Below are positions 1-64,000 of a stretch of DNA of 64,000 bases, piece by piece. The notes under the pieces are model-generated. The model did not search any database. It was not told the DNA's origin and was given only the letters and a program-made list of their open reading frames with translations. Both the position numbers and the translations under genes were made by a program. The stretch spans positions 682,001-746,000 of the forward strand of contig NZ_JAKZAJ010000001.1 of assembly GCF_023156285.1 (NCBI RefSeq). The letters run 5' to 3'. This DNA comes from Marinobacter koreensis (GTDB lineage: Bacteria; Pseudomonadota; Gammaproteobacteria; Pseudomonadales; Oleiphilaceae). Within the stretch, counting starts at the first letter, position 1. The number at the start of each line of letters is the position of its first letter.

Positions 1-188
1 TAGGTCACCCGATCTACCCTGGACAGGAAATCGTCCAGGTATTTGCCGTCCCGGTCGATGATCACTTCGCCAAGTCCGGCACTCGGACTGCCGGACATGT
101 CGTAGAATACAAAGGTCTTGGCCAGCGGGTATCCGGCGAGGGCCAGCATGCGCCCGAGTTGGCCGGCGCCTAGTACACCAATTCTCAT
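1..188 (-). CDS. purK: 5-(carboxyamino)imidazole ribonucleotide synthase, N-terminal part (cut by window edge)
   Basis: This is the first 62 codons of PurK, the ATP-grasp enzyme that carboxylates AIR to N5-CAIR in purine synthesis. The protein opens with MRIGVLGAGQLGRMLALAG, the nucleotide-binding glycine motif characteristic of PurK. The ATG at 188 is preceded on the minus strand by AGGAG with a 7-nt spacing. The rest of the gene lies beyond position 1. Its partner gene purE lies upstream on the same strand, but 348 bp away rather than adjacent as in most purEK operons. Confidence 0.93.
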   Translation of the reverse strand, partial: MRIGVLGAGQLGRMLALAGYPLAKTFVFYDMSGSPSAGLGEVIIDRDGKYLDDFLSRVDRVT

Positions 189-380
189 TTGTGTTCTCCT
201 GCCATGGTATGGCCGTTTAGCATTTTAATCCTGAGTTCGGGAGTATGAGCGGGTTGGGGACCACTCAACCTGATCTTGTGCAAATCCGCCAGTTCGCACT
301 GCAAGAGAATCTTTCAGCTTCATGGCTTCTGGCGATGATGTGCCCAGCTCTATCTCTGTGCGCCTATTATATGAAGTTCG

Positions 381-492
381 GGGAGTCTTGGGGGTATCCT
401 TTCCAAAACTGTAGAGGGCCAAGGATGGCCCGAAACAAGCGCACATGGATGTGCTCGTAGCGTGTTTTGGAAAGGATACCCCCAAGACTCCC
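381..492. repeat. Large palindromic element, copy A, between purE and purK
   Basis: A perfect 29-bp inverted repeat (381-409 and 464-492) encloses a 54-bp centre. The inner arm ends read TCCAAAAC and GTTTTGGA. The centre contains two small hairpins on the plus strand: GGCC-AAGGAT-GGCC and GCAC-ATGGAT-GTGC. Each hexaloop fits ANGGAN, the preferred CsrA/RsmA site. A second copy with the same plan lies at 5631-5744. The remainder of the 189-536 spacer holds nothing I recognise; small open frames here are by-products of the palindrome. The element sits inside a purine operon transcribed on the opposite strand to the GGA motifs. Confidence 0.85.
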
Positions 493-536
493 TTCTCCCA
501 TGTTCAGGGCATCAGCCTTGCCTGAAGGATCTGGTC

Positions 537-1028
537 TTATTGCTCGCTTGGGTCTGGATTATCGAGGACTGTCTGTGTCTGGGTCGAGCGAAACTCTTCT
601 ACCGCTTTTCGGACGCTGTCGTCGGATGTGCTGATAATCTGTGCCGCCAGCAAGCCGGCATTGGTGGCGCCGGCCTTTCCGATGGCCAGTGTGCCGACCG
701 CAACGCCGCCGGGCATCTGGACGATGGAAAGCAGAGAATCCAGTCCGTTGAGGGCCTTGGACTGGACCGGAACGCCCAACACGGGAACCGGTGTCTGGGA
801 TGCGATCATGCCCGGCAGATGTGCTGCGCCGCCTGCGCCCGCAATGATGACCTTCAGTCCGCGATCCGCAGCGGATTTGGCGTAGTCGAACAGCAGGTCC
901 GGTGTACGGTGGGCGGAGACAACTTTGGTCTCATAGGGTACGCCAAGCTTGTCGAGCATGTTGGCGGCGTGTTCCATGGTGGGCCAGTCGGATTTCGAGC
1001 CCATGATGAGTCCTACAAGCGGCTGCAT
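537..1028 (-). CDS. purE: N5-carboxyaminoimidazole ribonucleotide mutase
   Basis: PurE converts N5-CAIR to CAIR in the cytoplasm, acting just after PurK. The 163-residue product has the class I PurE hallmarks: [13 protein letters not shown] near the N terminus, SAHRTPD carrying the catalytic His, and the [12 protein letters not shown] loop. The ATG at 1028 is preferred because AGGA lies 8 nt upstream; an in-frame ATG at 1037 would have no Shine-Dalgarno at a proper distance. The gene precedes purK on the minus strand, but the palindromic element intervenes. Confidence 0.95.
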
Positions 1029-1174
1029 AAGCAACATCCTGAGATAATTGGAAAGCCGGCCATTGTATGTTTTGCCTACTTACCTTGCAAACCTCGGAGC
1101 CGCGTGGTCTGCATTTCATCTGTTTTATAACTGCATGTATTATCGCAGTCTGATATCCACGTCCAGGAGTAGTA

Positions 1175-2128
1175 ATGGAACCCATCCGCCCAGACGATGA
1201 TGAGTTACGAGCCGATGCGCCGATTGGTCGGTCCAGCGACAAGGTCCGGAAAGAAAAACGCCCAACACCATCGAAGCCGGGAAGGCCGGCTACGCCCGGG
1301 AAAAAGCAACCCGTAGCGGGGGCGAATAAGCGTGGCGGTGGTGCGATGCTCTGGCTGGTTGTGGTGTTGCTGGCAATCGTGGGTGCAGGCGGCTGGTACC
1401 TGCAGAACCAGCGTATCCAGGCGCTGGAGTCGCAGCTGGAGGAAGCTGACTACTGGGCCCGCCAAAGCAAGTTGGCGCTGGCCCGGTTCGAGGGGGAGCT
1501 TTCCCAGACCGGCGAAAATCTTCAGGAAAGGGGGGCATCGCTTTCGGAGCAGATTGCCTCGAACAAGAAGTCGGTTGCCTCTGCAAACAGTGAGATCCGG
1601 AAACTGTGGGTGCTCGCGAATGAGAAGAACAAGCCCCGTCTGGATGACCACGAGGAACGCCTGAAGTCTCTCAGCTCGGACCTGGCTTCCAGCAAAAAGT
1701 CGGTCGGGCAACTGGAGGCTTCGCTGGAACAGCTGCAATCCTCGCTGAAAGCCGATATCGCTGCGCTGGAAAAGCAGACCCAGACCTCGTTGGCCTCGGT
1801 TGAGGACAAGACCGGCCAGATCAACGCAACGGTTGCGGATCTGAAACAGCAGATGGCGGAGGTCGACCAGCGGGTCGATCAGCGTATCCGACGTTTTGAG
1901 CAGGAGCAGAAGCTGGGCATCGACGGCATGGAAAGTCGTATTTCTGCCCTCGAGAAGCAATCGAATGGTGTCGCAGAGGCGTCAATGGTGAAAGCCTTGA
2001 AGGGCGAACTGTCATCGCTGCAGAAGACGGTTGAAGCCATTGATGCGTCGCGCTCGCAGCTGACATCGCGACTGGTGCGCCTGTCCGACGAGGTTGATCG
2101 CCTCAAGGCACAGGTCGCCGGGAAGTAG
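1175..2128 (+). CDS. Membrane-anchored coiled-coil protein of unknown function
   Basis: The 317-residue protein has a charged, Pro/Lys-rich cytoplasmic N terminus (about 1-57), one transmembrane segment (about 58-76, MLWLVVVLLAIVGAGGWYL) and then a long heptad-rich region to the C terminus. That tail is full of Glu, Gln, Lys and Ser with almost no aromatics, so it is probably an extended periplasmic coiled coil. AGGAG lies 6 nt before the ATG. I do not recognise a catalytic motif. The architecture suggests a structural or scaffold role in the envelope, but that is inference. Confidence 0.75.
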   Translation: MEPIRPDDDELRADAPIGRSSDKVRKEKRPTPSKPGRPATPGKKQPVAGANKRGGGAMLWLVVVLLAIVGAGGWYLQNQRIQALESQLEEADYWARQSKLALARFEGELSQTGENLQERGASLSEQIASNKKSVASANSEIRKLWVLANEKNKPRLDDHEERLKSLSSDLASSKKSVGQLEASLEQLQSSLKADIAALEKQTQTSLASVEDKTGQINATVADLKQQMAEVDQRVDQRIRRFEQEQKLGIDGMESRISALEKQSNGVAEASMVKALKGELSSLQKTVEAIDASRSQLTSRLVRLSDEVDRLKAQVAGK

Positions 2129-2142
2129 GTCGACGCATGTCG

Positions 2143-2190
2143 CCGCAAGAGATGGCTCGCTTTGTAACGGTTTGTATTCATCTCTTGCGG
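2143..2190. repeat. 12-bp inverted repeat in the intergenic region
   Basis: CCGCAAGAGATG at 2143-2154 is matched perfectly by CATCTCTTGCGG at 2179-2190, with a 24-nt loop. It begins 15 bp after the stop of the coiled-coil gene and has no T-run, so it is not a standard rho-independent terminator. It could be a Rho-linked 3' hairpin or a regulator site for the lipoprotein gene at 2261. A second small inverted repeat (GTTCTGAC at 2200-2207, GTCAGAAC at 2252-2259) abuts that gene's start codon. Confidence 0.55.
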
Positions 2191-2260
2191 TAGCTCTCAG
2201 TTCTGACGCCAGGCAGTTGTTATTATCGGCCCACTCGTACTGGGACGAAGAGTCAGAACA

Positions 2261-3151
2261 ATGAGAAAGTCATTCTCCAATGCCTTGCCGCGAGGGATTG
2301 CCCCGGCCACCCGTCCCGGGTGGGCGGTAGCGCTGATGCTTGCCCTCTCGATGTCGGGATGCACGGTTTATCAGTCAATCGGCAAGAGTACGGGGTCTTT
2401 CCTGCATCCCGTATCCGGGCACGATTTCGTGCATATCCCCAACGATCAGTGGAATCAGAACAACGCGCTCCTGTATTTCTACCGCACGGATTCCCAGTGG
2501 GCGGCCGATGAACTGGAAGCGCCCAGCGTTTACATAGACGACGTACATTATTTCAACATCCGCAATGATAGCTACACGTGGCTGGAGGTCAGTCCCGGCG
2601 AACGGCACATCACCATGAGACGGCCGCTGCTGGGGCTCGAAGGTGTCAATTCATTCGCGCTCAGCAAAATTGCGGACGCCTCGCTCAAGGTGGAGCCCGG
2701 GCACATCTATTACCTCCGCTACAATGAGCTTTCGGAGCCCGAGGAGCCAAACCCTGCGCTCGATCCGGAAGACCCGCTGGCGCAGGGTGACCTGCAGCTG
2801 GTGACCCGTGATTACGCCATGCAGGCCGACGAACTCATTTCGACGCGTTTCCTGAACAGCGACATGCTGGCACCGAACCACGCCGCGGCGTCCATTGTCG
2901 AGGTGAATGAAGACAAGGATTACGAGAAAACCCTGGAATTCCTGCAGGAAGAACGTGAGCTTGAAATCCAGCGACTTGAGGCGGAGGGCAAGTACGAACC
3001 CGCGCCCTGGTATTGGCCATTCGGTGGCGGGCCGACGGTGCCGCTGGAAACTGACCGGAAAATCCGCGAGCTCAAGTCCAATTACGCCCAGCTCCAGAAA
3101 GAGCGAGAGCGGCGGGAAGAGGAAGAATCCGGCGGGTGGTGGATCTTCTGA
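2261..3151 (+). CDS. Putative lipoprotein with DUF2846-like domain
   Basis: The 296-residue product has a long signal peptide ending in a lipobox-like LSMSGC (Cys at about 34), so it is probably lipidated and anchored to a membrane. Residues about 65-160 (ALLYFYRTDSQW, VYIDDVHYFNI, a glycine/histidine turn and a GHIYYLRY strand) resemble the DUF2846 beta-sandwich. The C-terminal third is charged, helical and ends in WWIF. Function is unknown. The start has only a weak Shine-Dalgarno (GAAGAG). Confidence 0.7.
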   Translation: MRKSFSNALPRGIAPATRPGWAVALMLALSMSGCTVYQSIGKSTGSFLHPVSGHDFVHIPNDQWNQNNALLYFYRTDSQWAADELEAPSVYIDDVHYFNIRNDSYTWLEVSPGERHITMRRPLLGLEGVNSFALSKIADASLKVEPGHIYYLRYNELSEPEEPNPALDPEDPLAQGDLQLVTRDYAMQADELISTRFLNSDMLAPNHAAASIVEVNEDKDYEKTLEFLQEERELEIQRLEAEGKYEPAPWYWPFGGGPTVPLETDRKIRELKSNYAQLQKERERREEEESGGWWIF

Positions 3152-3253
3152 TCATTGGCCCGGGCGACGACTCGAGTGCGGCTTTGGCCAATTGTCGTAA
3201 AGGCAATCCCTGACTAAACTCTGCCCAGCCAAGTGGTGCAGGAAGCTGAGACA

Positions 3254-3493
3254 ATGTCACGGAAAATCCAATCAGAACGTCAGGGGCGCGTGGAAAGGCT
3301 GACCGGAGATCTGATACCGAGGCTCACGGCGCGCCTCAGTGAGTGGCGCAGCCGTCTCGATGAGCTCAATGTGTCACTTGCCAGTCGCGCAATACCCGAT
3401 GAACGACGGGCAAGGGTGAGTGAGCTGTCGCTACGGGAGAAAGCCGCCCGGGCGGGCCAGGTGAAGAGCGGATCGGAGCAGGATCAGGCGTGA
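3254..3493 (+). CDS. Small hypothetical protein
   Basis: This 79-residue, highly charged, mostly helical protein (MSRKIQSERQGRVERLTGDL...) has no recognised domain. I start it at the ATG at 3254, which has AGGA 10 nt upstream, rather than the in-frame GTG at 3233. It lies between the lipoprotein gene and the tRNA cluster. The coding call rests on composition and the ribosome site only. Confidence 0.5.
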   Translation: MSRKIQSERQGRVERLTGDLIPRLTARLSEWRSRLDELNVSLASRAIPDERRARVSELSLREKAARAGQVKSGSEQDQA

Positions 3494-3583
3494 TTGTCTG
3501 ATCAATAAATAGGCGGCCATGAGCCGAAAATTGTCCGATTTTTAATGGCTTGGGCATTTTTCGAGAAAATTTCCGTAAAAGGT

Positions 3584-3611
3584 TTGACACCGCCAACGAA
3601 ATGCTTAAAAT
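3584..3611 (+). promoter_or_regulatory. Sigma-70 promoter of the tRNA-Val/Asp/Val operon
   Basis: A perfect -35 TTGACA (3584-3589), a 16-bp spacer and a -10 TAAAAT (3606-3611) lie just before the first tRNA. The GC-rich stretch after the -10 (GCGCC) is typical of stringently controlled stable-RNA promoters. The preceding sequence is AT-rich, as in an UP element. Confidence 0.8.
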
Positions 3612-3667
3612 GCGCCTCTCACTTGCTTGAGAGAGCAAGCGTTTGAAAGCCTCTAGAAGGTCGGTTG

Positions 3668-3743
3668 GGGTGGTTAGCTCAGCTGGGAGAGCATCGCCCT
3701 TACAAGGCGAGGGTCGCAGGTTCGATCCCTGCACCACCCACCA
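3668..3743 (+). tRNA. tRNA-Val (anticodon TAC), first copy
   Basis: A complete 76-nt cloverleaf with encoded CCA. The acceptor stem is GGGTGGT/ACCACCC, the anticodon loop CTTACAA gives TAC (Val), and the T arm is GCAGGTTCGATCCCTGC. It is identical over its full length to the copy at 3904-3979. Confidence 0.97.
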
Positions 3744-3818
3744 ATTCAGAGTCTTTCAGGCATCACCGGATCACCCCATCCGGTTTCAGGTTCCTGGCTT
3801 CAAAGCCGGAATTGATGC

Positions 3819-3895
3819 GGAGCGGTAGTTCAGTTGGTTAGAATACCGGCCTGTCACGCCGGGGGTCGCGGGTTCGAGTCCCGTCCGCTCCGCCA
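3819..3895 (+). tRNA. tRNA-Asp (anticodon GTC)
   Basis: A complete 77-nt tRNA with encoded CCA. The acceptor stem is GGAGCGG/CCGCTCC, the anticodon loop CTGTCAC gives GTC (Asp), and the discriminator base is G, as expected for tRNA-Asp. It is flanked by two identical tRNA-Val genes and is presumably co-transcribed with them. Confidence 0.97.
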
Positions 3896-3903
3896 TTTTT
3901 CCC

Positions 3904-3979
3904 GGGTGGTTAGCTCAGCTGGGAGAGCATCGCCCTTACAAGGCGAGGGTCGCAGGTTCGATCCCTGCACCACCCACCA
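3904..3979 (+). tRNA. tRNA-Val (anticodon TAC), second copy
   Basis: Identical in all 76 positions to 3668-3743, including CCA. It lies 8 bp after tRNA-Asp and just before a strong terminator, so it is the last gene of the three-tRNA transcript. Confidence 0.97.
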
Positions 3980-3987
3980 GAATTCAA

Positions 3988-4021
3988 AAGAGGGCCGGTT
4001 TTTAACCGGCCCTCTTTTTTT
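3988..4021 (+). terminator. Rho-independent terminator of the tRNA operon
   Basis: A 13-bp perfect stem (AAGAGGGCCGGTT with AACCGGCCCTCTT, 3-nt TTT loop) is followed by a run of Ts to 4021. Confidence 0.93.
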
Positions 4022-4028
4022 GTGTCTG

Positions 4029-4052
4029 AAAAAAGGGGCGGTTGCCCGCCCC
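4029..4052 (-). terminator. Rho-independent terminator of the FabG-like gene
   Basis: Read on the minus strand, GGGGCGG pairs with CCGCCCC around a 4-nt loop and is followed by six Ts. It lies 11 bp past the stop codon of the reductase gene that ends at 4063. It faces the tRNA terminator, insulating the two convergent units. Confidence 0.88.
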
Positions 4053-4062
4053 GTCGTTCCGG

Positions 4063-5469
4063 TTATTTCCCAATCAAGGATTGTCCGCACACCCGAACCA
4101 CGTTGCCGTTGACGCCGCTGGAAGCAGGGCTGCAATACCAGGCAATGGCTTCGGCCACGTCGACCGGTTGGCCACCCTGAGAAAGGCTGTTCATGCGACG
4201 GCCCGCTTCACGGATAGTGATTGGCATGGCGGCCGTCATCTGGGTTTCGATGAAGCCCGGTGCAATGGCGTTGATGGTAATGCCATTTTTCAGCTGTTTT
4301 GCCATGGATTCGACATAACCGATGACACCGGCCTTGGCGGTGGAGTAATTGGTCTGGCCAAAGTTGCCGGCGATACCGCTGATGGAAGAGATGCAGACGA
4401 TTCGCCCGTTCTGGCGCAGCAGCGCCCGCTTCATCAGTTCCTCATCGATGTGTTCTTCGGCAGACAGGTTAACCGCGATGGCCATGTCCCAGAAGTGCTC
4501 GGGCATGTTGCCGAGTGTTTTGTCCCGCGTGATCCCGGCGTTGTGGATCACCAGGTCGATACCACCAAAGTGCTCCTCGGCAAAATCGGCGATCAGCTTG
4601 GGCGCGCTTTCATCGGTGATGTCGCAGGCCAAGGCTTTGCCCTTGATGGAATCGGTGACTTTCTGGAGGTCTTCCATCGCGGGTGGAATGTCCAGCCCGA
4701 TAACCGTTGCACCGTCACGGGCCAGGGTGCGCGCGATCGCTTCGCCGATACCCCGGGAAGCGCCGGTGACCAGAGCCACCTTGCCGGTGAGCGGCGCCAC
4801 CGGGTTCGTGGCTGGTGCTTCGGTGCTCTTGCCAATGCGGACGACCTGACCATCAACATAGGCCGACCGTACCGAGAGGAAAAAGCGGACGCTGGAGTCC
4901 AGTTGTTCCTCGGCCCCTGGCGCCATTCGAATCAGGTTGGCGGTCGCGCCTTTCTTGCCAATCTCCTTGCCCACGGCCCGAACGAAGCCCTCAAGCGCCT
5001 GTTGGGCCGCTGCCTGAGGTGCCTTTCGGCAGCTCGCCGGATCCATCCCGATCACGAGAACACGCCCGTTTACGGCAAGCTTTTTAATGGTAGGGTGGAA
5101 GAAGTCGTAAAGCGCCCGCAGTCCCTCCGGCGTCTTGATGCCGGTGGCGTCAAAGACCAGGGCTGAAAATTTCTGGTTAATATCTCCGGTAATCTCCAGC
5201 GCTTTAGCCTTGTTTCCCGCTTTGGCGGAGTCGGCGAGCGTATCCGGACCTGAGGCGTGATGCAGGGTAGCGGCGCTCGCTCCGAGAGTAGCGCCAACAG
5301 TGGCGATGGCTCGGGCACCATCGGCGGCACCGACCAGGACATCACCTTCGATGAAGGGCTGGTCGGTACGCTTGAGGCGTTTCAGCGGAATCGGAGATGG
5401 CAGTCCCAGTGATTGGGCGGCGGTTTTACCCACCGGTGTATTGACGAATTTGAGATAGAGGTCAGACAT
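4063..5469 (-). CDS. High-molecular-weight 3-oxoacyl-ACP/CoA reductase (FabG4-like, two Rossmann domains)
   Basis: This 468-residue short-chain dehydrogenase is about twice the usual FabG length. The N-terminal half (about 1-200) is a degenerate Rossmann-like domain without a clear cofactor motif. The C-terminal half has VTGASRGIGEAIA for NAD(P)H binding, the NAG motif (HNAGITRDK), catalytic Ser (SSISG) and YSTAKAG with Tyr and Lys. This matches the high-molecular-weight FabG (FabG4) family, which reduces 3-oxoacyl thioesters. It is divergent from a FadI-like thiolase, suggesting a joint role in fatty-acid chemistry. AAGGA precedes the ATG. Gene names vary, so none is given. Confidence 0.88.
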   Translation of the reverse strand: MSDLYLKFVNTPVGKTAAQSLGLPSPIPLKRLKRTDQPFIEGDVLVGAADGARAIATVGATLGASAATLHHASGPDTLADSAKAGNKAKALEITGDINQKFSALVFDATGIKTPEGLRALYDFFHPTIKKLAVNGRVLVIGMDPASCRKAPQAAAQQALEGFVRAVGKEIGKKGATANLIRMAPGAEEQLDSSVRFFLSVRSAYVDGQVVRIGKSTEAPATNPVAPLTGKVALVTGASRGIGEAIARTLARDGATVIGLDIPPAMEDLQKVTDSIKGKALACDITDESAPKLIADFAEEHFGGIDLVIHNAGITRDKTLGNMPEHFWDMAIAVNLSAEEHIDEELMKRALLRQNGRIVCISSISGIAGNFGQTNYSTAKAGVIGYVESMAKQLKNGITINAIAPGFIETQMTAAMPITIREAGRRMNSLSQGGQPVDVAEAIAWYCSPASSGVNGNVVRVCGQSLIGK

Positions 5470-5630
5470 GGGTTCTTCCTTGCGTTCACAATGAGTGTCA
5501 ATTTGACCTACAGGGTAAAGAATCCTTTAGTTTTTGTATTGACTCAATGCCTATGGTCGATTGTCAGAGGCGCCAATGAGCAAGATTGTCTCGGCGCTAG
5601 ACTGGCTGTGCTGATTTTTGAATGTCGGGA

Positions 5631-5744
5631 AGGGGGATTGGGAATACCTGTCCAAAACTGTGCGGAGCCATGGATGGCGGAGCTCAAGCGTCACATGGAC
5701 GTGCCGCAAGGAGCGTGTTTTGGACAGGTATTCCCAATCCCCCT
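5631..5744. repeat. Large palindromic element, copy B, before the thiolase gene
   Basis: A perfect 28-bp inverted repeat (5631-5658 and 5717-5744) encloses a 58-bp centre. The plan and much of the core match copy A at 381-492: inner arms TCCAAAAC/GTTTTGGA, a GCC-ATGGAT-GGC hairpin, AAGCG, and CAC-ATGGAC-GTG. Arm bases that differ from copy A change on both sides, so pairing is kept. It lies in the 316-bp spacer between the divergent reductase and thiolase genes and ends 41 bp before the thiolase ATG, so it may be part of that gene's 5' leader. I see nothing else definite in the spacer. Confidence 0.87.
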
Positions 5745-5785
5745 CGGCACGATTCCTTAATTCCACTCCCAAACAGGTAAAAATT

Positions 5786-7111
5786 ATGGCACAGGCCCCG
5801 AAACGCACATCGAAAAAGTCATCCGCTAACAAGACTGATAATGGCATCCGTCGGGTCGCCGTTCTCGGCGGAAACCGCATTCCCTTCGCCAAATCCAACA
5901 CTGCCTACAGCAAGATCAGTAACCAGGAGCTGCTGACCTCTGCGCTGCGCGGTCTGGTGGATCGGTTTGATCTCCAGGGCAAGCGAATGGGTGAGGTCGT
6001 GGCGGGTGCGGTCATCAAGCATTCCCGCGATTTCAACCTGACCCGGGAGTCTGTGCTCAGCTGCGGGCTGGCGCCGGAAACGTCGGCGTACGACATTCAG
6101 CAGGCGTGTGGTACCGGATTGGAGGCAGCGATCCTGGTGGCCAACAAGATTGCGCTTGGTCAGATTGAATGTGGTATTGCCGGCGGTACGGATACCACTT
6201 CAGATGCCCCCATTGGTGTTGGCGAGGGACTGCGGGAAATTCTGCTGGATCTGAACCGGGCGAAAACCACCAAAGAGCGACTGAGGATTCTCGGACGGTT
6301 CCGTCCCGGGCATCTGGTTCCGGAAATTCCGGAAAATGGCGAGCCCCGGACGGGCATGTCGATGGGCGAGCATTGTCAGGTAACGGCGAAGGAATGGGAT
6401 ATCCCTCGCGAAGACCAGGATGTGCTTGCCTGGGAGAGCCATCAGAAGCTGGCCAAAGCCTACGAGGAAGGCTTCTTCAGCGACCTGATGACACCGCTTG
6501 CCGGTCTGGAGAAGGACAACATTCTGCGTCCGGACACCACACTGGAAAAGCTGGCCACCCTGAAACCGGTGTTTGATCGGGAGCATGGCACGATGACGGC
6601 CGCCAACAGCACGGCGTTGACGGATGGCGCGTCCTGTGTACTTTTGGCCAGCGAGGACTGGGCCAGGGAGAATAACCTGGAAGTGAAAGCCTGGCTGACG
6701 TTCTCGGAAGTGGCCGCCGTCGATTTCGTCGACAAGAAAGAGGGCCTGCTGATGGCCCCGGCCTACGCGGTTCCGCGGATGCTGGAGCGGGCGGGGCTTA
6801 CGCTGCAGGATTTCGATTTCTATGAAATCCACGAAGCGTTCGCCGCTCAGGTGCTCTCAACCCTGAAAGCATGGGAGAATCCGGCGTTCTGTAAAGAGCG
6901 GCTGGGGCTGGACGCGCCGCTGGGCAGCATTGATCGGGACAAGTTGAACGTCAAGGGCAGCAGCCTGGCGACCGGGCATCCCTTTGCAGCAACCGGCGGA
7001 CGCATCGTGGCAACCCTGGCGAAGCTTCTGGAGGAAAAGGGAAGCGGTCGTGGGTTGATCTCGATTTGTGCCGCGGGCGGCCAGGGGGTTACTGCGATTC
7101 TGGAACGCTAA
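5786..7111 (+). CDS. fadI: Acetyl-CoA acyltransferase (FadI-like thiolase)
   Basis: Thiolases cleave 3-ketoacyl-CoA with CoA in beta-oxidation, or condense in reverse. The 441-residue product has the nucleophile site QQACGTGLEAA, the YEIHEAFAAQV box with catalytic His, NVKGSSLATGHPFAATGGR and the C-terminal CAAGGQG with the second Cys. The early VLGGNRIPFAK motif resembles FadI. The ATG at 5786 follows AGGT at 8 nt; a longer frame from 5618 would run through the palindromic repeat and is rejected. No fadJ-like gene is adjacent, so the exact role (fadI versus an atoB-like enzyme) is uncertain. Confidence 0.85.
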   Translation: MAQAPKRTSKKSSANKTDNGIRRVAVLGGNRIPFAKSNTAYSKISNQELLTSALRGLVDRFDLQGKRMGEVVAGAVIKHSRDFNLTRESVLSCGLAPETSAYDIQQACGTGLEAAILVANKIALGQIECGIAGGTDTTSDAPIGVGEGLREILLDLNRAKTTKERLRILGRFRPGHLVPEIPENGEPRTGMSMGEHCQVTAKEWDIPREDQDVLAWESHQKLAKAYEEGFFSDLMTPLAGLEKDNILRPDTTLEKLATLKPVFDREHGTMTAANSTALTDGASCVLLASEDWARENNLEVKAWLTFSEVAAVDFVDKKEGLLMAPAYAVPRMLERAGLTLQDFDFYEIHEAFAAQVLSTLKAWENPAFCKERLGLDAPLGSIDRDKLNVKGSSLATGHPFAATGGRIVATLAKLLEEKGSGRGLISICAAGGQGVTAILER

Positions 7112-7127
7112 GTTTCTGGAATATCCT

Positions 7128-7156
7128 TTGACAGGTTACATTCCAGCCCGTATCAT
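7128..7156 (+). promoter_or_regulatory. Sigma-70 promoter of tRNA-fMet
   Basis: Perfect -35 TTGACA (7128-7133), 17-bp spacer and -10 TATCAT (7151-7156), followed by the GC-rich CGCGCC typical of growth-rate-controlled stable RNA promoters. Confidence 0.82.
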
Positions 7157-7202
7157 TCGCGCCACGTTGATCGGGGGTTCCCCGAAAGACAACCAGTTTT
7201 GA

Positions 7203-7279
<77 letters not shown>

Positions 7280-7289
7280 CTATTGAAAC

Positions 7290-7311
7290 AAAGCCCGCAT
7301 TCGCGGGCTTT
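7290..7311 (+). terminator. Probable terminator of tRNA-fMet
   Basis: A 9-bp stem (AAAGCCCGC with GCGGGCTTT, 4-nt loop) begins 11 bp after the tRNA and is followed by the interrupted T-rich TGTTGCTTTA. Confidence 0.75.
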
Positions 7312-7329
7312 GTTGCTTTAGGCTTTCAG

Positions 7330-7368
7330 AAAAAAGGCAGATCAGTCGGGAACTGATCTGCCTTTTTT
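7330..7368. terminator. Bidirectional rho-independent terminator
   Basis: A perfect 17-bp palindrome (AAAAAAGGCAGATCAGT with its complement, loop CGGGA) has Ts at the 3' end on both strands. It serves tRNA-fMet readthrough from the left and the M23 peptidase gene from the right. Confidence 0.92.
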
Positions 7369-7404
7369 GTTTCCGTTGCCCCGCCCCGACATCAGCTGTC
7401 AGTT

Positions 7405-8742
7405 TCAGTTGGTAGCGGTATCCGAACCCTGGTCGGGACCTGTCGCGACCAATGACGCCGGATCCGTAGCGGCACGCATGAGCGCCAGTTGTTGGTGAAC
7501 CTGGGACTTGAAGGACGCGAGGTCTTTCCTCGGTACACTGGCCGCCGTGGGAATGTCCGCGGTCAGCGGGTTGACGGGACGTCCTTTAACGTGGAATTCA
7601 AAATGCAGGTGAGGGCCAGTGGTGCGCCCGGTGTTGCCGGATAGTGCGATTTTCTCGCCCCGTTTCACCCGCTCGCCCCGCTTCACCATGATCTTGCTCA
7701 GATGCAGATAGCGTGTCTCGAAAGACCCGTTGTGGTCGATGTCGATGTACTTGCCGGCATAGGGATGGTTGCCAATACGGGTGACAACGCCATCGCCGGT
7801 ACTCCGGACCGGTGTGCCGCTCGGAGTGGCCAGATCAACGCCATTATGCGGCGCGCGGCGGCCCGTAACGGGATGCAGTCGCTTCGGGTTGAAGGGTGAC
7901 GATACCCGGAAATGGCGGGCTGTCGGCCAACGCAGGAACGCCGGCAGGATGCTTTCGCCGTTTTCGTCGTAATAATTGCCATCGTTGTACAGGAAAGCAT
8001 TGTAGACGTGCTTGCCCCGGGAGAGTGATACCGCCTCGATGCGCATCTGTCCGGTCGCCTGATCCTCTTCCGTGATCTCGTGACCCAGCATAACGGCAAA
8101 GGTGTCTCCCGCTCGCAGGTCCCGCCGGAAATTGAGTTTGTTCTTTAGGAGGTGGCTCAGGCTGGCCACCTGCGCATCGCTCAGCCCGGCTTTCAGGCCG
8201 GAGGCGTAGAAACTGCCTCGTATCTCCCCGGTGAGAATCTGGGATTCCCAGTGGGTTTTGCTCTCCACCTGCTGGTGGATGAACGAGTCGTCGTCCTGTC
8301 GTACAAAGCTGACCTTGCGGGCCGGGTCCAGTTGCAGGTCCAGCGCCGTCAGCTGGTGTTCATCATTGTACCGGAAGGTAAGCACCTTACCGGGCATCAG
8401 GGTTTCGAGCGACAGATACTCTGAATCGGCCTCCAGAATGTGTTGGAGCAGGGCGGCGGGAATGCCCTTATCCTCAAAGATTTCGCTCAGGGTATCGCCC
8501 TTCTGGATTTCGTAATCGACCGCAAGCGGGCCTTTGGCGTCACCGTCGCTGTTGTCAGAGGACTGCGTTGTCCCGGTGGGAGAGTCATCGGAGACCAGGC
8601 TCTGGGGATCCAGCTTGAAGGTCGCCGGTGCCGGCACGGCGGTGGATTTGCCAGACACCCACATGCCCGCAAGCAGGACAAAGGCCATACTCACGGCAAG
8701 GGAAATTTTATGGGTGGGTGTTAAGCGACGTCGGGATTGCAT
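7405..8742 (-). CDS. M23-family murein endopeptidase (MepM-like)
   Basis: The 445-residue protein is a predicted periplasmic, membrane-anchored D,D-endopeptidase that opens peptidoglycan cross-links. It has an N-terminal hydrophobic anchor (about 12-30), a LysM-type segment (YEIQKGDTLSEIF, about 93-140), a central domain, and a C-terminal LytM domain with HNGVDLATP (HxxxD) and HLHFEFH (HxH), so the zinc ligands are intact. The ATG at 8742 is chosen over an in-frame GTG at 8763. An amidase gene lies 85 bp upstream on the same strand. Confidence 0.9.
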   Translation of the reverse strand: MQSRRRLTPTHKISLAVSMAFVLLAGMWVSGKSTAVPAPATFKLDPQSLVSDDSPTGTTQSSDNSDGDAKGPLAVDYEIQKGDTLSEIFEDKGIPAALLQHILEADSEYLSLETLMPGKVLTFRYNDEHQLTALDLQLDPARKVSFVRQDDDSFIHQQVESKTHWESQILTGEIRGSFYASGLKAGLSDAQVASLSHLLKNKLNFRRDLRAGDTFAVMLGHEITEEDQATGQMRIEAVSLSRGKHVYNAFLYNDGNYYDENGESILPAFLRWPTARHFRVSSPFNPKRLHPVTGRRAPHNGVDLATPSGTPVRSTGDGVVTRIGNHPYAGKYIDIDHNGSFETRYLHLSKIMVKRGERVKRGEKIALSGNTGRTTGPHLHFEFHVKGRPVNPLTADIPTAASVPRKDLASFKSQVHQQLALMRAATDPASLVATGPDQGSDTATN

Positions 8743-8827
8743 GGGCTCGAATTTCCTGCACAAAGCGGTTCACATTCGAGCCCAAGGATAATGCTTTTTT
8801 GCGGACAGGTCATCCGGGGCCATCGGA

Positions 8828-10297
8828 TTATGACGGTTCGGTAAAGCCGGCCAGACCCTTTTCTTCAAGCAGTTGAGCAAACCGGATCGTGGTCAGGTCG
8901 GCTCCCGGTGCGCCAATGGACTGGACATTGAACGGGAGTCCTTCGGCGGTCCGGCCAATGGGGATCGAGGTAGCCGGAAGCCCCAGCAGTGTTGCCAGTG
9001 CTATCCAGCAGAACTGGTCCATGTACGCCCGCGGCTGGCCGTTGACCTGAATGCGCCGCTTGAACACCGGTTGGCTGTGATCATGGCGGATCGCCACGGT
9101 CGGCGTGATTGGGGTGAGCAGGACATCGTACTCGTCGAACAGCCCGTCGATTTCCGCCCGCATCTTCTCCCGCATCTCGTTCCACAGTGCCCATTCGTGC
9201 ACTTTCTGATTGACGCCGCGTCCGTATTCCCCGATGTGGGAGGTCACCGGCCCGAAGAGGTGAAGCCAGGGCTCCAGTCGGGCGATCCATTTCATCTGGC
9301 GTCTCTGCCCGGGTTTCAGGGAGGTGCTCAACAGTGTACCCAGCAGGTTGAAATAGGCGGGCAGGACGTGCTCCATGTCGAGCAGTGGGTGTCTGGCCTC
9401 CGACACCAGTGCGCCTTGCGTTTCCAGATGTTTGCCCAGTTCCCGGTAGGCTTCGGTCAGCTCTCGATCCACGGGGCAGTGGCGGTCCTCCAGCCACAGG
9501 CCCACCCGTGTCTGCTCCAGGGAATGGATTCTTGTGGGTTCCATGGCCAGGTCCCAGCTGCGGTCATCCGCCGGGCGGGGGCCGGCAATGACATTCAGCA
9601 GCAACTCAAGGTCTGCGGCGGTCCGCGCCATGGGGCCCGCCTCGACCAGATCCGGGCGAGACTGGGTGCCGGGCGGCCCCGGGATGTGACCACGGAAGGA
9701 GATCAGGGCCCGTGTCGGTTTGTGCCCGAACACGCCGCAGAAATGCGCGGGAGTCCGTATGGAACCGGCCAGATCGCTGCCCACCTCCAATGGTGTGAAA
9801 CCGGCGGCCAGTGCCGCTGCGGCGCCGCCAGACGAGCCGCCGGGTGTCCGTTGTGGATCGTAGGGGTTGCGGGTGGTGCCGAACAGTTTGTTGTAGCTCT
9901 GCAGGTCCGTGGCATAAAGCGGAACATTGGTTTTGCCCAGGATAATGGCGCCGGCATCCTCCAGTCGCTGAACCACGTCGGCGTGTCGATCCGGTCGGTG
10001 CTGTTCCAGCACGGGAGCACCGGCAGTGCAGGTCATGCCGGCCACCTCCCAGGTATCTTTCAGTGTCAGTGGCAGGCCGTGCAGGGGGCCCCGGATCTGG
10101 TTGGCCCGGCGTTCCTGGTCAGCCTTGCGGGCCTGTTCCAGTACAGCCTGTTCGTCGAGTGCCACCACCGCATTGATGGCCGGATTGAGTTCCCGGATAC
10201 GGGCCAGCAAGGATGTGGCCAGGGCTTCACTGGTCAGCTCCCCCTGTTCCATTTGTCGGAGAAGCTGGTGCGCAGGCTGGTAGTGCAATGCGTTCAT
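8828..10297 (-). CDS. Amidase-signature family hydrolase
   Basis: This 489-residue enzyme carries the Ser-cisSer-Lys triad of the amidase signature family: the Lys in LTLKDTW, and the Ser-rich GGSSGGAAAALAAG followed by GSDLAGSIRTPAHFCG. The family hydrolyses carboxamides, ranging from indoleacetamide to fatty-acid amides. The sequence does not fix the substrate. It is not GatA, because gatB and gatC are absent and the C-terminal region is of the general amidase type. AGGATC precedes the ATG. Confidence 0.88.
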   Translation of the reverse strand: MNALHYQPAHQLLRQMEQGELTSEALATSLLARIRELNPAINAVVALDEQAVLEQARKADQERRANQIRGPLHGLPLTLKDTWEVAGMTCTAGAPVLEQHRPDRHADVVQRLEDAGAIILGKTNVPLYATDLQSYNKLFGTTRNPYDPQRTPGGSSGGAAAALAAGFTPLEVGSDLAGSIRTPAHFCGVFGHKPTRALISFRGHIPGPPGTQSRPDLVEAGPMARTAADLELLLNVIAGPRPADDRSWDLAMEPTRIHSLEQTRVGLWLEDRHCPVDRELTEAYRELGKHLETQGALVSEARHPLLDMEHVLPAYFNLLGTLLSTSLKPGQRRQMKWIARLEPWLHLFGPVTSHIGEYGRGVNQKVHEWALWNEMREKMRAEIDGLFDEYDVLLTPITPTVAIRHDHSQPVFKRRIQVNGQPRAYMDQFCWIALATLLGLPATSIPIGRTAEGLPFNVQSIGAPGADLTTIRFAQLLEEKGLAGFTEPS

Positions 10298-10333
10298 CGG
10301 AGATCCTTGTTGTTGTGATTCGGGCGTCCGTTG

Positions 10334-11341
10334 TCAGGGCAATTGTGCCCGCCAATGCTTGACGCGGACCTGTCCCTTGATGGCATCGATAATTTCGATA
10401 ATCAGCTCGATCAAAGCCTGGTTCTGGGAGTCATCGGCCGCCACACCTTCCGGCGTTGGCAGGAAGACATTGACGATATCTTCAATAAAGGCATGGTTCG
10501 AGGCGGAGGCCAGATCTTCGAGAATCTGGTGAATGACGTTGGCCACGATATCGCCGACCGCTCCCTCCAGCGTTTCCTGGATGGTTGAACCCACAACCGG
10601 AAGATATTTCAATCTGGACAGTTCCAGGTTCTGTTTCAGGGCATGGTCGACGCGGTTTTCAAGGTAGTGCCGTAGCGCACCCCGGTTGGGGACATAGCCT
10701 TCCTGGGCCGCCTCGGCAACGCGGCGGGATATCCAGTCCGAGAGCATGCCCCGCCTCGGATAGAGAATATCCTGCTGGATGTGGTCGAACAGGGGTGAGC
10801 CACGACGCACCTCCTCCTGCACCCCGGTCAGGACCTTCAGGACGATCCGGTCCGACAGCTCCTCCATGAAGGCTTCGTAGTAGAAGTTGAAGAACTGGTA
10901 GATGCGGGTGCTGGTAATATCGATGATCCGGTACTGGTGGAGCCGGTAGACAATTGAAATGACCCGCAGGATACGCAGAAAGCGCAGGCTGCCAACGGGG
11001 ATGCAGCCCACCAGGTCGTACCAGTGGATGAACGGGTAGAAGTACCAGCGGTCATAGATGCTGGCCTTGATGGCGTATCCCCAGCGAATGAAGAACTCGG
11101 TGAGGAAGATGCCGACAAAAATCAGATCGTAAAAAATGAAGCGTTCATGAATCGGATGGTAGGCCGACTGCAGCGCAGGCAGGTGCTGCTGCAACAGGTG
11201 CTGCACAGCCACGAAACCATAGATCGAGTCCCAGATGATAAAGGCGAGGTTCAGAATCAGCAGGCCGAGCATCAGAAAATCGATGATGAACCAGACGAGC
11301 TGATGACTGGATTTCAGGTTTTCCCGGTTAATCTGCAACAT
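10334..11341 (-). CDS. Membrane protein resembling an ion-channel voltage-sensor domain
   Basis: The 335-residue protein has about four N-terminal transmembrane segments, the last being SLRFLRILRVISIVYR, with Arg at every third position as in S4 voltage sensors. Acidic residues lie in the preceding helices (DLIFVGIFLTEFF). No pore helix or selectivity filter follows; instead there is a soluble, largely helical C-terminal region of about 200 residues. It may be a sensor-only or proton-channel-like protein or an annotated 'ion transporter' of unknown function. The start is unclear: ATG 11341, or TTG 11356 with AGGA close by. Confidence 0.65.
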   Translation of the reverse strand: MLQINRENLKSSHQLVWFIIDFLMLGLLILNLAFIIWDSIYGFVAVQHLLQQHLPALQSAYHPIHERFIFYDLIFVGIFLTEFFIRWGYAIKASIYDRWYFYPFIHWYDLVGCIPVGSLRFLRILRVISIVYRLHQYRIIDITSTRIYQFFNFYYEAFMEELSDRIVLKVLTGVQEEVRRGSPLFDHIQQDILYPRRGMLSDWISRRVAEAAQEGYVPNRGALRHYLENRVDHALKQNLELSRLKYLPVVGSTIQETLEGAVGDIVANVIHQILEDLASASNHAFIEDIVNVFLPTPEGVAADDSQNQALIELIIEIIDAIKGQVRVKHWRAQLP

Positions 11342-11520
11342 GAAACGGCCAACCAATCCTGCATGGGGTCTCTAAGTGTCTGACAGGTTAGCGTATTTGC
11401 CTACGCAGCACGACCTGTTTGCTCGCCATGGATTAACTTGACCCTCTGGCGCTAAAATTCCAGTCTTGATCCGTTCCCATCCGGTCCCGTGAGCGGAAAA
11501 CGACCAAGCGGAGTCCATTT

Positions 11521-13266
11521 ATCAAGCCGACCCTGACACGCGCCTTATTTCGACCGCTCCTGCTGCTTTGGTTGATGGCTCCGGCCATGGGCCTGGCCCA
11601 GCAGGTAGAGGTGCAGGTCGAAGGCGACCACCCCGAGCTGGTATCCAACGTCGAGGCCTTCATCGGCGAGGTGGACGGACGCAGTGAGGATAACCTGAGA
11701 CGGTATGCACCGACTGCGGTCGGTCAGGCCAAAGAGGCGCTGAGAGCACTCGGGTATTATCGACCGACGATTACCTGGGACATCGTTGCCAGTGATTCGG
11801 AGGCACTGGCTCGCCTCGCTCTGAAAATCTCGCCGGGTGAGCCGGTCAAGATTACTTCCCGCAACGTGACCATCGAGGGGCCTGCCGGAGACGACCCGGA
11901 CTTTACCGACGCCATTCCGCAGTCACCGTCGGTTGGTGAGGTTCTCGATCACGGAGCCTACTCCAATCTCAAAGATACGATCCGCAGTCGCGCCCGGAAA
12001 CTGGGCTATTTCGATGGCCAGTTTCTGTCCCATACGCTGAAGGTGAATCCCGAAGAAAAAAGTGCGCAAATTCGCCTGGTGTTCCAGTCCGGTCAACGCT
12101 ACCGTTTGGGAGAGGTCACCTTCGCCGACGATCACTATTTTGAAACGTCGCTGCTGGAGGACTTTGTGACCTTCGAACCGGGTACACCCTACGACGCGGA
12201 TATCATTGCCCGGTTAAGCCGAAACCTGTCCAGCAGTGGCTATTTTTCGGGCGTGGATATCGACGCATCGCCAAACCAGGCAGTTGATCGGGAGATTCCC
12301 GTCCGGGTAACGCTCACGCGCCGCGATCCGCGCTCCGTGGCGGCGGGTGTCGGCTTCTCCACCGATGTCGGCCCCCGCTTCCGAGGCACCTGGCGGGAGC
12401 ACTGGATCAACCCGATGGGGCACAAACGCGGGGCTGAGACGGAACTTTCCAAACCGCGCCAGAATCTGACCACGTGGTACGAGCTGCCGCTGGACCCTCC
12501 GATGACGGACTCCATTCGTCTGACCGCTGGTTACCAGGGTGAGGACATTGAAAACATCGCGTCGGACCGTCTTACCCTGGGGCAGCAATGGCAGCATCAA
12601 CTGGACAGTGGCTGGCTGCAGGTGCTGTCGTTACGCTGGGAAGGGGAACGCTACGATATCGATGGTGCCGATACCGGCAAAAGCAGCCTGTTGCTACCGG
12701 GTGCCAGTTACACGAAGCTGCATCAGGACTCGGCGCTGGACCCGTCGCAGGGGTATCGCCTGCAGTTCGATGTATCCGGGTCCCACCGGGCCGTGCTATC
12801 CGACGTGGATATCCTTCACGTATACACGCAGATGAAGGGGCTTTACACACTGGCGGGCAGGCATCGCTTTCTGGCCCGTTTCCAGTTTGGTGGTGTCGCC
12901 ACCAACCGGTTCGAGGACGTGCCGCCGTCCCTGCGCTTCTTCGCCGGTGGCGACCAGAGTGTCCGGGGTTATGGTTACCAGACGCTGTCTCCCGAGAATG
13001 ACGACGGAGTTCCGGTCGGCGGGCGTTACCTGCTGGTGGGCAGTGGCGAGTACCAGTACGAGTTTGCCGATCGTTGGCGGGCAGCGGTGTTTGTTGATCA
13101 TGGTAATGCAATTAACGACTTACTCGATCCGCTCGCAACCGGGGTTGGGGTCGGTATACGCTGGATCAGTCCCGTAGGGCCCCTTCGGCTGGACTTTGCC
13201 AAGGGTCTGAATTCCGAGCTCGGGGGCGATTGGCGTATTCACTTCTCGATGGGGCCGGAGCTGTGA
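11521..13266 (+). CDS. tamA: TamA, outer-membrane translocation/assembly module (possible ATC start)
   Basis: TamA is an Omp85-family outer-membrane barrel that works with TamB in envelope transport. After the signal peptide there are about three POTRA domains (residues about 30-270) and a C-terminal 16-strand barrel with the conserved FFAGGDQSVRGYGY motif and a final FSMGPEL. The only in-frame ATG/TTG starts (11572/11575) leave a truncated signal peptide. Reading from ATC 11521 gives a full one (KPTLTRALFRPLLLLWLMA ending GLA), and GGAG lies 7 nt before it. I therefore place the start at ATC 11521. A sequencing change of ATG to ATC is the alternative. The stop overlaps the tamB start. Confidence 0.9.
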   Translation: MKPTLTRALFRPLLLLWLMAPAMGLAQQVEVQVEGDHPELVSNVEAFIGEVDGRSEDNLRRYAPTAVGQAKEALRALGYYRPTITWDIVASDSEALARLALKISPGEPVKITSRNVTIEGPAGDDPDFTDAIPQSPSVGEVLDHGAYSNLKDTIRSRARKLGYFDGQFLSHTLKVNPEEKSAQIRLVFQSGQRYRLGEVTFADDHYFETSLLEDFVTFEPGTPYDADIIARLSRNLSSSGYFSGVDIDASPNQAVDREIPVRVTLTRRDPRSVAAGVGFSTDVGPRFRGTWREHWINPMGHKRGAETELSKPRQNLTTWYELPLDPPMTDSIRLTAGYQGEDIENIASDRLTLGQQWQHQLDSGWLQVLSLRWEGERYDIDGADTGKSSLLLPGASYTKLHQDSALDPSQGYRLQFDVSGSHRAVLSDVDILHVYTQMKGLYTLAGRHRFLARFQFGGVATNRFEDVPPSLRFFAGGDQSVRGYGYQTLSPENDDGVPVGGRYLLVGSGEYQYEFADRWRAAVFVDHGNAINDLLDPLATGVGVGIRWISPVGPLRLDFAKGLNSELGGDWRIHFSMGPEL

Positions 13267-16200
13267 CAGACGAAAAACGGCCAGAGCCGGCGTCCGAAAC
13301 AACCGAGCGCAGACATCCCTTGCGCTGGATTGTTCTGGTGCCCGGGCTGCTTGCCCTGATTCTGGTGTTGCTGGTGGCCGGTATTCTGTTGGCCCTGCGC
13401 TCGGAGACCGGAACGACCTGGGTGATTCAGCAGGTGCCGGGACTGTCCGTTCAGTCCGGTCGCGGGAGCTTGCTGGGAAACTGGCAGGCGCGGCATCTCC
13501 ACTGGCAGGGTTACGGCATTACCCTGGATCTTGTGGCGCCCAGGATCGACTGGTCGCCCTCCTGCCTGCTGCAGAAGCAAGTTTGCCTCGACACCCTTCA
13601 TGCCGACAGGATCACCGTGACGACCGCTCCCTCGGACAGCGATCAGGGGGCTTCAGCAGGTCTGCAGCTGCCAACACTCGATATACCCGTCTCGATCCGC
13701 CTGGCCGATGTCCAGTTGGGGCCGTTCGAGTTGAATCAATCCCGGATCTGGGACCGTTTCGAACTGGAGGGCGCGGGCTCGGGTGCGGACTGGTCACTCG
13801 GGCGTGTTTCGTACAGGTTGGCAGATTATGCCGTGACCGCCAGTGGTCAAATCACCACGCGTGGGGACTGGCCGGTAGACCTGGACGTCCAGGCCTCCCT
13901 CCCGCCGCCGGAGGGCGACCGTTGGCTGGTTAACCTGCAGTTGGCCGGAAGTGTGCGGTCGCTGAGGGTGAATGGAACCAGCAAGGGCTATCTAAGTGCA
14001 TCGCTGGCCGGTCAGGTCTCTCCCCTGGACCCGGCTTTGCCGGCACAGCTGACCGTGCGGTCGGACCAATTCAGAGGGTTATCGAGCCTGCCCTCCACGC
14101 TGGCCTTTTCCGATATACGGATTGAAGCGAAAGGGTCCCTGCAAAACGGATTTCAGACTCACGGACAGGCCACGCTGCCTGGCACGGCCGGGCCGGTGGA
14201 TCTGGCTTTATCCGGTCTGTTGACGACTGCCGGCGCCCGGGATACCACACTGAAACTCTCCGGCCGAGGGCCCTCCGCCGGAACCGTTCGGCTTCAGGGC
14301 AGTGTGCACTGGCTGGAGGGAATCCGTGCGCAGGCAGACCTGACGATGGAGCACTTCCCCTGGTATACGCTGATCCCCGAGATGGCCGAGCCGGCCATTG
14401 AACTGAAGACCCTGACCGGCCAGCTGTCGCTTGAGGGTCGGGAATACCAGGCAACCTTGCACGCCAGCACGGACGGTCCCCAGGGGGCCGCTGACATCGA
14501 CACCTCTTTGAACGGAGACTTTCAGTCCGTAACGGTGTCGGAGCTCAAGCTCTCCAGCGAAGCCGGTTCACTGACCGGCCAGGGCAAAGTGGGCTTCGAC
14601 GGGCCGCTGACCTGGAACGCGGCGTTGGATCTCAGTGGATTCAATCCTGGTACCTGGTTCCCCATGCTCGAAGCCAGTCTGAATGGCCAGGTTCGCAGTG
14701 AAGGTTCATGGCATTCGGGCGCTATCCCCGAAATGACGGCCAACTGGAATCTGCAGGGGACCTGGCGTACCCACGATACCCGGGCTACCGGAAATGTTGA
14801 TACCCGCAGTGGGCGGTGGTTGCTGTCTGATTTCGAACTTCTCGTTGGGAACAATCGGGTGTCTGGCAGCGGCGCATGGGGCGACCAGATCGAGGGTGAT
14901 CTCTCTCTGGACGCCCCATCACCAGAGCAGTTACTGGCTGGCCTGGAGGGTCAGCTCCAGGGGCAGATACACCTGGGTGGAACCCGGGCAGATCCGACGG
15001 GCAACCTCTCCCTCAAAGGCCAGGAACTGGCCTGGCAGGGGAAAGTCGCCCTGGATGACCTTGATGCAACGGCATCGTTGGCCGAAGGCCAGCGACTGAC
15101 CGCAGAGCTGAAGGGAAAAGGCCTGGCCGCCGGCGGACAACGGATCGATACGGTGACTCTGAACGCCACGGGTACGGAGGGGGCTCACACGCTAAAGGTG
15201 GACCTTCAGCAGGACGACGCCACTGTTGCTCTTTCCTTCTCTGGCGGATTTGAATCCGGATGGTCCCAGTGGCAGGGGCGGCTCGCCAGTGGCCGTATTG
15301 ATATCGCCAGCCAGAACCAGCAATGGCTATTGCAGTCTCCCGCGTCGCTGTCATGGCAGGGTGGCAAACAGGTCCGGTTCGGTGCCCATTGCTGGGCCTG
15401 GCAACAGAGTTCGGTGTGCGCGGAGGAGCAGCAGCTCTGGCCGCAACCGGATATCGCTTACCGGATCGAGCGTTTTCCGGCGAGTGCGCTGTCTCCGCTT
15501 CTGCCAGAGACGCTGCGCTGGGAGTCGGAATTGAATGGACAGGTCGCACTGACCCTGTCGGACGCCGGACCCAGGGGGCATATCCGTGTCGACGCGGGCA
15601 GTGGCAAGTTTGAGGTGCTGGTGGATGGCGACTGGCAGAGTCTTGGCTATCAGACCTTCGTCACCGAGCTGAATCTCGAACCGGACGTGGCCAGGCTGGC
15701 GGTCAATCTCTCCGGAAAAGGCCTTGGAGACCTAAACCTGGACCTGTCCGTCGACCCGTCCAGTCCGGACCGCGAGATCGATGGCAAGTTCAGTCTTGCA
15801 GGTCTGGACGTGGCAGTGGCGGGCGTGTTCACTCGTTTCAAGGAGGTTGCCGGCGAGATCAATGGGCAGGGCCGATTGTCAGGGGCTCTGATGAATCCCG
15901 AAGTGACTGGTCAGTTGGCATTAACCGATGGCCGGGTGATGGATCCCTCGCTGCCCGTCCCGATGGAAAGCATCGTCATGCAGGTGGATCTCAAAGGTCA
16001 TTCGGCGGATATCAGTGGGCGGATCCGGAGCAACGCCCGGAGTGACACGATTCTTGACGGTTCGCTGGATTGGACCGACGGCTGGAAAGGTCGGGTTGCG
16101 GTGAAGGGCTCAAGGGTTCCGTTGAATATTGAGCCCTACGCTCACCTGGAGGTTGGGCCGGATCTGGCCATCGAGTTCAGTCAGGGAAGGCTGAGTGTGT

Positions 16201-17006
16201 CCGGCGACATCTCGGTGCCCCGGGGCAGTATCGAGATCCAGTCCCTGCCTGACCAGGCCGTTCAGGTATCGGATGACGAGGTGGTGGTCGGTGTCGAAAC
16301 GGAAAAGCCCGCGATTCGGAGCATGAACATGAATGTGACCGTACGGGTTGGTGCGGATGAGGTCAGCTTCAGCGCCTTCGGTATCACCGGCAATCTCGAG
16401 GGAACGCTGCGGATCGGGAACGATATGGATACGCGGGGCACTCTTCAGTTGGTGAAGGGGCATTACGAGGCCTACGGCCAGGAACTTGAGCTCCGACAGG
16501 CGCGGTTGCTTTTCGTCGGTAACCTGACGCAACCCTACCTGGATGTCGAGGCGATTCGGGAGGTTGGGTCGGTGACTGCCGGATTGCGTCTGAGCGGTCC
16601 GGTTCGTTCACCATCGACCGAGGTGTTTTCAACGCCCGACATGCCTCAGACCGACGCCCTGTCTTACCTGATTCTCGGACGTGCGCCCCAGAGCCAGGGT
16701 GACCGGGGACAGATGAACCGGGCGGCACTCTCCCTGGGCCTCACCCAGGCGAGCAAGCTGACCGGCAAAGTCGGGGAGGAGCTGGGTATCCGCAACCTGG
16801 CACTGGAGGCGGAGGGCACAGGGGAGCAGACGTCCGTTGTCGCCAGTGGTTACCTGACCGATGATCTCAGTGTGCGATACGGGGTCGGAATCTTTCAGCC
16901 GATCACCACCTTTGCCCTGCGATACGACCTGGGCAAGTACTTCTACCTTGAAGCGGCCAGTGGACTGGCCGCCTCGCTCGATATCTTCTATACCCGGGAT
17001 TTCTGA
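13263..17006 (+). CDS. tamB: TamB, translocation/assembly module inner-membrane component
   Basis: TamB is a very long periplasm-spanning protein with one N-terminal transmembrane anchor (LVPGLLALILVLLVAGILL, about residues 27-47) and a repetitive beta-strand groove ending in the DUF490 domain, where TVRVGADEVSFSAFGITGNL, LRIGNDMDTRG and YLILGRAP are characteristic. The family moves lipids or assists barrel assembly between membranes. The 1247-residue length is normal. The GTG at 13263 overlaps the tamA stop (GTGA), so the two are translationally coupled. Confidence 0.93.
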   Translation: MTDEKRPEPASETTERRHPLRWIVLVPGLLALILVLLVAGILLALRSETGTTWVIQQVPGLSVQSGRGSLLGNWQARHLHWQGYGITLDLVAPRIDWSPSCLLQKQVCLDTLHADRITVTTAPSDSDQGASAGLQLPTLDIPVSIRLADVQLGPFELNQSRIWDRFELEGAGSGADWSLGRVSYRLADYAVTASGQITTRGDWPVDLDVQASLPPPEGDRWLVNLQLAGSVRSLRVNGTSKGYLSASLAGQVSPLDPALPAQLTVRSDQFRGLSSLPSTLAFSDIRIEAKGSLQNGFQTHGQATLPGTAGPVDLALSGLLTTAGARDTTLKLSGRGPSAGTVRLQGSVHWLEGIRAQADLTMEHFPWYTLIPEMAEPAIELKTLTGQLSLEGREYQATLHASTDGPQGAADIDTSLNGDFQSVTVSELKLSSEAGSLTGQGKVGFDGPLTWNAALDLSGFNPGTWFPMLEASLNGQVRSEGSWHSGAIPEMTANWNLQGTWRTHDTRATGNVDTRSGRWLLSDFELLVGNNRVSGSGAWGDQIEGDLSLDAPSPEQLLAGLEGQLQGQIHLGGTRADPTGNLSLKGQELAWQGKVALDDLDATASLAEGQRLTAELKGKGLAAGGQRIDTVTLNATGTEGAHTLKVDLQQDDATVALSFSGGFESGWSQWQGRLASGRIDIASQNQQWLLQSPASLSWQGGKQVRFGAHCWAWQQSSVCAEEQQLWPQPDIAYRIERFPASALSPLLPETLRWESELNGQVALTLSDAGPRGHIRVDAGSGKFEVLVDGDWQSLGYQTFVTELNLEPDVARLAVNLSGKGLGDLNLDLSVDPSSPDREIDGKFSLAGLDVAVAGVFTRFKEVAGEINGQGRLSGALMNPEVTGQLALTDGRVMDPSLPVPMESIVMQVDLKGHSADISGRIRSNARSDTILDGSLDWTDGWKGRVAVKGSRVPLNIEPYAHLEVGPDLAIEFSQGRLSVSGDISVPRGSIEIQSLPDQAVQVSDDEVVVGVETEKPAIRSMNMNVTVRVGADEVSFSAFGITGNLEGTLRIGNDMDTRGTLQLVKGHYEAYGQELELRQARLLFVGNLTQPYLDVEAIREVGSVTAGLRLSGPVRSPSTEVFSTPDMPQTDALSYLILGRAPQSQGDRGQMNRAALSLGLTQASKLTGKVGEELGIRNLALEAEGTGEQTSVVASGYLTDDLSVRYGVGIFQPITTFALRYDLGKYFYLEAASGLAASLDIFYTRDF

Positions 17007-17012
17007 TTTGGC

Positions 17013-17705
17013 TCACTCAAGCTTGAAGGTGGCGCTGACCGAGGCTTCGATTTCCTGTGGTCCCACGCTGCCGACGGTGTCCTTGACGGCCCGGGATTCG
17101 GCCATCATCACGGGCATCGGACGGAAGCCACCGTTGACGGTCATGGTGACCACCTCTCCGCATTGCTGGTTCAGCTGGCGCGCCACAAACTCACACTGAC
17201 GGCGGGCGTCCGCGATGGCTTTGCGAAGCGCTTCCTGCTTGAGGCTGTCCGGGTCGGAATGGAAGAACTGGTTCGGACTCAGGTGGTACTCCAGGCCGAG
17301 CGATTGTGCCTTCTCGAGAATCGGGTTCAGCAATTTCAGGTCCTGAATGCTGAAACTCACCGTCTGATTGGCAACGGCTACCTGTGTGGGATCTTCATTT
17401 CGCTCGACCGGAGGGCGAGTTCGGGTATACAGGCTCAGGCGTGCATCGCTGTAGTCCCGGAACTGACTCCGCCACTTTTCGGTCTGTTGTCGCCACTGCG
17501 CAATGGTGGCGTGGACCTGCTCGGCGGCCTCTGTGGTGGTGGCGGCTTCTGCATTGGCGGTGAACTGCAGATTGGCGCTGTCCGGTTCGTAGCGCACGGA
17601 TCCTTCACCGGTCAGGGACAATTCTCCGGCCATGGCCGATGTGGTGGCCAGGGCAAGTGTCAGTCCGGCAACCAGTCCCGGGGAACTCCTTCGTTGTATC
17701 TTCAT
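17013..17705 (-). CDS. SIMPL (DUF541) domain periplasmic protein
   Basis: A 230-residue secreted protein with a clear signal peptide (MKIQRRSSPGLVAGLTLALA, cleavage after AMA) followed by a SIMPL domain (GEGSVRYEPDSANLQFT near the start; DARRQCEFVARQLN later). Members form oligomeric periplasmic assemblies whose role is poorly defined. AAGGAG precedes the ATG at 17705; a longer frame to 17819 would overlap the next gene and lacks the signal. It is convergent with tamB, 6 bp apart, with no terminator between. Confidence 0.85.
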   Translation of the reverse strand: MKIQRRSSPGLVAGLTLALATTSAMAGELSLTGEGSVRYEPDSANLQFTANAEAATTTEAAEQVHATIAQWRQQTEKWRSQFRDYSDARLSLYTRTRPPVERNEDPTQVAVANQTVSFSIQDLKLLNPILEKAQSLGLEYHLSPNQFFHSDPDSLKQEALRKAIADARRQCEFVARQLNQQCGEVVTMTVNGGFRPMPVMMAESRAVKDTVGSVGPQEIEASVSATFKLE

Positions 17706-17718
17706 GGCGTGATCTCCT

Positions 17719-18453
17719 TCAGCCAGAGGGGGTTTGATCGTTGTTTTCCGGCTCGAGCCGGGTGCGCTTGAAAGCCCGGGCAGCGTCGACGAATTCACGG
17801 AAGATCCGCCGATGGCCACCGTGGTAGAGCAAGTATTCCGGATGCCACTGAACGCCCATCAGCCATTGGCGACCGGTATTTTCGAAGGCCTGCACGAAGA
17901 GATCGTTGTCCACGGCGACCACCCTGAGGTTTCGTCCCAGGCGTTTGATGGCCTGGCTGTGAATCCGGTTGGCCCCGATCACGGGTGCTTTCATCAGACG
18001 ACTGAGCCGTGTGCCGGCCACCACCTTCACCGTTTGCAGGGGCAGCAGCAGCGGGCGATGACGGGTGTTTACCCTCAACGGTGTGACGTTCTGGCACAAA
18101 GATCCGCCGTGAAACACATTGATGAACTGGGCGCCCCGACAGATTCCCATTACCGGGATGCCGAGCGCTTCGGCATCGTTCAGCAGCCGTCGGTCTGTTG
18201 CGTCCCGGCGGCGATCGTAACGGGCTGTCACCTGGGGTTGCTGGCCGTAATTCGATGGGTGAACGTGGGTTCCTCCCGACAGAATCAGGCCATCAAGGAG
18301 GCTGACGTCGACGGTGGAGCCTGGCCGAATATAGAAGGTGCCGGCTCCCTGCATCCGGAGGCCGAGGCTGATCAGCCGATGGGCAAGGCCGCGGTGGGCG
18401 GGTCCGCTGATGCCGATCGTCAGCCCGGGTGTGTCGGTCTCCTGCTCAGACAT
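17719..18453 (-). CDS. Class I glutamine amidotransferase (peptidase C26, PuuD-like)
   Basis: The 244-residue protein contains the GATase nucleophile elbow GICRGAQFINV (Cys) and WHPEY (His and Glu), with LILSGGTHVHPSNYG upstream, which is typical of gamma-glutamyl hydrolase/PuuD-type C26 enzymes. The ATG at 18453 overlaps the stop of the upstream amidoligase gene by 8 nt, indicating translational coupling. The pair probably makes and cleaves (or supplies ammonia for) a gamma-glutamyl or amide product; the substrate is unknown. Confidence 0.83.
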   Translation of the reverse strand: MSEQETDTPGLTIGISGPAHRGLAHRLISLGLRMQGAGTFYIRPGSTVDVSLLDGLILSGGTHVHPSNYGQQPQVTARYDRRRDATDRRLLNDAEALGIPVMGICRGAQFINVFHGGSLCQNVTPLRVNTRHRPLLLPLQTVKVVAGTRLSRLMKAPVIGANRIHSQAIKRLGRNLRVVAVDNDLFVQAFENTGRQWLMGVQWHPEYLLYHGGHRRIFREFVDAARAFKRTRLEPENNDQTPSG

Positions 18454-19447
18454 AGCCTTTGTCACTCAGCCACTGGGACGTCATTTCCGGCCAGCTGTGA
18501 GTCAGGTTGTAAAAACTGAATTTCTGGCTGTCGCGGAAGGCCGCGCGGAGTTCCGCCAGATGTTCCGCATGGTTGGCGATCTGTTCAACCACAACCCAGT
18601 CGTTCCAGACATTCGAAAAATGCCATTCGGGGTTGCCGATGTCACAGTCGGGTAGTCGGTAATGCAGCGTCGGACGGCTCTTGATCCTGGGGTCCTGGAC
18701 ATACTGGTCCAGAAGCGCCTTGTCCAGATGAGCGAACAGGGGAAGCAGGTCAAGCGCCCGGTTTCGGGTCGGGTTGAGCTCCAGGTAGTCGCGCATCAGT
18801 GATTCCCGATCCGGCGCATAGTCATCCGCCATGATCTGCTCGGAGTAGCGACTGTGCCAGGGCTCTATGTAGGTGGTGAACTTCCGGCTGATGTCGAGTT
18901 GGTGTCTGGACTTCAGCCAGTCGTAAAGTGCGGCAAACGCCTGGAGGTACCGCACGATGGTCCCCGCCTCAAGATCCGGCAACTCCGGGTTCAGTTGCAG
19001 TCCAAAGGCAAAGTAGATGGCTTCCCGGCTGCCCTGGGCGCCGGCCAGATGGAGTGAATCCACCAGTGATTCCACCTCCTGCAGGCGCGAGAACGGGATG
19101 GCCGGTGTTACCACCTCCAGCGGGACGATGCGCTCGGCCGCAGCATCGATAACGCCCATGGCCTGTCCGCCGATCTCCCGGATGGATTCGGGCAGTCGTT
19201 CATCGGTCAGGTCCAGTTCCTTGATCGGGTCGGAATCCAGTTCGATGGCAAAGGTTCCGAGTTCGGTTGTCACCCGGGAGACGTAACGGGCCTCCGACTC
19301 GGCCGGGGTCTGGAGCAGTTGCGATACCAGGTCGACCAGATCCCGGTATCCAAGGCCGGAGAGTTCGACCTCGACGCCCACACGGCGTTCCTCACCGGTG
19401 TGGGTTGTTTGTACGTCCGGCAACCTGCAGGTGTCGGCGTTTGGCAT
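18446..19447 (-). CDS. Putative amidoligase enzyme
   Basis: The 333-residue protein belongs to the ATP-dependent amidoligase family (glutamine-synthetase/ATP-grasp-like COOH-NH2 ligases). Features seen are VGVEVELSGLGYRDL near the N terminus (the family's metal-binding Glu residues), TELGTFAIELDSDP, and later YIEPWHSRYSEQI. The family is known to occur beside class I glutamine amidotransferases, as here. ATG 19447 is chosen over 19489 because a G-rich ribosome site precedes it. The gene is divergent from lexA, 199 bp away. Confidence 0.8.
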   Translation of the reverse strand: MPNADTCRLPDVQTTHTGEERRVGVEVELSGLGYRDLVDLVSQLLQTPAESEARYVSRVTTELGTFAIELDSDPIKELDLTDERLPESIREIGGQAMGVIDAAAERIVPLEVVTPAIPFSRLQEVESLVDSLHLAGAQGSREAIYFAFGLQLNPELPDLEAGTIVRYLQAFAALYDWLKSRHQLDISRKFTTYIEPWHSRYSEQIMADDYAPDRESLMRDYLELNPTRNRALDLLPLFAHLDKALLDQYVQDPRIKSRPTLHYRLPDCDIGNPEWHFSNVWNDWVVVEQIANHAEHLAELRAAFRDSQKFSFYNLTHSWPEMTSQWLSDKGYV

Positions 19448-19579
19448 AGGATTCCCGCCCTTCGGTCCATGGTCCGGACACCATAGCATACCCGGCGAGA
19501 GGGCAGCCCTCCGGCGCAGGTTACAAATTTTGAGTTCCGCGACTTTACACTGGATAAAACACTGTATATAGTTCGATTA

Positions 19580-19595
19580 CTGTATAAAAAAACAG
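19580..19595 (+). promoter_or_regulatory. LexA (SOS) operator upstream of lexA
   Basis: CTGTATAAAAAAACAG fits CTGT-N8-ACAG exactly, 51 bp before the lexA ATG. A weaker half-matched box begins at 19562 (CTGTATATAGTTCGAT). Two tandem boxes at a lexA promoter are common and imply autorepression and SOS control of lexA-sulA. Confidence 0.88.
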
Positions 19596-19646
19596 GCTCT
19601 GTCCGGCTCGGTAACGTCCGGCTCAGGGCCCAGTCGGAGTTCCCGA

Positions 19647-20255
19647 ATGAAGCTAACAGCAAGGCAATCCCAGGTACTCGACATCATCCGGCGATACCTT
19701 GATGAAACCGGATATCCGCCGACACGTGCGGAAATTGCGGCGGAACTCGGCTTTCGCTCGGCAAATGCAGCGGAAGAACATCTCAGGGCGCTGGCCCGCA
19801 AAGGAGCCATCGAAATGGTTCCCGGTGCCAGTCGGGGCATCCGGTTGCCCGAAGCCGAGGAGGATCTCGGTTTGCCCGTTATCGGTCAGGTCGCCGCTGG
19901 CAGTCCGATTCTTGCCCAGGAGCATATCGAGGATCACTGCACGCTTCAGCCGGACTTCTTCTCACCCTCAGCGGACTATCTCCTTCGTGTCCGGGGGATG
20001 AGTATGAAGGATATCGGAATCCTGGATGGTGACCTGCTCGCGGTGCACAGCACTCAGGACGTCCACAATGGGCAGGTAGTCGTCGCAAGAATAGGCGATG
20101 AAGTGACGGTCAAGCGGTTCCGGCGGGAAGGCAGCAAGGTCTATCTCATCGCCGAAAACGAGGAGTTCGATCCGATCGAAGTGGATCTGGCTGAACAGGA
20201 ACTGTTTATCGAAGGCCTGGGTGTCGGTGTAATCCGGCGTTCGGACCTGCACTGA
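19647..20255 (+). CDS. lexA: LexA SOS repressor
   Basis: The 202-residue repressor has an N-terminal winged helix ([24 protein letters not shown]) and a C-terminal S24 latent protease domain. The cleavage bond A84-G85 (QVAAGSP), Ser119 (RGMSM) and Lys156 (TVKRF) fall at the same numbers as in E. coli LexA, so self-cleavage should be intact. It represses SOS genes, including itself through the boxes at 19562-19595, and is followed 32 bp later by sulA. Confidence 0.97.
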
Positions 20256-20287
20256 ATCAAAGCGTGACCAGTCGAAGCGGGTGAAAT

Positions 20288-20779
20288 ATGGAACAGCTGA
20301 GCTTTAATCAGAATCTGGCATACCATCAGGGCGCTCTGGCGGGCACAGTTGCTGGCCCGACTGGCACGGATCGCAGGTCCGTACTCCGGGCGCGCAGGGT
20401 CAGAGAGGTGCAGCCCGCTGAGGTTGCCGGTAATGTCACGGAAATCATCCTGCCTGAGGGGCAAGTCGAGAATTTTCAGCTTTTGCTGCCAATGTTGACG
20501 CAGCTGAATCAGGAGAAACGCTGGCTTGCGTGGATTGATCCGCCGCAGGCGCTGGTCAGCAAGTGGCAGAAAATGCATGGAATCGTGGCGGGCGAACTTC
20601 TTATTCTGAGGTCGACCAGCGAGCTACCAGCCCAGCGACTTGCCGAGCGCGCTCTGAAAGCGGGCACCTGCCATGCCGTCGTTCTCTGGACGCAAAAGCT
20701 GAGCAGGGCAGGGTTTGAATCGCTTCAGCGGGCTTCGGCTGAGGGTAAAAGTCACGGAGTGGTATTGCGACAGCGGTAA
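20288..20779 (+). CDS. sulA: SulA-like SOS cell-division inhibitor
   Basis: The 163-residue product resembles SulA: LLLPMLTQLNQEKRWLAWIDPP matches the RecA-like core that caps FtsZ, with QAL and KMHG following. SulA blocks FtsZ polymerisation during DNA damage. It has no promoter or LexA box of its own in the 32-bp gap and is probably co-transcribed with lexA, an arrangement also seen in Pseudomonas. Confidence 0.88.
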   Translation: MEQLSFNQNLAYHQGALAGTVAGPTGTDRRSVLRARRVREVQPAEVAGNVTEIILPEGQVENFQLLLPMLTQLNQEKRWLAWIDPPQALVSKWQKMHGIVAGELLILRSTSELPAQRLAERALKAGTCHAVVLWTQKLSRAGFESLQRASAEGKSHGVVLRQR

Positions 20780-20817
20780 GCGCTGGCTGAGGCCACGGTG
20801 CCCGCCGGTCAGTCATG

Positions 20818-21078
20818 TCAGTGCAGAGTGTACGACGGTTGCGGGTCAATCGCCTCGATATCGTCCTCTTCCCAATCGATGTCGTGGGCAACGTTGCCGA
20901 CGGCTTCGATGCCTGCGGCGATCATCGCCTTGGCAACATTCATGTCGCGATCTTCCATCATTTCCCGCGCTTCCTCGGAAAAGGAAATTTTCACCAGCGG
21001 GGCGCTGTCGTCATCGACGCGACGAAGCGCATAGTCTCCATTGCTCAGTTGTACGATCTCGAAAAAAGATGGTGACAT
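20818..21078 (-). CDS. Small conserved hypothetical protein
   Basis: An 86-residue acidic protein (MSPSFFEIVQLSNGDYALRR...) with an alpha/beta pattern and no known catalytic motif. Its place between sulA and a DUF6586 gene matches the pseudomonad lexA neighbourhood, supporting a real conserved gene. It is convergent with sulA. Confidence 0.75.
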   Translation of the reverse strand: MSPSFFEIVQLSNGDYALRRVDDDSAPLVKISFSEEAREMMEDRDMNVAKAMIAAGIEAVGNVAHDIDWEEDDIEAIDPQPSYTLH

Positions 21079-21129
21079 TCGGTAAACCTGTCTGTTGTTG
21101 GGGCCTGTGAACGTGCAGCGCTGAAGGCT

Positions 21130-21642
21130 TTACCATTCGCTGTGCTGTTCGTTAAGGGCCTCGGCAAAGTGTCTGAGCGCCTCCAGGGTCTTCATCAACC
21201 CGGAGGGTGATCGGTCGGGTCCCGGCTCCGCTGCGACAGCAATGATGTTTTCATCACTGACGGTTTTGCGGGTAACCGGTGGGTGGCCCTGGCTGTACTC
21301 AAGTTGATCCAGATGACTCCACCAACTACCGGGCTGGGCGGCCAGCTCCGCGAGCCGTTGGACGTCCTGATTTTCCGGACCGGTTAACGTCTGCAACTGA
21401 CTCAGTGATTCGGGTTGTGCATGGCGATGCTGGTACAGATTCGCAACCAGTACCAACAGTAGTTGCCGTCCCCGCAGCATCAATTCCACAGCCCCTTGAG
21501 TCGCTGCCTCGCGATTCAGGGCTTTCTCTGCCTCCGTCATGCTCTCCCCGGTTCCGAAACGGGACCCTGGTTCAAGCTGGCCTAATAACGTTTGCGCCAG
21601 GAACAGCTTTTGGGAAACCAGCGAATACCACTGAGAGGCCAT
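21130..21642 (-). CDS. DUF6586-like conserved hypothetical protein
   Basis: A 170-residue, mostly helical soluble protein (MASQWYSLVSQKLFLAQTLL...). Sequence style and position after lexA-sulA match the DUF6586 proteins of Pseudomonas. Function is unknown. It is followed 51 bp downstream by the small gene at 21078 on the same strand. Confidence 0.75.
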   Translation of the reverse strand: MASQWYSLVSQKLFLAQTLLGQLEPGSRFGTGESMTEAEKALNREAATQGAVELMLRGRQLLLVLVANLYQHRHAQPESLSQLQTLTGPENQDVQRLAELAAQPGSWWSHLDQLEYSQGHPPVTRKTVSDENIIAVAAEPGPDRSPSGLMKTLEALRHFAEALNEQHSEW

Positions 21643-21772
21643 GGACTACCTGAGGTCAAGAAACAAAGTTGGAGAAGCAGATCGTCAGTAAACCTCGAAT
21701 GATATCATTTTCAGTGAGAAATTTCTGCACCTGACGGCAATTTCATCCGTCAGCTTCACAAGAAGATACAAA

Positions 21773-21795
21773 CAAACGCTTGAAACGACCGTTTG
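21773..21795. promoter_or_regulatory. Candidate PsrA/TetR-type operator before the DUF1329 gene
   Basis: CAAACG (21773-21778) and CGTTTG (21790-21795) form an inverted repeat, within which GAAAC-GACC-GTTTG (21782-21795) fits the PsrA pattern (C/G)AAAC-N2-4-GTTT(G/C). PsrA is a fatty-acid-responsive TetR-family regulator. The site lies 50 bp before the ATG. No regulator gene is adjacent, so assignment is tentative. Confidence 0.45.
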
Positions 21796-21844
21796 AATTT
21801 GGCAAAAAGCGGACCGTCCTATCAAAACTCAAGAGGTGTCGGTC

Positions 21845-23203
21845 ATGCGAAGTCAGATCTCGACGGGTCTTTTGGCAATGTTGTTCGGGTTCTCGGGTGC
21901 GGCGATGTCTGCCGTTCAACCGTCAGAGGCTGCCAGACTCGGGAACGACCTGACCCCGGTCGGAGCGGAGCGGAGCGGAAATGCGTCGGGCGCCATCCCG
22001 GAGTGGCAGGGTGGTCTCAGGCAACCGCCTCAGGGTTGGAAGTCGGGTACGATTGAAACGGACCCATTCCCCGAAGACGAACCCCTGTTCGTGATTACCC
22101 GGGACAATATGGATCTCTACAAGTCAAAACTGACCGACGGGCACCGGCGGATGCTGGAGAAGTACGGTCCTGACTTTTTCATGCCGATCTACCAGACCCG
22201 GAGAACGGCGGCGTTCCCGGACATTGTCTACAAGAAATCCATGGAGAATGCCCGGACCGCGGAGCTGCTCGAGAACGGGAATGGCGTTCGCAACACGATC
22301 ATGACCAGCCCCTTTCCAATTCCGAAGAGCGGCCTGGAGGTCATCTGGAACCATATCCTGCGTTACCGGGGCCAGGAAGTGGCGTTCCGAAGTGCATCGG
22401 CAACGCCACAAGTCGATGGTGCCTATAACCCTGTGGTGAATGATTACGAGTACTTCTTCGCATACAGCAAGAAGGGGGCGGAGCTCCAGGACATCGACAA
22501 CAAGATTTTCTATCTGAAAACCAACACCGTTGCACCGTCAACGCTGGCCGGAACCATCACGCTGGTGCACGAGACACTGGACCAGGTTCGTTCACCCCGC
22601 CTGGCATGGCGATACGATGCGGGCTCACGGCGGCTGCGTCGCTCACCGAATCTGGCTTATGAGACCGATCTTCCCAATTCGTCGTCCCTGCGGTCCGTCG
22701 ATCAGAAGGACATGTATAACGGGGCGCCTAACCAGTACAACTGGACGCTAAAGGGCAAACGCGAAATCTACGTCCCGTATAACGCTTACCGTCTCCATGA
22801 GGCCGGTGTGCGTCCGGCGGATGTTATCCGGCCCCAACACGTTAACCAGGCCCTGACCCGTTATGAGCTGCATCGCGTGTGGGTGGTCGAGGCCAAGCTC
22901 AGGACCGGGATCAGTCATATCTATTCCCGCAGGGTCTTCTATGTGGACGAGGACAGCTGGCAGATTCTGGTGTCTGAAGAATACGACGATGCCGGCAAGC
23001 TCTGGCGTGTATCCGAAGCCCACAACATCAGCTATTACAGTGAACCTGTGTTCTGGACCACGATGGAAATGACCTACGATCTCAAAGCCGGTCGTTACTA
23101 CATCGATGGTCTGGACGAAGGTTTCCCCCCTTACGATTTCAGTCCGGGATTCCGCAGCACCGAATTCTCCGCGTCGGCGGCGCGTCGGGCGGCCCGCCGT
23201 TAA
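21845..23203 (+). CDS. DUF1329 periplasmic/outer-membrane protein
   Basis: The 452-residue protein has a signal peptide (MRSQISTGLLAMLFGFSGAA, cleavage near MSA) and then the full DUF1329 domain: LGNDLTPVGAE at its start, AFRSASATPQVDG, AWRYDAGSRRLRRSPNLAYE, NQYNWTLKGKREIYVPYNAYRL and HRVWVVEAKLR. DUF1329 proteins have a LolA/LolB-like fold and often accompany RND lipid exporters; no such partner is here. GAGGTG lies 6 nt before the ATG at 21845, so the GTG at 21836 is not used. Related genes are often tied to fatty-acid or hydrocarbon metabolism, which would fit the operator upstream. Confidence 0.88.
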   Translation: MRSQISTGLLAMLFGFSGAAMSAVQPSEAARLGNDLTPVGAERSGNASGAIPEWQGGLRQPPQGWKSGTIETDPFPEDEPLFVITRDNMDLYKSKLTDGHRRMLEKYGPDFFMPIYQTRRTAAFPDIVYKKSMENARTAELLENGNGVRNTIMTSPFPIPKSGLEVIWNHILRYRGQEVAFRSASATPQVDGAYNPVVNDYEYFFAYSKKGAELQDIDNKIFYLKTNTVAPSTLAGTITLVHETLDQVRSPRLAWRYDAGSRRLRRSPNLAYETDLPNSSSLRSVDQKDMYNGAPNQYNWTLKGKREIYVPYNAYRLHEAGVRPADVIRPQHVNQALTRYELHRVWVVEAKLRTGISHIYSRRVFYVDEDSWQILVSEEYDDAGKLWRVSEAHNISYYSEPVFWTTMEMTYDLKAGRYYIDGLDEGFPPYDFSPGFRSTEFSASAARRAARR

Positions 23204-23209
23204 GGGCGG

Positions 23210-23240
23210 GGCCGGGGCGCTTGTACCTCCCGCCCCGGCC
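23210..23240 (+). terminator. GC-rich hairpin after the DUF1329 gene
   Basis: A 10-bp perfect stem (GGCCGGGGCG with CGCCCCGGCC, 11-nt loop) starts 6 bp past the stop codon. No T-run follows, so it is either a weak terminator or a 3'-end stabiliser. Confidence 0.5.
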
Positions 23241-23279
23241 TGCCATCATTCACGATGACTGAATGACGGAGACTGTGTA

Positions 23280-23609
23280 ATGGCCGATTCCCCTGTTCAC
23301 TTCGAGCACCTCGATCAGCTTCTGGCTGACCTGGGCAAAGCGTTGGCGCGGGAAGACTGGGAGGAGTTGGCCCGACTGAACGCTTCCGTCAAGCCGACAG
23401 TGGAACCGCTGATGGTCGCCCTGGAGGCCGGTGAAGTCGAAGCCGACCCGGTCAGGCAGCGTCTGGAGGAGTTGCAACAGTTTGTTGACGCGGCGAATGA
23501 AAGTGCCACCCGGGCTCGCGCCAGAGCGGAATCCGAACTGCGCGACGTCACCCGAAACCGCAGTGCGGCCCGTGCTTATCAGAATGTTTCGTCCGATCGG
23601 ATCAAATAG
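23280..23609 (+). CDS. Putative FliT-like flagellar chaperone
   Basis: A 109-residue, highly helical acidic protein. Size, composition and position immediately before fleQ match the fliT/fliS' genes of pseudomonads, which encode export chaperones for the cap protein FliD. fliC, fliD and fliS are not upstream here (the neighbour is a DUF1329 gene), so the call rests on position and helix pattern. GGAG lies 8 nt before the ATG. Confidence 0.5.
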   Translation: MADSPVHFEHLDQLLADLGKALAREDWEELARLNASVKPTVEPLMVALEAGEVEADPVRQRLEELQQFVDAANESATRARARAESELRDVTRNRSAARAYQNVSSDRIK

Positions 23610-23610
23610 C

Positions 23611-23624
23611 GTCATAAAATTGAC
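23611..23624. promoter_or_regulatory. FleQ-box-like palindrome at the fleQ promoter
   Basis: GTCATAAAATTGAC matches the Pseudomonas FleQ site GTCANTAAATTGAC at 12 of 13 fixed positions (the N is free). It begins 2 bp after the fliT-like stop codon and overlaps the -35 of the promoter annotated at 23620-23648, so FleQ bound here should block its own transcription. Confidence 0.65.
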
Positions 23625-23648
23625 TCGCGGAGCCTGACAGTCTTAAAT
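23620..23648 (+). promoter_or_regulatory. Sigma-70 promoter of fleQ
   Basis: -35 TTGACT (23620-23625), 17-bp spacer, -10 TTAAAT (23643-23648); the fleQ ATG is at 23680. The right arm of the FleQ-like palindrome overlaps the -35. Confidence 0.65.
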
Positions 23649-23679
23649 ACCGCACAAATCCCCAAAGAGATTTCCGTGA

Positions 23680-25128
23680 ATGTCCAAAAATAACAAAGTG
23701 CTGGTGTTGAGTACGGATGACTCAAGACGGCGCGATATGGTGACCATTCTTGAGTTCATAGGTGAAGAAGAGATCTTCGCAGGCGATGACGCCCGGGAAC
23801 TGCTTGCGGCAGACGATACCGAGGCACTTGCCGACATCGCGGTCGCCATCGTTAACGGCGAAGAGCCGGAGGGGGTTCGCCACGTCGCCCATCTGTGCAA
23901 TCAGGTTGAGGGCGTGCCGGTCCTGATGGTGGGTGATCCGGACATCTCCGAGTTGTCCGCTGATCAGGCGAGCCGGATCATTGCCCGGCTGGAATGGCCC
24001 CTGAATTACACCAAGTTTGTTGACTCGCTCTATCGGGCGCAGATTTTTCGGGACCAGTTTGATCGCAGCCGTGACCGCGGCCAGCAGCGAGGCGTCCAGT
24101 TATTCCGGAGTCTGGTGGGAACCAGCCGAAAGGTACAGCAGGTTCGTCAGCTGATGGAGCAGGTGGCCGACAAGGACGTCAGTGTTCTGATCACCGGCGA
24201 GTCGGGTACTGGTAAAGAGGTGGTGGCTCGCAATCTGCACTATCACTCGTCCCGTCGTGACAGACCGTTCGTCCCGGTTAACTGTGGTGCCATTCCAGCG
24301 GAGCTGCTCGAAAGTGAACTGTTCGGCCATGAGAAGGGTGCTTTTACCGGTGCCATCACCGCCCGGGTCGGTCGGTTCGAAATGGCTGAGGGCGGAACAC
24401 TGTTCCTCGATGAAATTGGTGACATGCCGCTGAACATGCAGGTCAAGATTCTTCGGGTGCTTCAGGAACGGACATTCGAGCGGGTGGGCAGCAATCGTAC
24501 CCAGAGTGCCGACGTCAGGGTCATTGCGGCCACGCACAAGAATCTCGAAGACATGATCGAGGCCGGAAATTTCCGGGAGGATCTCTACTACCGTCTCAAT
24601 GTCTTTCCGATTGAAATGCCGTCACTCCGGGAGCGGGTGGAGGATATCCCCCTGTTGATCAACGAACTGATCTCCCGCATGGAGAAGGAGAAGCGGGGAT
24701 CCTTGCGCCTGAACTCTGCGGCGATCATGAGCCTCTGTCGGCATGACTGGCCGGGAAACGTTCGCGAGCTGGCCAACCTGGTTGAGCGCCTGGCGATCAT
24801 GCACCCCTATGCGGTTATCGGCGTTCAGGAATTGCCCAAGAAATTCCGTTATGTCGACGACTACGATGAAAATCGACCGGTCGAGGATTCCGGTATGCCA
24901 TCCGGGATTCCCGGGCTGGTGGGGCTCGATGCGCCGGCCCTGCTGCCGGTAAACGGCATCGATCTCAAGGATTATCTTGCCAACCTGGAAAAGCAGTTGA
25001 TACAGCAGGCATTGGACGAAGCTGGCGGGGTGGTTGCCCGCGCCGCAGAGAAGCTTCGGATCAGGCGCACCACCCTGGTCGAGAAGGTTCGCAAATACGG
25101 CCTTCGAGAGGAAACCGAGGAGTCCTGA
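23680..25128 (+). CDS. fleQ: FleQ, master flagellar regulator (NtrC-family enhancer-binding protein)
   Basis: FleQ activates sigma-54 flagellar promoters and, in Pseudomonas, responds to c-di-GMP. The 482-residue protein has an atypical receiver-like N domain in which the phospho-acceptor Asp is replaced (AIVNGEE, Asn59), an AAA+ domain with Walker A GESGTGKE, the sigma-54 contact loop GAFTGA and Walker [12 protein letters not shown], and a C-terminal Fis-type HTH ([20 protein letters not shown]). It heads the flagellar cluster and is followed by fleSR. Confidence 0.95.
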
Positions 25129-25265
25129 CGGCTCCCCAAACTCTTGGGATAAAGGCGTCAAAGGTTCGTAACCCTGGGCGCCGCGCCTCTTGAAAAGCGA
25201 CGAAATATCGTCAACCCCTTCTTTATTGAACTTCCTACCTATTGAAATATAAAGAAAAATAAAAC

Positions 25266-25284
25266 CTGGCACGAAGCTGGCTTT
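25266..25284 (+). promoter_or_regulatory. Sigma-54 promoter of fleSR
   Basis: CTGGCACGAAGCTGGCTTT has GG (25268-25269), a 10-bp spacer and GC (25280-25281). The -24 half TGGCACG is perfect; the -12 half is TGGC instead of TTGC. It lies 66 bp before the fleS ATG, and fleSR is a known FleQ/RpoN target. Confidence 0.8.
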
Positions 25285-25349
25285 AGTGCTCGCTAACGAA
25301 TAAATCCGAAGACAACGCCCACGATGGGGCGGGTCAGGAGAGCGAGCGT

Positions 25350-26582
25350 ATGAATCATTCCCAATTTGCAATGGAATCCGATATCCGGGATTCGCATGGC
25401 AATGCCGCAGCTGACGTGAATGACAAGGTCACGGCCCTGTTTCCAGAGCAGGGCGATGAGGCGGTGGATTCCGCACTCAAGCTGTTCAACCGGATGTCCC
25501 AGCAGATTACCGATTCCTACCGTACGCTCGAGTCCCGCGTGAACCAGTTGTCTGGTGAGCTGACCCAGGAATCTCTTCAGCGCCAGCAGGAACTGGAAGA
25601 GAAGGAGCGCCTTGCAGACAGGCTTTCCACGTTGCTGACTGCTCTGCCCGCAGGCGTCGTAGTGCTGGACAGCCAGGGCGTGGTGAGCCAGACCAATCCG
25701 GCGGCCGTGTCGCTGTTGGGCGAGCCCCTGGAGGGGGAGCGGTGGATCGATGTCATTCAGCGTTGCTTTGCACCAAGGCGGGATGATGGTCATGAGGTGT
25801 CATTGAAAGACGGCCGGCGCGTCAGTATCGAGATCCGGACCATGGAGAATCAGCCCGGGCAGCTGATACTGCTGACCGACCTGACAGAAACCCGACAGTT
25901 GCAGTCCCAGCTTGCGCATGCCCAGCGTTTGTCCGCCATGGGCAAGATGGTCGCGTCGCTGGCACATCAGATCCGGACGCCGCTGTCGGCGGCCATCCTC
26001 TACGGCGGCCATCTGAGTGAACAGGAACTGGATGAAGAGATGCGGCAGCGCTGTGCATCGCGTCTGATGTCCCGATTGACTCACCTGGAACAACAGGTGC
26101 GTGACATGCTGATTTTCGCCCGAGGCGAAACCCGGTTGGCCGAAGAGCTCTCTGCGGGGACGCTCGTGACCGCGCTCAGTTCTGCCATGGAATCCCTGCG
26201 TACAGCCACTGGCGTCTCCGTGTCTCTGGATGATCGACTCGATGGAGAGCCCCGGCTGATGTGCAACCGCGATGCGCTGGTGGGTGCCTGTACAAATCTG
26301 ATCAATAACAGTCTGGAGGCAGGCGCCACTCGAGTTAGCGTGGAACTGGCGTCCACCGGTCGCGAGTTGAGCATTCGTGTGGCAGATAACGGTCCGGGCT
26401 TCGATGAGGCCGACGCGGAGCGTTTGATGGAGGCTTTCTACACCACCAAATTCCATGGCACGGGCCTGGGGCTTGCTGTTGTCCAGGCAGTGACAAAGGC
26501 ACACCAGGGGCGGTTTTCCATTGCTCCGGGCAAAGACGGCGGCGCGGTTGCGACACTGTGCCTGCCACTGTTGAAGAATTAG
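25350..26582 (+). CDS. fleS: FleS, flagellar sensor histidine kinase
   Basis: FleS phosphorylates FleR to switch on basal-body and hook genes. The 410-residue kinase has no transmembrane segment, so it is cytosolic. A coiled-coil lead (about 35-90) is followed by a PAS-like domain (LTALPAGVVVLDSQGVVSQTN), the H box SLAHQIRTPLSA, N box (NLINNSLEAGA) and G boxes (DNGPGFDEADAE, GTGLGLAVVQAV). AGGAG precedes the ATG. fleR follows 18 bp later. Confidence 0.93.
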   Translation: MNHSQFAMESDIRDSHGNAAADVNDKVTALFPEQGDEAVDSALKLFNRMSQQITDSYRTLESRVNQLSGELTQESLQRQQELEEKERLADRLSTLLTALPAGVVVLDSQGVVSQTNPAAVSLLGEPLEGERWIDVIQRCFAPRRDDGHEVSLKDGRRVSIEIRTMENQPGQLILLTDLTETRQLQSQLAHAQRLSAMGKMVASLAHQIRTPLSAAILYGGHLSEQELDEEMRQRCASRLMSRLTHLEQQVRDMLIFARGETRLAEELSAGTLVTALSSAMESLRTATGVSVSLDDRLDGEPRLMCNRDALVGACTNLINNSLEAGATRVSVELASTGRELSIRVADNGPGFDEADAERLMEAFYTTKFHGTGLGLAVVQAVTKAHQGRFSIAPGKDGGAVATLCLPLLKN

Positions 26583-26600
26583 GACTGATCGGAGGCGACC

Positions 26601-28055
26601 ATGGCGAAGGCCCAGATTCTGATTGTTGAAGACGACCATGACCTGCGTGAGGCGCTGGTAACCACCCTTGAGCTGGCGCGCTTTCGGGTTCGTGAAGCTG
26701 CAAACGCCGAAGAGGCTCTGGCCCGGCTCGCGGAATCGCCTGTCGACATGGTCGTCAGTGATGTGAATATGCCTGGTTTGTCCGGCCACGAGTTGCTTCG
26801 GGAGGTGCAGAGGCTGTATCCCGGACTTCCCATGATGTTGATTACCGCCTATGGCCAGATCAGCCATGCGGTATCGGCCATGCAATCGGGTGCGATCGAT
26901 TATCTGGTCAAACCGTTCGAGCCACAGGTTCTCGTCGAGGCGGTAACCCGGGTCGTCGGTGGCCAGCGACAGAAAGCCGGCGATGAGCCGGTGGCGGAAG
27001 ATCCTGTCAGCAAGCGCATGTTCCAGTTGGCAACGAAAGTGGCGCAGTCCGAATCGACGGTCATGATTTCCGGGGAAAGCGGCACCGGTAAAGAAGTGCT
27101 GGCCCGTTACATCCACCAGCAGTCCCCCCGCGCCGGTCAGCCGTTTGTTGCGATCAATTGCGCAGCCATTCCTGAAAACATGTTGGAGGCTATCCTGTTT
27201 GGCCACGAGAAGGGCGCCTTCACGGGGGCGGTCGCCTCGTCCCCGGGCAAATTCGAGCAGGCGAACGGCGGTACGATCCTGCTGGACGAAATCTCGGAAA
27301 TGGACCTGGGGCTGCAGTCCAAGCTGCTGCGGGTGCTTCAGGAGCGGGAAGTGGAACGGGTCGGCGGTCGCAAGACCATTTCCCTGGATGTCCGGGTGAT
27401 TGCCACGACCAACCGCGATCTTGCGGATTACGTCCGGGAAGGAAAATTTCGCGAGGACCTCTATTACCGGCTGACCGTGTTCCCGATGCACTGGCAACCG
27501 CTGCGGGAGCGTCCGCTTGACGTCATGCCGCTGGCCAATTCCCTGTTGCGCAAGCATTGCCAGAAAATGAAGCTGACCGGTATCAGCTTTGCGCCCGATG
27601 CCCGTAATGCGCTGACCCAGCACCAATGGCCCGGGAATGTCAGGGAGCTGGATAATGCGATCCAGCGGGCGCTGGTTCTGCACCAGGGCAATGTCATTCA
27701 CGCCGGAGACCTCTGTCTTGAACTTGGCATTACCGGCAGGCCGGATTTGAGCGCCAGTCCGGCCGCTGTTTCCGAATATTCGTCTTCCGGGGCGGCACCC
27801 ATGGGGCAGCCACTTGAGTCCCCTGCGGAGACGGCAGTCCAGGCCGATAGTGACGAGGACTTTGCCGCCGGCTCACTGGGCGATGATCTGCGGCAGCAGG
27901 AGTTCCGTATAATCATCCAGACGTTGAAGAAAGAGCGCGGACGTCGTAATCGCGCGGCAGAGCAGCTGGGCATCAGCCCTCGGACCCTTCGATACAAGCT
28001 GGCTCAGATGCGCGATGCCGGGATCGATCTGGATGCCGAACTGGCTACGGCCTGA
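26601..28055 (+). CDS. fleR: FleR, sigma-54-dependent flagellar response regulator
   Basis: The 484-residue NtrC-type activator has a complete receiver (EDDHD acidic pair, VVSDVNMPG with the phospho-Asp, conserved Lys in YLVKPFEP), an AAA+ domain ([25 protein letters not shown]) and a C-terminal Fis-type HTH (RNRAAEQLGISPRTLRYKL). Unlike FleQ it keeps the phosphorylation site. It is expected to drive the fliE, fliK and other RpoN promoters nearby. Confidence 0.94.
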   Translation: MAKAQILIVEDDHDLREALVTTLELARFRVREAANAEEALARLAESPVDMVVSDVNMPGLSGHELLREVQRLYPGLPMMLITAYGQISHAVSAMQSGAIDYLVKPFEPQVLVEAVTRVVGGQRQKAGDEPVAEDPVSKRMFQLATKVAQSESTVMISGESGTGKEVLARYIHQQSPRAGQPFVAINCAAIPENMLEAILFGHEKGAFTGAVASSPGKFEQANGGTILLDEISEMDLGLQSKLLRVLQEREVERVGGRKTISLDVRVIATTNRDLADYVREGKFREDLYYRLTVFPMHWQPLRERPLDVMPLANSLLRKHCQKMKLTGISFAPDARNALTQHQWPGNVRELDNAIQRALVLHQGNVIHAGDLCLELGITGRPDLSASPAAVSEYSSSGAAPMGQPLESPAETAVQADSDEDFAAGSLGDDLRQQEFRIIIQTLKKERGRRNRAAEQLGISPRTLRYKLAQMRDAGIDLDAELATA

Positions 28056-28078
28056 TAGTCTCCAACCCACTCCTTGTT

Positions 28079-28104
28079 GGCACCCTTTCGGGTGCCATTT
28101 TTTT
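28079..28104 (+). terminator. Rho-independent terminator after fleR
   Basis: Stem GGCACCC/GGGTGCC with a TTTC loop is followed by ATTTTTTTA. It separates fleQ-fleSR transcription from the fliE operon. Confidence 0.9.
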
Positions 28105-28223
28105 ATCTTCTCCTGCCCGCCCGGGCCCGGATGATGACCGGTCTCTGTCAAAACTCCGACGCAGGTTTATGTTCAAACCCTTGCGTGCTCGTTAAAGTAT
28201 TGAAAATAATAAAAATATGTAAT

Positions 28224-28241
28224 CTGGCCTGGTCATTGCTT
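28224..28241 (+). promoter_or_regulatory. Sigma-54 promoter of the fliEFGHIJ operon
   Basis: CTGGCCTGGTCATTGCTT has GG (28226-28227), a 10-bp spacer and GC (28238-28239) with a perfect TTGCT -12 half. It lies 66 bp before the fliE ATG. Confidence 0.87.
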
Positions 28242-28305
28242 TCCGTCTGGTAATTGTCCGATAAAGGAAACGGCGTTACCCACACAGCGGGGCCGGGAGA
28301 GAGTT

Positions 28306-28674
28306 ATGGTTCAACGTGCCGACATCAACAACGTTCTGTCTGAAATTCGAAACCTGCGTTCTCAGATGATGCAGAATCAGCGGGTTGAGATGGATCAGTC
28401 GGTGCGCGGTCGCATTGATCGTCCGCGCCAGGTGGACGAAACCGGAGAGGTTCCGAGTTTCAGCGATATGCTTGGCAATGCAGTCAATAACGTCAACGAA
28501 CTGCAGCAGAACGCCAGTGAGCTTCGCTCGGCCTATGAAATGGGCGACCCCAACGTCGATATCACGCGAGTCATGATTGCCTCGCAGAAGTCCTCGGTTT
28601 CCTTTGAAGCGTTGACACAGGTGCGCAACCGGGTGGTCAAGGCGTACGAAGACATCATGAACATGCCGATCTGA
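28306..28674 (+). CDS. fliE: FliE, hook-basal body adaptor
   Basis: FliE joins the MS ring to the proximal rod. The 122-residue protein has the standard C-terminal signature: [26 protein letters not shown] and [19 protein letters not shown]. The N terminus is slightly longer than usual. First gene of the sigma-54-driven fliEFGHIJ operon. Confidence 0.95.
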
Positions 28675-28689
28675 TAACGGAGCACAGAC

Positions 28690-30426
28690 ATGGCCAGCGT
28701 ACCTGCAGAAACCGCCCAGACCAATGTGCCCGCATCCCGCGAGGAGGACTCGCCGGAGAGCCGCAGTGATCTTATGATGGGCTTCAACCGCCTCAACCTG
28801 CTTCGCCAGATCGGCTTGATGGTGGGGCTCGCGGCCAGTGTTGCCCTGGGCGTTGCTGTTGTTCTCTGGGCTCAGGAGCCGAATTACCAGCCGGTGGTGG
28901 GCGATCTGTCTTCCTACAACCCCCAGGACGTGACGTCGATTCTCGAAAGCAACGGTATCGACTACAAAATGGATCCCCGTAGCGGCGCGCTGCTGGTGCC
29001 GTCGGACCAGGTTTACGACGCCCGCCTGAAGCTGGCAGCGGAAGGGGTCACCGACCAGAAGGCGATGGGCTATGAGCTGCTCGATCAGGAGCGGGGGCTG
29101 GGCACGTCCCAGTTCATGGAGACCATCAGTTACCGTCGGGGCCTGGAGGGCGAACTGGCCCGCACTATAGGCGCCATGCGTGGTGTCCGTGGCGCCCGGG
29201 TTCATCTTGCCATTCCCGAACGGTCAGTCTTTATCCGGGACGCCCGGGAACCCTCTGCCTCTGTATTCCTCGAAGTGTTCGGTGGGCGCCGCCCGGGCCA
29301 GGAACAGATTGATGCCATCGTCAATCTGGTGGCCGGCAGTATACCCATGATGAACAAGGACAATGTCACGGTCGTAGACCAGAACGGCAACCTTCTGACC
29401 GGCAAGGAAGACGGCAGCAATACCGCTCGGATGAAGGATCAGTATGAGTACACTTCCAGGGTGGAAGAGCGGCTGAGCCAGCGAGTGGCGTCACTGATCG
29501 GTCCTATTGTCGGTGACGGCCGTTTCCGTACCGAAGTCTCCGCGGATCTGGATTTTTCATCCCGGGAGCAGGCCCAGGAGCTTTACAATCCGGATCAGAA
29601 AGCCGTCCGCAGTGAGCGGGAACTGACCGAGCGTCGCGCGCCCGGCAGCGGCCCCCAGGGCATCCCCGGTGCGCTCTCCAATCAGCCCCCCGGCAACGCC
29701 ACGGTACCCCAGCAGACCAACGCCGGGAACGGCCAGCAAAACCAGCAGCAGGGCCAGCAGAATCAGCAGGGTCAACAGGCCCAGCAGCCTCTGGATGTGC
29801 GTCAGGAGGCTACCCGCAATTACGAAATGGATCGCACGGTCAGCTATCATCGGCAGGAGCAGGGCCGGATCAAACGGCTCACCGTGGCGCTCGCAGTGGA
29901 TGACATGAAAGTGGTGGATCCGGACACCGGTGCGGTCAGCTACCAGCCGTGGCCGGAACAGGAGCTGCAGCGTCTGAACATGCTGGTGCGTGATGCCGTG
30001 GGCTATTCTGCGGCGCGGGGAGACAGCGTGACGGTCATGAATACAGCCTTTGCTCCCGAAGAGGACGTCCAGATCGAGACGCCGGCCTTCTGGCAGCAGC
30101 CATGGTTCTGGGATCTGATGAAGCAGGTGCTGGCGGGTCTGGTCATTCTGGTGCTCGTCCTCGGCCTGCTCCGTCCGACACTGAAGTCACTCTCCGGTGG
30201 CGGTCGTCGTGAGCGCGGTGGCGGAGACGAATCGGGCTACGGCGAACTGGATAACATCGAAGGCGGAGACGCCCTCCGGCAGGCCATGACTTCAGACGAT
30301 GAACTTCTTTTGCCGGGCGCGACCGACAGCTATGATAGGCAGTTGAATGCATTGAAAGGCCTGATTGCGGAAGACCCGGCCAGGGTCGCCCAGGTCATGC
30401 GCCAATGGGTGAATGTGGATGACTGA
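28690..30426 (+). CDS. fliF: FliF, flagellar MS-ring protein
   Basis: FliF forms the inner-membrane MS ring. The 578-residue protein has two transmembrane segments (about 38-58 and 475-495) flanking a large periplasmic region with the ring-building motifs (VLWAQEPNYQPVVGDLS, YRRGLEGELARTI, ARVHLAIPERSVFIRD). Residues about 335-360 form an unusual Gln/Asn-rich stretch within the periplasmic linker. The C-terminal tail that binds FliG (ALKGLIAEDPARVAQVMRQW) is intact and overlaps fliG. Confidence 0.95.
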   Translation: MASVPAETAQTNVPASREEDSPESRSDLMMGFNRLNLLRQIGLMVGLAASVALGVAVVLWAQEPNYQPVVGDLSSYNPQDVTSILESNGIDYKMDPRSGALLVPSDQVYDARLKLAAEGVTDQKAMGYELLDQERGLGTSQFMETISYRRGLEGELARTIGAMRGVRGARVHLAIPERSVFIRDAREPSASVFLEVFGGRRPGQEQIDAIVNLVAGSIPMMNKDNVTVVDQNGNLLTGKEDGSNTARMKDQYEYTSRVEERLSQRVASLIGPIVGDGRFRTEVSADLDFSSREQAQELYNPDQKAVRSERELTERRAPGSGPQGIPGALSNQPPGNATVPQQTNAGNGQQNQQQGQQNQQGQQAQQPLDVRQEATRNYEMDRTVSYHRQEQGRIKRLTVALAVDDMKVVDPDTGAVSYQPWPEQELQRLNMLVRDAVGYSAARGDSVTVMNTAFAPEEDVQIETPAFWQQPWFWDLMKQVLAGLVILVLVLGLLRPTLKSLSGGGRRERGGGDESGYGELDNIEGGDALRQAMTSDDELLLPGATDSYDRQLNALKGLIAEDPARVAQVMRQWVNVDD

Positions 30427-31459
30427 CCAAGCCAATCAGGGCGGCGACGCCCCGAGCAAACCGCAGCGCAAGATTCCCCGGGTGGAGCAGGCAGCCATCC
30501 TGTTGATGTCGCTGGGTGAAGCAGACGCGGCCGAAGTGCTCAAGCACATGGGGCCGAAAGAGGTCCAGCGGGTTGGCGTGGCCATGGCCCAGATGCGGGA
30601 CGTCAGCAAGGACGATGTGACCTTTGTTCTGAACCAGTTTGTCGATGCCGTCGGCGGACAGACCGGGCTTGGTGTGGGCAACGACGACTATATTCGCGCC
30701 ATGCTGACCCAGGCACTGGGCGACGACAAGGCGGCCAGCCTGATTGATCGCATCCTGATCGGTGGCAACACCACCGGTCTGGATACGCTCAAGTGGATGG
30801 AGCCCCGTGCCGTCGGCGATATCATCCGATACGAACATCCCCAGATCCAGGCCATTGTTATCTCGTACCTGGATCCGGACCAGGCCGCGGAAATCCTTGG
30901 CACCCTGGACGAGAAGGTGCGGCTGGACGTGATGATGCGGGTTGCTTCGCTCGAAAGTATCCAGCCCCAGGCATTGCAGGAGCTGAATGATATCCTTGAG
31001 AAACAGTTCTCCGGTGGCTCGGCTGCCCAGACCAGCCGGATTGGCGGGGTCAAACGTGCGGCGGACATCATGAACTTCATGGATCGGTCGATCGAAGGCA
31101 ATCTGATGGATTCGATCAAGGACATGGATCCGGATCTGGCCTCCACCATCGAAGATCTGATGTTCGTCTTCGACAACCTCAAGGACGTGGACGACCGGGG
31201 CATCCAGGCCCTGCTGCGGGAAGTGTCCTCCGAGGTGCTGGTGGTAGCACTCAAGGGCTCCGATGAAAGCGTCAAGGAGAAGATCTTCAAGAACATGTCC
31301 AAGCGTGCGGCAGAACTGCTTCAGGACGACCTGGAGGCGAAAGGGCCGGTCCGTGTCAGTGAGGTCGAAGCGGCCCAGAAAGACATTATTACCATTGCCC
31401 GCCGTATGGCCGAAGCCGGTGAAATCACCCTCGGCGGTGCCGGCGAAGAAATGATGTAA
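30419..31459 (+). CDS. fliG: FliG, flagellar motor switch protein
   Basis: FliG is the rotor protein that contacts the stators. The 346-residue product has the three ARM-like domains, including the EHPQIQAIVISYL motif in the middle and the torque helix region (FDNLKDVDDRGIQALLREV) with conserved charged residues. The ATG at 30419 overlaps the fliF stop by 8 nt; an in-frame ATG at 30413 is also possible. Confidence 0.95.
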   Translation: MTDQANQGGDAPSKPQRKIPRVEQAAILLMSLGEADAAEVLKHMGPKEVQRVGVAMAQMRDVSKDDVTFVLNQFVDAVGGQTGLGVGNDDYIRAMLTQALGDDKAASLIDRILIGGNTTGLDTLKWMEPRAVGDIIRYEHPQIQAIVISYLDPDQAAEILGTLDEKVRLDVMMRVASLESIQPQALQELNDILEKQFSGGSAAQTSRIGGVKRAADIMNFMDRSIEGNLMDSIKDMDPDLASTIEDLMFVFDNLKDVDDRGIQALLREVSSEVLVVALKGSDESVKEKIFKNMSKRAAELLQDDLEAKGPVRVSEVEAAQKDIITIARRMAEAGEITLGGAGEEMM

Positions 31460-32352
31460 TGAAAGGTTCCCAGAAAGATCTTCATCGTATTCCCAAGGAA
31501 AAGCTGACCGCCTATGAACGGTGGGAATTGCCCCTGCTTGATGAAAAGGGCAACGAGGTTCCCCGTGAAGAGGAACGGAACGTCAAACCGCTGACGGCTT
31601 CAGACCTCAAGGAGATTCGTGAAGCTGCCCGGGAGGACGGATTCCGGGAGGGACGGGAAACCGGCTACCGGGAAGGGCACGCCGAGGGGTTCGAGCAGGG
31701 TCGGGCGGAAGGCCGCGAGACCGGTCTTTCGGAGGGCCGCGAAGAGGGGCGTTCCACCGGGCTTGAAGACACCCGGAAAGAGGTGGACGCCAAGCTGGAT
31801 CGTCTGGAGCATTTGCTGGCCGAACTCTTGCTCCCGATCCGACGCCATGAAGATGAAATTGAGACGGCTCTTGTGAATCTGACAACCGTGCTGGCCCGGG
31901 CCGTCGTGTACCGGGAGTTGTCTATCGATTCTTCCCAGATCCAACAGGTCGTTCGGCGGGCGCTCGATTCCCTGCCATCCACGGCCGATGCGGTTCGCAT
32001 TCACATACACCCGGACGATTCGGAACTGGTCGAGGAGGTTGCTGGCCGTCTGGATACGCCGGCTTCCGTGGTTGAGGATGAGACGGTTCTGCCCGGTGGC
32101 TGCCGGGTCGAGACCCGGCACAGTCTCGTGGATTTTACCGTGGAGAAACGCTTCCAGCGGGCGGTGCAGGACATGCTGGACCAGCAACTCGGTGAGGGCG
32201 AGGCCGTCGACGCGGAAGAGCTGGATTCGCTGATGGGCGATCTGACCGATTTCCACCGGGATGTCCTCAGCGGCTCGGCGGGCGAAGTCGAGCCGGATGC
32301 ACCGTCGGCCGGTGAGCAGGAGGAAGGTGACAATGACGTCCCGCCTGGCTGA
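31459..32352 (+). CDS. fliH: FliH, flagellar export ATPase regulator
   Basis: FliH holds the FliI ATPase and links it to the export gate. Residues about 57-100 form the typical GxxxG ladder ([18 protein letters not shown] and onward), followed by the C-terminal V-ATPase E/G-stalk-like domain. At 297 residues it has an acidic extension after the usual end. The ATG overlaps the fliG stop by 1 nt. Confidence 0.9.
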
Positions 32353-33724
32353 GCGACTGGACCGGCTGAAAGAGTTTGTCGGCTCCGAGCCGGAGCCCGA
32401 GCTGTCCGGCCGCCTGACGCGCATGGTGGGCCTGACGCTGGAATGCGTCGGCTGTCCGATGGTCGTCGGAGATCGCTGCGTTATTCAGGGCCAGGGCCTC
32501 GGCAGCGTTGAGGCGGAGGTCGTCGGCTTTGAAGACGAAAAAGTATACCTGATGCCGCTAACCGCCATTGATGGCCTCAAGCCCGGCGCCCGGGTGATTC
32601 CACTGTCGGCCGCCAGTCGGGTTCCGGTCGGCCCGCAAATGCTCGGGCGGGTCCTTGACGGCAGCGGTGAGCCCCTGGACGGGAAAGGTCCGTTACACGC
32701 GGAAGCCCGCGTGCCTCTCTCAGGCGAGATCATCAACCCTCTTAATCGTGCACCGGTGCGCCAGTCCATGGATGTCGGCATTCGGGCGATCAATGCCCTC
32801 ATGACCGTGGGCCAGGGGCAGCGGCTGGGCCTGTTTGCCGGCAGTGGTGTTGGTAAAAGTATGCTGCTGGGCATGATGACCCGGTTTACCGACGCCGACA
32901 TCACGGTTGTTGGCCTGATCGGTGAGCGGGGCCGTGAGGTCAAGGAATTCATCGAGGATATTCTCGGAGATGAGGGATTGTCCCGCTCCGTCGTGGTGGC
33001 GTCACCGGCGGATGATTCGCCCCTGATGCGGCTCCGCGCCGCCATGCTGACCACCCGCATTGCTGAATATTATCGGGACCAGGGCAAACGGGTCCTGCTC
33101 CTGATGGATTCGTTGACCCGTTATGCCCAGGCGCAGCGGGAAATCGCGTTGGCGGTGGGTGAGCCTCCCGCCACCAAAGGCTATCCACCCTCGGTGTTTG
33201 CCAAGTTGCCGCAACTGGTCGAGAGAACCGGTAATGGCCGCCCGGGCGGCGGCTCGATCACGGCTTTCTATACGGTCCTGACCGAAGGCGACGATCAGCA
33301 GGATCCGATTGCCGACGCGGCGCGCGCGATACTCGACGGTCACATTGTGTTGTCCCGCCGGCTCGCCGAAGAAGGGCATTATCCGGCGATCGATGTGGAG
33401 GCCTCGATCAGTCGGGTGATGCCGCAGGTGACCGAAACCGAGCACTTTTCCCGAGCCCAGCGTTTCAAGCAGGTCTATTCCCGTTACCAGCAGGCCCGGG
33501 ACCTGATCAGCGTGGGTGCCTACGTGAAGGGCTCGGATCCTGAAACCGACTTTGCGATCCAGCACATGCCCAATATGCGCCAGTTCCTGCAGCAGGGCCT
33601 GAATGAACGCTCGCCACTGCGGGACAGCATTGAGCAGCTGCTGGCGGTGGTGCCGGAGCGCCGCTCCCCCGACAGGCGTCGGGATGCCGTGCCTAATCCT
33701 TCAGCCGGCCAGGGGACTGAATGA
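32333..33724 (+). CDS. fliI: FliI, flagellum-specific export ATPase
   Basis: FliI is the F1-beta-like ATPase of the export apparatus. The 463-residue protein has Walker [21 protein letters not shown], Walker B ([20 protein letters not shown]) and the [16 protein letters not shown] segment. A strong Shine-Dalgarno (GGAGGAAGG) precedes the ATG at 32333, which overlaps the fliH end by 20 nt; the longer frame from 32261 is rejected. Confidence 0.96.
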
Positions 33725-34167
33725 TGCTGCGATCCGAGCGGTTGCAGGTGGTTCTGACCGTTGAAGAGCGGAAGGAGCAGGCGGCGCTCGAACGAATGGG
33801 CGAGGCTCGCAAACAGGTGGATCAGCACCAGGAACAGTTGGCAAACCTGAACCAGTACCAGGACGAGTACCGGCAGCAGATGCGGCAGAGCCAGCAGGGA
33901 GCGATTGCCGTGACCCGCCTGCAGGCCTGGCAGGCGTTCATCGCCCAGCTGGACCAGGTGATTCGGCATCAGGAGCAGCAACTGGCCCAGGCCAGGGAGC
34001 TGTTCGAAGCGCGTCGGAAAGACTGGCACGAAGCCTGGGAGCGTCGCCGGGGCATGGAGAAATACATCGAGAGCTGCCGGCAACAGGAGGCCCGTGAGCG
34101 TGACGCCCGCGAACAGAAGGCCGCTGACGAAGCTGCCGGTCGGGCGTTTGCCCGACGTCATCGCTGA
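33721..34167 (+). CDS. fliJ: FliJ, flagellar export chaperone-escort
   Basis: FliJ forms a coiled-coil stalk in FliI. The 148-residue, entirely helical protein is rich in Gln, Glu and Arg and starts [19 protein letters not shown], as FliJ proteins do. Its ATG overlaps the fliI stop (ATGA). Last gene of the fliE operon before the Hsb module. Confidence 0.88.
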
Positions 34168-34299
34168 CTTGCGGGGTCTTGTCCGGCTTGGCAGGCCAAA
34201 GCGTCCAACCTTGGCTATCCTTAAGCGAGAGACATCGGGATCGCGGCTTCGATACAATGGTCGCAGGAACCCTTCCGCTTGCTTTTGGAGGTTGTGTGA

Positions 34300-34605
34300 A
34301 TGTCTATACAGACGCGTCTTGCAGATGATGGCGAAACGCTGGTGATCAGCATTGAAGGCCGCTTTGATTTCAGTACCCACCAGGCTTTCCGTGACGCCTA
34401 TGAACACGGCGAGTCTGGAGTCCACCGCTATGTCGTCGATCTGACCGACACCACCTATCTGGACAGCTCTGCTCTGGGAATGTTGCTTCTGTTACGGGAT
34501 TACGCCGGCGGCGACAGTGCCCGGATATCCATTGAGAACTGCAACAGCGACGTCCGTCGAATTCTCTCCATCTCCAATTTCGAGCAGCTGTTCGCAATCA
34601 AGTGA
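34300..34605 (+). CDS. hsbA: HsbA-like STAS anti-sigma-factor antagonist
   Basis: HsbA in Pseudomonas binds the anti-sigma factor FlgM when unphosphorylated, releasing FliA, and influences biofilm formation. The 101-residue STAS protein has the TTYLDSSALGMLLLL motif; the DSS serine is residue 56, the same number as the phosphorylated Ser56 of P. aeruginosa HsbA. GGAGG lies 8 nt before the ATG. A possible -10 (TACAAT, 34253-34258) lies upstream, without a convincing -35. The stop overlaps hsbR. Confidence 0.85.
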   Translation: MSIQTRLADDGETLVISIEGRFDFSTHQAFRDAYEHGESGVHRYVVDLTDTTYLDSSALGMLLLLRDYAGGDSARISIENCNSDVRRILSISNFEQLFAIK

Positions 34606-36368
34606 GCGACGATTCGCTGCGAGTGCTCATTGCCGATGATAGCGGGACGGATCGGTTGATCCTGAAAAGCCTGCTAAAACGGATCGGGCACGAGGTGCTT
34701 GAAGCCGCCGATGGCCTTGAAGCGGTGGCCATATTCCAGCGGGAACAGCCGGATATCGTATTGCTTGATGCCTTGATGCCCCAGATGGACGGCATGGAGG
34801 CCGCCCGTCATATCAAGGCCCTCTCGGGAGAGCGGATGGTGCCCCTGATCTTTCTGACCTCACTCAATGAGGCCGAAGATCTGGCGCGTTGCCTTGAGGC
34901 CGGAGGGGATGACTTTCTCACCAAGCCATACAACCGGGTGATTATTGAAGCCAAGATCCACGCATTTGGCCGCATGCAGCGAATGCACGACACACTCTCC
35001 CGCCAGCGGGATATGATCCACGATCGTAATCAGCATTTGCTGGAAGAGCAGACCATTGCCAAGCGTGTGTTTGATAATGTTGCTCACACGGGTTGTCTGA
35101 ATGCGCCCAACATTCGTTACCACGCGTCACCTCTTTCGATCTTCAATGGCGATGTCCTGTTTGCCTCCCCAAGGCCTGACGGTGGCATGCTGGTGTTCCT
35201 TGGGGATTTCACCGGGCATGGCCTCCCGGCTGCGATCGGCGCCATGCCGGTGGCGGAGATTTTCTACGGCATGGCCAGCAAAGGCTTCGGCGCGGCGGAT
35301 ATCCTGAAGGAAATCAATCGGAAACTGGGGCGCATTCTGCCAACCGGACGGTTCTGTTGCGGGGCGATGGCGGAAGCCGATTTCAAGTTGGGACAGCTCA
35401 AGGTCTGGAACGGCGGCCTCCCGGAGCTGTGGCTGATCGGTTCACAGGGTGAACCCCTGGCGTGTTCCTCACGGTTTTTGCCATTGGGCATTCTGCCGCC
35501 TGAACGTTTTGACAGCAGCCTGGAAACCCTGCAGGCGCGGGATGGCGATTATCTGCTGATGATGACGGACGGACTGCTTGAGCGTCAGAACGCAGAGGGT
35601 GAGCTGTTCGGCGAAGCAGGAGTCCGGCGCACGCTTCGGCAAAGACCGGAGGCGGGGCACCCGTTCGACGCGATGTTGGAGGGCGTGGAAGCCTTTAGCA
35701 AGGGGGCAAGGGAATCGGACGATCTGACGCTTTTCTGTCTGGAAATGTCAGGAAATCCGGGGTTGGCTACGCTTCCCGAATCGGCTAGTTCTTCTGCCCT
35801 GGCTGGCCCGACCGAATGGCGTTGTGACTACGAAATCCGTGAGCAGACCCTGGGGGAATTCAGTCCGTTACCACTGCTATTGCACATCTGCATGGAGGTA
35901 CCCGGGCTACGGGCCAGAAGTGGCGAGATCTATACGCTGTTGTCGGAGATCTACAACAACGCGCTGGAGCATGGCATCCTGGCCTTGCCTTCGGAATGGA
36001 AGCACAGCCGGGACGGATTTGAGCAATATTACGCGGAGCGGCAACGACGGCTCAAAACCGTCGGGGATCATTTCATCCGTTTCAGCCTGCACCACACCCG
36101 GAAACCCTGGGGAGGTCAGCTGCGTGTTATTTGTGAAGACAGTGGTCCCGGTTTTGATTTCAGCCGTCATCCTGTATTGGAGAGCGATGAACGTCATGCG
36201 GACTGGCCCCGTTATGCCGGTCGCGGCCTCTTCCTCTTGAAACGGCTGACCAAAAACATCACATTTCACGGTAAAGGTAACCGTGTGGAAATCGTGTACG
36301 ATTGGAGGCTACCGGTCGCAGAATCCGACGATGGACCCGCCACGGATCCGGGCAAACAGAGGCAATGA
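34602..36368 (+). CDS. hsbR: HsbR-like response regulator with PP2C phosphatase and anti-sigma kinase domains
   Basis: The 588-residue protein has a receiver (phospho-Asp56, LLDALMP), a SpoIIE/PP2C-type phosphatase (GDFTGHGLPAAIGA, MMTDGLLE) and a C-terminal RsbW-like ATPase (YNNALEHGI, CEDSGPGFDF, GRGLFLLKRL). In Pseudomonas HsbR phosphorylates or dephosphorylates HsbA depending on phosphate received from HptB. The GTG start overlaps the hsbA stop (GTGA). Confidence 0.88.
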   Translation: MSDDSLRVLIADDSGTDRLILKSLLKRIGHEVLEAADGLEAVAIFQREQPDIVLLDALMPQMDGMEAARHIKALSGERMVPLIFLTSLNEAEDLARCLEAGGDDFLTKPYNRVIIEAKIHAFGRMQRMHDTLSRQRDMIHDRNQHLLEEQTIAKRVFDNVAHTGCLNAPNIRYHASPLSIFNGDVLFASPRPDGGMLVFLGDFTGHGLPAAIGAMPVAEIFYGMASKGFGAADILKEINRKLGRILPTGRFCCGAMAEADFKLGQLKVWNGGLPELWLIGSQGEPLACSSRFLPLGILPPERFDSSLETLQARDGDYLLMMTDGLLERQNAEGELFGEAGVRRTLRQRPEAGHPFDAMLEGVEAFSKGARESDDLTLFCLEMSGNPGLATLPESASSSALAGPTEWRCDYEIREQTLGEFSPLPLLLHICMEVPGLRARSGEIYTLLSEIYNNALEHGILALPSEWKHSRDGFEQYYAERQRRLKTVGDHFIRFSLHHTRKPWGGQLRVICEDSGPGFDFSRHPVLESDERHADWPRYAGRGLFLLKRLTKNITFHGKGNRVEIVYDWRLPVAESDDGPATDPGKQRQ

Positions 36369-36384
36369 CCCAAGGGGGTTAGGA

Positions 36385-36732
36385 ATGACCGATAAATCGC
36401 ACCTCGATGAAGAAGCGCTCGCCGAACTTCAGGATGTCATGGAGGACGAGTTCGAGGTCCTGATCCAGACCTACGTCAGCGACTCTCGGGAGCGCATTGC
36501 CGCACTGAAACGTGCCCTGGAACATCAGGACGCCGACGCGTTCGCCAAAACGGCCCACAGTTTCAAGGGAAGTTGTATCAACATTGGTGCTCCGAGGCTT
36601 GGCGAACTCTGCCTTGAGGCCGAGCAGGCAGGCAAGTCGGAGGACCTGACCGGGGCCGATGCGATCATCCAGCGCATTGAGGAAGAGTTCAGGACCGTGT
36701 CCGAGATGCTCGGGGAACTCCTGGTTCGATAG
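36385..36732 (+). CDS. hptB: HptB-like histidine phosphotransfer protein
   Basis: A 115-residue Hpt domain with TAHSFKGSCINIGA, phospho-His58. In Pseudomonas HptB receives phosphate from hybrid kinases and passes it to HsbR. It completes the HsbA-HsbR-HptB chain here, 16 bp after hsbR. The ATG at 36385 follows a GGGGG-rich site; the longer frame from 36283 overlaps hsbR and is rejected. Confidence 0.88.
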   Translation: MTDKSHLDEEALAELQDVMEDEFEVLIQTYVSDSRERIAALKRALEHQDADAFAKTAHSFKGSCINIGAPRLGELCLEAEQAGKSEDLTGADAIIQRIEEEFRTVSEMLGELLVR

Positions 36733-36763
36733 GATTCCGCGGCGGGCCGAGATGCGCTCATTG

Positions 36764-36779
36764 TGGCATCGCTTTTGCA
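36764..36779 (+). promoter_or_regulatory. Sigma-54 promoter of the fliK operon
   Basis: TGGCATCGCTTTTGCA: GG (36765-36766), 10-bp spacer, GC (36777-36778), with both TGGCA and TTGCA consensus halves. It lies 50 bp before the fliK ATG and is the best sigma-54 match in the window. Confidence 0.9.
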
Positions 36780-36828
36780 GAATACGGTCAGAAGCTGACC
36801 CAACTCTGAAAAGCGGCAAGAGGTTGCC

Positions 36829-38049
36829 ATGCCACAAATGGTACTCCCACAAGCCCTGGGCACTGACCAGGCGCAGGATACATCGCCGGCCAAAGCCGGA
36901 TCTGCGCGGAAAGCCGACGGCGGCGAAAGCCGGTTTGACTCGGTCTCTCGCGCAGAACAGCGACGCATGGATTCGAAACACAGCGAATCCCGCGAAACCT
37001 CCCACCCCTCAGACGCCGATGAGCGGGCCAACGGGGACCAAGATTCCGTCGTAGACGGCAAATCCGACAGTCAGGCTCCCGAGAAAGCCACCGGCAAGGA
37101 TCGAGAAGCGTCATCCGGCGATAGCGAGGACACCCGCGCAGCCTCCGCTTCCGCGAAAAAGGGAGAGGTCGACAAAACCGAGGTCGACCAGCCGGATGCA
37201 CCCATTACCTTTGCGGACCTCCAGGCATTATTGACGTCATCTGACAAGAAAGCGATCGGATCTGCCGCGGCTGCCAATGGCCAGGCTGCTGCCGGAGTGG
37301 GGCAGAGCTTTTCCGCCCTGGTACCACCGGGTATGTCTGCCGATGGTAATGCCGGAACTCTCACGCCCGGGGCGCTCCTGAAAGGTTCCGCGGGTGCCGG
37401 AGGGACGAGCCTTGCAGATCTCGTCGGTAACGCATTCAAGGCTGAAAAGTCCGGCGCTTCCGATTCCGGTAACCTGGCCTCCGGCCTTCGCTTCCAGGGG
37501 GTGATGGATCTTGCCGCCCAGCAGTCCCAGCACTCCCAGGCGTCACAGGGGAGCAACGGAGTTCGTGTTCCCGCTGAAGCGGCAGTCCCGCTCCGCAGCT
37601 ACTCGACATCCGTCGATGTCCCGGTCGGGCACGCGGAATGGGGGGATAAAGTCGTCGGTAAACTCAGCTGGTTGACCGCCAGGAATATGTCGGTGGCCGA
37701 GATCCATCTGACGCCGCCGGATATGGGGCCAATGGAAGTCAAGGTCCGGGTGCATCATGACCAGGCCACAATCACCGTGCATTCTGCGAACCCTGTGGTT
37801 CGTGACCAACTGGAAATGAACTCCCACCGGCTCCGTGACATGCTGAGTGACCAGGGGCTGTCGCTGGCGCAGTTTGATGTCTCCGACCAGGCCGGTCAGC
37901 AGCCCGGTGGCGAGGCATCGGCGGACGGTGATCGTGACGGTTCTTCAGCGCCCGGAGGCGGTCTTCTGGACGGAGAAGCGGTGGATTCGGAGCAGAGCAT
38001 CGGAGCGCTGGATCTGAGTTGGAAAGGCGAAGTGGATATTTTCGCCTGA
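36829..38049 (+). CDS. fliK: FliK, hook-length control protein
   Basis: FliK is a secreted ruler that stops hook growth. The 406-residue protein has a long disordered N-terminal region rich in Ser, Asp, Lys and Ala, then the conserved C-terminal domain (EIHLTPPDMGPMEVKVRV, HSANPVVRDQLEMNSHRLR, LSDQGLSLAQFDV). A 185-bp gap follows before fliL; I see no clear promoter or terminator in it. Confidence 0.92.
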   Translation: MPQMVLPQALGTDQAQDTSPAKAGSARKADGGESRFDSVSRAEQRRMDSKHSESRETSHPSDADERANGDQDSVVDGKSDSQAPEKATGKDREASSGDSEDTRAASASAKKGEVDKTEVDQPDAPITFADLQALLTSSDKKAIGSAAAANGQAAAGVGQSFSALVPPGMSADGNAGTLTPGALLKGSAGAGGTSLADLVGNAFKAEKSGASDSGNLASGLRFQGVMDLAAQQSQHSQASQGSNGVRVPAEAAVPLRSYSTSVDVPVGHAEWGDKVVGKLSWLTARNMSVAEIHLTPPDMGPMEVKVRVHHDQATITVHSANPVVRDQLEMNSHRLRDMLSDQGLSLAQFDVSDQAGQQPGGEASADGDRDGSSAPGGGLLDGEAVDSEQSIGALDLSWKGEVDIFA

Positions 38050-38234
38050 TTTGAGGATGTCTCGCGTCCGGTAGAATTCCTTTCCGCTTCAAACTCCTTT
38101 GCCCATCCTTCCCGGCAACGCTAAACTGCTGTTTCATGAGGGGAGGATGGGGTTTCTGGCCCGTCCCTTGCTTCTTGTCCTGTAAAGTCATCAAAACCGG
38201 CCGTCCCTGACGGAATTCTGACAAAGCGACGATT

Positions 38235-38735
38235 ATGGCTGAAAATACGGCGTCCGATGGCGCACCCGCCAAGAAAGGCAAGCTGAAACTGATCATTCTG
38301 ATCACCGTGGTGCTGATCCTTGCGATCGGGCTTTCCGTTGCCGGCACGCTCTGGTTTCTGGGGGACGGTCTTCCGGGAAGCGACAGCGAGGAGTCCGCTC
38401 CCGCCGAGGAGGCGTTCGTCCCGAGCTCCTACGTCGATATCGAAAAGCCTCTGGTCACGACCGTCCAGGCCGAAGGTCGGCAACGGTATGCCCAGGTATT
38501 TGTGTCACTGTCGGCAACGGATCCGGAGGCACTGGCAGCGGCGGAGTTGCACATGCCGTTGATTCGCAGCCAGCTGGTGATGGTCCTGAGCAGTAGCCAG
38601 TTCATGGAGTTGCAGACGCCGGAAGGCCGTCGTGGTCTGGCGGAAAAAATGCTCGCGACGGTTAACCAGGTACTCGAACAGGAAGGTAAACCCGCCATCG
38701 ACGGCGTTCTGTTCAGAAATTTTGTGGTGCAATAG
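38235..38735 (+). CDS. fliL: FliL, flagellar basal-body-associated protein
   Basis: FliL assists the stators. The 166-residue protein has a short Lys-rich cytoplasmic tail, a transmembrane helix (LIILITVVLILAIGLSVAG, about 19-38), an acidic linker and the FliL domain with LVTTVQ and the C-terminal VLFRNFVVQ. The Shine-Dalgarno is weak. Confidence 0.92.
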   Translation: MAENTASDGAPAKKGKLKLIILITVVLILAIGLSVAGTLWFLGDGLPGSDSEESAPAEEAFVPSSYVDIEKPLVTTVQAEGRQRYAQVFVSLSATDPEALAAAELHMPLIRSQLVMVLSSSQFMELQTPEGRRGLAEKMLATVNQVLEQEGKPAIDGVLFRNFVVQ

Positions 38736-38776
38736 GGCCCGTTAGCGGGCAAGGCATTCAAGCGGCAGGAACAGTT

Positions 38777-39775
38777 ATGCAGGACTTACTGTCACAGGAC
38801 GAGATCGACGCGCTTCTCCACGGTGTGGACGATGGCGACATCGATACCTACGAAGAGACCGACGATACAGGGATCAAGTCTTACGATCTCTCCAGTCAGG
38901 ATCGCATCGTCCGTGGTCGGATGCCGACGCTGGAGATGATCAACGAGCGATTTGCCCGCTATACCCGGATCAGCCTGTTCAACCTGTTACGCCGAAACGC
39001 CGATGTCTCCACCGGTGGCGTGCAAATCATGAAGTTCGGCGAGTACATCCATACCCTCTATGTGCCGACCAGTCTCAATCTGTGCAAGGTTCGCCCCCTG
39101 CGGGGTACCTCGCTGTTCGTGCTGGATGCCAAACTGGTCTTCAAGCTCGTGGACAACTTCTTTGGTGGCGAGGGGCGCCATGCCAAGATCGAGGGTCGTG
39201 AGTTTACGCCCACGGAGACCCGCATCGTTCAGATGGTGCTGGATCAGGTGTTTCACGATATGGCCGAAGCCTGGCACGCGGTGCTGAAGGTGGACTTCGA
39301 ATACCTCAGTTCGGAAGTGAATCCCGCGATGGCGAACATCGTCAGCCCGAGTGAAGTGGTGGTCGTAAGCACCTTTCATATCGAGCTGGACGGTGGCGGC
39401 GGAGAACTCCACTTTGCGCTTCCGTACTCGATGATCGAGCCGATCCGCGATGTCCTGGATGCAGGGGTTCAGAGCGATATCGACGATGTCGACGAGCGTT
39501 GGGTCAATGCGCTCCAGGAAGACGTCAAGGATGTGAACGTGCCGGTGAACGCGAATGTTTGCCGCCGCCGGATTTCACTGCGGGAGGTCGCCAGGATGAA
39601 AGAGGGTGACATCATTCCGGTGGAGATTCCCGAATACCTGACGGTGACCGCCAACGGAATTCCGATCTACACGGCAACTCTCGGAACCCGCGACGGAAAA
39701 CTGGCGCTCAGGATTCAAGATAAGGCAACGAAGCCGAAGGTCAAAAAGCAATTCAAGGTGGGTCGACATGGCTGA
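38777..39775 (+). CDS. fliM: FliM, flagellar motor switch protein
   Basis: FliM is the C-ring protein that binds phospho-CheY. The 332-residue protein begins with the CheY-binding peptide MQDLLSQDEIDALLHG, then the middle domain (GEYIHTLYVPTSLN, FFGGEGR) and the C-terminal SpoA domain. The N-terminal peptide resembles the repeats in the CheA linker at 53737-54051. It overlaps fliN by 8 nt. Confidence 0.96.
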   Translation: MQDLLSQDEIDALLHGVDDGDIDTYEETDDTGIKSYDLSSQDRIVRGRMPTLEMINERFARYTRISLFNLLRRNADVSTGGVQIMKFGEYIHTLYVPTSLNLCKVRPLRGTSLFVLDAKLVFKLVDNFFGGEGRHAKIEGREFTPTETRIVQMVLDQVFHDMAEAWHAVLKVDFEYLSSEVNPAMANIVSPSEVVVVSTFHIELDGGGGELHFALPYSMIEPIRDVLDAGVQSDIDDVDERWVNALQEDVKDVNVPVNANVCRRRISLREVARMKEGDIIPVEIPEYLTVTANGIPIYTATLGTRDGKLALRIQDKATKPKVKKQFKVGRHG

Positions 39776-40274
39776 AGACGATAAAGATAAAAAAGACGAA
39801 CAGGAACTCAGCGAAGACGAAAAGTTGGCCGCCGAGTGGGAAGCGGCGATGGAAGAATCCGGCGATGGCGACAGTGTCAGCGAAGACGACTGGGCGTCTG
39901 CAATGGCTGAGGCTGAGTCTTCGGAAGAGGAAGAAAAGCCGGAGGATAACGTCCGGGCAGCCCCCATGGAGGAGTTTGACGAGGTCAGTCAGCCATCGCT
40001 CGACGGGTCTTCGCCAGACCTGGATGTCATTCTGGATATACCGGTGACCATCTCCATGGAAGTGGGGAACACCCAGATTGCTATCCGTAACCTGTTGCAA
40101 CTGAACCAGGGCTCGGTGATCGAACTGGACCGGCTGGCGGGTGAACCGCTGGATGTGCTGGTCAACGGTACGCTGATTGCCCATGGTGAGGTGGTCATGG
40201 TCAACGAAAAGTTCGGTATCCGGCTGACTGACGTCATCAGTCCGGGCGAACGCATCAAGCGTCTCCAGAAGTAA
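39768..40274 (+). CDS. fliN: FliN, flagellar motor switch protein
   Basis: The 168-residue protein has a very acidic N-terminal half (MAEDDKDKKDEQELSEDEK...) and a C-terminal SpoA domain (VILDIPVTISMEVGNT, LLQLNQGSVIELDRLAGEPL, VVMVNEKFGIRLTDV). It pairs with FliM in the C ring. Confidence 0.95.
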   Translation: MAEDDKDKKDEQELSEDEKLAAEWEAAMEESGDGDSVSEDDWASAMAEAESSEEEEKPEDNVRAAPMEEFDEVSQPSLDGSSPDLDVILDIPVTISMEVGNTQIAIRNLLQLNQGSVIELDRLAGEPLDVLVNGTLIAHGEVVMVNEKFGIRLTDVISPGERIKRLQK

Positions 40275-40275
40275 C

Positions 40276-40716
40276 ATGCGCGCACTTGTCTGGCTGTCGC
40301 TGTGCGCGCTGTCCCTGTCGGCCCGGGCCCAGGAAGCCGGTGTGGATCCGGACCAGCCGGTAACCCGTGCACCGGATACCCTGGCAACCATGGTGAGCCT
40401 GGGGCTCGGGCTGGCGGCGGTGATCGCAATCATCTACGGTTGTGCCTGGCTGATTCGCCGGATGAACGGCATGACCGGCATGAACAACAACGCGATCAAG
40501 GTGGTCTCGGTGATGGCCATTGGCGCACGGGAACGCCTGGCATTGATCGAAGTTGGCGGACAACAGATCCTGTTGGGTATCACGCCGTCCGCTATCCGGA
40601 CCCTGCACGTTTTCGACGAGCCCGTGGTGGATTCCGCCAACCCTCCGTCGGGCGACTTCGCCCGCCGCCTGCAGGGTATGATCGGTAAATCCTGGAACCC
40701 GTCCCACAAGGAATAA
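40276..40716 (+). CDS. fliO: FliO, flagellar biosynthesis protein
   Basis: FliO aids assembly of the FliP export pore. The 146-residue protein has an N-terminal signal-like segment (cleavage near ARAQEA), one transmembrane helix (about 39-58) and a basic cytosolic domain ([29 protein letters not shown]). It lies 1 bp after the fliN stop. Confidence 0.88.
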
Positions 40717-40724
40717 CCGAGGCG

Positions 40725-41492
40725 ATGACGTTTTCCCTCCTGAAACGAATGCTGCCCATTCTGGTACCGTTACTCGGTGTGTTGTGGGCCCCCCTGGCCC
40801 ATGCCCAGGCGATTCCCGGTATTCCGGCGGTGACCATGACGCCGGGCGAGGGCGACGGAACCCAGGAATATTCCGTCACCCTGCAGATTCTGGCGTTGAT
40901 GACGGCGCTGACCTTCCTGCCGGCCATGCTGATGATGATGACGTCCTTCACCCGCATCATCGTGGTGTTCGCCATCCTGCGCCAGGCGCTCGGGCTGCAG
41001 GCAACGCCCTCGAACCAGATCCTTCTGGGGCTGGCGCTGTTCCTGAGTATCTTTATCATGAAGCCGGTTCTTGAAGAGGCCAACCAGGTTGCTCTCCAGC
41101 CCTATCTTCAGGAGCAGGTGACCTCCATTGAGGCCGTGAAGCTCGCCAGCGAGCCGTTCCGGAAATTCATGATGGCGCAGACCCGGGAAGACGATCTGGC
41201 CCTGTTCATGCGAATGGCGGACGTAAAATACGACACGCCTGAAGACGTGTCTTTCTGGGTGCTCATGCCGGCCTTTGTGACCAGCGAACTGAAAACCGCC
41301 TTCCAGATCGGGTTCATACTGTTCATTCCGTTCCTCATCATCGACATGGTGGTGGCCAGTGTCCTCATGGCGATGGGCATGATGATGCTCTCGCCCATCA
41401 TCATCTCGCTTCCGTTCAAAATCATGCTGTTTGTGCTGGTGGATGGCTGGGCCCTGATCATGGGCACTCTCGCCGCCAGTTACGGGCTCTAG
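40725..41492 (+). CDS. fliP: FliP, flagellar export-gate protein
   Basis: The 255-residue protein has a cleavable signal peptide (ending HAQA) and four transmembrane helices with family motifs ([47 protein letters not shown]). With FliQ and FliR it forms the export pore. Confidence 0.96.
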
Positions 41493-41502
41493 AGGAGGTG
41501 CC

Positions 41503-41772
41503 ATGACGCCGGAAACCGTAATCGACATTCTCCGGGAAGCACTCTGGATGATTGTCATGCTGTCATCGGTGATCATCGGCCCGGGGCTGGTGGTCGGTCT
41601 GATCGTCAGTACCTTTCAGGCCGCGACCCAGATCAACGAGCAGACGCTGAGCTTCCTGCCGCGTCTGCTGGTGACCCTGATCGTGATTATCGTGGCAGGC
41701 CCCTGGATGCTCACCCAGTTGCTGGATCATGCGCACCGGCTGATTTCCAGCATTCCCTACCTGATCGGCTGA
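41503..41772 (+). CDS. fliQ: FliQ, flagellar export-gate protein
   Basis: An 89-residue, two-helix membrane protein with the FliQ signature (PGLVVGLIVSTFQAATQINE, LSFLPRLLVTLIVI). AGGAGG precedes the ATG. Confidence 0.96.
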   Translation: MTPETVIDILREALWMIVMLSSVIIGPGLVVGLIVSTFQAATQINEQTLSFLPRLLVTLIVIIVAGPWMLTQLLDHAHRLISSIPYLIG

Positions 41773-41775
41773 CGG

Positions 41776-42561
41776 ATGCTGCCGGCGGAGCTCAGTGCAG
41801 ACCTGATCGGCCAGTGGGTGGGGCAGCACCTGTGGCCGCTGTTCCGGATTGCTTCCTTTCTGATGGTGATTCCCATCTTTGGTACTCAGCTGGTTCCGGC
41901 CCGGGTCCGGCTGGGACTGGCTCTGCTGATGACCATCCTTGTGGTGCCGATGATTCCCGAGGCGCCGGCGGTGGATGCGCTCAGTGCCGATGCGGTGGTT
42001 ATCACCCTGCAGCAGATTCTCATCGGCATTGGTCTGGGGTTTGCCCTGACGGCCCTGTGGCAGCTGTTCGTTATCGCCGGGCAGATGATCGCCATGCAGA
42101 TGGGACTTGGGTTTGCGTCCATGGTGGATCCGGCCAACGGCGTTAACGTTCCGGTCCTGTCCCAGATTTACACCATCACCATCACGTTGCTGTTCCTGGC
42201 GATGAACGGACACCTGGTGGCACTGGAGGTGTTCGTGGAGAGTTTCCGGACTCTGCCCATCGGAATGGAAGGGCTGGGTCAGGCCGGTGTTTGGGAGCTG
42301 GCGCACCGGATCAGCTGGATGTTTGCGTCTGCCATGCTGCTGGCCCTGCCGGCGGTGACTGCGGTTCTGATCGTCAATATTTCGTTCGGTGTCATGACCC
42401 GGGCGGCACCCCAGATGAACATCTTCTCCCTCGGCTTTCCAATTGGCCTGATTTTTGGATTGTTTGCTATCTGGGTACTGCACGCCAATTTCCTGCCGCA
42501 TTTCGAGCAGTATGCCCGGGAGACCTACGATTTCATGCGGCAGTTGCAGGGTGTGCCCTGA
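41776..42561 (+). CDS. fliR: FliR, flagellar export-gate protein
   Basis: A 261-residue polytopic protein with the FliR motifs (FRIASFLMVIPIFGTQLVPARVR as a long hydrophobic opening, GFASMVDPANGVNVPVLSQ, APQMNIFSLGFPI). It starts 3 bp after fliQ. Confidence 0.95.
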   Translation: MLPAELSADLIGQWVGQHLWPLFRIASFLMVIPIFGTQLVPARVRLGLALLMTILVVPMIPEAPAVDALSADAVVITLQQILIGIGLGFALTALWQLFVIAGQMIAMQMGLGFASMVDPANGVNVPVLSQIYTITITLLFLAMNGHLVALEVFVESFRTLPIGMEGLGQAGVWELAHRISWMFASAMLLALPAVTAVLIVNISFGVMTRAAPQMNIFSLGFPIGLIFGLFAIWVLHANFLPHFEQYARETYDFMRQLQGVP

Positions 42562-42577
42562 CCGGTGGATATGACGC

Positions 42578-43714
42578 ATGGCTGAAGAGAACGACAACAG
42601 TCAGGAAAAAACGGAAGAAGCGACCCCCCGACGACTTGAAAAAGCCAGGGAGGAGGGGCAGACGGCCCGATCCCGGGAACTCGCCACCATGGCGGTGCTG
42701 ATGGCCGGAGCGGGTGGTCTCCTCATGTTTGGGTCGCATCTCGGCGCCGCGCTTGAGGCCATCATGCGCGACAGCTTTGTGCTTGAGCGCTCCGCTATCT
42801 TCGATACCCGCCACATGAGTGTCCAGTTGATCGCATCGGCCAAGGAAGCTGCCTGGGCATTGGCGCCGATCCTTGTGCTGGTGCTCATCGCCGCGATTGC
42901 CGGATCCATCGGAATCGGAGGCTTGCTGTTCAGTGGCAAGGCCATTCAGCCTCAGCTGAGCCGGATGAACCCGATCAAGGGCGTGGGGAAGATGTTTTCC
43001 GCCCGTTCGCTGGTTGAACTGGTAAAAGCGATCGCCAAGGTGGGGCTGGTACTGGTCATCGCCATTCTGATTCTCAATGTGCGTACCGAAGACCTGCTCA
43101 GTATTGCCGAAGAGCCAGCGGTGCCGGCGATGAAGCATGTGCTATGGACGCTTGGCTGGAGTTTTTTCCTGCTGTCGGCAGCGACCATTATCATCGCCGC
43201 GATCGACGTGCCTTTCCAGATCTACGACCACCAGAAAAAGCTGCGCATGACCAAGCAGGAGGTCAAGGACGAGTACAAGGACACGGAGGGCAAGCCCGAG
43301 GTGAAGGGCAAGATACGTCAGCTCCAGCGGGAGATGGCCCAGCGCCGGATGATGCAGGATGTGCCCACGGCCGACGTGGTGATCACCAACCCTACTCACT
43401 ACGCCGTTGCCCTGAAGTACGACCAGAAGGCCATGGCCGCGCCGGTAGTCGTGGCCAAGGGGGCCGACCAGATCGCTTTCAAGATCATGGAAATCGCCCG
43501 GGAGAACAAGGTGGAAGTCCTTCGTACACCGCCGCTGACCCGGGCGGTGTACCACAATACCGAGATTGGCGAGGAAATCCCGGACGGGCTCTACATGGCC
43601 ATCGCCCAGGTTCTGGCCTACGTGTTCCAGCTCCGGCAATTCCGCAAGGGCAGGGGCCCCAAGCCGGGTATGCCGGATTTCCCGATTCCCTCCGACCTCA
43701 GGCGGGATGTCTAG
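42578..43714 (+). CDS. flhB: FlhB, export-substrate specificity switch
   Basis: A 378-residue membrane protein with the opening DNSQEKTEEATPRRLEKARE, four transmembrane helices and the autocleavage site NPTH (VVITNPTHYAVALKY). FlhB cleavage switches export from hook to filament proteins. Its stop shares CTAG with the stop of the convergent methyltransferase gene, with no room for a terminator. Confidence 0.96.
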   Translation: MAEENDNSQEKTEEATPRRLEKAREEGQTARSRELATMAVLMAGAGGLLMFGSHLGAALEAIMRDSFVLERSAIFDTRHMSVQLIASAKEAAWALAPILVLVLIAAIAGSIGIGGLLFSGKAIQPQLSRMNPIKGVGKMFSARSLVELVKAIAKVGLVLVIAILILNVRTEDLLSIAEEPAVPAMKHVLWTLGWSFFLLSAATIIIAAIDVPFQIYDHQKKLRMTKQEVKDEYKDTEGKPEVKGKIRQLQREMAQRRMMQDVPTADVVITNPTHYAVALKYDQKAMAAPVVVAKGADQIAFKIMEIARENKVEVLRTPPLTRAVYHNTEIGEEIPDGLYMAIAQVLAYVFQLRQFRKGRGPKPGMPDFPIPSDLRRDV

Positions 43715-44571
43715 GCCGGCACGCGGGCTTCGATGACGCGGACCATGGGTTCCCCCCGGCTTTCAGGGATCGGAAGGATGCCATACCAGGCCCGTGGGTC
43801 GTGAACGGTGACGTCCGTAAAGCCGCAGCCTGAAAAATGTTGCCGGGCCTCCGGATCCGATCTGAAATGGAAGCTGACCCGGCTTCGTGTCGCCGCGCCC
43901 AGGAGGTGGCCCAGGGTGTTAAGCGTGCCATTCAGCAGCGGCTGACCCGGGCGGTAATAACTCTCCGACAGGTAGACCGATCCCGGGCGCCTGCTCAGCA
44001 CTTTCGCAAGTCGCCGCCAGAAATCGCTGATCACCGTCAGTGGGAAGTAGCTGGTCAGGCCTTCGGTCACGACCACCACTGGTTTGTCATTGTCGAATAC
44101 CCGGTCAATCACCGTTTCGAGGGCCTGCTCTCCTTGCTCAGCCAGAATGTCGATGGGAGTGATCTGGTGGTGGGGCCCCAGCCTGCCCGCCGCCATAAGC
44201 CGAAGCGCCTTTCTGGCTGCCATGTCGGGCAAATCCGCTTCCACCATGTGCAGCGTTGGGTGTCGCTCTCGCAGTCGGATGCCACGGGGAGACATGCCTG
44301 CGGCGATTTCGAGGACCTGGGTGATGCCCTGTTCCCGGATCGCCGTCTCGATCAGATGATCAATGATCAGGTGACGCTGGAGCAGGAAGGTACGGATGTT
44401 GCCCCCGATGGCCGCCTTGCTTGCGGCTTCGAACGGAGTCATCAGGTGATAGAGGAGTTGGCCTTCCCGGGTTGTCAGCGCATCGTCGGAAAGGCCATAC
44501 CGGTGCCAGACGGCACCGGTATAGAGGGCGGTAAAGCTGATGCCCGAGCTGTCAGTCCGTCGCTTGCTCAT
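43711..44571 (-). CDS. Class I SAM-dependent methyltransferase (LCMT/PPM-like)
   Basis: A 286-residue protein with the SAM motif QVLEIAAGMSPRGIRLRE, acidic post-I (VEADLPDM) and VVVTEGLTSYFPLTVISDFW, resembling the leucine-carboxyl-methyltransferase (COG3315-type) family; the substrate is unknown. The ATG at 44571 has AAGG 6 nt upstream and overlaps the uraA stop by 20 nt, so it is coupled to uraA. This is odd company for a uracil-salvage operon. Confidence 0.75.
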   Translation of the reverse strand: MSKRRTDSSGISFTALYTGAVWHRYGLSDDALTTREGQLLYHLMTPFEAASKAAIGGNIRTFLLQRHLIIDHLIETAIREQGITQVLEIAAGMSPRGIRLRERHPTLHMVEADLPDMAARKALRLMAAGRLGPHHQITPIDILAEQGEQALETVIDRVFDNDKPVVVVTEGLTSYFPLTVISDFWRRLAKVLSRRPGSVYLSESYYRPGQPLLNGTLNTLGHLLGAATRSRVSFHFRSDPEARQHFSGCGFTDVTVHDPRAWYGILPIPESRGEPMVRVIEARVPA

Positions 44572-45808
44572 AGATGGCCTTGCCCCAGGCTTCGCGGCGG
44601 CCCGGCAGTACCAGGTTGAGTATGATGGCCGCCACCGCACACAGGGCGATGCCCTCGAGGTGGCCCAGCACCATACCGCCGATCCCGAACACCAGGGTAA
44701 CACCCACGATGACCAGGTTCCGGGATTCCGACAGATCCACCTGGTGGCGGATCAGGGTATTCAGACCGACCACGGCAATCGAACCAAACAGCAGGCAGAG
44801 AATCCCGCCCATGACCGGCGCCGGGATGGTCTGGAGGGCGGCGCCGAATTTGCCGATGAAAGCCAGTACGATGGCAACAATGGCGGCCCACCACATGACC
44901 CTGGGGTTGAAGTTGCGGGTCAGCATGACGGCGCCGGTGACTTCCGAGTAGGTGGTATTGGGCGGGCCGCCAAAGAGTGCTGCGGCACTTGTGGCGAGGC
45001 CGTCCCCGAGGAGGGTCCGGTGCAGTCCCGGCTTTTCCAGGTAGTTCCGGCGGGTCACGTTGCCAATCGCCAGGATGTCGCCGATGTGCTCGATGGCCGG
45101 TGCGATCGCCACCGGAATCATGAACAGGACGGCGCCCCAGCTGAACTCGGGGGTCACGAAGTTGGGGACGGCAAACCAGGGCGCGTTCTCAATCGGGGTG
45201 GTGTCGACAATGCCCATGAGCGCAGACACGACATAGCCCACCACGACGCCAAACATGATCGGAATCAGGCGGAAAATGCCCTTGGCCCAGACCGACATCA
45301 CGATGGTCACGGCCAGTGAAATCATCGAGATCCAGATCGCGGTGTCGTGGGGAACCAGTTGGCTGGAACCATCACCGGTCCTGCCGGACGCCATGTGGAC
45401 GGCCACCGGGGCGAGACCCAGGCCGATGGTCATGATCACCGGAGCGATAACCACCGGCGGCAGCAGTTGCCGGATAAAACCGGTACCGCGAAGGCGAATA
45501 GCGCCGCTGAGCAGAACGTACAGGATGCCAGCCGCCATCAGGCCGCCCAGGGTTTCTTCCAGGCCGAATTTGCCTTTCGAGGCGATCACCGGAGCGATAA
45601 ACGCGAAGGAGGACGCCAGAAAGATGGGAATCTGGCCGCCGGTCACTATGTGGAAAATCAGGGTGCCGATCCCCGCCGTGAACAATGCCACGTTCGGGTC
45701 GAGGCCGGTAATCAGGGGCATGAGCACCAGGGCACCGAATGCCACCAGCAACATTTGTGAGCCCGCGATGACCTGCTTCCAGATCGGGTCGTTCGAATGG
45801 TCCTGCAT
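44552..45808 (-). CDS. uraA: Uracil permease
   Basis: A 418-residue transporter of the NCS2 family with 12-14 hydrophobic segments, the central motif APAIEHIGDILAIG (acidic substrate-binding Glu) and FGGPPNTTYSEVTGAVMLT. It imports uracil for Upp. It starts 3 bp after the upp stop, as in the E. coli upp-uraA operon. Confidence 0.92.
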   Translation of the reverse strand: MQDHSNDPIWKQVIAGSQMLLVAFGALVLMPLITGLDPNVALFTAGIGTLIFHIVTGGQIPIFLASSFAFIAPVIASKGKFGLEETLGGLMAAGILYVLLSGAIRLRGTGFIRQLLPPVVIAPVIMTIGLGLAPVAVHMASGRTGDGSSQLVPHDTAIWISMISLAVTIVMSVWAKGIFRLIPIMFGVVVGYVVSALMGIVDTTPIENAPWFAVPNFVTPEFSWGAVLFMIPVAIAPAIEHIGDILAIGNVTRRNYLEKPGLHRTLLGDGLATSAAALFGGPPNTTYSEVTGAVMLTRNFNPRVMWWAAIVAIVLAFIGKFGAALQTIPAPVMGGILCLLFGSIAVVGLNTLIRHQVDLSESRNLVIVGVTLVFGIGGMVLGHLEGIALCAVAAIILNLVLPGRREAWGKAIYEQATD

Positions 45809-45811
45809 GAT

Positions 45812-46450
45812 TCAGACGTCCTTCTGTTTGGTGCCGAAAATCTTGTCGCCGGCGTCGCCCAGACCCGGGAGGATATAACCCTTGTCGTTCAGGTGGTCGT
45901 CCACCGAGGCGGTGTAAATGGAGACATCCGGATGCGCTTCGAGCACCCGCTCGACACCCTCGGGGGCGGCGACGAGAACCAGGGCCCGGATTTCAGTGCT
46001 GCCGGCCTTCTTCAGCAGGTCGATGGTGGAGATCATGGAGCCGCCGGTCGCCAGCATCGGATCGACGATCAGGGCCATGCGCTGGTCCAGCTCTCCGACC
46101 AGTTTTTCCAGGTAGGTGCTGGCCTCCAGGGTTTCTTCGTTACGAATCTGACCGACCACGCTTACCCGCGCCACCGGAATCAGACTCAGGACGCCGTCCA
46201 GCATGCCCAGACCGGCCCGGAGAATCGGCACGATGGTGACTTTTTTGCCGTGGATCTGTTCGACGGAAACCGGGCCCGCCCACCCCTCAATGGTTTTTTC
46301 CTGGAGATTGAAGTCCTTGGTGGCTTCGTAAGTCAGCAGGGCGCCGACCTCCTGTGCCAGTTCACGAAAATTCTTGGTGCTGATGTCCGCCCGGCGCATA
46401 AGACCGAGTTTGTGTCGGATCAGGGGGTGCTTTACCTCGTGGATTGGCAT
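45812..46450 (-). CDS. upp: Uracil phosphoribosyltransferase
   Basis: Upp converts uracil and PRPP to UMP. The 212-residue enzyme has [13 protein letters not shown] at the N terminus, the PRPP loop [10 protein letters not shown] and [17 protein letters not shown] at the end. The ATG at 46450 follows AGGTG; the frame extending to 46513 is not needed. The leader is rich in CA/CAGA repeats. First gene of upp-uraA-methyltransferase, divergent from flhA. Confidence 0.94.
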
Positions 46451-46580
46451 GGTGTCACCTGTGTGTCTGTCTGTGTGGGTCGTGTTCGCGACGGGCGCGA
46501 ACAAATGGCGCAAGGATACCGTATCTGACGGGTCCCGTCAGGCTTGTTGGCGGTATTGCCCGGGACGATTTCGTAAGGAG

Positions 46581-46596
46581 TGGTACGGATCTTGCG
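46581..46596 (+). promoter_or_regulatory. Sigma-54 promoter of flhA
   Basis: TGGTACGGATCTTGCG: GG (46582-46583), 10-bp spacer, GC (46594-46595), with TTGC in the -12 half. It lies 86 bp before the flhA ATG, in the divergent upp-flhA spacer, and restores flagellar control after the inserted opposite-strand genes. Confidence 0.87.
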
Positions 46597-46681
46597 AAGA
46601 ACCCTCCAAACGACGCACCGGCGTCAGATTTTCGACCACGTCGTGGCCCATGGGGCACGGCAAACCGGAGAAGTTTCCCGA

Positions 46682-48865
46682 ATGGACAGAGCGTTAGTCC
46701 TTCACAACGTCAAATCCCTGACGCGAGGCAACCTCGGCATTCCCATCATGTTGATGGGACTTCTGGGCATGATGATTCTGCCCATGCCGGCGTTCCTCCT
46801 GGACGTCTTTTTCACGTTCAACATTACGCTGTCCATCGTGATTCTGCTGGTGTGTGTTTACGCCTTGCGGCCTATGGAGTTCGCCTCGTTCCCGACCGTG
46901 CTTCTGGTCGCGACGCTGCTTCGACTGGCGCTGAACGTTGCATCCACACGTATTGTGCTTCTGGAAGGGCATCAGGGCGGGGATGCTGCGGGTAAGGTGA
47001 TCCAGTCTTTCGGTGAGGTGCTGATCGGCGGCAACTATGCCGTGGGGCTGGTGGTGTTCGCCATTCTCATGATCATCAACTTCATGGTGGTTACCAAGGG
47101 TGCCGGCCGGGTCTCGGAGGTGAGCGCCCGCTTTACCCTCGATGCCATGCCCGGCAAGCAGATGGCCATTGACGCGGATCTGAATGCGGGGCTGATTAAC
47201 CAGGACGAAGCCAAGCATCGCCGGTCGGAAGTGGCCCAGGAAGCCGACTTCTACGGCTCCATGGACGGTGCCTCCAAGTTCGTCAAGGGCGACGCCGTTG
47301 CCGGTTTGCTGATCCTCGCGATCAACATCGTCGGTGGCGTTGCCATCGGGATGATGCAGCACGACCTCACCTTCGGACTGGCCATGCAGCGCTATGCACT
47401 GCTCACCATCGGTGACGGCCTGGTGGCCCAGATTCCCTCCCTGCTGCTGTCCACCTCCGCTGCCATCATGGTCACGCGGGTAACCTCCAGTCAGGAGCTG
47501 GGCGGTCAGATTATCCAGCAGATGTTCAGTGCGCCCAAGGCACTGGCGATTGCCGCCGGCATCCTGATTCTGCTGGGGCTGATTCCCGGCATGCCGCACC
47601 TGGCGTTCCTTGGTCTGGGTGCCATTGCAGGCGGTGCCGCCTGGTATATCTGGAAGCAGGATCGGCAGACCGTGGAAGAGGGCGGCGGTTTCCCGTCGCG
47701 GGGACCGGGATTGTCAGGGCAGGCGCCCTCTGGCCGTGATCTGCCGCCGGGTAGCGACAGTGGCGGCGGTGAGAATGCACAGCTTCCGGCTCCGGCCGGT
47801 GAGAACCGGGAGTTGGGTTGGGATGACGTCGCCACCGTCGATATTGTGGGTCTGGAGGTCGGTTACCGGCTCATTCCGCTCGTGGATAAATCCCAGGGCG
47901 GTCAACTGCTGAGCCGGATCAAGGGCGTCCGGAAAAAGCTGTCTCAGGATCTCGGCTTCCTGATGCCGTCCGTTCACATTCGCGACAACCTGGACCTCAT
48001 GCCCAATGTGTATCGGGTCACGCTCATGGGCGTGACCATTGCCGAAGCTGAAATTCACCCCGATCGTGAGCTGGCCATTGATCCGGGCCAGGTGTTCGGG
48101 AAGATCGACGGCATTGAAGGCAAGGACCCGGCTTTCGGGCTCGATGCGTCCTGGATTGAGCCGGACAAGAAGGATCAGGCCCAGACCCTCGGATACACGG
48201 TAGTGGATGCCAGTACCGTGGTCGCCACCCACCTGAACCAGATTCTTCAGAAGCACGCCCACGAACTGATCGGGCACGAAGAGGCCCAGAAGTGGCTGGA
48301 TCAGCTGGAAAAGATTTCACCCAAGCTCGCGGAAGAGTTGGTGCCGACCACCATTTCGATCAGTCTGCTTCTGAAAGTCCTGCAGAACCTGCTCAAGGAA
48401 GAAGTTCCGATCCGGGATATGCGTTCGATTGCGGAGGCAATCGTGAACGTTCATCCGCGCAGTCAGGATCCCAAGATACTGACTACCGTGGCGCGTCAGG
48501 CCCTGCGCCGGATGATTGTCCAGAGCATCTGTGGCAACGAGTCCGAGATTCCCGTGATTACGCTGGACCCGGACCTGGAACAGTTGTTGCTTAAGTCTGT
48601 TCAACAGAGTCAACAATCCGGCGGTCAGGATGACATAGGGTTGGTGCTGGAGCCGAACATGGTTGAAAAGCTCCAGCGCTCCCTGCAGGACAGCGTGCAG
48701 CGACAGGAGATGCTCGGCAAGCCCGCCATTCTTCTGGTGTCCGGGCCCCTTCGCCCGGTTCTGGCGAGGTTCGCCAGCTACGGAGTGGAACGATTGCACG
48801 TGTTGTCGTACCAGGAAATACCGGATAACAAACAGGTCACCATCGTGGCATCCGTGGGGCAGTGA
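46682..48865 (+). CDS. flhA: FlhA, flagellar export-gate component
   Basis: A 727-residue protein with about eight N-terminal transmembrane helices, the FHIPEP family signature (VSARFTLDAMPGKQMAIDAD) and a large cytosolic domain (ending EIPDNKQVTIVASVGQ). It binds export chaperones and uses proton flow. The ATG at 46682 is selected; the frame upstream from 46580 includes the sigma-54 promoter and is not translated. Confidence 0.95.
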   Translation: MDRALVLHNVKSLTRGNLGIPIMLMGLLGMMILPMPAFLLDVFFTFNITLSIVILLVCVYALRPMEFASFPTVLLVATLLRLALNVASTRIVLLEGHQGGDAAGKVIQSFGEVLIGGNYAVGLVVFAILMIINFMVVTKGAGRVSEVSARFTLDAMPGKQMAIDADLNAGLINQDEAKHRRSEVAQEADFYGSMDGASKFVKGDAVAGLLILAINIVGGVAIGMMQHDLTFGLAMQRYALLTIGDGLVAQIPSLLLSTSAAIMVTRVTSSQELGGQIIQQMFSAPKALAIAAGILILLGLIPGMPHLAFLGLGAIAGGAAWYIWKQDRQTVEEGGGFPSRGPGLSGQAPSGRDLPPGSDSGGGENAQLPAPAGENRELGWDDVATVDIVGLEVGYRLIPLVDKSQGGQLLSRIKGVRKKLSQDLGFLMPSVHIRDNLDLMPNVYRVTLMGVTIAEAEIHPDRELAIDPGQVFGKIDGIEGKDPAFGLDASWIEPDKKDQAQTLGYTVVDASTVVATHLNQILQKHAHELIGHEEAQKWLDQLEKISPKLAEELVPTTISISLLLKVLQNLLKEEVPIRDMRSIAEAIVNVHPRSQDPKILTTVARQALRRMIVQSICGNESEIPVITLDPDLEQLLLKSVQQSQQSGGQDDIGLVLEPNMVEKLQRSLQDSVQRQEMLGKPAILLVSGPLRPVLARFASYGVERLHVLSYQEIPDNKQVTIVASVGQ

Positions 48866-48922
48866 GCCTGGCGGGTGTGAGTCGGCAAGCGTCATGAACG
48901 CGATGTCGCTGGAGGAAGCATA

Positions 48923-50209
48923 ATGAAGGTAAAACGGTTTTTCGCTCAGACAATGGCAGAAGCGCTGAAGCAGGTCAGCCACGAAATGGGGCCGGATGCC
49001 GTGATTCTCTCCAATCGCCGGGTCGATGGCGGCGTCGAAATAGTGACGGCGCTGGACTACGACGAAAATATGGCGCGTCAGCGGCTTGGTGAAAAAGCTG
49101 CGGAGGCAAGCAATGGTTCCCGTCTGGCGGAGCTCCAGGCTGAGCAGCATCGCCGGCTTGAGGAAGAGCTGAACCGGTCCCGGGACCGAATCCGTGAAGT
49201 CCGCGAGAAGCGGGCCGCACAGGGTCAGGGGTACGAGAGCGCATCCTTTGCCGAATTGCAGGAAGCAGCGTCCGAGGCTTTCCAGCCCGCCGAAGCCGCT
49301 CCCGCCCAAACGGGGTATTCCGACGAGTTGGCCCAGATGCGTGCCGAAATCAGTTCCCTCCGGGACATGGTTCGCGGTCAGCAACCTGCTGTCGAAAAAT
49401 CGCCAGGCAATGCGGTTCAGCAGAGGCTGGCGGAACGGTTGCAGGAATTCGGTCTTGGCGCGGATCTGGCCGGGTCACTGTCCCGGCGTCACCGGGGTGG
49501 AAAGCTTGAGGATGGCTGGAAACAGTCGCTGAAAATGCTGGCGACCGGGGTTCGGACCTCCCGCCAGGACTGGCTGGATGAAGGCGGCGTCTATGCGCTG
49601 GTTGGCCCGACCGGTTCCGGCAAGACCACGACAATCGGTAAGCTGGCGGCTCGCTATGTGCTTCGCCACGGCGCCGATTCCCTGGCGCTGGTGACAACCG
49701 ATCGCTTCCGCGTGGCCGCGCACGAGCAGCTGTTTGTCTTCGGTCGCATCCTCAATGTGCCGGTTCGGGTGGTCGATGAGAGCCATTCCCTGGATGATAT
49801 TCTCGACGAATTGTCCGACCGCCACCTGGTCCTGATCGATACCGCCGGCCTGACCAGCAGTGATCGGGGTTACCAGGAACAGCTGGCCGAACTCGCCCGG
49901 AGTCATCACAACGTCCGGACCCACCTTGTGGTTTCGGCCACCAGCCAGCCCCGTATCATGAAATCCGTCTGGCATTGCTATAAGATGGCAGAACTCGCGG
50001 GCTGCGTCATGACCAAGATCGATGAAGCCCTGACCCTGGGTGAGTCCCTCGGGTTTGTGATGGAAACGGGACTTCCGGTGGCCTGGTACACAGATGGCCA
50101 GAGGATTCCCGAAGACCTCCATCACGCAGAGGCCGTCCCACTGGTGAGATTGGCCGTTGAACGGCTCAAGATGCTGCAGCGACAGCAGGCCGTTGCCGAG
50201 GGGGCCTGA
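48923..50209 (+). CDS. flhF: FlhF, SRP-type GTPase for flagellar placement
   Basis: FlhF recruits the first flagellar parts to the cell pole. The 428-residue protein has a basic N-terminal segment, a long charged linker (about 60-180) and an SRP-GTPase NG domain with P-loop VGPTGSGKTTTIGKLAA, DRFRVAAHEQL and LIDTAGL. GGAGG precedes the ATG. Confidence 0.95.
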   Translation: MKVKRFFAQTMAEALKQVSHEMGPDAVILSNRRVDGGVEIVTALDYDENMARQRLGEKAAEASNGSRLAELQAEQHRRLEEELNRSRDRIREVREKRAAQGQGYESASFAELQEAASEAFQPAEAAPAQTGYSDELAQMRAEISSLRDMVRGQQPAVEKSPGNAVQQRLAERLQEFGLGADLAGSLSRRHRGGKLEDGWKQSLKMLATGVRTSRQDWLDEGGVYALVGPTGSGKTTTIGKLAARYVLRHGADSLALVTTDRFRVAAHEQLFVFGRILNVPVRVVDESHSLDDILDELSDRHLVLIDTAGLTSSDRGYQEQLAELARSHHNVRTHLVVSATSQPRIMKSVWHCYKMAELAGCVMTKIDEALTLGESLGFVMETGLPVAWYTDGQRIPEDLHHAEAVPLVRLAVERLKMLQRQQAVAEGA

Positions 50210-50312
50210 CCGGGGTTCCGCCGTGCCGGATGACGGTTTATCCTGCGGGCATCAAGTGCGGTTAACAGAACAATGAGCGTTCGTTGAAACGTGGCAAGAG
50301 ACAATAGACAGT

Positions 50313-51125
50313 ATGAGCAAAGCACATCCGGTTCAGGTGATTGCAGTTTCCGGCGGAAAAGGCGGGGTGGGAAAGAGTAACGTCTCGGTCAACCTCGGGA
50401 TCGCACTGGCGCAGAAAGGCCGGCGGGTGGTCCTGCTGGATGCGGATCTGGGCCTTGCCAACATCGACGTCCTGCTCGGAATAACGGCCAACCGGAACCT
50501 GCAGGATGTTCTGGCGGGGGAGTGTGATCTTCGGGACGTGCTGGTCAATGGCCCCGGGGGCATCAAGATCGTTCCCGCGTCCTCGGGTACCCAGCGGATG
50601 ACCCAGCTTACGGCGATGGAGCATGCCGGCCTGATCAACGCGTTCAGCGAACTGGGCGATCAGATCGATGTGCTGATCGTGGATACCGCAGCGGGTATAT
50701 CCGAATCGGTGGTCAGCTTTCTTCGTGCGTCCCAGGAGCTGTTGCTGGTTGTCTGTGACGAGCCGACCTCGATCACCGATGCCTATGCGTTGATCAAACT
50801 GATGAATCGGGACTACGGCGTCAACCGCTTCCGGATCCTGGCCAATCAGGTTCGCAACGATCAGGAAGGCCGTCACCTGTTCGAGAAACTGACCCGGGTC
50901 ACTGAGCGGTTCCTTGATGTGGCACTACAATATGTGGGTATGGTGCCGTACGACGAAGCAGTCAGGAAAGCAGTGCAAAGACAGCGTGCCGTTCTTGATG
51001 CCTATCCCCGGGCCAAGGCATCCCTCGCCATCAAGGCGCTGGCCGAAAAGGTCGATAACTGGCCATTACCTTCTTCTCCCCGGGGGCATCTGGAATTTTT
51101 TGTGGAGCGGCTCGTCGAAGTCTGA
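50313..51125 (+). CDS. fleN: FleN (FlhG), flagellar number regulator
   Basis: A MinD/ParA-type ATPase that restrains FleQ and FlhF so that one polar flagellum forms. The 270-residue protein has the deviant Walker A GGKGGVGKSNVSVNLG, LLDADLGLANIDVLLG and VDTAAGISE. The 103-bp gap after flhF shows no clear promoter and only a weak ribosome site. Confidence 0.95.
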   Translation: MSKAHPVQVIAVSGGKGGVGKSNVSVNLGIALAQKGRRVVLLDADLGLANIDVLLGITANRNLQDVLAGECDLRDVLVNGPGGIKIVPASSGTQRMTQLTAMEHAGLINAFSELGDQIDVLIVDTAAGISESVVSFLRASQELLLVVCDEPTSITDAYALIKLMNRDYGVNRFRILANQVRNDQEGRHLFEKLTRVTERFLDVALQYVGMVPYDEAVRKAVQRQRAVLDAYPRAKASLAIKALAEKVDNWPLPSSPRGHLEFFVERLVEV

Positions 51126-51159
51126 ATCGGATCCTGTCAACGATAAAAACACCGGATAG

Positions 51160-51903
51160 ATGACATTGGCGAAACGTCTGGGAATGTACCATCAAGCTGT
51201 TGCCTCGACACCCTCCGGGCTGGTTGAGGAGCATGCTCCGCTGGTCAAGAAAATCGCCCTCCACCTGATGGCCCGTCTTCCTGCTTCGGTTCAACTGGAA
51301 GATCTCATGCAGGCCGGCATGATTGGTTTGCTGGAAGCGGCACAGCGATACAGTTCCACTGGCGGTGCGACGTTCGAAACCTATGCGGGCATCCGCATCC
51401 GTGGTGCGATGGTGGATGAGATTCGCAAAGGCGACTGGGTTCCCCGATCTGTCCACCGCAATGCCCGGCGCATCTCCCAGGCCATCAAGGTCGTGGAGGA
51501 CCGGCTGGGCCGGGAGGCCCAGGACAGCGAGGTCGCTGAAGAGCTGGGCATGGACCTTGCCGAATACCATGCGTCGCTCAGTGACTCGAACGGCGGACGA
51601 CTTTTTAGCCTTGATGAGCTCAATGAATCCGGCGAGCTGCCGATAGAACATTCAGAAACCAGTGATAATCCCTTTGAGGGGCTGTCTTCGGACGCATTTC
51701 GCCGGAGCCTGGCGCAGGCGATCGAGGAGTTGCCCGAGCGCGAGAAATTGGTTCTCAGCCTGTATTACCAGGAAGAACTGAACCTCAAGGAAATTGGTGC
51801 GGTGATCGGGGTCAGCGAAAGCCGCGTCAGCCAGATACACAGTCAGGCGGCATTGCGCCTGCGGGGCAGGCTGACAGACTGGCGGGATGAATCGGGCGTC
51901 TGA
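51160..51903 (+). CDS. fliA: FliA, flagellar sigma-28 factor
   Basis: FliA directs late flagellar and chemotaxis genes. The 247-residue factor has region 2 (LEDLMQAGMIGLLEAAQRY, ASVQLED), region 3 and region 4 (LPEREKLVLSLYYQEELNLKE). It lies 34 bp after fleN. Its promoter targets include the site at 58223-58249. Confidence 0.95.
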   Translation: MTLAKRLGMYHQAVASTPSGLVEEHAPLVKKIALHLMARLPASVQLEDLMQAGMIGLLEAAQRYSSTGGATFETYAGIRIRGAMVDEIRKGDWVPRSVHRNARRISQAIKVVEDRLGREAQDSEVAEELGMDLAEYHASLSDSNGGRLFSLDELNESGELPIEHSETSDNPFEGLSSDAFRRSLAQAIEELPEREKLVLSLYYQEELNLKEIGAVIGVSESRVSQIHSQAALRLRGRLTDWRDESGV

Positions 51904-51949
51904 AACAGCGCTCTGTGTTGCAAGTGCTTTCCGGTCTGTAGCTTTTTGG

Positions 51950-51976
51950 TAAACAGCGCTTTACAACCGGCGTAAA
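51950..51976 (+). promoter_or_regulatory. Possible sigma-28 promoter of the cheY operon
   Basis: TAAA (51950-51953), 15-bp spacer, GGCGTAAA (51969-51976) partly resembles TAAA-N15-GCCGATAA. The -10 half has several mismatches, so support is weak. Confidence 0.3.
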
Positions 51977-52065
51977 CGCCCGACAATAAGCGATTGATTC
52001 AAGTGGTGCCGGGGGTTGGGCACTATGCTCAAATGAATGCCGGGAGTGACTAACTGGAGGTCCCA

Positions 52066-52449
52066 TTGGACAAGAACATGAAAATCCTCATCGTGGACGA
52101 CTTTTCTACGATGAGACGCATCATCAAGAACCTGTTGCGCGATCTCGGTTTCACCAACACGGATGAAGCGGACGATGGCAATTCCGCGCTGCCGATGTTG
52201 AAAAGCGGGAAATACGATTTTCTGGTCACCGACTGGAACATGCCAGGTATGTCCGGTTTCGATCTTCTCAAAGCGGTTCGTGCAGATGAGAACCTGAAAA
52301 ATCTGCCGGTGCTCATGGTCACGGCAGAAGCCAAGCGTGACCAGATCGTAGCCGCCGCCCAGGCCGGTGTGAATGGATACGTGGTCAAGCCGTTCACCGC
52401 CGCCGTTCTCAAGGAGAAGATTGAAAAGATCTTCGAACGAATCCAGTAA
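52066..52449 (+). CDS. cheY: CheY, chemotaxis response regulator
   Basis: A 127-residue receiver with the acidic pair ([10 protein letters not shown]), phospho-Asp in VTDWNMPG, Thr (VTAEAKRD) and Lys (VVKPFT). Phospho-CheY binds FliM. A TTG start at 52066 is 5 nt after GGAGG; the next ATG (52078) is 17 nt from it, so TTG initiation is preferred. Confidence 0.95.
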
Positions 52450-52460
52450 CCAGAGGTCGG

Positions 52461-53255
52461 ATGGCTCTCATGAGCGATAGCAACAAGAACCATCAGAGCC
52501 TCGATCCGGAAGTCGCGGCGAAGCTCGAAAGCCAGTCGGCGGAACTCGCCGAGAGTGTTCAGGCCGGAGATTATGCCCGGGCGATGACCCTGATCAATGA
52601 ACTGAGTGACACGAGGGATCAGAGTCTGTACCGGGAAGTCGGTCGTCTTACCCGGAGCCTGCACGAGGCCATCCGGAACTTCCAGATCGATCCCCGCAAC
52701 GCAGAGCAGAAAGAAGCGCTCTCCAAAATGTCGGATGCCTCGGACCGGCTCGAATACGTCGTGCAGATGACGGGCCAGGCGGCCAACCGCACGATGGATC
52801 TGGTTGAAGTGTCCATGCCGATGGCCCACGCCATCCGGGATGAGGCGCGGGCGCTCAGTGCCGAGTGGGCGAGGTTGCGGCGTCGGGAAATGGCGCCTGC
52901 GGAATTCCGCGAGCTGTACGGGCGGATTGACCGGTTTTTCTCAAGTCTTTCCACCGAGGCCGATACTATCTACAGCAACCTCTCGGAAATTCTGCTGGCG
53001 CAGGACTTCCAGGATCTGACCGGTCAGGTTATCCAGAAGGTGACCAACCTGGTCAAGGAGGTTGAGGAGCATCTTCTGAGCCTGGTGGTCATGGCGAGCC
53101 ACGTCGATCAGCTCACCGGTACGGTCCATCAGATCGAGGACAAACAGGTTTCGGCCGAAGAGGGTGTTGGGCCGCAGATGAACGCCGAAGAGCGTGATGA
53201 CGTGGTTTCCGGACAGGACGACGTGGACGATTTGTTGTCCAGTCTCGGTTTTTGA
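52461..53255 (+). CDS. cheZ: CheZ, CheY-phosphate phosphatase
   Basis: A 264-residue helical protein with the catalytic stretch EILLAQDFQDLTGQVIQKV (the AQDFQDLTGQ signature with active Gln) and a C-terminal DVDDLLSSLGF that binds CheY. The ATG at 52461 has GAGG 4 nt upstream. Confidence 0.94.
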   Translation: MALMSDSNKNHQSLDPEVAAKLESQSAELAESVQAGDYARAMTLINELSDTRDQSLYREVGRLTRSLHEAIRNFQIDPRNAEQKEALSKMSDASDRLEYVVQMTGQAANRTMDLVEVSMPMAHAIRDEARALSAEWARLRRREMAPAEFRELYGRIDRFFSSLSTEADTIYSNLSEILLAQDFQDLTGQVIQKVTNLVKEVEEHLLSLVVMASHVDQLTGTVHQIEDKQVSAEEGVGPQMNAEERDDVVSGQDDVDDLLSSLGF

Positions 53256-53271
53256 CGAAAGAGGGTAGTAC

Positions 53272-55389
53272 ATGGCGTTCGATGCTGATGAAGAGATTCT
53301 CCAGGACTTTCTGGTCGAAGCCGGAGAGATTCTCGAAAAATTGTCGGAGCAGTTGGTCGATCTCGAACAGCATCCCGATGACAGCGATCTGCTCAACGCC
53401 ATTTTCCGTGGCTTTCACACCGTAAAGGGCGGTGCCGGTTTCCTCCAGCTCGACGCCCTGGTCAATTGCTGCCACTCCGCGGAAAACGTGTTCGATATCC
53501 TGCGTAACCACAAACGCAAGGTTGATGCCGAGCTGATGGACGTTGTTCTGGAGGCCCTGGACAACGTTAACGCCATGTTCGAGGAAGTTCGCAACCACGA
53601 AGAGCCTACGCCGGCTCCCGATGAGCTGATCGCGGCCCTTGATGCCCTGGCACAGCCCGAGGGAGCGGCTAGCGTCAGTGCCGAACCCCCGGCGTCCGAG
53701 CCTGCTTCAACGTCTGCTGAAACAGATGGTGGTGACATCACCGACGACGAGTTTGAGCAACTGCTTGATGCACTTGATGGTGGTGACCAGAGCGATCAGT
53801 CTGCACCTTCTGCCCCGGCCGCCGAAGAGAGTGCTGGCGCAGAAGACGGTGATGATGAAATTACCGACGATGAATTTGAAAAGCTGCTGGATGAATTGCA
53901 TGGGGAAGGCAAGTTTTCCGGAGCGCCCCCCGCAGATGCCGCGCCTGAAAAGCCTTCCACGGAAGGCGCGGGTGACAATGCCGGCTCTGCTGCCGGCGAC
54001 GATCTGATTACCGACGACGAATTCGAGAAGCTGCTGGACGAACTGCATGGCAAGGGCGGCGCCCCTACTGGAGCCGACAGCGCGGCCGGCGGCCAATCAC
54101 CGGCCAAATCCCAACCGGAACCGAAACCGGAATCCGCATCCCGCCCCGAGCCCGAGACAGCCAGGGAGCCTGCTGCTCCGAAAGCCGCTGCGAAGCCGCC
54201 AACGCCGCCCCGGGAGGCTGCGCCAGCGGGCGAGACCACCGTCCGGGTCGACACCAAACGCCTTGATGACATCATGAACATGGTGGGCGAACTGGTGCTG
54301 GTCCGTAACCGCCTGCAGCGACTGGGTAACGCCAGTGAAGACGAACAGATGCACAAGGCGGTGGCCAACCTCGACGTGGTCACCACCGATTTGCAGTCGG
54401 CGGTTATGCAGACCCGCATGCAGCCGATCAAGAAGGTCTTTGGTCGCTTCCCGCGCGTGGTGCGCGATCTGGCCAGAAGCCTCAAGAAAGAAGTCAGCCT
54501 GGTCATGCACGGTGAGGAGACCGACCTCGACAAGAACCTCGTGGAAGCCCTGTCGGATCCGCTGGTTCACCTGGTCCGGAACTCCGTTGACCACGGTATC
54601 GAGTCACCGGACGTCCGCGAGAAAGCCGGCAAGCCGAGGGCCGGTACGGTCACGCTGTCGGCCGAGCAGGAAGGGGACCATATCCTCCTGACCATCGAGG
54701 ACGACGGTGCCGGTATGGATCCCGAGAAACTTCGCCAGAAGGCGGTTGAAAAGGGGATTTACGATCAGGACGCCGCCGATCGTCTGACCGACAACGAGTG
54801 CTTCAATCTTATCTTTGCCGCCGGTTTTTCCACCAAAGACCAGATCTCCGATGTGTCCGGTCGCGGTGTGGGCATGGATGTGGTGAAAACCAAGATCGGT
54901 CAGCTCAACGGCCAGATCAACATCGTGTCGGAGCTGGGCAAGGGTACGCGCATCCTGATCAAGGTGCCGCTGACGCTCGCCATCATGCCCACCCTGATGA
55001 TCATGCTGGGGGATCAGTCCTTTGCGTTGCCTCTGGTGAACGTGGTGGAAATCTTCCACCTGGATCTCACCAAGACCAACATTGTCGACGGGCGCGAGTG
55101 TATCGTTGTCCGGGACAAGGTGTTCCCGCTGTTCCACATCAAACGCTGGCTGGTTCGTGGCGAAGCCGGGCAGGAAGAACCGGAGAATGCCCACGTGGTC
55201 ATCGTCGCCATGGGCACCAAGCAGGTGGGGTTCGTGGTGGACCAGTTGATTGGCCAGGAAGAAGTGGTCATCAAGCCCCTTGGCAGGGCTTTGCAGGGCA
55301 CACCGGGTATGGCGGGCGCGACAATCACCGGCGATGGTCGCATCGCGTTGATTATTGACGTTCCCAGCCTTTTGCAGAATTACAGTTGA
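53272..55389 (+). CDS. cheA: CheA, chemotaxis histidine kinase
   Basis: The 705-residue kinase has an Hpt (P1) domain with phospho-His49 (FHTVKGGAGF), a low-complexity linker (about 112-318), P3 dimerisation (RLDDIMNMVGELVLVRNRL), P4 ATPase (VRNSVDHGIE, EDDGAGMD, GRGVGMDVVKTKI) and P5 CheW-like coupling domain. No folded P2 domain is evident; the linker has three copies of ITDDEFEKLLDELHG-like sequence (residues 156-170, 197-211, 246-260). Confidence 0.95.
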   Translation: MAFDADEEILQDFLVEAGEILEKLSEQLVDLEQHPDDSDLLNAIFRGFHTVKGGAGFLQLDALVNCCHSAENVFDILRNHKRKVDAELMDVVLEALDNVNAMFEEVRNHEEPTPAPDELIAALDALAQPEGAASVSAEPPASEPASTSAETDGGDITDDEFEQLLDALDGGDQSDQSAPSAPAAEESAGAEDGDDEITDDEFEKLLDELHGEGKFSGAPPADAAPEKPSTEGAGDNAGSAAGDDLITDDEFEKLLDELHGKGGAPTGADSAAGGQSPAKSQPEPKPESASRPEPETAREPAAPKAAAKPPTPPREAAPAGETTVRVDTKRLDDIMNMVGELVLVRNRLQRLGNASEDEQMHKAVANLDVVTTDLQSAVMQTRMQPIKKVFGRFPRVVRDLARSLKKEVSLVMHGEETDLDKNLVEALSDPLVHLVRNSVDHGIESPDVREKAGKPRAGTVTLSAEQEGDHILLTIEDDGAGMDPEKLRQKAVEKGIYDQDAADRLTDNECFNLIFAAGFSTKDQISDVSGRGVGMDVVKTKIGQLNGQINIVSELGKGTRILIKVPLTLAIMPTLMIMLGDQSFALPLVNVVEIFHLDLTKTNIVDGRECIVVRDKVFPLFHIKRWLVRGEAGQEEPENAHVVIVAMGTKQVGFVVDQLIGQEEVVIKPLGRALQGTPGMAGATITGDGRIALIIDVPSLLQNYS
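53737..54051 (+). repeat. Three in-frame peptide repeats in the CheA linker
   Basis: Codons for residues 156-170, 197-211 and 246-260 encode ITDDEFEQLLDALDG, ITDDEFEKLLDELHG and ITDDEFEKLLDELHG. They are separated by about 26-34 residues of Ala/Pro/Asp/Ser-rich sequence. The pattern resembles the FliM CheY-binding peptide LSQDEIDALLHG. Confidence 0.9.
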
Positions 55390-55439
55390 TTGTTCACGTC
55401 CGGAGACCGGAAGGCCGGCGTATTGGGTAGGAGAAATGG

Positions 55440-56576
55440 ATGACAGTTTCGGTCCTGGTCGTTGATGATTCAGGGTTTTTCCGCAAACGTCTGACGGAAA
55501 TTCTGTCCGCTTCCGGGCAGATCCGGGTTGTGGGCGCAGCTTCCAACGGGCGCGAAGGCGTCGACATGGCGGAGCGCCTGCGTCCCGACGTGATCACCAT
55601 GGACTACGAGATGCCGGTGATGGACGGCATCTCGGCGGTCCGTGAAATCATGCGCCGGCACCCCACGCCGGTCCTGATGTTCTCTTCCCTGACCTACGAA
55701 GGCGCACGGGTAACGCTCGACGCCCTGGAGGCGGGGGCCGTCGACTTTCTGCCCAAGAACTTCGAGGAGATCGCCCGGGACTCCAGCCAGCTCCAGAAAA
55801 TCCTCATTGACCGGGTGCTTGATGTTGCCAGGAGTCGGCCTGGCGGCGCATCGGCGACCCGCGCCAGACCGGCCGAACCGCAGTCGCCGCGCCCGACAGA
55901 GAGACCCCGTGCCGAACACCGGCCCGCAGCCCCGGTTCGTGAGCGTGTGGAGCGGCCTGTCCGGGAGCCGGAACCGCCCCGAAGAACGGTACATCGCGCG
56001 GCAAAGCATTACAGCGTTGTCGGTATTGGCACGTCGACCGGCGGTCCGGTTGCGCTCCAGAAAGTCTTGACGGTCCTGCCGGCTTCGTTTCCGGCTCCGA
56101 TCGTCCTGGTGCAGCATATGCCGGCAAGCTTCACCCCGGCCTTTGCCGAGCGGCTGAACCGACTGTGCAAGATCGAGGTCCGCCAGGCGGCGGATGGCGA
56201 TGTGCTTCGCCCCGGCCTGGCATTGCTGGCCCCCGGGGGCAAACAGATGATGATTGAAAGCCGCGGCGGTCAGCCCCGCGTGCGCATCCTCCCCGGTGAC
56301 GAACGTCTCAATTACAAGCCCTGCGTGGACGTGACTTTCGGATCCCTTGCCCGTAGCTTCCCCGGCAAGACCCTGGGTGTCATTCTGACGGGTATGGGCG
56401 CGGACGGTCGGGAAGGCTGTCGGATGATGAAGCAGACCGGTTCCGATATCTGGTCTCAGGATGAAAAGTCCTCCGTTATCTATGGCATGCCCATGGCGGT
56501 GGCCAAGGCGGGACTGTCGGACGAAGTCCTGTCGCTGGACGAAATCGGGGCGCGTCTGGTCGAAGGTGTGTGCTGA
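55440..56576 (+). CDS. cheB: CheB, receptor methylesterase
   Basis: A 378-residue protein with a receiver (VVDDSGFFRK, TMDYEMPVMDG) and a methylesterase domain with catalytic Ser (GTSTGGP), His (LVQHMP) and Asp (GMGADGREG), joined by a long Arg/Pro-rich linker. AGGAG lies 7 nt upstream of the ATG at 55440. Confidence 0.95.
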   Translation: MTVSVLVVDDSGFFRKRLTEILSASGQIRVVGAASNGREGVDMAERLRPDVITMDYEMPVMDGISAVREIMRRHPTPVLMFSSLTYEGARVTLDALEAGAVDFLPKNFEEIARDSSQLQKILIDRVLDVARSRPGGASATRARPAEPQSPRPTERPRAEHRPAAPVRERVERPVREPEPPRRTVHRAAKHYSVVGIGTSTGGPVALQKVLTVLPASFPAPIVLVQHMPASFTPAFAERLNRLCKIEVRQAADGDVLRPGLALLAPGGKQMMIESRGGQPRVRILPGDERLNYKPCVDVTFGSLARSFPGKTLGVILTGMGADGREGCRMMKQTGSDIWSQDEKSSVIYGMPMAVAKAGLSDEVLSLDEIGARLVEGVC

Positions 56577-57316
56577 TGGATATCCTCAGCCTCCTTGGCA
56601 TCATCCTGGCATTCGCGGCGATTCTGGGAGGCAATCTCCTGGAAGGCGGGGCACTGGGCTCTCTGTTCAACGGTCCGGCGGCTCTGATTGTCATCGGCGG
56701 TACCCTGGCAGCCACCATTCTGCAAACCTCTTGGCCTCTGCTGAAGCGGGCGTTTGCGCAGTCCCGCTGGGTGTTCCTGCCGCCGTTTGTCAGTATGGAG
56801 GACGGGATTGGCAAGGTAATCGACTGGAGCGTCAAGGCCCGCAAGCAAGGCTTGCTCGGTCTGGAAGCCCTTGCAGAACGGGAGCCTGAGCCTTTCGCCC
56901 GTAAAGGGCTCCAGCTCCTGGTTGATGGCGCTGAAACAGAGACCATCCGGGGCATCATGGAAGTGGACCTGGAGTCCCGTGAACAGAGAGATCTCGAGTC
57001 GGCCAAGGTGTTCGATGCCATGGGCGGATATTCTCCGACCATCGGCATCATCGGTGCGGTCATGGGCCTGATTCAGGTGATGACCAACCTGGAAGATCCC
57101 CAGACCCTCGGCGGCGGCATCGCGACCGCGTTCGTGGCCACCATATACGGGGTGGCCCTTGCCAACCTGCTGTTTTTTCCGGTTGCCAACAAGCTTCGGG
57201 GCATCGTGCGGGAGCGAACCCGTTACGAGGACATGATGATTGACGGCATCATTGCCATTGCCGAAGGCGAAAACCCCAAATCCATTGAGTTGCGACTGCG
57301 GGGATTCCTGCAGTAG
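56576..57316 (+). CDS. motC: MotC, stator protein (MotA-like)
   Basis: A 246-residue four-helix stator protein (GPAALIVIGGTLAATILQ; later GGYSPTIGIIGAVMGLIQVM and the cytoplasmic basic/acidic loop between). The size matches Pseudomonas MotC. The ATG overlaps the cheB stop by 1 nt (TGATG). Confidence 0.92.
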   Translation: MDILSLLGIILAFAAILGGNLLEGGALGSLFNGPAALIVIGGTLAATILQTSWPLLKRAFAQSRWVFLPPFVSMEDGIGKVIDWSVKARKQGLLGLEALAEREPEPFARKGLQLLVDGAETETIRGIMEVDLESREQRDLESAKVFDAMGGYSPTIGIIGAVMGLIQVMTNLEDPQTLGGGIATAFVATIYGVALANLLFFPVANKLRGIVRERTRYEDMMIDGIIAIAEGENPKSIELRLRGFLQ

Positions 57317-57331
57317 GAACAGGCGGGCTCT

Positions 57332-58114
57332 ATGCGGCGACGCAGGCGATCCACTGACGAATTGCATAACAAGGAGCGCTGGCTGATTTCCTACGCGGAT
57401 TTCATCACGCTGCTTTTCGCTTTCTTCGTGGTCATGTACTCGGTGTCTTCGGTCAACGAGGGGAAGTACAAGGTCCTCTCCGAAACCCTGAATGGCGTTT
57501 TCAATGCGCCCCAGCATTCCGTGAATCCGATTACGGTGGGCGAACGTCCGCAGCGATCGGTGAACGCGCCAGCCGACAACGTAATTCCCCCTCCGGTCGC
57601 TGAAGCGCCGCAAAATCCGCAAGCGGATCTCCAGGCCCGGACCAGGGCCCTGCGTGCCATGGCGGATAAGTTGACCATGGAGTTCGACGAACTGATCAAC
57701 CAGGGTGTGGTTACTCTCGAAACCAGCGACAAGTGGCTGGAATTGAACCTTCCCAACAGCATGCTGTTCGGCAGTGGTGACGCGGAACCTCACTACGATG
57801 CCTTTGACGTGGTGGAAAAGATTGCCAGCGTTCTCCGGGATCGTGACAACGCGGTTCGGGTCGAGGGGTTTACCGATAACCAGCCGATCAGCACGTCAAA
57901 ATTTCCGTCCAACTGGGAACTGTCTGCCGCCCGTGCCGCCGCGGTTGTCCGAATGCTGGTCCGTGAGGGCGTCGAGCCGGAACGGTTGGCCGCCGTCGGC
58001 TATGGCCAGTATCAGCCAGTTGCACGTAACGACACCGATGCCGGGCGGCGTCGAAACCGGCGCGTGGTCTTGTTGATTTCCAGGGATGCCAGTATCCGCG
58101 GTGCCATGCGTTAA
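57332..58114 (+). CDS. motD: MotD, stator protein (MotB-like)
   Basis: A 260-residue protein with one transmembrane helix bearing the proton-binding Asp (ISYADFITLLFAFFVVMYS) and a C-terminal OmpA-like peptidoglycan-binding domain (VEGFTDNQPISTSKFPSNWE, RRRNRRVVLLI). Confidence 0.93.
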   Translation: MRRRRRSTDELHNKERWLISYADFITLLFAFFVVMYSVSSVNEGKYKVLSETLNGVFNAPQHSVNPITVGERPQRSVNAPADNVIPPPVAEAPQNPQADLQARTRALRAMADKLTMEFDELINQGVVTLETSDKWLELNLPNSMLFGSGDAEPHYDAFDVVEKIASVLRDRDNAVRVEGFTDNQPISTSKFPSNWELSAARAAAVVRMLVREGVEPERLAAVGYGQYQPVARNDTDAGRRRNRRVVLLISRDASIRGAMR

Positions 58115-58222
58115 TGCCTCTGCGGCGGATGCGTATAGGTTGATGGCATGATTTCTGTATTAATAGCTGTTCAGGGTCGGTAGGCGGCAAGGGTTTGCCG
58201 TGGCCGTCAGGTCAGGAGGAAC

Positions 58223-58249
58223 TCAAGTTGAGATCACTCCGGCCGATAA
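58223..58249 (+). promoter_or_regulatory. Sigma-28 (FliA) promoter of parC-parP-cheW
   Basis: TCAAGTT (58223-58229), 12-bp spacer, GCCGATAA (58242-58249) match the FliA consensus in both halves. The site is 52 bp before the parC GTG at 58302 and shows that the longer frame starting at 58200 is not the true start. Confidence 0.88.
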
Positions 58250-58301
58250 ACGCGAAACAGCGCCGGCGTTCCGGTGGCAGAAAGGTATTGGAGGCACAAT
58301 A

Positions 58302-59099
58302 GTGCGAATCTGGGCAGTAGCGAATCAAAAAGGCGGGGTTGGTAAAACGACATCCGTCGTCACCCTGGGAGGGCTGCTGGCAGAGCGGGGCCACAGGGTG
58401 TTGGTGATGGACCTGGATCCCCATGGGTCTCTCACCAGCTGGTTTGGCTACGATCCGGACACGCTCAAGCACAGCGTATTCGACCTTTTTCAACACCAGG
58501 GCAAGGTCCCTGAAGGCCTGCCGGCACAGCTGGTTACCGAGACATCGTGCCCGGGGTTGTCCCTGTTGCCTGCCAGCACCGCCCTTGCAACCCTTGAGCG
58601 GCGAATGGTGGGCGTCGAGGGCATGGGGCTGATTATCTCCCGGGCCCTTGCCCAGCTCTGGGATGACTTCGATTATGTGCTGCTCGATAATACCCCGTCG
58701 CTCGGTGTGCTTATGGTGAATGCCCTGGCCGCGGCCCAGCACCTGATCATTCCGGTACAAACCGAATTCCTGGCGATCAAGGGGTTGGAGCGCATGCTGC
58801 ACACGTTGCAGATGATCATGCGGTCCCAGAAGAACGAGCTTCCCTATACCATCGTACCTACGCTCTATGATCGCCGGACGCAGGCTTCCGTCAAGAGTCT
58901 TAACCTGTTGCGTAAAACCTATCCGGACACACTCTGGCGATTCGCGATCCCGGTGGATACCAAATTCCGTGATGCCAGTCAGGGTGGTATTGTGCCGTCG
59001 GCGCTGGATGCCGAAACCCACGGCGTCCGGGCCTACACCCACCTTCTGGACGATCTCCTCGCCCGGGCCGGCGCGGTGAAGGAGCGTCAGCATGGCTGA
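58302..59099 (+). CDS. parC: ParC-like polar ParA ATPase of chemotaxis
   Basis: ParC in Vibrio places chemoreceptor arrays at the pole. The 265-residue ATPase has ParA Walker A QKGGVGKTTSVVTLGG, LVMDLDPHGSLTSWFG and VLLDNTPSLGVLMVNAL. A GTG start with GGAGG at 7 nt is used. The order cheA-cheB-motCD-parC-parP-cheW supports this role. Pseudomonas has a homologue at the same place. Confidence 0.9.
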   Translation: MRIWAVANQKGGVGKTTSVVTLGGLLAERGHRVLVMDLDPHGSLTSWFGYDPDTLKHSVFDLFQHQGKVPEGLPAQLVTETSCPGLSLLPASTALATLERRMVGVEGMGLIISRALAQLWDDFDYVLLDNTPSLGVLMVNALAAAQHLIIPVQTEFLAIKGLERMLHTLQMIMRSQKNELPYTIVPTLYDRRTQASVKSLNLLRKTYPDTLWRFAIPVDTKFRDASQGGIVPSALDAETHGVRAYTHLLDDLLARAGAVKERQHG

Positions 59100-59916
59100 C
59101 GAAAAATTGACAAGGCTGGCGGATCCGGAAGCAGCCATCGCCAGTTATCTCGATGAGCTGCTTCACACGGCAACGGATGCGGCGTCGAAGGAGGAGGTTG
59201 AGCTCCCGGCAGCCGCAACCACCGAGCCAGAGATCCAGACCAGGACCGACGTCAGGACCAAAGCGGAAAGTGTCAGCAAGGCACCTCCGCGAGAGCGCGC
59301 CCGCCGCGTCGCGCACGATGTCAAAAGACCGACACCGGCCCGGGCTCCAGTCCGGGAAACCGTGGTTCCCGAGGCGCCGTCGATTCCCAAGACCAATACA
59401 GAAGCGGAATTGAAAGCCCAGCCCGGTCCGGAATCCGGGCCTCCGGCACGTCCCGATTGGTCGGAATCCCCGTTTGAATGCCTTATCTTTACCGTTGCCG
59501 GGCTTCAGCTTGCCGTGCCACTCGTCCTGTTGGGGGCGATCCACCGGATCGAAGAGGAGATTCGCCCCATTCCCGGTAGTCCTCGGTGGTACATGGGCAT
59601 CCGGGCGGACGCCGACCAGAATCTGAGAGTGGTTGATACGGCAGAATGGATTATGGCCGGTCGTGTACCTGCCGGCGCCCGGGAAAACTACCGTTTCGTG
59701 ATCCGTCTGGACGATAGTGACTGGGGACTGGCGTGCGATGATGTGGCCCAGTCTTTCACGCTCAAGCCGGATGAGGTGCGCTGGCGGACGGCCAGGAGCA
59801 AGCGCCCCTGGCTGGCGGGTACGGTGATCGATCAGATGTGCGCGCTTATTGATGTCCGGACCATGGCAAACCTGCTGGTCCGGGCCGAAAGGGAGCATCA
59901 TCTGGATCTTAGTTGA
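59092..59916 (+). CDS. parP: ParP-like CheW-domain protein
   Basis: A 274-residue protein with an Ala/Pro/Arg-rich N-terminal region (about 1-120) and a C-terminal CheW-like domain (ECLIFTVAGLQLAVPLVLLG, GSPRWYMGIRADADQNLRVV). ParP joins ParC to CheA and receptors. It overlaps parC by 8 nt. Confidence 0.85.
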   Translation: MADEKLTRLADPEAAIASYLDELLHTATDAASKEEVELPAAATTEPEIQTRTDVRTKAESVSKAPPRERARRVAHDVKRPTPARAPVRETVVPEAPSIPKTNTEAELKAQPGPESGPPARPDWSESPFECLIFTVAGLQLAVPLVLLGAIHRIEEEIRPIPGSPRWYMGIRADADQNLRVVDTAEWIMAGRVPAGARENYRFVIRLDDSDWGLACDDVAQSFTLKPDEVRWRTARSKRPWLAGTVIDQMCALIDVRTMANLLVRAEREHHLDLS

Positions 59917-59939
59917 GTGTACACAACGGTTACGGATTG

Positions 59940-59964
59940 AAACCGTGCCAGGGTGGCACGGTTT
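59940..59964 (+). other. Hairpin in the parP-cheW gap
   Basis: AAACCGTGCC pairs with GGCACGGTTT around a 5-nt loop, without a T-run. A second pair (GTGCCC 59965-59970, GGGCAC 59985-59990) follows. It may attenuate transcription or mark an mRNA processing site upstream of cheW. Confidence 0.5.
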
Positions 59965-60051
59965 GTGCCCTTAACGATAGTATTGGGCACTGATGATGGA
60001 TTTTTGACGATCAGGTTGCCCGTCGGGCAGCCAACGAGGAGAAAGAGCGTT

Positions 60052-60540
60052 ATGGCATCCCCGAGCGGACAACAGAATCAGGTCCAGGATGATCAGGTAC
60101 TGCAGTACGTAACCTTCAAGCTGGATGACGAAACCTATGGCATCAACGTCATGCAGATTCAGGAAGTGTTGCGCTACACCGAGATTGCCCCGGTGCCGGG
60201 TGCCCCGGATTATGTTCTGGGCATCATCAACCTTCGGGGTAACGTGGTTACGGTGATCGACACCCGTCGCCGTTTCGGTCTGGCTGACGCCGAAGTGACC
60301 GATGCTACGCGGATCGTGGTGATGGAGTCTTCGAACCAGGTGATGGGCATCCTTGTGGATTCCGTGGCCGAGGTGGTGTACCTGAAAGCCAGTGAAATCG
60401 AGACGGCACCCAACGTGGGGAACGAGGAAAGCGCCAAGTTCATCCAGGGTGTCTGCAACAAGAACGGTGAACTCATCATTCTGGTTGAGTTCGACAAGAT
60501 GCTGTCAGAGGACGAGTGGGCTGAAATCGCCACTCTGTAA
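60052..60540 (+). CDS. cheW: CheW, chemotaxis coupling protein
   Basis: A 162-residue CheW-domain protein (YVTFKLDDETYGINVMQIQE, VPGAPDYVLGIINLRGNVV, DSVAEVVYLKASEIE). It links CheA to chemoreceptors. The ATG at 60052 follows AGGAG; the frame upstream is not used. Confidence 0.95.
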   Translation: MASPSGQQNQVQDDQVLQYVTFKLDDETYGINVMQIQEVLRYTEIAPVPGAPDYVLGIINLRGNVVTVIDTRRRFGLADAEVTDATRIVVMESSNQVMGILVDSVAEVVYLKASEIETAPNVGNEESAKFIQGVCNKNGELIILVEFDKMLSEDEWAEIATL

Positions 60541-60605
60541 GGCCCGGTAGCCATACAGACGAACGACGGATGTCCCTCTCCTCGACAAAACGGGAGACGT
60601 CCGTC

Positions 60606-60998
60606 ATGTTCGACCAAATTTCTGCCTACCTTCCCTGGACCTTCGCGGCTGCGGCGTTCGTGTTGCTGTTTGTCCAGGGTATCCTTCATCGTCGTCAGGT
60701 TGAGCGGTTGCAGCGGTCCGTCAAGGAGCGTTGCGATATCCTTGGCAAGGAATTGCACGCCACCGCCAGTGGCAGTATGGGCATGGGCCAGCGCGTGGTT
60801 ACCTGCGAACGCCAGCTCCATGAACTGCGCACCGTTATCGACGAGATGCGCCAGAACGATCCCCTCCGGATTTCCTACGATGAAGCATCGCGCCTGGTTG
60901 ATCTTGGCGCCGATATCGACGATCTTATGAACACATGCGGTATATCCCGTCCCGAGGCCGAACTCGTGTCTGCTCTTAGGAAACGACAGGTGGCCTGA
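60606..60998 (+). CDS. DUF2802-like protein of the chemotaxis operon
   Basis: A 130-residue protein with an N-terminal transmembrane helix (FAAAAFVLLFVQGILH) and a helical, charged domain; the C-terminal ISYDEASRLVDLGADIDDLMNTCGIS is DUF2802-like. In Vibrio and Pseudomonas a DUF2802 gene also ends the cheW operon. The exact role is unknown. Confidence 0.8.
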   Translation: MFDQISAYLPWTFAAAAFVLLFVQGILHRRQVERLQRSVKERCDILGKELHATASGSMGMGQRVVTCERQLHELRTVIDEMRQNDPLRISYDEASRLVDLGADIDDLMNTCGISRPEAELVSALRKRQVA

Positions 60999-61024
60999 CT
61001 CTTCGACGTAATGGACGTTTGTGG

Positions 61025-63307
61025 ATGAAGAAGATCTCCCCGAGGGCCCAGGCGGCCCTCCTTGCTGTTTCCCGTCATGAATTCGTCGCCGGTTCCGATC
61101 TCACTCCTTCCATTACCGGCCACTCCATTCCCCGAGAAGAAATCGTTCAACACCTGCTGTCGCTGATGCCGGAAATCGAGCCGGACCAGACGGTCATGCA
61201 CGTGGGCGGCGGCTCCGGCTACCTGGCCGCGGTGTTGTCCGAATTGGCGCATCGGGTCATCTACGTGGAGCGTAATCCGGTGGTGGCGGAGGCAGCCCGG
61301 GCCCGTTTTTTCCGGCTCGGCATGCACAACGTGGACGTGATTGCCTCTGACATCGCCGACTTGCCCGCTCTTGATGACAACTGTGATCTCATCCTCTGTA
61401 CGACATTCGTACCCAAGCCGGAGATTATGGCGCCTTTTCTCCGGGAGGGGGGCTCGCTGCTGTGTCTGGAGGGGCGGGCCGGGCCGGTGCCCAGCCTGGC
61501 CATGTTTGAAAAGCGGGGTGAGGCACTGAACCGGGTCAGGACGCTGGGCTGGGTGGACTTCAACCGCAATGCGGAACAGATCCTGATCGATCTCGGGGTC
61601 ATCGACGAGAAAATGCTCGCCGAGGCCCGGACCGAGGCCGCAAAAAGCAACACCCGGGTGCTCGACCTGGTTCGTCGAAAGCTCAATCTCGACGAGATTG
61701 ACCTGTATCGTAAGCTGGCACAGCAACGTGGCATGACGTTCGTCGATGCCGAGGAACTGATGCCCCAATTGCAGCCGGCGCTGTTCCGACGTTTTTCGCG
61801 GACGTTCCTGGACTTGTCACGAATGGTTCCGGTCAGCGAGAGCGGCGGGCAGATCACTGTCATCACCGACGATCCCGATGTCCGGACCGATCAGCTTGAA
61901 CGACTGACACCCCAGTCTTCGATCCAATGCCTGTTGGTCACGCCCACGGATTTCCGGCGCATCTGGTCGTCCCTGGATCTGACCGCCAAGGGGCGTCAGT
62001 TCGTGGCCGATCATTCCCAGCCAACCGGAGAACAGCCGGAGCCAGCGCAGTCCCGCTCCGAGCCTCTGGGAGACGCTTCCGGCCATCACCATGTCAGCCC
62101 GTACCTGGTCTCCGTTTATGAGGCCATCCTGCTGGATGCCGTGAGCGAGAAGGCCAGTGATATCCATATCGAACAATACGACGAGCGGGTCCGGGTTCGC
62201 CTTCGGGTAGACGGCGAATTACACGACCTCCCGCAATACCAGCTAACGCCCCGCGAACTGCGCGGCGTTATCAATGTGATCAAGCTTCGGGCCGAGCTGA
62301 ATATTGCAGAACACCGATTGCCCCAGGGTGGTCGTTCCCAGCTCAAGATGGGCGACAATCGCTTTGACCTGCGGGTACAGACCCAACCATCCCTTCACGG
62401 AGAGCATGCGGTTATCCGGTTGCTTCCCCAGACCGGCCGGGCAATGACGATCTCGGAGCTGGGCATGTCCAGAGTGATTGGCGCCCGTTACCAGCGTTTG
62501 CTGGACAACCCGGCGGGACTGGTGTTGGTGGTGGGGCCAACGGGGTCGGGCAAATCCACGACCCTGTATGCCGGTCTCCAGACCCTGGCGGATGATGGCC
62601 GTAGAAAGGTGATCACCGTCGAGGACCCGATCGAATATTCGATCGACAACATTCAGCAGACCCGGGTTCGGGCCGACATCGGTTTCAGCTTTGCCGATGC
62701 CATGCGGGCCTTTGTCCGTGAGGATCCGGACGTCATCCTGGTGGGCGAGATCCGGGACCAGGAAACGGCCCTGGAGGCGATAAGGGCTTCCCAGACCGGG
62801 CACGTTGTGTTGTCCACGCTGCACTCCAACGATGCAGTGGATTCCTTGCAGCGACTCTATGATCTGGGGATTCACCCCAACTCCATCGCAGGCGAACTGC
62901 TGGCGGTTATTGCGCAGCGCTTGGCCAAACGCATCTGCACGCATTGCCGGCGGCCGGCAGAGCCGGAGCCGATGATCCTGTCGGAGCTGTTTCCGGACGG
63001 GGCGCCGGCGAATTTCCAGTGTTTCGAGGGCGAAGGCTGTGACAAGTGCAACGGTCGCGGAACGGTCGGTCGTGTGGCGATCGTCGAGTACCTTGAGGTA
63101 AATGCCGATATCCGGAACGCCATCTCCAGCCAGCCCCCCATAGGCGAGTTGCGCTGGCGCGCCCTGGACGCCGGCCTGATTACCATGCGTGACAGTGCCC
63201 TGGACCAGGTGATCGAGGGAATTATCCCCCTGTCAGAATTACCGCGTATCCTGCCCCGGGAGCGAATGGCTCCGGAAATCCGGGGCGGCCGCAGGAGTCA
63301 ACCATGA
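61025..63307 (+). CDS. Fusion of PCMT-like methyltransferase and GspE/PilB-type ATPase
   Basis: The 760-residue protein has three parts. Residues about 1-175 resemble protein-L-isoaspartate methyltransferase, with SAM motif I VMHVGGGSGYLAAVL (57-71) and VIYVERNP. Residues about 183-290 resemble the MshEN/GspE N domain. Residues about 360-760 are a secretion ATPase with Walker A GPTGSGKS (504-511), Asp box (DPIEYSI), Walker B (DPDVILVGEIRD), His box (STLHSNDAVDS) and zinc Cys pairs (638/641, 672/675). No pilus or T2SS genes adjoin. ATG 61025 has a weak ribosome site. It follows the DUF2802 gene by 26 bp and overlaps the next gene. Confidence 0.9.
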   Translation: MKKISPRAQAALLAVSRHEFVAGSDLTPSITGHSIPREEIVQHLLSLMPEIEPDQTVMHVGGGSGYLAAVLSELAHRVIYVERNPVVAEAARARFFRLGMHNVDVIASDIADLPALDDNCDLILCTTFVPKPEIMAPFLREGGSLLCLEGRAGPVPSLAMFEKRGEALNRVRTLGWVDFNRNAEQILIDLGVIDEKMLAEARTEAAKSNTRVLDLVRRKLNLDEIDLYRKLAQQRGMTFVDAEELMPQLQPALFRRFSRTFLDLSRMVPVSESGGQITVITDDPDVRTDQLERLTPQSSIQCLLVTPTDFRRIWSSLDLTAKGRQFVADHSQPTGEQPEPAQSRSEPLGDASGHHHVSPYLVSVYEAILLDAVSEKASDIHIEQYDERVRVRLRVDGELHDLPQYQLTPRELRGVINVIKLRAELNIAEHRLPQGGRSQLKMGDNRFDLRVQTQPSLHGEHAVIRLLPQTGRAMTISELGMSRVIGARYQRLLDNPAGLVLVVGPTGSGKSTTLYAGLQTLADDGRRKVITVEDPIEYSIDNIQQTRVRADIGFSFADAMRAFVREDPDVILVGEIRDQETALEAIRASQTGHVVLSTLHSNDAVDSLQRLYDLGIHPNSIAGELLAVIAQRLAKRICTHCRRPAEPEPMILSELFPDGAPANFQCFEGEGCDKCNGRGTVGRVAIVEYLEVNADIRNAISSQPPIGELRWRALDAGLITMRDSALDQVIEGIIPLSELPRILPRERMAPEIRGGRRSQP

Positions 63308-64000
63308 CAGACTCAAATCCTACTCTTGGACCCAAGGCGGCCCAGCGGGAGCCCGCCGAAGTAGTCTATGCCGATGAGCTGAAAAGGCTGGCGGAGACGG
63401 ACTCGGGGCCGGTGCCTCCCGGCTGGTTGCTCTCTCCCCGTGCGGTTGAAACTTTCGTGCTCGGGGATCCGGAACAGGGCATTGAACGGAAGTTCGTGGC
63501 CGACCGGGCCATGGTGATCCGGATTATCATCTCGCTATGTACCACACGTGGCTGTTTGCTGGTCGGGGAACCGGGAACCGCAAAATCCTGGCTCTCTGAA
63601 CTCCTGGCAGCAGCGATCTCCGGTTCGTCCACGCTGACCCTGCAGGGTGGCGCCATCAGCCAGGTAGGGCAACTGCTATACAGCTGGAACGAAGCCATAC
63701 TCAAACAGAAAGGGCCATGCCGTGAGGCTCTGGTGCCCAGCCCGCTGCTTCGGGGCATGATGGAAGGCCGGCTCGTTCGGTTCGAGGAAGTCGCTCGTTG
63801 CCCCCAGGCACTGCAGGATGCGCTGCTGTCGGTGCTGTCCGACCGGGTGGTGATCATTCCTGAACTCGAGGGTGAGGAGGGCGTCGTCCTGTCCCGGGAA
63901 GGGTTTAACGTGGTCGCCACGTCCAACAGCATTGACGAGGGCGTCCACGCCATGAGCGCCGCGCTCAAGCGCCGGATGGATTTTGAGGAGATTCGTCCGA
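63304..64000 (+). CDS. MoxR-family AAA+ ATPase, YehL-like (cut by window edge)
   Basis: The first 232 codons encode a MoxR AAA+ protein: Walker A LVGEPGTAKSWLSELLAAAI, ALVPSPLLRGMMEGRLVRFEE (Walker B region) and sensor-1 VVATSNSIDEGVHAMSAALK. The wording is close to the YehL subgroup. Such ATPases usually work with von Willebrand A proteins, which may lie just beyond 64000. The ATG overlaps the stop of the fusion-ATPase gene by 4 nt (ATGA), so the two are translationally coupled. Confidence 0.88.
   Translation, partial: MTDSNPTLGPKAAQREPAEVVYADELKRLAETDSGPVPPGWLLSPRAVETFVLGDPEQGIERKFVADRAMVIRIIISLCTTRGCLLVGEPGTAKSWLSELLAAAISGSSTLTLQGGAISQVGQLLYSWNEAILKQKGPCREALVPSPLLRGMMEGRLVRFEEVARCPQALQDALLSVLSDRVVIIPELEGEEGVVLSREGFNVVATSNSIDEGVHAMSAALKRRMDFEEIRP

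Follow-up and report, generated by a model that had tools for sequence, protein, structure and literature searches.

A gene in Marinobacter koreensis joins a SAM-binding domain to a pilus- or secretion-type motor ATPase and runs directly into a gene for a MoxR AAA+ ATPase, which raises the question of what machine such a pair could serve. The gene lies near the end of the 64,000-nucleotide stretch of DNA analysed here (the window), and we refer to this SAM-domain/MshEN/T2SSE fusion at positions 61025–63307 as FUS. The genome that holds it is 3.78 Mb in 9 contigs.

A three-domain fusion overlapping a MoxR gene

FUS lies on the + strand and encodes a protein of 760 aa composed of a SAM domain, an MshEN-like domain and a PilB/GspE-type ATPase; an alternative TTG start is found at 61019 on the same strand. 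The original prediction had described a PCMT-like domain, an MshEN-like domain and a complete GspE/PilB ATPase in a single frame. This description holds, with one open frame and three Pfam domains scoring over their cut-offs: PCMT at 39.9 bits (cut-off 20.3), MshEN at 41.8 (23.1) and T2SSE at 364.2 (24.9). The overlap of stop and start that had been claimed was also found, the TGA of FUS at 63305–63307 overlapping the ATG of MoxR at 63304–63306 as ATGA. The MoxR gene (+ strand, 63304–64000 and ending at 64413 in window numbering; 2805–3914 of locus L010) encodes a YehL-subfamily AAA+ ATPase of 369 aa.

Full-length FUS relatives with the identical domain order, taken from among the matches listed (120 of 128, from at least 7998 candidates scored), occur in several genera, and because of them a frame or assembly artefact, a possibility that the original prediction had allowed for, can be ruled out. 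FUS forms one clade (100/100) apart from GspE, PilB, MshE, TfpB and HofB in a tree for which the tool flags long branches among the outgroups. Two sequences carry pieces of both FUS and MoxR in one frame. P0078 (846 aa, 3 contigs) is without the end of FUS and the Walker A part of MoxR, and P0042 (772 aa, one source) is without an internal segment of FUS and two thirds of MoxR; each is joined at a short shared stretch, and both were taken as assembly chimeras or decayed deletions and given no weight as evidence.

Conservation and genomic neighbourhood of the pair

A scan of genome contigs gave 65 loci with a FUS relative, which together span 1.21 Mb and some of which are cut by contig ends. 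MoxR lies directly 3′ of FUS in 64 of the 65 (60 by ORF and four by tblastn), with the ATGA overlap in 46 of the 60 loci measured. The exception is L099, from a MAG labelled Myxococcales, which has an FG-GAP protein where MoxR would be expected. The two proteins diverge in parallel, with r = 0.97 across 55 loci and 0.95 when the 24 away from the main Marinobacter site are taken alone, and the pairing spans several gammaproteobacterial families. FUS is present in 19 of 37 same-genus (Marinobacter) genomes, three of which are under 90% complete, and a YehL-type MoxR is present in the same 19. These counts bear out the earlier proposal of a two-gene module and show that it is conserved, and L099 is the only locus at which MoxR does not follow the fusion. 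That the domain architecture of FUS and its pairing with MoxR are real is near certain. We did not find a module made of FUS and its own MoxR described in the literature searched.

In most Marinobacter the pair is accompanied by che and ccm genes; a subset that has no che genes there shows a FleN-like gene, and the neighbours are unrelated in Wenzhouxiangella, Alishewanella, Rheinheimera, Halopseudomonas and others. Eight queries (PilC-, PilD-, MshG-, MshL-, GspF-, GspG-, GspK- and HofC-like genes) gave no match in the 65 loci, so the early observation that the window offers no pilus, T2SS or vWA company is upheld beside the pair. No substrate gene for the SAM domain travels with the pair among these neighbours.

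In M. koreensis the left border of the site, outside the module, is the DUF2802 gene of a chemotaxis operon (60570–60998, + strand). Read beyond the window end, MoxR is followed by a convergent gene and then by more genes, and we take the genes behind MoxR to be FliK-like and ccm genes. A DUF2802 match was present in 35 genomes and 30 loci were read, of which 15 continue into FUS and 15 into FliK across a gap of 309–359 bases with no pair. The pair is the whole difference between the two forms of the site, DUF2802 running straight into FliK at 15 of 15 empty loci, and FUS and MoxR are present or absent as one unit. Pair presence changes seven times on a tree of the DUF2802 region, at least four of these changes being forced by well-supported branches. 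Since 18 of the 37 same-genus genomes are without it, the pair is dispensable.

The original prediction had suggested that the two genes may remodel or methyl-modify a surface or polar machine, possibly tied to the chemotaxis operon. In keeping with a surface machine coupled to chemotaxis or the flagellum, the pair begins 20–26 bases behind DUF2802 at the main Marinobacter site, where the transcript is probably common. The distribution of the pair already argues against such a tie. The pair is kept in five Marinobacter and three Wenzhouxiangella genomes with no flagellin match, which are G001 (99% complete) and seven of 16 genomes tested whose completeness is not given (G058–G061 in Marinobacter; G066, G068 and G071 in Wenzhouxiangella). 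Conversely, fifteen flagellin-bearing Marinobacter are without the pair and have CheW and DUF2802 in place. With the neighbours being unrelated outside the main Marinobacter site as well, we consider this coupling most improbable.

The SAM-binding domain

Residues 1–180 (61025–61564, + strand) form a PCMT-fold SAM-binding domain with the GxGxG motif, the acidic residue after strand 2 and the fold of a class I SAM-dependent methyltransferase. SAM motif I, G61-G-G-S-G-Y66 (61205–61222, + strand), keeps G61, G63 and G65 in 157 of 157 distinct sequences, and residue 82 after strand 2 is E or D in every one of them. Because both features are kept throughout, FUS likely binds SAM. Whether the SAM pocket is intact had been left undecided by the original prediction; the motif is intact on the PCMT fold, in a model that is poor at residues 23–33, beside the active site.

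The domain shares its fold and SAM motif with PCMT, whereas it is fused to a motor and scores under the PCMT equivalog cut-offs (48.3 against 159.05 for TIGR00080 and 66 against 188 for NF001453). A further difference lies in the GQT(I/V)S stretch of PCMT, whose Ser has a catalytic role. The residue that aligns with this conserved Ser in FUS is Pro36, which is invariant (157/157). Of eight stand-alone homologues that were aligned from these genomes, six have Ser at this position, while the remaining two could not be used, one being a truncated ORF and one lying in the wrong frame. A Ser also stands opposite Pro36 in the alignment with 1jg1, and the stretch falls in a gap in that with 4l7v. As the conserved Ser is replaced in all FUS sequences, the domain is probably not an isoaspartate repair enzyme.

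The MshEN-like domain, motor ATPase and C-terminal tail

Residues 181–320 (61565–61984, + strand) form an MshEN/GSPII-like domain in which no c-di-GMP motif is recognisable. MshEN domains that bind c-di-GMP carry two 24-residue motifs (PMC5013675). The relaxed version of the motif published there gave not even one copy in any of the 157 FUS sequences, using a pattern that recovered one of the two copies in the genome's own MshE, and a looser element was found in five of 105 FUS sequences. Control by c-di-GMP is not supported by these searches, and we judge it very unlikely that FUS is an MshE-like motor under c-di-GMP control.

The motor ATPase is made up of N2D (residues 358–470; 62096–62434, + strand) and a RecA-type domain (residues 480–735; 62462–63229, + strand) with Walker A, Asp box, Walker B, His box and zinc Cys pairs. 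The tested positions of Walker A (504–510), the Asp box, Walker B and the His box do not vary in any of the 157 distinct FUS sequences, and the zinc pairs C638/C641 and C672/C675, noted in the original prediction, are kept in 156 of 157. The Pfam score over cut-off, Walker A and B, the Asp and His boxes and the fold place FUS in the T2SSE superfamily (PF00437), among the extension type. It does not reach the equivalog cut-offs of PilB (TIGR02538, 418 bits against 675.65), GspE (TIGR02533, 408.3 against 630.25) or TfpB (NF053534, 348.8 against 850).

The ATPase half was poor in the first structure prediction of FUS, and the C-terminal half was predicted separately with a mean pLDDT of 79.6. Ranked by VIA on Foldseek's own matches, the closest solved structures to the motor are PilB/PilF (Z 28.4–36.4) and GspE (29.9–34.4), with the best PilT at 28.8, a comparison in which PilT chains are shorter and so score lower and in which one PilF entry (28.4) overlaps PilT. 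FUS is like PilB, GspE and MshE in its MshEN-like domain, N2D, RecA-type domain and zinc Cys pairs, but differs in its added N-terminal SAM domain and C-terminal extension and in having MoxR instead of an adjoining platform gene.

The C-terminal segment (63230–63304, + strand) bears the extension LPxERMAPExRGG. Mean conservation, taken over 105 unweighted FUS sequences of which many are from Marinobacter, is 0.93 for residues 736–757, against 0.89 for the ATPase core, 0.73 for the MshEN part and 0.66 for the SAM domain. The tail pattern is present in 145 of 157 FUS sequences, and besides the chimera P0042 the 11 misses are close variants. No tail of this type is found at the ends of the genome's own MshE, PilB or TfpB, or of E. 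coli GspE or HofB. The RGG codons directly precede the MoxR start, so their conservation may reflect the MoxR ribosome site, and we regard the extension as a candidate contact for MoxR or a platform. The FUS of L099, which has no MoxR behind it, keeps RILPEERMA and is without PExRGG; this fits the idea of the tail as a handle for MoxR.

The MoxR partner and the Yeh system

The YehL-like label given to MoxR in the original prediction was appropriate, since the protein is 50% identical to E. coli YehL across 353 aa, and the Walker A and sensor motifs are largely invariant in 57 full-length copies. A tree built from 18 MoxR proteins linked to FUS and four others, in which the tool flagged long branches, places the FUS-linked MoxR in a clade (98/98) separate from three YehL proteins and P0215. 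The likeness to E. coli yehLMPQ consists of this identity and the shared AAA+ motifs; the difference is that the FUS-linked MoxR has a clade of its own and stands without YehM, YehP and YehQ, which are absent from the 65 FUS loci (E 1e-4). YehP, a vWA protein, was found in none of the 37 same-genus genomes. G051 and G054, which belong to the same order, have yehL, yehM and yehP close together and no FUS. By these sequence comparisons the FUS–MoxR pair is not part of the YehLMPQ system.

Two candidate vWA partners were rejected. One is a vWA gene that lies convergent behind MoxR in L086, L087 and L094; in L086 and L087 the ORFs beside it are, as we read them, NorC-, NorB- and NorQ-like, so that there it seems to belong to a nor operon with a MoxR of its own. 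A cluster roughly 9–16 kb past the window end, presumably of MoxR and Bat-type vWA genes, owns a separate MoxR gene. To our knowledge, no client is known for a YehL-type MoxR. MoxR proteins mature diverse complexes, as stated in the part of PMC3893208 available to us, which names no client for the YehL subfamily.

Platforms, other motors and possible roles of the pair

Besides FUS, the genome's own motors are a T2SS GspE, a T4P PilB, an orphan TfpB and, within an MSHA-like cluster, an MshE-type protein. The MshE/MSHA identity is our assumption for a protein that scores under both cut-offs, and the names of the T2SS and T4P clusters are also partly assumed. The TfpB has 599 aa and scores 931.6 bits against the NF053534 cut-off of 850; since the match spans residues 16–595, there is no room in it for a methyltransferase domain. 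TfpB of Acinetobacter baylyi is an extra T4P extension motor that is encoded away from pilC and occurs in addition to a regular PilB, and in Acinetobacter both work on one T4P machine (PMC8213720; review PMC11656802). FUS resembles it as a PilB-type motor with the same arrangement relative to pilC and PilB, and differs from it in its low score against the TfpB model, its own clade and its extra methyltransferase domain.

A dedicated platform protein for FUS was considered and rejected, as PF00482 counts do not differ with or without it and no extra copy comes with it (mean 6.6 in 16 genus genomes with FUS vs 6.9 in eight without), and from this FUS would need to use a PilC or GspF in common with another motor. 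The FUS-bearing genomes G007, G014, G019 and G021, and five of 16 further ones, have no more than four PF00482 domains, which lie in two genes. Platform proteins were found in 32 of 32 FUS-bearing genomes tested (16 + 16). GspE exceeds its cut-off in all of 35 such genomes and PilB does so in 34 of them, the latter at a strict limit of 1e-190 where the tool's control gave no match in any of 14 genomes. The genome without such a PilB is G019, in which the contig stops at 151,686, roughly 1 kb beyond PilC. The presence of these proteins is a weak test because they are common in these genera, with platforms also in eight of eight genomes without FUS.

The reading that we favour, at a little under an even chance, is that FUS is an accessory extension motor on a shared PilC/GspF platform, with MoxR assembling or remodelling it. 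By analogy with TfpB, FUS would be an orphan motor that works on the PilC or GspF of the pilus or secretion system already in the cell, its hexamer turning the platform as those of PilB, GspE and TfpB do. MoxR would load, unload or mature that hexamer, possibly through the C-terminal extension, which could also contact the platform, and the SAM domain would either modify a part of the machine or sense SAM. The conserved ATPase core and the closest structures, which are extension and secretion motors, argue for this, as do the lack of an own platform gene, the nine FUS-bearing genomes with only four PF00482 domains, the platforms, GspE and PilB in FUS-bearing genomes, and TfpB as both a precedent and a gene of this very genome. 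The part given to MoxR is consistent with the near-constant pairing, the shared presence in 19 genomes, the parallel divergence and the retained ATPase motifs. On the other side stand L099, where FUS has no MoxR behind it, the scores below the PilB, GspE and TfpB equivalog cut-offs, and the absence of the pair from nearly half of the same-genus genomes. That no pilus or T2SS gene lies beside the pair also counts against an accessory motor, and would instead suit a PilB-like ring reused, with MoxR, as a stand-alone stress or quality-control machine that needs no platform protein. Patchy presence at the home site and the diversity of complexes matured by MoxR proteins (PMC3893208, in the part available) point the same way, but the parts of an extension motor are kept, including the zinc Cys pairs and the N2D arginines, and platforms accompany FUS in every genome tested; we regard the stand-alone machine as unlikely.

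A narrower form of the accessory motor, in which MoxR mounts and dismounts FUS, SAM gates the motor and the LPxERMAPExRGG tail is the MoxR handle, is tentative and on the whole doubtful. We have comparable doubts about an active methyltransferase that the motor would target to the base of a pilus or secretion system, there to methylate pilin, the platform or a partner once MoxR exposes the substrate. Such an enzyme is at odds with Pro in place of the conserved PCMT Ser, with a SAM domain less conserved than the motor, with the poor model by the active site and with the lack of a travelling substrate gene. A methyltransferase beside an AAA+ protein could also suggest an anti-phage defence module, and the pair is patchy in its presence; its methyltransferase part matches mad2 weakly (54.2 bits), and there are two P-loop matches of about 22 bits. 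However, PADLOC gave no match to MoxR at E 0.001, no defence family was found among the neighbours scanned (17 + 4 proteins) and there is no plasmid match at E 1e-15, making a defence role extremely unlikely.

If FUS is indeed an accessory extension motor, it would be a further kind beside PilB and TfpB and, within the searches made, the first such motor with a SAM-binding domain. Across several gammaproteobacterial families the pairing links a YehL-type MoxR with a single client candidate, which makes the client question directly testable. Two close Marinobacter genomes, G006 with the pair and G016 without it, differ at the site by 3,378 bases, which correspond to FUS and MoxR minus its last codons, between flanks of 5.0 kb and 7.3 kb that agree at 98.3% and 97.2%, respectively. 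G016 retains those last MoxR codons as a deletion scar, of a kind not seen at the other 14 empty sites, and the two genomes, with and without exactly these two genes, provide a natural knock-out.

Integrity and probable transfer of the pair

Both the fusion protein and the YehL-type MoxR of Marinobacter segnicrescens cluster with a MAG labelled Halomonas (loci L076 and L070), apart from the other Marinobacter entries, and are encoded at a different site. Given this grouping and the different site, the two genes were likely transferred as a unit.

The only fusion gene without a MoxR gene behind it lies in a MAG labelled Myxococcales (L099:2222-7313). Its product has 46% identity and keeps RILPEERMA of the conserved C-terminal tail while the remainder is lost, and the gene behind it encodes an FG-GAP protein. 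One other copy of the fusion gene (L052; G008:C1:452135-453109) is split into two ORFs by an in-frame TAG, and a MoxR ORF comes after it.

Neighbouring genes

In six Marinobacter loci (L042, L043, L059, L062, L065, and L098) a FleN-like gene is found directly upstream of the fusion gene, and che genes are absent at these loci. No match to flagellin was found in the genomes of L042, L059, L062, and L065. Of the 33 loci outside the main Marinobacter site behind the che operon, 7 have GGDEF/EAL-type genes close to the pair, in three arrangements: L079:7065-9968, which has a 4-base overlap with the fusion gene, L083:7061-9937, L095 and L103:13855-16311, L101:7679-9841, L105:7646-9814, and a shorter ORF at L078:7064-8785. 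The domain scan of these genes covered L079, L095, L101, and L105, and did not find a GGDEF signature in the L101 and L105 genes.

Related genes in the same genome

The M. koreensis genome that carries the fusion also encodes TfpB (L124:7253-9052, contig C3; 931.6 bits, over the cut-off), with no recognisable pilus genes beside it, and TfpB is thus a second orphan motor in this genome. Approximately 9–16 kb beyond the window end at the home locus (L010:12933-19446) is what we take to be a Bat-type vWA cluster, which includes its own MoxR gene.
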